DNA from: a virus
Strand: one strand, 5' to 3'
Virus record (IMG/VR): IMGVR_UViG_3300010885_000445
Location: 1-25,227 of that record
Length of the DNA: 25,227 bases
Positions 1 to 25,227 of the stretch are shown here, in pieces (positions within the stretch are counted from its first letter, which is position 1; each line of letters begins with the position of its first letter). The notes beneath the pieces are model-generated. The model saw nothing but the letters and a program-made list of their open reading frames with translations, was not told the origin of the DNA and ran no database searches. A program made the translations under genes and the position numbers.

Positions 1-1
1 A

Positions 2-1327
2 GCATCTGTCTTATTCAGAGAACAGACTTACGTAATTATTGTCTCTGATACTGTTGGTCAATCCGTACAGTTCCTCGGAGACATCAAAAAGGAACTTGTA
101 GAGAATGAAGATCTTAGAAATTTATTTGGTGTTAGAGAGTTTGTTAAAGACACTGAAGACGACCTTATTTGCAGTATGGATGACGGCCACTTGTTTCGTA
201 TTCAAGCTAAGGGATCTGAACAAAAACTGAGGGGTTTAAAGTGGAAGAACCGTAGGCCAGGTCTTATCGTTGGGGACGATATGGAGAACGATGAGATCGT
301 AATGAACCGAGACAGACGGTTAAAGTTCAAACGATGGTTCTATGGAGCCTTGCTTCCAGCTCTGTCTGACAAAGGCAAGATTAGGTTAGTAGGTACTATC
401 CTTCACCTTGACAGCCTTCTTGAGAACCTAATGCCTAGCAGCCTTCTCAAGACTATTGCAGGAGGCCACAAGAGCCTTATTCGGGAAGACCTACGAGAAT
501 ACACAGACGTAAGACTGTCTTGGAAATCTATCAAGTACCGAGCACATACGGAAGACTACAGTAAGCTTCTCTGGCCCCAAAAGAAGTCTGCCAAAGAGTT
601 TAAGGCTATGAAGGAAGACTACGCTAGACAAGGACTGTCTGATGTCTACAGTCAGGAAATGTTTAACGTTCCTGTTGATGAGACAGATACCTTTTTTAAG
701 AAACACGATTTCATAGCTATGACTGGGGACAACAAAAAGAAAAAACTTTTGTATTACATTACCTGCGATCTAGCGGTATCTCAGTCCCAAAAGGCTGACT
801 ATTCGGCTTTCTGTGTAGCTGGCATGGATGACGAGAACAAGCTTCACTTAGTCCATGTTTTAAAGGAGAGACTTGACTCTTTACAAATAGTGGATACTAT
901 GCTTGCCTTACAGAGGATCTATAAGCCGGTACTCTTTGGAATCGAAAAGGGTGTTATTCAGAAGTCGATAGGCCCGTATCTTAATGAGGCGATGCAAGAG
1001 CGCAACGAGTACATCAGCACAGCTTTACTGGCTCCGTCTGCTGATAAACTTACCCGCGCTAGAAGCATACAAGCCAGAATGAGAGCTGGGGCTGTAAGAT
1101 TTGACAAAGACTCTGATTGGTACCAGTCTTTCGAGGATGAGTTGATTAGGTTTCCGCGTGATAGGCACGATGACCAGGTAGATGCGTGGGCATACATGGG
1201 ATTGATGCTTGATAAAATGTGGGAAACCCCCTCCGAGAAAGAGGACGAGGACGAAGAGTACCGCCTTATGGTTCGTAAGTTTCAGTCTGACGATATGGTG
1301 GGCAGAAGCCCCGTTACCGGATACTAG
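2..1327 (+). CDS. terL: Terminase large subunit (partial, 5' end outside window)
   Basis: ATPase-nuclease motor that packages phage DNA into the prohead through the portal. The frame is open from the first bases, so the N-terminus with the Walker A region lies upstream; the first internal ATG is at 176 but coding clearly starts earlier. A Walker B-like stretch LIVGDD is encoded at 263-280. The C-terminal part has an RNase H-fold nuclease pattern: an Asp in CDLAVS (codon 767-769), a Glu in GIEKG (944-946) and the acidic cluster in DRHDDQVDAWAYM (about 1160-1198), the usual end of a terminase nuclease domain. The last 40 residues are acidic. The portal gene follows after 15 nt, the usual order. 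Identification is firm; the exact terminase subfamily, and hence the packaging mode, cannot be read from this fragment. Confidence 0.93.
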   Translation, partial: ASVLFREQTYVIIVSDTVGQSVQFLGDIKKELVENEDLRNLFGVREFVKDTEDDLICSMDDGHLFRIQAKGSEQKLRGLKWKNRRPGLIVGDDMENDEIVMNRDRRLKFKRWFYGALLPALSDKGKIRLVGTILHLDSLLENLMPSSLLKTIAGGHKSLIREDLREYTDVRLSWKSIKYRAHTEDYSKLLWPQKKSAKEFKAMKEDYARQGLSDVYSQEMFNVPVDETDTFFKKHDFIAMTGDNKKKKLLYYITCDLAVSQSQKADYSAFCVAGMDDENKLHLVHVLKERLDSLQIVDTMLALQRIYKPVLFGIEKGVIQKSIGPYLNEAMQERNEYISTALLAPSADKLTRARSIQARMRAGAVRFDKDSDWYQSFEDELIRFPRDRHDDQVDAWAYMGLMLDKMWETPSEKEDEDEEYRLMVRKFQSDDMVGRSPVTGY

Positions 1328-1342
1328 CCGAAAGAGAGAGAT

Positions 1343-3448
1343 ATGGAATACACCTACAATTTAAAAACAGATGATCTGATCTACGAACCAAACATTGCAG
1401 ATCTTCTGACTGATGACCAACTACAAAGTATTGGCAATCAAATAGTTTCAGATTTTGACGCAGACCTTCAAAGTCGTTCCGTCTGGGAAAAAAAGATGGA
1501 AGCCAGTATGAAGCTGGCCTTGCAAGTAACAGAAACAAAAAACTTCCCTTGGCCTAACGCCAGCAACATTAAATTCCCCCTAGTCACTATTGCAGCTCTT
1601 CAGTATCACGCTAGAGCCTATCCGACCCTTATCAATGGAGATACTCCCGTTAAGTGTCGTGTAATTGGGGAAGACTCTGACGGAGAGAAGACCAAACGGG
1701 CAGAGCGCATTGAAACCCACATGAGTTATCAGATCATGGAAGAGGATGAGGCGTGGGAATCTGAGATGGACAAAGCTCTCATAACACAGCCGATTATTGG
1801 CTGTGCTTTTAAGAAGAGCATGTTTGATCCCATACGCGGTAAGAACATTAGCGAAAACATCCTTGCTAAAGATCTGGTAGTCAACTATTGGACTAAGACT
1901 CTAGAGACAGCTCCGAGGATTACCCACATACTGTTTTACAGTAAGAACGACATCTATGAACGGGTGGTACGGGGTCTTTGGAAAGACGTAGGCGTTGAGC
2001 GTCCTACAGAGTCTGGTAGTCTTGGAGAGAACCGAACTCTCAATGCAGCCAGTATTAAAGCTCAAGGACTAACACCTCCCCAACCAACTGACCACAGTAC
2101 CCCATACGAGATTCTTGAACAGCACCGTTACTTTGACTTTGACGGTGATGGTTACGAAGAACCTTATATCATCTATGTACGTAGGGATACCCGTAAGGTA
2201 GCTCGTATTGTGGCTCGTTACTTTGAGAGCAGTATTCAACGTAACGACAAGGGTGTAATCCTTCGTATCATGCCTGAGCACTGTTTTACTAAGTATCCCT
2301 TTATTCCCAGTCCAGATGGGGGCTTCTATGACCTTGGCTTTGGTGTCCTTCTTGGGCCTCTTAACGAGTCTATTAACACCCTTATCAACCAGCTTGTCGA
2401 TGCTGGAACCATGTCTGTCACAGCCGGTGGTTTCCTTAGTCGAGGAATCAAGGTACGAGGCGGCAATTATTCCTTTACGCCTTTGGAGTGGAAACACGTA
2501 GATACCACAGGCGATGACCTTAAGAAGGGGATTATGCCTCTTCCGGTTCGTGAACCTAGCCAAGTATTGTTTACCCTTCTCAGTCTCCTGATTAACTACG
2601 GAGAGCGTACTGGTGGGGCTGTAGACATCCTTGTAGGCCAGAGTCCAGGCCAGAATACTCCTGCTGAGACTAGTCGTACGGTTGCTGAAGAAGGAAAAAA
2701 GGTCTTCAACGGAATCTTTAAACGTACTTACCGATCTCTTAAGAACGAGTTCCGTAAGCTTTACCGACTTAACCAGTTGCACATTACCGAGAACATGACC
2801 TTCATTTCTGAAGCTACGGATAGGGGCGTAATTCTGGTTAAGGACTATGAGGGGGATTCTAGTGACGTACGTCCGTCAGCAGACCCGAGTATTACCTCCG
2901 ATGCTTTGCGTCTTCAGCAAGCTCTTGCAATGCAAGCGTCAGTAAAAGAAGCACCTGGCCTTTACAACCGTTACGAGGTTGAAAAACGCTTTCTCAAAGC
3001 TCTTCGTATACAGGATGTTGATCTGTTGTTGCCTGATCCTAAAGGCCCGAACAAGATTGAACCGCCCGTCAATCCTAAGATACAGATTGAACAAATTAAA
3101 GCCAAGACTAAAGAGGCTGAGTTGGATTTGCACATGAAGCTTGGTCTCCTCAAGCTCATGAAAGAAGCAGAAATAGCTCAAGCAAAGATCCACAAGATGG
3201 AAGCAGAAGCCAAGTTAATTGAAGCAGAAGTAGGTACGGTTCAAAGTAAACAGAAGGTAAACGAGATCAACACTGCCATAGCGATGCAACGTGAACGGCG
3301 TGAAGGAATCCTTGGCAGCATCGAGACTATGACTAAAGCATTTGGAATGATGAAGGGCGACGATAGTTTCGGTGGGCAAGGTGGTGATACTCCGCAGATG
3401 CCCCAACAAGGAATGATGCCGCAACAGTCTGTGGGTCAACCTGTATGA
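1343..3448 (+). CDS. Portal protein
   Basis: Forms the dodecameric ring at one capsid vertex through which DNA enters and leaves. The 701-aa length fits portals of P22-like and related podoviruses. Near the N-terminus is a stretch seen in such portals (residues about 50-95, with NFPWPNASNIKFPLVTIAA and HARAYP). Residues about 575-655 are charged and heptad-like, rich in Glu, Lys and Ala, and predicted by eye to be a long helix or coiled coil, matching the C-terminal barrel or tail of large portals. The last 30 residues are rich in Gly, Gln, Met and Pro and are probably disordered. The ATG follows a purine-rich AAAGAGAGAG ribosome site. The stop overlaps the next ATG (ATGA). Position right after the terminase supports the call. 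Confidence 0.92.
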   Translation: MEYTYNLKTDDLIYEPNIADLLTDDQLQSIGNQIVSDFDADLQSRSVWEKKMEASMKLALQVTETKNFPWPNASNIKFPLVTIAALQYHARAYPTLINGDTPVKCRVIGEDSDGEKTKRAERIETHMSYQIMEEDEAWESEMDKALITQPIIGCAFKKSMFDPIRGKNISENILAKDLVVNYWTKTLETAPRITHILFYSKNDIYERVVRGLWKDVGVERPTESGSLGENRTLNAASIKAQGLTPPQPTDHSTPYEILEQHRYFDFDGDGYEEPYIIYVRRDTRKVARIVARYFESSIQRNDKGVILRIMPEHCFTKYPFIPSPDGGFYDLGFGVLLGPLNESINTLINQLVDAGTMSVTAGGFLSRGIKVRGGNYSFTPLEWKHVDTTGDDLKKGIMPLPVREPSQVLFTLLSLLINYGERTGGAVDILVGQSPGQNTPAETSRTVAEEGKKVFNGIFKRTYRSLKNEFRKLYRLNQLHITENMTFISEATDRGVILVKDYEGDSSDVRPSADPSITSDALRLQQALAMQASVKEAPGLYNRYEVEKRFLKALRIQDVDLLLPDPKGPNKIEPPVNPKIQIEQIKAKTKEAELDLHMKLGLLKLMKEAEIAQAKIHKMEAEAKLIEAEVGTVQSKQKVNEINTAIAMQRERREGILGSIETMTKAFGMMKGDDSFGGQGGDTPQMPQQGMMPQQSVGQPV

Positions 3449-3750
3449 GTATTGGTTTTATTCAAGACAAAGATAGGACTAAGTATATGAGTATTGCTGT
3501 CACTACGCAGGACTACGAAGAATGGATGACTAGTCCTTGCACTTTAAAGTTTATGAAGAAGCTGAAGGAAGAACGTGAGCAAATGAAGGAAGGGTTAGTA
3601 AATGACATTTACGAACACCCTGAAGTAGTAAAAGGAATGTGCAAATCAATTGCACTTATTTTAACTCTTGAGTATGAGGACTTACATGAGCCAAAGTATG
3701 ACAACCAGCGGAATCAATCCAGTGGGACACAGGATTCTGATCCTGCCTAG
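3445..3750 (+). CDS. Small protein of unknown function between portal and GroES-like gene
   Basis: 101 aa, acidic and helical, starting within the portal stop codon (ATGA overlap), which implies translational coupling. An alternative start at 3487 has a better-placed AGGA (3475-3478) and would give 87 aa beginning MSIAVTTQDYEEW. The core (DYEEWMTSPCTLKFMKKLKEE) resembles small phage proteins often found just after the portal, which I cannot assign to a function. The last 65 nt overlap the GroES-like gene in another frame, so the final 21 residues, low-complexity and rich in Asn, Gln and Ser, are constrained by two reading frames. Confidence 0.65.
   Translation: MSIGFIQDKDRTKYMSIAVTTQDYEEWMTSPCTLKFMKKLKEEREQMKEGLVNDIYEHPEVVKGMCKSIALILTLEYEDLHEPKYDNQRNQSSGTQDSDPA
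3676..3680 (+). promoter_or_regulatory. Shine-Dalgarno that selects the GroES-like start at 3686
   Basis: GAGGA lies 5 nt before the ATG at 3686. The frame also contains TTG at 3668, ATG at 3674 and ATG at 3698. Only 3686 has well-spaced ribosome binding, and it places the first GroES-like residues close to the N-terminus as in the family. The site is inside the coding sequence of the upstream gene. Confidence 0.6.
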
Positions 3751-4054
3751 AGACATAGCAGAAAAAACAGCAAGCGGTATTATCCTCGCCACAGAACAAG
3801 GACGAGAGCGAGAACAGATGTCAAACACTACTGGCGTAGTTATGTCGATGGGCGAAAGCTGCTACGAAGAAGCAGACAAACCTTGGTGTGCAGTTGGAGA
3901 CAAAATAGCCTTTGCCAAGTACGCAGGACTTCTCTACGTAGGCAAAGACGGTAAGAAGTATCGGATCATTAACGACACCGACGTTACGGCTGTATTAGAT
4001 TCTGACGTTGAGCTAGTTGATCCCTATCTTGTTACTAAGAACATGACGAGCTAG
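3686..4054 (+). CDS. GroES-like co-chaperonin (Cpn10)
   Basis: Predicted 122-aa lid protein for a GroEL-type chaperonin, probably used to fold phage capsid protein with the host GroEL. It follows the Cpn10 plan: INPVGHRILILPRD (residues 10-23), then EKTASGIIL at 26-34, which matches the mobile loop with its hydrophobic tripeptide (here IIL), then the central TTGVVMSMG strand, VGDKIAFAKYAG, and the closing YRIINDTDVTAVL. The start at 3686 is chosen from its GAGGA; longer TTG/ATG options exist. The gene overlaps the upstream gene by 65 nt. No GroEL-like gene is in the window. Viral GroES substitutes such as T4 gp31 are known, but gp31 is highly diverged, whereas this one looks like an ordinary Cpn10. 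A short acidic extension follows the domain. Confidence 0.87.
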   Translation: MSQSMTTSGINPVGHRILILPRDIAEKTASGIILATEQGREREQMSNTTGVVMSMGESCYEEADKPWCAVGDKIAFAKYAGLLYVGKDGKKYRIINDTDVTAVLDSDVELVDPYLVTKNMTS

Positions 4055-4070
4055 TTGACCGAGATATTTA

Positions 4071-4077
4071 AAAGGAG
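4071..4077 (+). promoter_or_regulatory. Shine-Dalgarno deciding between ATGs at 4081 and 4084
   Basis: AAAGGAG is 3 nt from the ATG at 4081 but 6 nt from the ATG at 4084. Normal spacing favours 4084, so the scaffold-like protein should begin MAENEA rather than MMAENEA. Confidence 0.5.
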
Positions 4078-4083
4078 TATATG

Positions 4084-4944
4084 ATGGCTGAAAATGAAGC
4101 TAGCACCCAAGAAGCTTCTGAGACAGAGGGTTCTGAAGTAGACGCAAGTGTCATTCAGGAAGCTGTGTCGCAGGGTTGGGTCTCTAAGGAGAAGTACCGT
4201 GGTGATGAAAAAGACTGGGTTGACGCCGAGACTTTCGTTAAGCGAGGTAGAGAGATTCTTCCTATCCTTAGGAAGAACAATGAAAACCTTCTTAAAGAAC
4301 TTAACCAAACCAAAGAGAACCTTAAAGAATTCAAACAAGCAGCAGACGAATTCAAAAAGTTTCAAAAGGAAGCGTACGACCGTAAAGCCAAAGATCTAGA
4401 GGCACAGGTTGAGCAGTTGCGTGAAGCACGTGCTCAAGCTATTTCTGATGGCGACGGTAAGCGAGTAAACGCTCTTGACGATGCCATTGACACCGTTAAA
4501 GAGGAAGCCAAGCAAGCTAAGGACGACAGTGTTAAGGCGGCAGAGGTTAAACCAACGCCCAATATAACTAGCACCATTGATCCTGCGCTTCAGTCTTGGT
4601 TAGATAGTAATGACTGGTTCGGTAAAGATAAGAGGCAGACTTCAATAGCTAACGCTATTGGCGAGACAATCAGACAGGATATGCCTCACCTTACGGGTAA
4701 AGCGTTCCTTCAAAAGCTAGATGAAGTTCTGGAAGAAGAGATGCCACAGCGGTTCGGTAAGACTCAACGAACCCCCAACTTTACTGCGGAGTCAGGCAGC
4801 AATCGGCCTAGACCTAACCAAGGAAGTGGTAAACATGGCTATAACGATCTTCCCCCAGAAGCCAAACAAGCTTGCGATAGATTTGTTAAGCAGAAGTTAA
4901 TGACCAAAGAACAGTACGTACAAGAGTACGACTGGTCTTCTTAA
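4084..4944 (+). CDS. Probable scaffolding protein
   Basis: 286 aa, strongly charged and mostly helical. After an acidic, Ser/Glu-rich N-terminus comes a long stretch of Lys, Glu, Gln and Ala (residues about 60-160) with heptad-like spacing, then a more structured C-terminal part ending in a basic/hydrophobic segment (about 250-285, including PPEAKQACDRFVKQKLMTKE). Elongated helical proteins with a small C-terminal capsid-binding module, encoded between portal and major capsid genes, are typical scaffolds. Function is inferred from position and composition; I see no catalytic motif for a maturation protease. An internal or minor capsid protein is the alternative. Confidence 0.6.
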   Translation: MAENEASTQEASETEGSEVDASVIQEAVSQGWVSKEKYRGDEKDWVDAETFVKRGREILPILRKNNENLLKELNQTKENLKEFKQAADEFKKFQKEAYDRKAKDLEAQVEQLREARAQAISDGDGKRVNALDDAIDTVKEEAKQAKDDSVKAAEVKPTPNITSTIDPALQSWLDSNDWFGKDKRQTSIANAIGETIRQDMPHLTGKAFLQKLDEVLEEEMPQRFGKTQRTPNFTAESGSNRPRPNQGSGKHGYNDLPPEAKQACDRFVKQKLMTKEQYVQEYDWSS

Positions 4945-4963
4945 CCAGAAAGGGATTACTATC

Positions 4964-5479
4964 ATGCCTCGCGCTAAAACTATTGAAGAGAAACGGAACG
5001 AAGCTTTGGCAGAAATTGCCCAACGTCGTCAGCCAGCCAGTGAGCCTACCCCAGCCAGTAATGGTGCTACTCGCCGTAAACGTGGCGTGTTTAACGGAAC
5101 TAAGGGTAAATTGTCTGTTGATGCAAACATTCCAGGTTATCATTTGCACATAATGAATGATGACAAGACAAGGATTCAGGATGCACTGGATAACGGCTAC
5201 TTGTTCGTTAAACCAGAAGAAGTTGAGGGACTCTCGGATAACGTGGTTGCCAGAAATGGTGACTTAGGAGATAGCAGGATACGTTTCTTGGTTGGCGCTA
5301 GGGATAAAGGCGAACCAATGTACGGGTACCTGATGAAGATTCAGCAAGAATGGTTTGAGGAAGATCAAGCTGAACTTCAAGCAAAAAACGATAAGATTGA
5401 TTCTGCCATCAGGAAAGGCAACATTACGGGAGTTGATCCCATGTTGTACGTTCCCAAAGACGGTATCAAGCTTTCTTAA
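4964..5479 (+). CDS. Conserved-looking head-module protein, function unknown
   Basis: 171 aa. The N-terminal 45 residues are basic and Pro/Ala-rich and probably disordered. The remainder is globular, with IPGYHLHIMNDD near residue 60 and a helical acidic region from about 120 (MKIQQEWFEEDQAELQ). An AAAGGGA ribosome site precedes the ATG by about 10 nt. Its place between the probable scaffold and the capsid proteins suggests a role in head assembly, either as a second scaffold component or a minor head protein. I do not recognise a named family. Confidence 0.7.
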   Translation: MPRAKTIEEKRNEALAEIAQRRQPASEPTPASNGATRRKRGVFNGTKGKLSVDANIPGYHLHIMNDDKTRIQDALDNGYLFVKPEEVEGLSDNVVARNGDLGDSRIRFLVGARDKGEPMYGYLMKIQQEWFEEDQAELQAKNDKIDSAIRKGNITGVDPMLYVPKDGIKLS

Positions 5480-5503
5480 ACTTTATCTTTGGAGTAATTT
5501 AAT

Positions 5504-6181
5504 ATGGCTAATACCAACAAGATTAACGGGTTTAACCCCGTTGGCTACTTGAATGGTGCCGCCTACTCTGGTCAAGCTCGTATGTACGCAGTCCCTACTG
5601 GGGATACTACTGCTTCCTACGCCATCGGTGACGTTGTTCAGTCGGCTGGTGGTTCAGATGCAAATGGTATTCCCTACATCATCAAAGTACCCGTCGCTTC
5701 TGCGTCGAGCTTTGTTGCTCTTGGGGTTGTTGTGGGTGTGAGTGTGGCTGATGCGGGTGTGTCACTGGTCGGTACTTCTCTCAGTCTAGAAAATACGTAC
5801 ATCTTGTCTGGCACTCGTACTGCTGTTCGGTATGTGTATGTTGCAGATGATCCCAATCTGTTGTTTGAAGTTAGTGCTGGTACAACTGCTACGAATATTA
5901 CGCTTGCTAAAATGCGCTACAACGTTGGCATTGCGTCAAACTATTCGGGTGCAGACCAAACCTACGCTATCAGTCAAAACACGTATTTGGCTCCATCTTC
6001 GCCGTACTCAAACATTATTTTGTCAAGTGCTACCGTGAATACGACCAACACGTTGCCGATTCAAATGCTGGGTCTGTCTCAAAAGCCCGACAATGCAATT
6101 GGAGCTTATGCTCGAATTCTTTGCCGGTTCAATAACCACGAGTTTGGTGTTGCCACTGGCACGAACTTTACTGGTCTGTAA
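5504..6181 (+). CDS. Capsid-associated beta-rich protein (possible decoration protein)
   Basis: 225 aa, poor in charged residues, rich in Ser, Thr, Val, Gly and Ala, which suggests an all-beta virion protein. It opens ANTNKINGFNPVGYLNGAAY and has strand-like segments throughout; the C-terminal part contains AIGAYARILCRFNNHEFGV. No signal peptide or enzyme motif is visible. It lies 12 nt before the major capsid gene, where podoviruses often encode a cement or decoration protein. That role is inferred from position and composition only. Confidence 0.65.
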   Translation: MANTNKINGFNPVGYLNGAAYSGQARMYAVPTGDTTASYAIGDVVQSAGGSDANGIPYIIKVPVASASSFVALGVVVGVSVADAGVSLVGTSLSLENTYILSGTRTAVRYVYVADDPNLLFEVSAGTTATNITLAKMRYNVGIASNYSGADQTYAISQNTYLAPSSPYSNIILSSATVNTTNTLPIQMLGLSQKPDNAIGAYARILCRFNNHEFGVATGTNFTGL

Positions 6182-6193
6182 GGGGAAACTATT

Positions 6194-7114
6194 ATGGCTG
6201 GAATTATCACAACCGGTAGTCACCCTAAAGCACTTTGGCCTGGAGTCAAAGCGTGGTGGGGTCAGGTCTATGACGAACACAAAACTGAATACACTGATCT
6301 GTTTGATACTGACAACTCGCATCAAAACTACGAGGAAGATGTTCAACTGACCAGTTTTGGTTTGGTTCCGATTAAGAACCAAGGCCAAGCGGTTACGTAC
6401 GACTCAGAAGTTCAAGGCTTTGTTACCCGTTACACGCACATTGCGTATGCTATGGGTTACATTGTTACGAAAGAAGAGTTGGACGATAACCTGTACGAGG
6501 CGATTTCTCGCAAACGTGCATCAGCTTTGGCTATGTCTTTCCGTCAAACGAAAGAAAACGTTGCAGCTAACATCTACAATCGTGCCTTTAACAGCACGTA
6601 CAAAGGTGGCGATGCGGTTGAGCTTTGCTCGACTAGCCACCCGAATACGACTGGCGGTACGTGGGCTAATAAACCTTCCGTAGATGCTGACCTGAGCGAA
6701 GCAGCTCTTGAAGACGCAATGATTGCAATTATGGGTTTCCAGAATGACCGTGGTCTTTTGATCTCGGTTATGCCGCAAACCTTGCACATTGCTCGGAACG
6801 AGGTGTTTAACGCACAGCGTATTCTTCATAGCTCGTATCAGCCTGGTACTGCTAACAACGACATCAACGTGCTGAAATCTGGGAATTACATTCCTGGTGG
6901 CTTTAAAGTTAACCACTACTTTACGGCTGCTCATGCTTGGTTTATTCGGAATAGCATTCCTGGTAAAACTGGCATGAAACACTATGAGCGCGTTAGCATC
7001 ATGTTTGACCAAGACAATGACTTTGATACCATGAACGCGAAAGCTAAAGGGTATGAGCGTTATTCGTTTGGTTGGAGTGATCCCCGTGCTATTTGGGGTG
7101 TCAACGGCCCGTAA
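6194..7114 (+). CDS. Major capsid protein
   Basis: 306-aa main shell subunit. The sequence matches a family of phage capsid proteins that I recognise from the N-terminal HPKALWPGVKAWWG, the EEDVQLTSFGLVPIKNQG segment, the VTYDSEVQGFVTRYTHIAYA strand region and the RQTKENVAANIYNRAFN helix, expected to adopt an HK97-like fold. It is shorter than the P22 coat protein (about 430 aa) and shows no obvious inserted domain. GGGGAA provides the ribosome site. The gene is followed directly by a structured intercistronic region (7111-7163), consistent with separate control of the abundant capsid message. No long N-terminal delta domain or protease site is evident. Confidence 0.88.
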   Translation: MAGIITTGSHPKALWPGVKAWWGQVYDEHKTEYTDLFDTDNSHQNYEEDVQLTSFGLVPIKNQGQAVTYDSEVQGFVTRYTHIAYAMGYIVTKEELDDNLYEAISRKRASALAMSFRQTKENVAANIYNRAFNSTYKGGDAVELCSTSHPNTTGGTWANKPSVDADLSEAALEDAMIAIMGFQNDRGLLISVMPQTLHIARNEVFNAQRILHSSYQPGTANNDINVLKSGNYIPGGFKVNHYFTAAHAWFIRNSIPGKTGMKHYERVSIMFDQDNDFDTMNAKAKGYERYSFGWSDPRAIWGVNGP

Positions 7115-7135
7115 CAGTGATTTGTTACTAGTAAC
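7111..7135 (+). repeat. GTAAC/GTTAC inverted repeats with 12-nt palindrome, copy 1
   Basis: GTTACTAGTAAC at 7124-7135 is a perfect palindrome and occurs again at 8767-8778. GTAAC at 7111-7115, overlapping the capsid stop codon, can also pair with GTTAC at 7124-7128, so two mutually exclusive small helices are possible. The same pentamers form the closing helix of the three-way junction at 7267-7311. Role unknown: a DNA protein site or an RNA switch are both possible. Confidence 0.6.
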
Positions 7136-7163
7136 ACGGAGGGGGGTAAAACCCTCTTCGTGT
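7134..7163 (+). promoter_or_regulatory. G-rich hairpin after the major capsid gene
   Basis: Twelve consecutive pairs (7134-7145 with 7152-7163), two of them G-U, close a six-base loop GTAAAA. A run of six G lies at the top of the left arm. There is no U-tract: the sequence after the stem is ATTACTTAAAGGAG. That makes a classical Rho-independent terminator unlikely; an RNA processing or stability element, or a weak attenuator, fits better. Its first two bases belong to the palindrome before it, so the two structures compete. Confidence 0.55.
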
Positions 7164-7182
7164 ATTACTTAAAGGAGCTACA

Positions 7183-7251
7183 ATGAGTTTTGAACGTGAG
7201 AAAGAAAAAGGAAAGCGTCCTACGCCTTCTGTTCCCAAATGCCCTAAATAG
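7183..7251 (+). CDS. 22-residue micro-ORF
   Basis: ATG at 7183 lies 5 nt after a perfect AAAGGAG (7171-7177) and reads MSFEREKEKGKRPTPSVPKCPK before TAG. The peptide is very basic, with a Pro-rich end and one Cys. The ribosome site is one of the best in the window, which argues for translation. It lies between the hairpin after the capsid gene and the three-way junction before the next gene, so it could be a real small protein or a leader peptide whose translation affects the downstream RNA structure. No family recognised. Confidence 0.5.
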   Translation: MSFEREKEKGKRPTPSVPKCPK

Positions 7252-7266
7252 CACTACACTCTGTAA

Positions 7267-7311
7267 GTTACGCTGCACAGACACAGCGTTCTATACAACA
7301 TAGAACGTAAC
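7267..7311 (+). ncRNA. Possible three-way-junction RNA element in the 5' leader of the gene at 7327
   Basis: Three helices fit with no unpaired base at the junction: 7267-7271 with 7307-7311 (GTTAC/GTAAC), 7272-7275 with 7284-7287 (GCTG/CAGC, 8-base loop), and 7288-7294 with 7300-7306 (GTTCTAT/ATAGAAC, 5-base loop). All 16 pairs are Watson-Crick. A competing form pairs ACGCTG with CAGCGT by opening the last closing pair. The element ends one base before TAAAGGAG, leaving the Shine-Dalgarno of the next gene free. The fold was made by eye; function (5' stabiliser, translation enhancer or regulator) is unknown. Confidence 0.5.
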
Positions 7312-7326
7312 TAAAGGAGTTTTACG

Positions 7327-8031
7327 ATGTCTACACCTACACGTTTTCCTGCTGGAGTATCAACCCAGAAAGTTAACCAAACTCTTGGTATGTTTGGTCA
7401 ACCTGATCCTACTGATCCTATTGTTGACTTCCATGATTTTCAGCAATACGTTGCTGCTGACTGGACTGTTACCAACACTACTACACACGCTACCATTGGT
7501 CTTACTGCTGGTGCTGGTGGTCTAATTTCTCTTGCTGGTGGTGCCTCAAGTGTTACTGGTGACATTGCTGCAATCATTTCTAACCCGTTAGATTTTAACT
7601 TTACTTCAGGCCAACAAGTTTGGTTCTACACTGGGTTTAAAGTTACTACGGCTGCTAACGATCAAATCCAACTTGGCATTACAGCAGCTAATAGCGCCCT
7701 GACTCCTTCAGATGGAATCTATTTTAATAAAGCTGCTGGTGCTTCTACGATTGATTTTGTAGTTCGTAAGTCGTCTACGTCTACAACTCAGTCTGCTGTA
7801 GCCACTTTGGTCAATGCTACTTTTGTTCGTCTTGGCTTTTACTACAACGGTAAAGACGCAGTAGATGTGTTTGTAAACGACAACAAAGTTTACTCACAAA
7901 CTGTTCTAACTAACTTGCCTACGTCAACTGCGCTGGCTCTTGCTGTTGGTCTTAAAGCTGCCGCTACTGCTCCTACGACAAGTGATCTTATTGTTGATTT
8001 CTTGATGGCCTCCCAAGACCGTGCGTACTAA
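7327..8031 (+). CDS. Beta-rich virion protein, unknown function
   Basis: 234 aa, rich in Thr, Ala, Val and Gly and low in charge. After an N-terminal segment (FPAGVSTQKVNQTLGMFG) comes DFHDFQQYVAADWTVT and alternating strand-like sequence, including VWFYTGFKVT, VRLGFYYNGKDAVDVFVND and SDLIVDFLMASQDR. This order resembles jelly-roll or concanavalin-like surface proteins of phage heads, but I cannot assign a family. AAAGGAG (7313-7319) lies 7 nt before the ATG and follows the three-way-junction RNA immediately. Its place after the capsid gene and its strong ribosome site suggest an abundant decoration or head-fibre protein; this is inference. Confidence 0.68.
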   Translation: MSTPTRFPAGVSTQKVNQTLGMFGQPDPTDPIVDFHDFQQYVAADWTVTNTTTHATIGLTAGAGGLISLAGGASSVTGDIAAIISNPLDFNFTSGQQVWFYTGFKVTTAANDQIQLGITAANSALTPSDGIYFNKAAGASTIDFVVRKSSTSTTQSAVATLVNATFVRLGFYYNGKDAVDVFVNDNKVYSQTVLTNLPTSTALALAVGLKAAATAPTTSDLIVDFLMASQDRAY

Positions 8032-8052
8032 TTCTTAATAAGGATATATATC

Positions 8053-8763
8053 ATGCCCGTTAACGCAAATATTAATATTTCTGGTAGCCAGAAAGTAGCA
8101 AACGTTTGGAACAGTGACCACCTTCTTGCTGATGAAGGCAGTTACTTTACAGCTCAGAACGCTACTGTTGGTACTGCTATTGCCATGACCACCTCGGTTG
8201 TTGACGATGCAGCTACTGCCTCTTCAACCCACGCTCAAGCTGCTCCGTACATCTACCTGTACAACAGGGGTGTTACTGGTGATAAAAGCGTGTACCTAAA
8301 GTACATAAAGCTGTTCTCGCGTATTGGCGATCAAGCTTGGACTTCGGCTACGCAAGCCCTGTTCTCGCTTCGTGCTGATCCGACCAGCCGCTATACTTCG
8401 GGTGGCACTGCTTTGTCTGTCTACAATCAAAACACTAACACTGGCAATGCTTCACAGTTGCTGTCTTACGCTGGTGCTAACGTTGTGAGTCTTCCGACTG
8501 CTGCTCAACGTGTTCTTGCTCACGGTATGATTCAATCTTCTATTCCGTTGGCTGGTTCTACGTGGATCTGGACGTTTGGTGATGTAACTTCTCCAACTAA
8601 CTTTGGCTATGCTTCAGCAATTAACTCGCTGACTATTCCGGTTGCTCCGGTTGTTATTGCTCCAGGTTGGTCGTTGCAGTTGGACATCTGGGCAACGGCT
8701 TTGGCTGCTGCTCCGACGTTTGAAGTTGAGATTGGTTACGCAGAGCGTTACGCTGGTCTGTAA
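8053..8763 (+). CDS. Virion-type protein, unknown function
   Basis: 236 aa, Ala/Ser/Thr-rich, few charges and no signal peptide. Segments such as AAPYIYLYNRGVTGDKSVYLKYIKLF and GMIQSSIPLAGSTWIWTFGD alternate in a beta-like pattern, and the end reads FEVEIGYAERYAGL. AAGGAT precedes the ATG. It is 21 nt after the previous gene, so both are probably made from one message. It is followed by the second copy of the palindrome-plus-hairpin element. Likely a capsid or vertex surface protein by context; no family recognised. Confidence 0.65.
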   Translation: MPVNANINISGSQKVANVWNSDHLLADEGSYFTAQNATVGTAIAMTTSVVDDAATASSTHAQAAPYIYLYNRGVTGDKSVYLKYIKLFSRIGDQAWTSATQALFSLRADPTSRYTSGGTALSVYNQNTNTGNASQLLSYAGANVVSLPTAAQRVLAHGMIQSSIPLAGSTWIWTFGDVTSPTNFGYASAINSLTIPVAPVVIAPGWSLQLDIWATALAAAPTFEVEIGYAERYAGL

Positions 8764-8766
8764 TAA

Positions 8767-8778
8767 GTTACTAGTAAC
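8767..8778 (+). repeat. 12-nt palindrome, copy 2
   Basis: GTTACTAGTAAC, identical to 7124-7135 and again just after a stop codon (TAA 8761-8763) and just before a G-rich hairpin. The surrounding sequence is not otherwise conserved between the two sites, so the exact match is unlikely to be a simple recent duplication. Confidence 0.65.
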
Positions 8779-8782
8779 ATCT

Positions 8783-8818
8783 TGAGTGGGGAGAGGTTAA
8801 TACTTCTTCCTACTCTCA
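8783..8818 (+). promoter_or_regulatory. G-rich hairpin, second intercistronic copy
   Basis: Fourteen pairs close a six-base loop TTAATA (8797-8802): 8783-8786 with 8815-8818, a two-base bulge at 8813-8814, then 8787-8796 with 8803-8812, with three G-U pairs. Like the hairpin at 7134-7163 it has a purine-rich, G-heavy left arm, a pyrimidine right arm, a six-base A/T-rich loop and no U-tract. It probably acts on mRNA stability or readthrough between the genes at 8053 and 8840. Confidence 0.55.
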
Positions 8819-8839
8819 GAACTCTTATTGGAGACCTAA

Positions 8840-9253
8840 ATGGCAAACGTACTTGACACACAAGTGCTAGAAGAAGGCCCACGTAACCTAGTAGTCAAGC
8901 TTACGGGTGTTTTGGATACTAGCGACATCTCTGAAACAGCCATTGATATTAGCGCGTACACTGCTAACAATGACGTTAATGGGATTCTATCTGGCTTTAG
9001 AGTAGATCTTATTGAATACTCTATAGGCAAAGGACTGGAGATTCAATTAGCTTGGATGGGTAACAACCCAGAACAAATTACTCCTATTTCTGGTCGTGGT
9101 CGTATTGTGGCTACTAACTATGGTGGCTTTATTCCTGACCAGACTCGTAACGGCTACAACGGCAGCATCAGTCTGATTACTACTGGATACCCAGCAGGTT
9201 CTATTCAGAACTTTACGGTCATAATGGAACTCATTAAGTTATACACGGTTTAG
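8840..9253 (+). CDS. Small virion-associated protein, unknown function
   Basis: 137 aa with a regular strand-rich pattern: NLVVKLTGVLDTSDISET, then GFRVDLIEYSIGKGLEIQLAW, a loop region with ISGRGRIVATNYGGF, and SISLITTGYPAGSIQNFTVI. The sequence looks like a compact beta-sandwich. GGAG lies 8 nt before the ATG. Proteins with this arrangement are common in podovirus structural modules; I know no demonstrated function. Minor capsid, vertex or tail attachment are options. Confidence 0.65.
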   Translation: MANVLDTQVLEEGPRNLVVKLTGVLDTSDISETAIDISAYTANNDVNGILSGFRVDLIEYSIGKGLEIQLAWMGNNPEQITPISGRGRIVATNYGGFIPDQTRNGYNGSISLITTGYPAGSIQNFTVIMELIKLYTV

Positions 9254-9269
9254 TTAAAAGGTAGTAACC

Positions 9270-9677
9270 ATGTCTCTAAAAGAAATATATAGCAGCGGAG
9301 ACTGGAACACTATCTGCGACGTTTGTGGAAGAAAGTATAAAAATACTGACTTACGCAAGCGTTGGGATGGTCTTATGGTTTGTTCCCAGGACTTTGAGGA
9401 ACGTCAACCACAAGACTTTGTACGAGCCAGAGCTGACCAGATAGCTGTGCCTTGGTCTAGGCCAGAACCACAAGATCAATTTGTAGGTGTCTGTACTGTA
9501 GAAGGTGGTACAGCTATTGCTGGATTAGCTATAGGTGGTTGTGCTGTAGCTGGTATTTACAAAGCTTTTCCTGATGGCTACGCTTTCTGTACGTACGATA
9601 CCCACTTAGGACAAGCAGATTACGGAGAAGCTGATTGTGCTTACTCAGATAACTTTAACGGGGCATACGTATCATGA
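9270..9677 (+). CDS. Zinc-ribbon-like virion-module protein
   Basis: 135 aa. The N-terminal half carries CDVCG (C16, C19), then KRWDGLMVCSQDFEERQPQD with C38, a pattern I recognise from small phage proteins usually located near tail or fibre genes. Only three Cys are visible in the ribbon. The usual fourth position is unclear; where relatives as I remember them have Arg-His-Pro this one has Arg-Gln-Pro. The C-terminal half has a Gly/Ala/Ile repeat-like stretch (GGTAIAGLAIGGCAVAG) and a Cys-containing tail (FCTYD, DCAYSD). It overlaps the next gene by 4 nt (ATGA). Function unknown. Confidence 0.68.
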   Translation: MSLKEIYSSGDWNTICDVCGRKYKNTDLRKRWDGLMVCSQDFEERQPQDFVRARADQIAVPWSRPEPQDQFVGVCTVEGGTAIAGLAIGGCAVAGIYKAFPDGYAFCTYDTHLGQADYGEADCAYSDNFNGAYVS

Positions 9678-10426
9678 GTGAAAGCAAAACATTTACTAGC
9701 GGCACGTTGATTAACTCTGGGTGGCTTAACGCGGTTGATGCAACTACGTTTGAAGCTCTTGGAGACGGTAGTTTCAATCCTCCGACTACTGGAGCACAAA
9801 TTGTAGCTAATTTAAGTTTAGCTACACAGACTACAGCACAAATACTAACTAATAAAACACTAACTAGTCCGGTTCTTGTAACTCCAACATTAGGCACCGT
9901 TGCCAGCGGCAACATTAGCGCGTGTACAAGCACTTCTATGGTGATGGTAACCCCAATATTGGGAACACCCACTAGTGGCAACTTATCAAATTGCACTAGC
10001 ACTTCAATGGTATTGACCACACCTGTGATCGGCGTGGCAACTGGCACCAGCCTCAGCACCACGGGTAATCAAGTAATTAGTGGAACCGGAAAACATGGCT
10101 ACTCTACAGGTTCTGGTGGAACAGTTACCCAAGCCACTAACAAAACTACAGGCGTAACGCTAAACAAACCAACTGGTCAGATTACGTTGAATGCTGCTTT
10201 GCTTGCTTCTGATACCACAGTCAGTTTCACGTTGACCAACACGGTAATTGAAGCAGGTGATATTTTGATATTGAATCACATCAGTGGAGGCACTGCGGGT
10301 TCTTACTTGCTTAATGCTCAGTCTGCTGCCGGTTTAGCTAGTATCAACGTGCGAAACATTACTGCTGGTTCTTTAAGCGAAGCTATTGTGATTGCATTTG
10401 CAATCTTAAAAGCAGTTGTAGCTTAA
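9674..10426 (+). CDS. Short fibre-like structural protein with 23-residue repeats
   Basis: 250 aa, almost free of charged residues in its N-terminal half and rich in Thr, Ser, Gly, Asn and Val. It opens with TFTSGTLINSGWLNAVDATTFEAL, close to N-termini of phage fibre and appendage proteins. Two tandem 23-residue units (about residues 70-115) share TPxLGTxxSGNxSxCTSTSMV, with a third partial unit; the style recurs in the long fibre gene at 22930 ([14 protein letters not shown]). The C-terminal 100 residues look like a globular beta domain. It overlaps the zinc-ribbon gene by 4 nt. Tail fibre, head fibre or fibre-attachment protein are possible. Confidence 0.6.
   Translation: MSESKTFTSGTLINSGWLNAVDATTFEALGDGSFNPPTTGAQIVANLSLATQTTAQILTNKTLTSPVLVTPTLGTVASGNISACTSTSMVMVTPILGTPTSGNLSNCTSTSMVLTTPVIGVATGTSLSTTGNQVISGTGKHGYSTGSGGTVTQATNKTTGVTLNKPTGQITLNAALLASDTTVSFTLTNTVIEAGDILILNHISGGTAGSYLLNAQSAAGLASINVRNITAGSLSEAIVIAFAILKAVVA
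9881..10018 (+). repeat. Two tandem 69-nt coding repeats
   Basis: Units at 9881-9949 and 9950-10018 encode matching 23-residue sequences; a third, partial unit begins at 10019. Codons differ at many matching positions, so selection acts on protein structure rather than on a recent DNA duplication. Expected to form repeated strands of a fibrous region. Confidence 0.7.
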
Positions 10427-10472
10427 AGTTAATATTTTTACTGTGGTAATTATTTGCTAGGAAATAAATAAA

Positions 10473-10661
10473 ATGATTCTACAACTACTTAAATCTAAAA
10501 CCGTTTGGTATGCAATCATTATTGCCGTACTGTCTATTGTTCAAGGTTACGTTGGTTTGTTACCAGTAACACCAGTAGTTCAGATGATGGTAGGTGTAGG
10601 TATATCTGTAGGCATTGTGTTGCTACGCCTTGTTACAACGACTCCCATAGCAAACAAATAA
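10473..10661 (+). CDS. Small two-helix membrane protein of the lysis cassette
   Basis: 62 aa with two hydrophobic segments: VWYAIIIAVLSIVQGYVGLL (about 11-30) and VVQMMVGVGISVGIVLLRLV (about 35-54). Short charged or polar ends sit on each side, so a hairpin with both ends on one side of the membrane is likely, the shape of class II holins. It may be the holin, an antiholin or an accessory protein; the product at 11037 is the better holin candidate. AGGA lies 10 nt before the ATG. Its stop overlaps the next ATG by one base (TAATG). Confidence 0.68.
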   Translation: MILQLLKSKTVWYAIIIAVLSIVQGYVGLLPVTPVVQMMVGVGISVGIVLLRLVTTTPIANK

Positions 10662-10882
10662 TGGAAGCACAGTCGTTAATTAATATAGCTGTTGGTGTTG
10701 CTGCATTCTTTGGCGGCTGGACTATCAATTCTATTACTCGTTCTATTGAAAAGATTGAAGACAAATTAAACGCTGTGCCTGTGATTTACGTATCAAAAGA
10801 CGATTACAAAGAAGACCTAAAACGTATCTACGAAATGTTGGACAAGATCTTTGCCAAGCTAGACGATAAGGCTGATAAATAG
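10661..10882 (+). CDS. Membrane-anchored coiled-coil protein of the lysis cassette
   Basis: 73 aa. One hydrophobic segment near the N-terminus (LINIAVGVAAFFGGWTI, about 5-21) is followed by an amphipathic, highly charged region (ITRSIEKIEDKL, then YVSKDDYKEDLKRIYEMLDKIFAKLDD) with heptad-like spacing. The ATG at 10661 reuses the last base of the previous stop, and there is no clear Shine-Dalgarno, so translation probably depends on coupling. An open stretch continues upstream of this ATG but is out of frame with the real gene there. The TM plus coiled-coil plan recalls inner-membrane spanins, but it is short and no lipoprotein partner is visible. Confidence 0.65.
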   Translation: MEAQSLINIAVGVAAFFGGWTINSITRSIEKIEDKLNAVPVIYVSKDDYKEDLKRIYEMLDKIFAKLDDKADK

Positions 10883-11037
10883 TGGACACCTTCGACCTGC
10901 TTACAAAAGCATGGCCGATACTTCTAGCCATAATTACTTTGATTATTGTTCTTAGTAAACTAGATTTACGTGTTGCAGTACTAGAAGAAAAAGTTAGAAC
11001 GCTATTTGAATTTTGGAACAAAAGGAATGAAAAATAA
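10882..11037 (+). CDS. 51-residue membrane protein, GTG start, lysis cassette
   Basis: GTG at 10882 overlaps the last base of the preceding stop, with TAAGG (10867-10871) 10 nt upstream. The product has one hydrophobic helix (AWPILLAIITLIIVLSKL, about 9-26) and a short charged helix (RVAVLEEKVRTLFEFWNKRNEK). Its stop overlaps the next ATG (TAATG at 11035-11039). It is easily missed because of its size and GTG start. A second small TM plus coiled-coil protein beside the one at 10661 suggests a hetero-oligomer or a paired regulator of the holin; no family recognised. Confidence 0.62.
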   Translation: MDTFDLLTKAWPILLAIITLIIVLSKLDLRVAVLEEKVRTLFEFWNKRNEK

Positions 11038-11543
11038 TGTTTACTCTTCTTACTACAGTTATCTCTTTTCTGTCCGGCGGTGTGCCAAAGATACTAGATT
11101 TTTTTCAAGATCGTGCTGACAAACAACACGAAGTTACTTTAGCCCAGATGCAGACTGAACGGGAACTAGCACTCAAGAAAGCAGGACTAGAGGTTCAGGA
11201 ACGTATTGAGCACATTCAAACAGAACAGATTCAAATCAATGCTGATGTAACAAACAGTCAGACCGCTATGCAGGAGCGTCAGAGCCTCTACGCGCACGAC
11301 ATAGCTATTGGGCAGGGTGCTAGCACCTGGGTGGTTAACGCACGTGCTATGGTGCGTCCTGCTATTACCTACGGAATGTTTCTGATGTTTGCCTTCGTAG
11401 AGATCTTTGGATTCATCTATGCTTGGAAAACTGGGGTAGCTTTTGATGTTGCTCTTACTCAACTCTGGGATGATGACACCCAGACTATCTGGGCTTCTAT
11501 TGTTTCGTTTTGGTTTGGAACTCAAGCTTTTAGTAAGAAATGA
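11037..11543 (+). CDS. Holin, 3TM (GTA-type) family
   Basis: 168 aa. A hydrophobic N-terminal segment (FTLLTTVISFLSGGV) is followed by a long Gln/Glu-rich helix (about 25-85) and a C-terminal membrane domain: GASTWVVNARAMVRPAITYG, then FLMFAFVEIFGFIYAW and a final aromatic segment with LWDDDTQTIWASIVSFWFGT. That conserved WxxNxRxxxRP and FWFG pattern fits the 3TM holins known from gene transfer agents and many proteobacterial phages. It would make holes in the inner membrane to release the endolysin encoded next, whose start overlaps this stop (ATGA). Confidence 0.78.
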   Translation: MFTLLTTVISFLSGGVPKILDFFQDRADKQHEVTLAQMQTERELALKKAGLEVQERIEHIQTEQIQINADVTNSQTAMQERQSLYAHDIAIGQGASTWVVNARAMVRPAITYGMFLMFAFVEIFGFIYAWKTGVAFDVALTQLWDDDTQTIWASIVSFWFGTQAFSKK

Positions 11544-11998
11544 AAGTAAGTCAAAAAGCTTTGGAAATGCTTAGACACCACGAAGGTGTTAGACGTAAGC
11601 CCTACCAAGATGCAATTGGGTTGTGGACAGTAGGGGTAGGACACCTTATTGAAGACGGTAAAACGCTTCCCGATAGCTGGAACAAGGTCTTTACGATGGA
11701 GGAAGTCGATGAGATTCTTAGGAAAGATCTGGCAAGATTTGAGGCAGGAGTGGAACGATTATGTCCTAGTGGGCTTACTAGCGGTCGTTTTGATGCACTT
11801 GTCTCGTTCTCTTTTAATGTGGGACTAGGGTGTTTGCAAAGATCCAGTATTCGTATGAAACACAATCGGGGTGATTTTGAGGGTGCTGCTGATGGGTTCT
11901 TGCTGTATACCAAAGCAGGGGGTAAAGTGTTTCAAGGGCTTGTTAACCGTCGAAAAGATGAGCGTGCTACATATTTAGGAGCAACAAATGGCTCGTAA
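11540..11998 (+). CDS. Endolysin, GH24 lysozyme (T4 lysozyme family)
   Basis: 152-aa muramidase that cleaves the bond between N-acetylmuramic acid and N-acetylglucosamine. The catalytic triad is visible with the same spacing as T4 lysozyme (E11, D20, T26): E15 in HHEGVR, D24 in PYQDAIG and T30 in LWTVGVGH. A later ARFDALVSFSFNVG-like helix (GRFDALVSFSFNVGLG) and GLVNRRKDER are also typical. There is no N-terminal signal or anchor, so export needs the holin at 11037. It overlaps the holin by 4 nt and the next gene by 11 nt. Confidence 0.93.
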   Translation: MKVSQKALEMLRHHEGVRRKPYQDAIGLWTVGVGHLIEDGKTLPDSWNKVFTMEEVDEILRKDLARFEAGVERLCPSGLTSGRFDALVSFSFNVGLGCLQRSSIRMKHNRGDFEGAADGFLLYTKAGGKVFQGLVNRRKDERATYLGATNGS

Positions 11999-12224
11999 GA
12001 AGTTTCCCAATTTGTCAGTAGGTCGTGGAGAAAAACTACCTGTTAGCAAAGGTGCTGGGCTTACTGCTAAAGGTAGAGCCAAAGCAAACAAAGCTACAGG
12101 AAGTAATTTAAAAGCACCTAGCAAAGATGCCTCTAATCCTCGTCACAAATCATTCTGTGCTCGTAGCAGCAGTTGGTCTGGTGAAAGAGGAAAAGCTGCT
12201 AGAAAACGTTGGGGTTGTAAATAA
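11988..12224 (+). CDS. Small basic protein (DUF6321-like)
   Basis: 78 aa and very basic. It contains KGAGLTAKGRAKANKATGSNLKAP followed by HKSFCARSSSW and GERGKAARKRWGCK, a pattern I recall from short uncharacterised phage proteins grouped under DUF6321. TAGGAG lies 6-7 nt before the ATG inside the endolysin gene, and the stop overlaps the next ATG by one base. The two Cys and the dense Lys/Arg content suggest nucleic-acid binding, perhaps as a packaged or DNA-associated protein; function is not known. Confidence 0.66.
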   Translation: MARKKFPNLSVGRGEKLPVSKGAGLTAKGRAKANKATGSNLKAPSKDASNPRHKSFCARSSSWSGERGKAARKRWGCK

Positions 12225-12964
12225 TGTCTACTTCTACATACTCAATTACCAGAGATGAGATTATTCTCACAGCTCTACGCAAACTAGGTGCTGTAGAGCC
12301 TGGTGATACGGCAGCTACTATAGATTCAAACATAGTGACCAACTGTGCTCAGGCGCTTAACCTTATGGTCAAACAATGGATGACTGAAGGCATTAAGTTG
12401 TGGACAGTCATTGAGTACACTATTACCCCAGTAACTAATCAAAGTGAGTACATTATTGGCCCCAGTGGGCCTGACTTAGTTGCTGATAGGCCGCTACGTC
12501 TTATCCAAGGTGTTATTAGAAACATTGCCGTAACACCCTACGTAGATACACCCCTACAGATCCTAAGCAAACAAGAGTACATGACTCTAGGTTCTAAGTT
12601 CTCTACAGGTATAGCTAACTCTGTCTACCTTAATCCAGGTTCTACCTCTGCAAGTGTCAAATTATTTTTGACACCTGATGTGGCTACTTCAACCAACTAC
12701 GTAATCATTCTGACTTGTCAAAGACCAATCTACGACATTTCTACGGCTACTACTGTTCCTGACTTTCCTAATGAGTGGATGCAAGCTCTTGTTTGGGGAC
12801 TAGCTGACCAGCTTTCTCTTGAGTTTGGTTTGCCTATTAACCACAGGCAAGAGGTAATGCTACGAGCTGAAAAATACAAAGATCAACTAACAAGCTGGGA
12901 CGTTGAGAACGAGAGTACTTTCTTCCAGCCTGATTCTCGTAACTTTACCTCCTTTGGTAGGTAG
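12224..12964 (+). CDS. P22 gp4-like head-tail connector (tail accessory factor)
   Basis: 246 aa. The N-terminal helical part (TRDEIILTALRKLGAVEPGD, then ALNLMVKQWMTEGIKLW) matches the connector proteins that bind beneath the portal in P22-like phages. A beta-rich centre follows (ITPVTNQSEYIIGP to LTCQRPIYDI), then C-terminal helices (FPNEWMQALVWGLADQLSLEF, VMLRAEKYKDQL). P22 gp4 itself is shorter, about 166 aa, so this belongs to the longer version common in metagenomic podoviruses. It begins in the preceding stop (TAATG) and is followed 2 nt later by the gp10-like gene, as in P22 order. Confidence 0.78.
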   Translation: MSTSTYSITRDEIILTALRKLGAVEPGDTAATIDSNIVTNCAQALNLMVKQWMTEGIKLWTVIEYTITPVTNQSEYIIGPSGPDLVADRPLRLIQGVIRNIAVTPYVDTPLQILSKQEYMTLGSKFSTGIANSVYLNPGSTSASVKLFLTPDVATSTNYVIILTCQRPIYDISTATTVPDFPNEWMQALVWGLADQLSLEFGLPINHRQEVMLRAEKYKDQLTSWDVENESTFFQPDSRNFTSFGR

Positions 12965-12966
12965 CT

Positions 12967-14643
12967 ATGAGCACAGTACGTATACCGCTAACACAACCAA
13001 TACGTTCTAGAACGGCTTTAACAGCCAAAGATTCTAGGAGTGTTAACTGTTATTTTGAAGCTGTAGATCAAAACAACAGAGACAACATTAAACGTCCAGG
13101 GCTATTAGCAACAACAATAACTCCAGCTATGGCTGCTGGACAGGCTCAGGGGATGTACAAGTGTGACAGCGGAGACCTGTGGGTTGTTATTAATAACAAA
13201 GTCTACATCATAGATCCTAACTTTACGTCTACAGATGGCGGCACCCTTACGGGTGACATACAGGATGTTTACTTTGCTGAGTCCGGTAACGATGCTTATT
13301 TGTTTATGCACAACGGTACTAACGGTTATGTAGCCACTGAAAATAATCCGTTTGTCCTAATTCAACCTGGAATGCTTTACGAAGTAACTATTGACGTAGG
13401 TGGTAGCGGCTACGTAACTCCTACTTGTACTTTTAGTGCTCCTCCTTCTGGAGGCACTTTAGCTACAGGTACAGTCAACGTAGTTGGTGGTGTAGTAGTT
13501 TCTGTGACTATAACTAACTACGGAGCTGGGTATGTGACTGCCCCTACTTGCACCATTAACCCCGTAGGGGGTGGAGTAGGAGCTATTGCTTCAGTAGCCC
13601 TTAATGGGTTTCCTTCTGGAGCAGGAGCACTAGCTGCTGGAGCAGTGTATCTAGATGGATACACTGTTGTAGCTACTAAGCTGGGTCAGATATTTAGTTC
13701 TGATCCTGAATACCCAATGCTTTGGAATCCACTAAATACAGTAGCTGTAGAGTCTGATCCAGACTACTTAGTAGCTATTGTAAAACACTTTAACTTTATA
13801 GTGGCCTTTGGAGAATGGAGTACTGAGTTCTTTTATGATGCTGCTAATGCTTCAGGTAGTCCTTTTCTCAGACAAGACTCTTACAAGAATGAAATTGGGT
13901 GCGCTGATGGAGATAGCGTAGTTCAGTTCCAGCAAAGTGTGATCTACGTAGGAAAATCTAAGACTCACGGTAAGTCTGTCTATATGCTTGATGGGTTTAC
14001 CCCAAAGATTATTTCAGACCAATACATTGAAAAGTATCTCAATGCAGACACTAATACCAATATTCAGTCTTTTGCTTTTAGGATAGCTGGGCATACGTTT
14101 TACGTAATGACTCTACCTAATCTAGACAAAACCTTTGTACACGACGTAGATCAAAAGGTTTGGTATGAATGGACTTCTTATTACAGTGGTGCTGAACACG
14201 CCTTTAAGGTTTGGACGGCTACTGAGTTTGCTACTGGAGTATATGGAGTAGACCCTATTAGTGGTGCTTTGTACCAGATAGACACAGAAACCTATACGGA
14301 TAACACCCAGCACATCTACTGGCGGGTTGTTACTAATAACATTGATGCAGGTACTAGGCACAGGAAGTTCTTTGAGTCTGGGGAGATTATTGGGGACAAG
14401 GTAAGTGGTACAATGAGTATCAATTTCTCCAGTGATGACTACGTAAACTTCTCTGCGGTTAGAACGGTATTACTCGACAACCCAAGAAGCATCATTTGGC
14501 AGCTAGGACAGTCCCGATATAGGGCGTATCAGTTTCTAGTTACAGACGACATTCCTCTTCGTCTATCTTCTTTTGAGATGTCTGTGCAAGGTGGTGAACA
14601 AGCCTCTGACCCTCAACTACAAGCTGTAGCCCAACAAAATTAA
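12967..14643 (+). CDS. P22 gp10-like tail hub / packaged DNA stabilization protein
   Basis: 558 aa, against about 470 in P22 gp10. The N-terminus (RIPLTQPIRSRTALTAKDSRSVNCYFE), GLLAT segment, YLDGYTVVATKLGQIFSSD, FIVAFGEWSTEFFYDA and SVIYVGKSKTHGKSVYML follow the gp10 beta-propeller plan. These hubs attach under the connector, hold the DNA in and carry the fibres or needle. Residues about 140-210 hold an extra Gly/Val/Thr-rich insertion with two copies of a GxGYVTxPTCT motif (Tyr149 and Tyr189), which would account for most of the extra length. Separated from the connector gene by 2 nt. Confidence 0.8.
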   Translation: MSTVRIPLTQPIRSRTALTAKDSRSVNCYFEAVDQNNRDNIKRPGLLATTITPAMAAGQAQGMYKCDSGDLWVVINNKVYIIDPNFTSTDGGTLTGDIQDVYFAESGNDAYLFMHNGTNGYVATENNPFVLIQPGMLYEVTIDVGGSGYVTPTCTFSAPPSGGTLATGTVNVVGGVVVSVTITNYGAGYVTAPTCTINPVGGGVGAIASVALNGFPSGAGALAAGAVYLDGYTVVATKLGQIFSSDPEYPMLWNPLNTVAVESDPDYLVAIVKHFNFIVAFGEWSTEFFYDAANASGSPFLRQDSYKNEIGCADGDSVVQFQQSVIYVGKSKTHGKSVYMLDGFTPKIISDQYIEKYLNADTNTNIQSFAFRIAGHTFYVMTLPNLDKTFVHDVDQKVWYEWTSYYSGAEHAFKVWTATEFATGVYGVDPISGALYQIDTETYTDNTQHIYWRVVTNNIDAGTRHRKFFESGEIIGDKVSGTMSINFSSDDYVNFSAVRTVLLDNPRSIIWQLGQSRYRAYQFLVTDDIPLRLSSFEMSVQGGEQASDPQLQAVAQQN

Positions 14644-14667
14644 CTATGACGTATAAAGGATTAGACC

Positions 14668-15873
14668 ATGAGTTGGTTAGAAAGATTTTTTAGTAATCCA
14701 GTACAAACTCTCAGTGACACTGCTAGTAATCTTACTAGTGATCCTGTAGGCACAGTTAATCGGGCTATTGATACCGGCACTAGAGGCATAGGAAACACCG
14801 TAGAAGAAGCGGCTCCATATGTACTTGCGGCGGTAGCTGCGTATTACGGTGGTGGAATGCTTGCGGCTGATGTAGGCGCTGCGGAAATAGCCGGTGCAGC
14901 GGAAGCGGGGGCAATTACCGCCGAACAAGTAGCAACAGCCAATGCTGCGATAGGTATGTCAGGTGAAGCTGCTAGTGGAGTAATGGCTACAGCAGGAGAA
15001 GTAGCTGCTGCTCAAGGAGGTGTTGCTGGGTTAGGAACAGCAGCAGGCATTGCTGACCAGTTTGTTCTTCCTGGTAATGCAATGAACATTGCTAGTTCTC
15101 AACCTGGAGTTTGGGATCAGTTTGTAAATTCTATGTCTACTCCTGCTGGTGTAGCTAGTGCTCTTAAGACTGGTGCTGGTCTTGGTGGTTTGTTTTCTGG
15201 AATTAGTTCTATTAGGAACCCTGGAATAAGCCCACAATCTGCTCAGACAATGGCAGATCCATTTGCTCCTTCTAGACAGCAATACATCAATCAACTTAAC
15301 TCCGTAATGGCTAATCCTTCGTTGGCTATGTCTCAACCTGGATACCAGTTTCAGTTTCAACAAGGTCTACAAGGATTAAACAGAAATCTAGCTCAACGTG
15401 GTATGGGTACAGGTACTCCAGGACAACCTGGTACTCCTGCTTCTGGTGGTGCTGGTATGGCACAACAAAGGTATGGTCAACAGTTTGCTCAAACTTCCTA
15501 CAACGATTACGTCAAACAACTTTCTGGATTAGCTGGTGCGGGGCAAAATCCTTCTGTTGGTGCTACGGCAGCACTAAACGCACAGCAACAAGCTCAACAG
15601 GCAGCACAAGCTGGATGGGGTGCTCTTGGTCAAGGTGCTGGAGCACTTAGTACTCTATTTGGTGGGCCACAAACAGGTGGAGTACAAACTACGGGTATGA
15701 CTAGTCCTGTAGGTGGTTATTCAGGTTGGGGAACTGCTGACATGGGATCACAAAATATTCCTGCTTGGAATGCTCCAGTATCAGTTCCAGATATACCTGC
15801 TGCTCCTTCTGGTTGGCAAACTGCCGATATGGGATCACAAGATGTTTCTCCTTGGTGGTCAAGCTGGGATTAA
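14668..15873 (+). CDS. Probable internal virion / DNA ejection protein
   Basis: 401 aa. Residues about 45-125 form a long Ala/Gly-rich region with hydrophobic, possibly membrane-active stretches (YVLAAVAAYYGGGMLAADV). The middle has PSRQQYINQLNSVM followed by MSQPGYQFQFQQGLQGLNRN and a Gln-rich QRYGQQFAQTSYNDYVKQL segment, a pattern I know from phage proteins annotated as DNA transfer or ejection proteins. The C-terminus carries GWxTADMGSQ twice. AAAGGA precedes the ATG. Following the gp10-like gene, it matches the P22 block in which ejection proteins lie beside the tail genes. Function inferred from pattern and position. Confidence 0.58.
   Translation: MSWLERFFSNPVQTLSDTASNLTSDPVGTVNRAIDTGTRGIGNTVEEAAPYVLAAVAAYYGGGMLAADVGAAEIAGAAEAGAITAEQVATANAAIGMSGEAASGVMATAGEVAAAQGGVAGLGTAAGIADQFVLPGNAMNIASSQPGVWDQFVNSMSTPAGVASALKTGAGLGGLFSGISSIRNPGISPQSAQTMADPFAPSRQQYINQLNSVMANPSLAMSQPGYQFQFQQGLQGLNRNLAQRGMGTGTPGQPGTPASGGAGMAQQRYGQQFAQTSYNDYVKQLSGLAGAGQNPSVGATAALNAQQQAQQAAQAGWGALGQGAGALSTLFGGPQTGGVQTTGMTSPVGGYSGWGTADMGSQNIPAWNAPVSVPDIPAAPSGWQTADMGSQDVSPWWSSWD
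15724..15849 (+). repeat. Two copies of a C-terminal 13-residue motif
   Basis: Units starting at 15724 and 15811 (87 nt, 29 residues apart) encode GWGTADMGSQNIP and GWQTADMGSQDVS near the end of the internal protein. The near-identical motif just before a Trp-rich tail suggests a bound peptide, perhaps for packing inside the head. Confidence 0.65.
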
Positions 15874-15897
15874 AGAAATAATTAAGGAATTACCACT

Positions 15898-17097
15898 ATG
15901 CCACTAATGATGACAAACGTTGCAAAAGGCCAAGAAGCAGCCTTGCAACTAGAACTACAACCACTCCAAGCTCAAGCTGAAAAGGAACGCATCCCGCTTG
16001 AGACACAGCGTATGCAACAGAATCTTGAGTCTAGCAAGATCAATCAGCAACAAGCTCAGATTCAAATGCAAGCCTTTGTAGAAGCACAGAAGGACGATGC
16101 TGCTGCTAAAGAACTTATTGGCAATCTAGCTAAAGACCCCAAATTTAAAGAGCTTCCTATTCCTGACCAGATGTTTAAAATTGCACAACATTTAGATGCA
16201 AGTGGTAAATTTAAACAAGGAGCAGAGTTTTACTCTCATGGTCAAACAGTTAAGCTCCAAGAAGCTCAGTCTCAAAAAGCTAGTTCTGAAATGCAACAAC
16301 ACAAGCTAGATAAAGCACACAACTATATGCTTATGCTTGATGACACTGGAAGTAACGTTGAACAAGTTATGATGGCTGCTCAAGCTGAAGGTGCTCTTTC
16401 GCCTCAAGAAGTAAAGCTTCTTGCTGACAAAGGAAGAGAAGCTGCTAGTACTGGTAAGTTTAAACAATTTAAAGACTTTGCTATTAAGAACATTGATTCA
16501 ATCAAGGGCAAAGCTGAAGCAGCTAAAGAAGCAAAAGACCGCCAAGATCTTCGTTTACGGGAAGATCGTCTAGCTCTTGAGGCTAGAAAATTAGAAGCAA
16601 CTAACAATAGATTTATTGCTGCTTTGTCTAGTAAAGAAGACAGGGTTGTAGAACAAATAGCCCTTAAACAATATACTGATGCTTCAATAAAAGTACCTAG
16701 ACTCATGGATGAACTTCGTAAAGCTAAAAAAGATTTAGCTGCTTTACCTGCTACTCCCAAAGCTAAAGAAATATTAGGCATGGAGTTTGGTGGGGAAGAT
16801 CCAAACAAAGACCAACGAACAATACTTCAAGAAAGTGCTGATAGTATTCAAGCTGAAATTGATGAGGCTAAAAAGACTAGGGATACTTATGCTCAGTTTC
16901 TTCCTACCTCAGTTAAGTCTAAAGTAGACAAAGGAGCTACACTTACTCCGGCTGCTACTGAACCACCCAAATCTGCTGGAACTAAAGAAGCTCCCCTTAG
17001 TTTTCCTGCTACTGAAAAAGAATTAGTTTCTGGAAAGTATTACAGCACTAGCAAGGGTGTAGCTAAGTGGGATGGCTCTAAGTTTATTAAGGAATAA
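15898..17097 (+). CDS. Coiled-coil internal virion protein, unknown function
   Basis: 399 aa, mostly Ala, Gln, Lys and Glu. Residues about 10-70 and 195-280 are long charged helices (for example QAEKERIPLETQRMQQNLES and EAKDRQDLRLREDRLALEAR). The end is a disordered Thr/Pro/Ala linker (about 340-365) and a small C-terminal module, LSFPATEKELVSGKYYSTSK, then AKWDGSKF, seen at the ends of other phage internal proteins. AAGGA precedes the ATG. Lying between two ejection-type genes, it is probably the second component of the ejection apparatus; no enzyme motif is visible. Confidence 0.58.
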   Translation: MPLMMTNVAKGQEAALQLELQPLQAQAEKERIPLETQRMQQNLESSKINQQQAQIQMQAFVEAQKDDAAAKELIGNLAKDPKFKELPIPDQMFKIAQHLDASGKFKQGAEFYSHGQTVKLQEAQSQKASSEMQQHKLDKAHNYMLMLDDTGSNVEQVMMAAQAEGALSPQEVKLLADKGREAASTGKFKQFKDFAIKNIDSIKGKAEAAKEAKDRQDLRLREDRLALEARKLEATNNRFIAALSSKEDRVVEQIALKQYTDASIKVPRLMDELRKAKKDLAALPATPKAKEILGMEFGGEDPNKDQRTILQESADSIQAEIDEAKKTRDTYAQFLPTSVKSKVDKGATLTPAATEPPKSAGTKEAPLSFPATEKELVSGKYYSTSKGVAKWDGSKFIKE

Positions 17098-17099
17098 CG

Positions 17100-20000
17100 A
17101 TGGCTGAATCTTTTAGTTTTGAAGAAGCCAGTAAGCCAACTGCTACTGGCACTGAATCGTTTTCTTTTGAGGAAGCATCTAAACCAAGTGTTCCTAGTAA
17201 CAAACAAGAAGAAGCACCATTTCTTTCTAGGCAATTCTTTGAAGAAGGAATGGTTGGTCGTGTTGGCAAAGGTATTGGAGAACGTGCTGCTAGGTTTATG
17301 TTGCCTGAGTCAACTCGTGCTGCTATGGATGCTCAAGAAAAAGACGAGCTATCTAAAATGGGAGATGAAGCTAAAAAGGGATTGGGTAGGCTAGTTTCTG
17401 AACCAGGTAAGGTTGCTTCTGAAGTAGGAGCAAATGTACGTCAAATGGGTCGTCAGATGGTTGAACACCCAATAGACACTGCTGTGACTATGCTTAAAGG
17501 CATTGTCCAAGATCCTGAGTTTCTTCTTATTGGTGGGTTGGGTGCTGTTGCTAAGACGGGCGCTATTACTCAAAAACTAAATGCTGCTTCTCAAATAGCT
17601 GCTAAGACTCTTGCCAGTGGTGCTGAAGGTGCTGCCGTTATGGGTGGTGCTGAATTAGCTGCCCAGACTGCTGAACGCAAACCCTATGATCCTGCTGCTC
17701 TTGGAACTCAAGCAACTATGGGTGGAGTATTTGGAGCAGGGCTACATGCCGGTAAAGAAGCCCTAGGAATGGCTAGACAGACTTTACAGCGACCTAAAGC
17801 TTCAGGTGAGGCTCCCGCACCTTCTGAGGCTCCTGGAGCTGCTACAGAGCCTTCTACACCCCCTAAGACAGAAGCTTCTACACGGGTAGACGCCAACCTA
17901 CGTGAAGCAGAACTAGCCACTAGTGCAGGTAAGAAGCTTAAAGAAGCTGCTTTCATGGACACTGAGACTGGGGAATATATACCCCAAGGTAAGAGCCATG
18001 ATGAGATGCTTAAAACTGATCCTAAACTTATACAGGGTTTCCTTACTGAGGATAATTCTTTTGTTACTCGTAAAGAAGCTCAGATCATTGCTGAGAATCA
18101 ACACGCTGACCTGTTAACCAAGAAGGTTGATCCTAAAGAAGGCTTGCACTCTACCGACTTTGGCCCTGAGCGTATGGACGCTCTCAAACCCAAAGAAGAA
18201 ATTAAATCTATTGAACCAAATACTAGGGAAGAATATTTAACTAGTATTGAAAATATAGATAAAAGGATGCTTGAACTATTAGGTAAAACTGAAACTAAAG
18301 TAGAAGATTTAATTGCTCTTAACAATGAACGTCAGTCGCTAATAGATAAAACTCCTGATCCTGAACCAATATCTAAAGCCACATCAGACCGTATTAATGA
18401 AGCTCTCAATGAGTGGGAACTGGTAGGTCAAAAGAATCGCTCTTCAGAGATGTCTAAAATTACTTCTACTGAAGACTTAGTTAACTACGTTCAATCAACT
18501 TTGGGTAAAGAACACTTTGTAAGCATTCTCTTAGACAAAATGAAAGAGAGAATGAAGGGGTGGAAGGTTGAACACATATCTGAAAAAGATTGGGTTAACC
18601 AAGGATTTAAATCTAGTTGGAGTGCTGGTTCTGATCCTGAAAAAAGTCGATTAGCTTTTAAAGGATCTGTTGGTTACAAAATAGAAACTGCTGCACATGA
18701 AGTAGTACACGAAGGAACTCAATTAGAGTTAGAGGTTAATCCTGCCTTTAAGTCTGAAATACGCAGCATAATGGATGCTGTTAAAAGCGATTTTAAATCT
18801 GCTACAGACAAACTTCTTCTTAATCAGGGAGAAGATGGGCAGATGCGCCCAACTACGCTTGTAGACAAACAAAAAATAAAAGACCTTAGGTATGCTTTTG
18901 ATAGTGAAGCAGAGTTTATTTCTATGGGTACAACTAGCCCAACAGTAATACGACTTCTTAAAGACATTAAATACAAAGGAAAAGAAACAGGCTTTACAAA
19001 GTTTGTAAGTGCTATTTCTGAAGCTCTTGGATTTTCTGCTAAAGAAAAATCTGCTTTTCAGCATTTGCTCGAAGCAACTGAACGAGGAATGAAATCTTCT
19101 CCTGATGCAATTCCTACAGCAACTACTACCCACACAGTTAAGGGGTTGCGTACAGGTGCTCCTGAATCAATTACTCCTGAAGTAGATCCCACTCGTTATG
19201 ACCCACGTAAAGTAACTGACGAAGCAGATTTAAAAGCAAAAGGTAAAGAACTTTACGCCTCTAAAGGTGCTGATGCTGCTCGTGAATTCTTTACTGGCTA
19301 TGAAAAATACAAAGAGACTTGGGCTAATCCAGTCAAAGAGGTTGAAGACTTTGTAGAGATTAACATCAACAACAAGATGGCTAACGAGAGGATTGTTACT
19401 AATAACAGTAACGACCTTAAGACTCTGGTGCCCGATGCTGCCCTTAGAGAACAAGTTGCTATAGCGATTGACGCCAAGAAAGCAGACACCCTTACAGGTG
19501 CTGCTAAAGAAGCTGCTGACAAATACAATGGGCTAATGAAAGATGTTGGTGAACGTGCTTTAAAAGAAGGTGTTGTTAAAGGTCTTCTTGAGAACTACGT
19601 AACTCACATAGTCAACTGGGCAGATATGCCTAAGGGTGCTCTTGAAACCTTTTTGGGTGAAACTTTTGGTACAGGTAGCTCACGTGGTGAGCCTGGTAAA
19701 GGCATGTCTCCTGAGAGTCGTTTTGGTAAAGAACGTAAGGTTGAAACTTTTGCTCAATTAGATCGTGTCTTAGCTGACATTAATGACCGCATAGCATTGG
19801 CGGGTAAAGACTTTAAACTAGAAGTTAAAACAAAAGACATTGCTGAGATCTACAAAGAATATGCCCTCTCAATGGAGAAGGCTATTGAAAACAAGAAGCT
19901 TGTAGACAGTGTTATTAGTATCAGAAACCCTGCCGGTGAGTCTATAGTTCGTAGGGTGACTGCTGAAGAGCCTTTGCCTTTTGGTTGGGAGATGATTAAA

Positions 20001-21608
20001 GACAGACAGTTTGCTGGCTATGCTGTGCATCCTGATCTTGCTCCTGCTCTTAAATTTGCTTTTGAAGCTAAAGGCAATGCTGCTGTAAATGCTCTTTATA
20101 CTGTTTCTCAAGCTACTAAACGCCTTAACGTTATTGGTTCGTTCTTTCACGCTAAAAGTCTTCTGGAAGTACTGTCTAGTACTGGCATACCGATAGTCAC
20201 TCCTATTAAAGAAGTAGCTTTGGGTCTTGTAGATAAGGCTCTAGGAACCCAATACTCAGGCATTAGGAAGGCCGTAGAGCAATTTAAAGCGGGTGGGCTA
20301 GGGGATAGTGTAGACAAGTGGCAAAGAGATGGCTTGGTTCTTGAGATGCCTAGTGACGTTACTAAGGGATTGTTGGGCAGCACAGGCAAGTTTGCTGACA
20401 GTTTGATCGGTAAGTTTGGCCCCAAGACTCGTATTCTTGAGTCTACTCTTTCTGCTACTGAGAAATACACCCTAGGTGTCTTTGACAAGATTACTTGGGA
20501 CTATCTTCACACTGGAGGCAAACTGTACGTAGCAGACAAGTATCTTGAGAAGGCTCGTATAGACCACGCTAAAGCTGAAGCAAAAAGAATTGAAAAGGTT
20601 AAAAAAGTTATTAAAAATATTAAAGAAATTTCAGATGAATCTTTAAGAATTAAAGCTACATTTGATACTCGGCATGGTCGCACTCCAGAAGAAAGGCAGA
20701 TAGCTTTTGAAGAATATTATAAAGAACTAAAGGATAGACAAAAAAGTTCTTTAAAAGAACAACAGGGTTTTTTAAAAGAACAACCTTTTGATGAAGCTGC
20801 TTCTCGTAAGGAGATCACTAGCTTTGTTAACAAATCCTTTGGTGGTTTGAACTGGTTTCAAGAAGCTCGTTCTGCTCAGACAGAGTTTGGCAAACGTATG
20901 GCTATGGCTGCTTATTCCCCACAAGGGCGTAAAGCTCTACAGATTATGCTGTTTGCTCCTGACTGGACTATTTCTACAATCAAAGCCTTTACTTCAGCTC
21001 TTCCAAAAGGACTTAATCCTACTAAGTGGCACCCCGTAGAGGGTATCAAGGGCATGGCTACTCCCAGTACTAAGGCTGACTACGCTAGGTTGTACCAGTT
21101 TAAAACTGCTTTGACCTATCTGACCTTGCTTAACGGCATCAATATGCTGACTGCCAACCGTCCTATCTGGGAGAACAAAGACCCAACTCGTATTGAGTGG
21201 CCTGATGGAACCAGTATGCAAGCTATGAAACACGCTATGGAACCCTACCACTGGATTTCTGATCCCGATAAAACCCTTACAAACAAGCTTGGATTTATTC
21301 CTAAGGCTGCTATTATTGCTGCTACGGGGCTTGAATACGCTAGTCCTACTGCTCCTAAGCTGGTTGATCCTTCTATTGCTAACCGTGCTAAAGCTATTGC
21401 TAGTATGGCTTTACCGTTCCAAGCTTCTGCTGGTTTGTCTGCTCCTGAAGGTGAGGGCGGTAAGAGAGCGTTATTAGGAACATTAGGTTTCCCTGTTTAT
21501 GGTAAAACTAAAGCTGAACGTAAAGCTTCTAATTCTGAACGAGCTAAACAGCTTCGAGAAGCCCGTAAACGTTACAAAGAAAAAGCCAGAGAAAAGGGTT
21601 GGGAATGA
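17100..21608 (+). CDS. 1502-aa large internal protein (polyvalent type) with HExxH metallopeptidase motif
   Basis: The largest gene in the window and a probable ejected internal virion protein. The N-terminus has two copies of ESFSFEEASKP (residues 3-13, 19-29). A Gly/Ala-rich hydrophobic region spans about 140-190. HEVVH at 533-537 is a zinc metallopeptidase signature, and E603 or E605 (DSEAEF) could be the third ligand. Residues about 900-1490 hold a long domain typical of big phage polyvalent proteins, with QIMLFAPDWTISTIKAF and a charged C-terminal helix. Basic, AT-rich coding patches occur near 18200-18400 and 20570-20800. It starts 2 nt after the preceding stop, and its stop overlaps the next gene by 4 nt. 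The protease activity is inferred only from the motif. Confidence 0.68.
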   Translation: MAESFSFEEASKPTATGTESFSFEEASKPSVPSNKQEEAPFLSRQFFEEGMVGRVGKGIGERAARFMLPESTRAAMDAQEKDELSKMGDEAKKGLGRLVSEPGKVASEVGANVRQMGRQMVEHPIDTAVTMLKGIVQDPEFLLIGGLGAVAKTGAITQKLNAASQIAAKTLASGAEGAAVMGGAELAAQTAERKPYDPAALGTQATMGGVFGAGLHAGKEALGMARQTLQRPKASGEAPAPSEAPGAATEPSTPPKTEASTRVDANLREAELATSAGKKLKEAAFMDTETGEYIPQGKSHDEMLKTDPKLIQGFLTEDNSFVTRKEAQIIAENQHADLLTKKVDPKEGLHSTDFGPERMDALKPKEEIKSIEPNTREEYLTSIENIDKRMLELLGKTETKVEDLIALNNERQSLIDKTPDPEPISKATSDRINEALNEWELVGQKNRSSEMSKITSTEDLVNYVQSTLGKEHFVSILLDKMKERMKGWKVEHISEKDWVNQGFKSSWSAGSDPEKSRLAFKGSVGYKIETAAHEVVHEGTQLELEVNPAFKSEIRSIMDAVKSDFKSATDKLLLNQGEDGQMRPTTLVDKQKIKDLRYAFDSEAEFISMGTTSPTVIRLLKDIKYKGKETGFTKFVSAISEALGFSAKEKSAFQHLLEATERGMKSSPDAIPTATTTHTVKGLRTGAPESITPEVDPTRYDPRKVTDEADLKAKGKELYASKGADAAREFFTGYEKYKETWANPVKEVEDFVEININNKMANERIVTNNSNDLKTLVPDAALREQVAIAIDAKKADTLTGAAKEAADKYNGLMKDVGERALKEGVVKGLLENYVTHIVNWADMPKGALETFLGETFGTGSSRGEPGKGMSPESRFGKERKVETFAQLDRVLADINDRIALAGKDFKLEVKTKDIAEIYKEYALSMEKAIENKKLVDSVISIRNPAGESIVRRVTAEEPLPFGWEMIKDRQFAGYAVHPDLAPALKFAFEAKGNAAVNALYTVSQATKRLNVIGSFFHAKSLLEVLSSTGIPIVTPIKEVALGLVDKALGTQYSGIRKAVEQFKAGGLGDSVDKWQRDGLVLEMPSDVTKGLLGSTGKFADSLIGKFGPKTRILESTLSATEKYTLGVFDKITWDYLHTGGKLYVADKYLEKARIDHAKAEAKRIEKVKKVIKNIKEISDESLRIKATFDTRHGRTPEERQIAFEEYYKELKDRQKSSLKEQQGFLKEQPFDEAASRKEITSFVNKSFGGLNWFQEARSAQTEFGKRMAMAAYSPQGRKALQIMLFAPDWTISTIKAFTSALPKGLNPTKWHPVEGIKGMATPSTKADYARLYQFKTALTYLTLLNGINMLTANRPIWENKDPTRIEWPDGTSMQAMKHAMEPYHWISDPDKTLTNKLGFIPKAAIIAATGLEYASPTAPKLVDPSIANRAKAIASMALPFQASAGLSAPEGEGGKRALLGTLGFPVYGKTKAERKASNSERAKQLREARKRYKEKAREKGWE
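17106..17186 (+). repeat. Duplicated FSFEEASKP motif at the N-terminus
   Basis: Residues 3-13 and 19-29 of the 1502-aa protein are identical over 11 positions with a 16-residue period, joined by a TATGT linker. Codons differ between copies. The motif is acidic and aromatic and could be a short binding tag for another head protein. Confidence 0.7.
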
Positions 21609-22927
21609 AGCTCCTTATAATTGATACGGGCGGTATGTGCCTTGACTTGGCTATACGCAGCAAAGCTCACGGACATCAAGTACGTTGTTACGTACGAAAC
21701 AACAAGGATGGTTCTAGGTCTGAAGTAGGTGACGGTATGATTGACCGTGTGCCGCACTGGGAAGCTCACATGAACTGGGCTGACCTAATCTTTTGTACAG
21801 ACAACAATATGTACGTACACGCTCTTGAGCGTTACAGAGACCAGGGATACCCTATCTTTGGGCCTTCTATAGACACTACACGCTGGGAACAAGACCGTGA
21901 GGTGGGGGCTGATGCCCATTGCCGCTGTGACGTGCCTACAATCCCTATGGAGAAGTTTAAAAGCTACGATGACGCCATAGCCCATGTTATTAATAACCCC
22001 GTTAGATACGTTTCTAAGCCTCTTGGAGATGGTGAAAAAGCACTTAGCTACGTCTCTAAAGACGCTGCTGATATGGTCTACATGCTGCAATATTGGAAGA
22101 AAAAGAACTCCTATAAAGGTGAGTTTGTTCTTCAGCAGTTTGTTAAGGGTCTTGAGTTTGGGGTTGGTGGTTGGTTTGGTCGTAACGGTTTCTCTAAGTG
22201 GTGGTGTGAGTCCTGGGAACACAAGAAACTAATGAACGACGATCTTGGGGTTAACACAGGTGAACAAGGCACCATTGTTCGCTATACCGAGAAGTCTAAA
22301 TTGGCTGAGGATGTTCTTAAACCCGCTGAAGACATGCTGATGGGGCTAGGTTACACTGGCTACGTTGATGTAAATTGCATGATAGACAAGTCTGGTACAG
22401 CTTGGCCCCTTGAGTGGACAATGAGACCTGGTTGGCCTTTGTTTAACATTCAACAATCCCTACACAAAGGTGATCCTATTGAATGGATGCTTGACCTTAT
22501 CGACGGTAAAGATACTCTTAAGTGCAGTACTGACGTTGCTTGTGGTGTTGTTATTAGTATTCCCGATTATCCTTATAGTCGTCTTACTAAGAAAGAGTGC
22601 TCTGGTTATCCTCTCTTTGGTCTTACCGAAGAAGATGTCTTAAAGGATATTCACTTGTCTGAAGTTCAGATGGGTAAAGCTCCTTGTATGGTTGATGGTA
22701 AACTCAAGATGAACGTACCGATGTACGTGACTGCTGGGGACTACGTTTGCATTGTTACGGGGTCTGGTAGTACAGTTACAGAGGCTCGTGACCACTGCTA
22801 CGGTGTTATTAAGAACAAAATACAGATCCCAAACAGCGTTGCTTACCGTACTGACATAGGCAAAAAGCTTGAACACGATGTTCCAGAACTTAAAAAGCAC
22901 GGCTTTGCTACTGGCGTAAGGTATTAA
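21605..22927 (+). CDS. ATP-grasp enzyme related to phosphoribosylamine-glycine ligase (PurD/GARS-like)
   Basis: 440 aa. ATG 21605 overlaps the preceding stop (ATGA); a TTG at 21599 would add two residues. The sequence follows PurD-type ATP-grasp order: an N-terminal Rossmann-like start (MKLLIIDTGG), KPLGDGEKALSYVSK as the ATP loop, EFVLQQFVKGLEFGVGGWF, EHKKLMNDDLGVNTGEQGT (from Glu205) matching DHKRxxDxDxGPNTGGMG, and LEWTMRPG (Glu270) where PurD has EFNxRFGDPE. The usual Asn ligand is replaced and the N-terminal GREHA motif of PurD is not seen. PurD joins phosphoribosylamine and glycine in purine synthesis; this copy may do that or ligate other amine/carboxylate substrates. Its position among virion genes is unusual. 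Confidence 0.75.
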   Translation: MKLLIIDTGGMCLDLAIRSKAHGHQVRCYVRNNKDGSRSEVGDGMIDRVPHWEAHMNWADLIFCTDNNMYVHALERYRDQGYPIFGPSIDTTRWEQDREVGADAHCRCDVPTIPMEKFKSYDDAIAHVINNPVRYVSKPLGDGEKALSYVSKDAADMVYMLQYWKKKNSYKGEFVLQQFVKGLEFGVGGWFGRNGFSKWWCESWEHKKLMNDDLGVNTGEQGTIVRYTEKSKLAEDVLKPAEDMLMGLGYTGYVDVNCMIDKSGTAWPLEWTMRPGWPLFNIQQSLHKGDPIEWMLDLIDGKDTLKCSTDVACGVVISIPDYPYSRLTKKECSGYPLFGLTEEDVLKDIHLSEVQMGKAPCMVDGKLKMNVPMYVTAGDYVCIVTGSGSTVTEARDHCYGVIKNKIQIPNSVAYRTDIGKKLEHDVPELKKHGFATGVRY

Positions 22928-22929
22928 TA

Positions 22930-25227
22930 GTGGCTCAACTACTCCCTCCGATACCTAAAGAACCTATCGAACCAGAGAGTCATGTCTGGAGAGAGTGGTT
23001 TAACAAGGTTAGGAATGTCATTGTTGGTGCAGCTCAAGGAGTTATTTCTTGGGCTTCCCTTAATTTTGACGGTAGCAACATTACGGATATTGTTACTAGG
23101 AACCACAACGATTTACAGACTATCCAGGGAGGTACTAGCGGTCAGTATTATCACCTTACGGCTACCCAGCTTACAAACCTAGGTACCGTTACAACGGTCT
23201 CTGTAGCCACTTCTAACGGCTTTGCTGGTACTGTGGCTACTGCCACTACTACACCTGTCATAACCCTTAAAACAAGCGTTACAGGGCTTCTGAAGGGTAA
23301 CGGTACAGCTATCAGTGCTGCTACTTCTGGTACTGATTACGCTCCAGCTACTAGTGGAACATCTATTCTGTACGGTAATGGCTCTGGAGGGTTCTCTAAC
23401 GTCACAATCGGTACAGGGGTTTCTTTTGCTGCTGGTACCCTGTCTGCTACAGGATCTGGGGGTACTGTAACCAGTGTTACTGGTACTGCTCCAGTAGCAT
23501 CGTCAGGCGGTGCAACCCCTGCTATTAGTCTTAATGCTGGTTATGGCGACACACTAAATCCGTATGCGTCTAAAACTGCTAATTATGTTTTGGCAGCACC
23601 TAACGGCAGTGCAGGTGTTCCTACTTTTAGGGCTTTAGTTGCTGCTGACATACCAACATTAAGTTACGTTCCATACACAGGGGCAGCAAGTGCAGTTGAT
23701 CTCAACGCCCAAAGTTTAACTAACATTAGCCATCTTGGGGTAAACACAACAACTGTTCCTACAATTTTGGCAAGGTTCTTTGGGGACAACAACTCGTCCT
23801 CAAGAATTGCTGTTAGAGGTTACTCAAGTGATGCAAATAGCTCGTCTATGCGAGTCACTAAATTCAGAGGAGCTTATGCAACGCCCCAAGCGCCTCAAAG
23901 TGGAGACAGTTTAGGTAAGTTTGAACTTGCAGGATATGGCACAACTTCTTCAGACGGTTATCCACAACTTTCTTTTGAAGGTGTTGCAACAGAAAACTGG
24001 AGTGCTATAGCTAGAGGAGCAAAAACTTTAATTAAAGTTACTCCCAACACAACAACTGCTCAAGTTACAGCAGTCACAATAGATCAGGACAAGAGTGTTA
24101 CTTTTGCAACCACTGCAACAGCAACTACTTTTATAGGAGCATTAACTGGTACCGCATCTGGCAACGTAACCTCGGTTACAGGTACAGCACCAGTAGTGTC
24201 GTCTGGAGGAACTACTCCAGCAATTTCAATGGCTGCTGCTACGACTAGTGTTAATGGCTATCTAACTAGTACTGATTGGAATACGTTTAACAGTAAAGGC
24301 AGCGGGTCAGTTACCAGCGTAGGACAATCCTTTACTGGCGGTTTGATCTCGGTTGCTGGCTCACCGATCACTACATCTGGCACACTAGCCTTAACGGTTG
24401 CTGGCACCTCTGGTGGTATCCCTTACTTTTCTAGTGCCTCTACTTGGGCAACATCTGCTGCGCTTGCTGCTAGTTCTATTGTAATAGGCGGTGGTGCAGG
24501 AGCAGCTCCTTCTACAACAACCACAGGTACAGGGGTAGTTACAGCTTTAGGAGTTAATACAGGCTCTGCTGGTGCGTTTGTGGTCAATGGCGGTGTTCTT
24601 GGTACACCGTCTAGCGGCACTGTTACAAACCTGACCGGCACTGCCAGCATCAACATTAACGGAACGGTGGGAGCCACAACTCGAAATACTGGGTTGTTTA
24701 CAACACTCGGCGCAAACGGTGCGGTAACACTAGGAGGTGCGGCAGCAAGTGTTCACACTTTTGGAACATCGGCAACCACTGGCACCGTGACTATCGGCGG
24801 TACCGCAATGACGGGAACGCTGACTTTTGGTCAATCTACTACGACAAACGCCGTCAACATTAACACGGGCGTAACTGCAAGTGGAAACACAAAGTCAACT
24901 TACATAGGCACAAACGGTGCTGCGGGTAGCATCAATGCGGTAGAAATGGGTTCTACGTTAGGAACAAGCACAGTTTTGGCTAACGGCAGATTGATTGCAT
25001 ATAGAACTACTGCTGCGAGTCTTCCAGGCTTTAGATGTTACGGAACATCAACTGATCAAAACTATATTCAGATTGATAGCACTGGTGGTGGTCAAACCGC
25101 TTTAGGCGTTAACGGTAGTGTTGGCGCAGAACTAGGAACGGGAACAACGGCGTATGCAACTGTTTTAGGTTCTTACGTTAATGTGCCGGTCGAGATAGTT
25201 GTAAATAATGCTAAGGTTGCGTCATTC
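22930..25227 (+). CDS. Tail fibre / receptor-binding appendage protein (partial, 3' end outside window)
   Basis: 766 codons open to the window edge. GTG 22930 is supported by TAAGG (22917-22921) 8 nt upstream and lies 2 nt after the preceding stop. The N-terminus carries the phage fibre motif [10 protein letters not shown] and [13 protein letters not shown] (H59-L80). The rest is Gly/Thr/Ser/Ala-rich repeat sequence, including [20 protein letters not shown] twice, [12 protein letters not shown] and [15 protein letters not shown] less repetitive charged island lies near 23790-24020 ([12 protein letters not shown]). Few charged residues overall, as in trimeric fibres. The C-terminal receptor-binding tip is not in the window. 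Confidence 0.8.
23461..24228 (+). repeat. Two dispersed 69-nt fibre repeats
   Basis: Units at 23461-23529 and 24160-24228, 233 codons apart, encode almost the same 23 residues ([20 protein letters not shown] core). Codons differ at many positions, so this is conserved protein structure rather than recent DNA copying. Confidence 0.7.

Follow-up and report, generated by a model that had tools for sequence, protein, structure and literature searches.

SD-sequestering operators, mRNA structures that occlude a Shine-Dalgarno (SD) sequence, are known from phages, where the MS2 coat operator and the T4 gp32 and RegA targets are examples, and from ribosomal-protein leaders. A compact, stable fold at the 5′ end is also known to stabilise a message. 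In the virion modules of phages, structured control RNAs are rarely recognised and almost never proven by covariation. The closest described RNA is Mu-gpT-DE (RF03012), a small structured element that lies between a Mu gpT-like capsid gene and the gene downstream. The downstream gene has its SD and start codon at the 3′ end of this RNA, and the SD is partly paired in an outer helix. That the model takes in this SD and start suggests that Mu-gpT-DE is a leader of the downstream gene rather than a trailer of the capsid gene. We know of no role for it.

Here we analyse a 45-nt three-way junction (3WJ) at 7267–7311 of the window, the whole 25,227-nt stretch of a 25-kb virus record. Its position matches that of Mu-gpT-DE: the extended element (7258–7320) lies after a gpT-like capsid gene and before a gene starting at 7327 (the 7327 gene). 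The folds differ, since Mu-gpT-DE is a single hairpin inside an outer SD-pairing helix, whereas in the window a gap-free 3WJ carries two hairpins. In principle they have the outer SD-pairing helix alone in common, and the sequences differ.

Results

A gap-free junction that runs into the SD

The minimum free energy (MFE) fold of 7267–7311 is a 3WJ of -12.3 kcal/mol, which accounts for 73% of the ensemble. Helices P1, P2 and P3 comprise 6, 4 and 7 bp, with zero unpaired bases at the junction (Table 1). An earlier note on this DNA had described three stacked helices using all junction bases, as found here, with a P1 of 5 bp; P1 has 6 bp, formed by 7266–7271 with 7307–7312. The T that the note had read as the first base of TAAAGGAG in fact pairs with A7266 in P1. 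Comparison with shuffled sequence bore the fold out (z -4.1, with 0 of 200 shuffles equally stable). Folding the wider region 7252–7340 (z -2.5) adds an outer helix, P0, separated from P1 by a 3 × 3 internal loop and pairing the SD of the 7327 gene. An intrinsic terminator at the junction was rejected: there is no terminator-like site on the + strand, and the SD follows in place of a T run.

The note had also held such compactness to be unexpected by chance. Under a loose definition, gap-free 3WJs are frequent in any 25 kb and in random-like sequence, so that the fold alone is not decisive and the claim needs qualifying. However, of 23 gene starts examined across the window, only that of the 7327 gene has at least 14 total 3WJ pairs (17 pairs), and the comparative evidence below is decisive.

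Table 1 Features of the junction and its surroundings, with loci of a further RNA type found in the same slot
Feature	Position	Strand	Evidence
Major capsid protein, HK97-type, Mu gpT-like	6194..7114	+	Pfam Phage_capsid_4, Mu-like_gpT (PF10124/PF25209); PHROG 371
GC-rich hairpin after capsid gene, terminator-like, weak T run	7134..7163	+	sequence
Tiny basic ORF MSFEREKEKGKRPTPSVPKCPK, 22 aa, own SD; stop 14 nt before P1	7183..7251	+	sequence
P0 5′ strand ACUCU, anti-SD	7258..7262	+	MFE in context; anti-SD conservation in UGAC type
Internal loop 5′ side, GUA	7263..7265	+	2 nt (RA) in most relatives
P1 5′ strand AGUUAC	7266..7271	+	fold, covariation
P2 hairpin GCUG-CACAGACA-CAGC	7272..7287	+	fold, covariation, tree-mapped compensatory events
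P3 hairpin GUUCUAU-ACAAC-AUAGAAC	7288..7306	+	fold, covariation, tree-mapped compensatory events
P1 3′ strand GUAACU	7307..7312	+	fold, covariation
SD AAAGGAG of 7327 gene; GGAG within P0	7313..7319	+	sequence; pairing by fold
P0 3′ strand GGAGU, holds SD core	7316..7320	+	MFE in context
Controlled gene (proposed), 234 aa, predicted concanavalin/lectin-like jelly roll, SO2946-like C-terminal domain	7327..8031	+	Pfam PF22237, AF2
RNA loci of pelagiphage-type and lake phages	L142:3460-3540, L143:3975-4037, L139 gap before 3529, L423-L582 after capsid gene

The junction covaries across relatives

Relatives of the capsid protein and of the 7327-gene product were collected from IMG/VR. The gap before 7327-gene homologues repeatedly holds the same junction with different letters. 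In a sequence-only MAFFT alignment of 35 elements, with the minus-strand rows of A3 left out, 92% of alignment cells are paired and 12 of 18 pairs changed on both sides. The covariation score of this set is 0.242, against 0.067 after shuffling, and none of 500 shuffles reached it; the signal collapses once the partners are slid by 1–3 nt. On an independent capsid-protein tree we counted 29 double compensatory events, compared with a mean of 4.8 and a maximum of 13 over 200 permutations of the partners. Gap-free 3WJs of at least 13 pairs are present in 100 of 121 distinct regions upstream of the gene family and in 18 of 363 shuffles.

The near-invariant junction pairs read AC|GC..GC|GUU..AAC|GU. 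Among core pairs, G-U occurs six times and A-C never, which favours an RNA of the sense (coding) strand and disfavours an antisense or DNA-level origin. The core has no conserved unpaired positions of the kind expected for a riboswitch-type ligand pocket, and its loops are variable. Among homologues of the 7327 gene, the most divergent (L127, L144, L132 and L133) have no recognisable 3WJ.

The 3WJ is a real, covariation-supported, gene-specific cis RNA, and covariation refutes a chance origin. The check in homologous phages that the earlier note had suggested came out in its favour, the junction being kept with strong compensatory change. Its reading as a cis-acting structured RNA gains support from this covariation, from absence from Rfam (below) and from the position before one gene family.

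One gene family follows the junction

All 101 motif-bearing loci found via the capsid or the 7327 gene lie at capsid loci and lead into one gene family. Scanning viral contigs for the pattern alone, independently of any gene, gave at least 117 matches. Among the 117 listed, 107 precede 7327-gene homologues and one is a genuine 3WJ at a cut-off contig end; the remaining nine look like chance, with poor helices or other contexts. The junction is common to more than 100 uncultured phage sequences, many of them aquatic phage contigs. It is absent from the named isolates examined, which have related capsid proteins, and so we found no cultured phage that carries it. Where close relatives, with capsid proteins 93–98% identical, have a different gene at this place, for a DUF1565-like protein of ~327 aa, an altered three-helix element replaces the 3WJ and, with its helices read by eye, seems to keep CUCU on the 5′ side and GGAG on the 3′ side.

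A minimal 36-nt 3WJ with 4-nt loops (AGTTAC-GGGA-GAAA-TCCC-GTTC-GGAA-GAAC-GTAACT-AGGAG) precedes the homologous gene at ~4003–4038 of L583, a Rhodocyclaceae MAG contig (CAIYZZ010000241.1). Judging from this contig, part of the group may have a betaproteobacterial host.

The 7327 product scores 35.7 bits against Pfam PF22237 (cut-off 27). AlphaFold2 with 40 homologues predicts a jelly roll (pLDDT 82.8), and the model matches SO2946 (PDB 2a5z, TM about 0.55) and the legume and calreticulin lectins (TM about 0.5). Judging from the predicted fold and the place in the capsid module, the product is probably a virion protein or capsid decoration; that it is abundant there, as the earlier note had supposed, is conjecture.

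The SD is paired at a fixed distance or within P1

The commonest layout, the UGAC type, is UCY-RA-UGAC...GUCA-AA-GGA. Its anti-SD, UCY, has a constant place, positions -5 to -3 relative to P1 (T 90%, C 86%, then C/T; n = 60), and most other flank positions are near random and unconserved. In divergent types, pairs replace the internal loop and the SD falls inside P1, as in CCUUAAC/GUUAAGG (L176, L221, L247 and L295), CUAAGAC/GUCUUAG-GAG (L128), UUUCUUAGAC/GUCUAAGGAG (L251) and UCUUUUGAC/GUCAAAGGA (L189).

Most of the family shows SD pairing. The SD has a mean unpaired probability of 0.30; the corresponding value for 150 control starts at the same loci is 0.49. The energy gained by the anti-SD duplex is modest, averaging -3.4 kcal/mol compared with -2.2 kcal/mol for shuffled flanks, and 5 of 98 elements pass individually at 5%; repression may therefore be mild. 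Pairing is also partial in many members, as the mean unpaired probability and the 5-bp P0 of the window indicate, so that the element may only tune translation.

Short basic ORFs and other features upstream

In 77 of 85 distinct loci, an upstream ORF, mostly short and basic, terminates no further than 26 nt ahead of P1. The short ORFs have a median of 43 aa and a net charge of +6, and often carry M-S/G-F/Y-E-x-x-K-x-K-G-K-R-P; that of the window, of a type conserved across relatives, has no PHROG or Pfam match. Their closeness to P1 suggests possible translational coupling or a candidate RNA-binding partner.

Hairpins similar to that after the capsid gene of the window recur in relatives, mostly with T runs. 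Directly after the capsid stop lies a perfect palindrome, TGTTACTAGTAACA, at 7123–7136, and TTGTTAnTAGTAACA is conserved there in many relatives. No tRNA or tmRNA was found in the window.

Known RNAs and other RNAs in the same slot

Rfam 15 at gathering score gave no match to the 3WJ, in the window or in 18 loci with 3WJ-family genes, and at loose E-values (up to 5) no Mu-gpT-DE match to the 3WJ. The Mu-gpT-DE model (gathering 49 bits) likewise had 0 hits in the window and in these 18 loci, and a family search with it gave no window hit and nothing above its cut-off at 3WJ loci. Across all loci searched, the matches passing threshold were Mu-gpT-DE in Roseobacter phages and one tRNA. The Rfam scan, which the earlier note had proposed, thus leaves the fold uncatalogued there. 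We found no description of the element in the literature; the catalogue of Fremin and Kyrpides, reportedly a large collection of phage structured RNAs, may list it. As far as Rfam 15 and the literature searched go, the 3WJ is new as a family and known in kind.

In the Roseobacter phages CRP-901 and CRP-902, Mu-gpT-DE occupies the syntenic slot at 72.3 bits (L141:3467-3519 and L148:3478-3530). The CRP-901 gene downstream of it has no detectable similarity to the 7327 product.

A third RNA occurs in the same slot of HTVC023P-type pelagiphages and of the lake phage DSL-LC04 (Table 1), a hairpin with 5′ and 3′ pseudoknots. The hairpin encloses GACUGR-A-CAGAC-B-AGAGAC; loop A pairs with the 5′ flank and loop B with the 3′ flank at the SD, where the 3′ pseudoknot ends. 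The pattern has 38 matches, at least one of them by chance. The longest complementarities are 5.0 and 5.9 bp for the pseudoknots (4.1 and 4.3 bp after shuffling) and 7.9 bp for the hairpin (4.1 bp after shuffling), and the strands of both pseudoknots vary together. A terminator hairpin and a TTCACA-17-TATAAT promoter often lie ahead of this RNA, which has no Rfam match. It shares with the 3WJ the slot between capsid gene and next gene and an end at the SD; the architectures differ.

Discussion

Since the SD either faces an anti-SD placed at constant spacing on the 5′ side of the junction or lies inside P1, cis control of translation is the best-supported role of the 3WJ. The element overlaps the SD, as a cis-acting translational control structure should. 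The earlier note had offered message stabilisation, the setting of translation and the binding of a protein or ligand as functions; setting translation is favoured among them, the SD being paired through the conserved outer helix, and the others may apply as well. We consider it likely that the 3WJ is a conserved cis leader RNA that sets or switches translation of the 7327 gene, this being the best explanation of the data, and the element probably acts as an on/off or dimmer control of synthesis of the 7327 protein.

In such a mechanism, the gap-free junction would be a stable scaffold whose basal helix runs outward into the helix that holds the SD, and the P0/P1 stem would make the ribosome-binding site of the 7327 gene conditionally available. 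The 3WJ could then set or switch the level of the 7327 product, a probable virion-surface protein with a predicted lectin fold, against that of the capsid protein encoded immediately upstream. The pairing would lower translation in vivo, and some factor would relieve or reinforce it. Relief would most plausibly come from ribosomes completing the tiny basic ORF a few nucleotides upstream, and reinforcement from the binding of a phage protein, perhaps the tiny basic protein itself.

Those ribosomes might also suffice by themselves, melting P0 and fixing the ratio of the products as a passive brake, with neither ligand nor protein. The short stop-to-P1 distance in most loci and the ORF's own SD in the window fit this account. 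A plain hairpin would do as much, however, which leaves the near-invariant junction pairs unexplained, and in L129, L176 and L221 the closest ORF found upstream is the capsid gene or stops ~50 nt or more away. We regard a purely passive brake as unlikely.

Somewhat less likely again is an element acting at the 5′ end or in processing, which would protect the mRNA from decay or mark a cut site or new transcript start, with SD pairing as a side effect. The terminator-like hairpins after the capsid gene of relatives agree with it, as do sigma70-like promoters read by eye in the gap of L136 (TTGACA-17-TATAAT) and L115. A weak TAnAAT-like box at -18 to -13 of P1 points the same way; with this box, transcription could begin at or within the anti-SD, and in the window P0 would then lie outside the RNA. 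Yet a stabiliser needs no SD pairing, and the anti-SD is fixed in distance or built into P1. Moreover, a promoter scan of the window found one weak site, at 7005–7032 inside the capsid gene, and none in the gap between the capsid gene and the 7327 gene.

A DNA-level feature that is palindromic by chance, such as a site of recombination, packaging or protein binding, would suit the near-symmetry of the element, many copies of which the covariance model also scores on the opposite strand; the G-U excess over A-C and the tie to the start and SD of one gene family make it very improbable. A chance fold or compositional artefact, for which the abundance of loose junctions in 25 kb might speak, is negligible given the stability, the covariation, the compensatory events and the recurrence upstream of the gene family.

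Control of translation of the 7327 gene by the 3WJ would offer a likely explanation for Mu-gpT-DE and similar RNAs too, namely control of the gene after the capsid gene. Being small and gene-specific, and occurring in many contigs of aquatic phages, the 3WJ lends itself to testing in a simple reporter. A bolder picture, which we hold to be possible but doubtful, is that one worldwide phage lineage has filled the mRNA slot between capsid gene and neighbour with at least three unrelated RNAs (the 3WJ, the Mu-gpT-DE hairpin and the double pseudoknot), each of which ends at the SD; selection on capsid-module stoichiometry would in that case be strong enough to maintain a dedicated RNA switch, and the tiny basic protein would bind the 3WJ.

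Unlike the MS2, T4 and ribosomal-protein operators, the element described here is a 3WJ with no unpaired junction base, and it has at most a candidate regulator. Like them, it places folded mRNA where ribosomes bind to a probable structural gene's message, where a protein could potentially open or close it.
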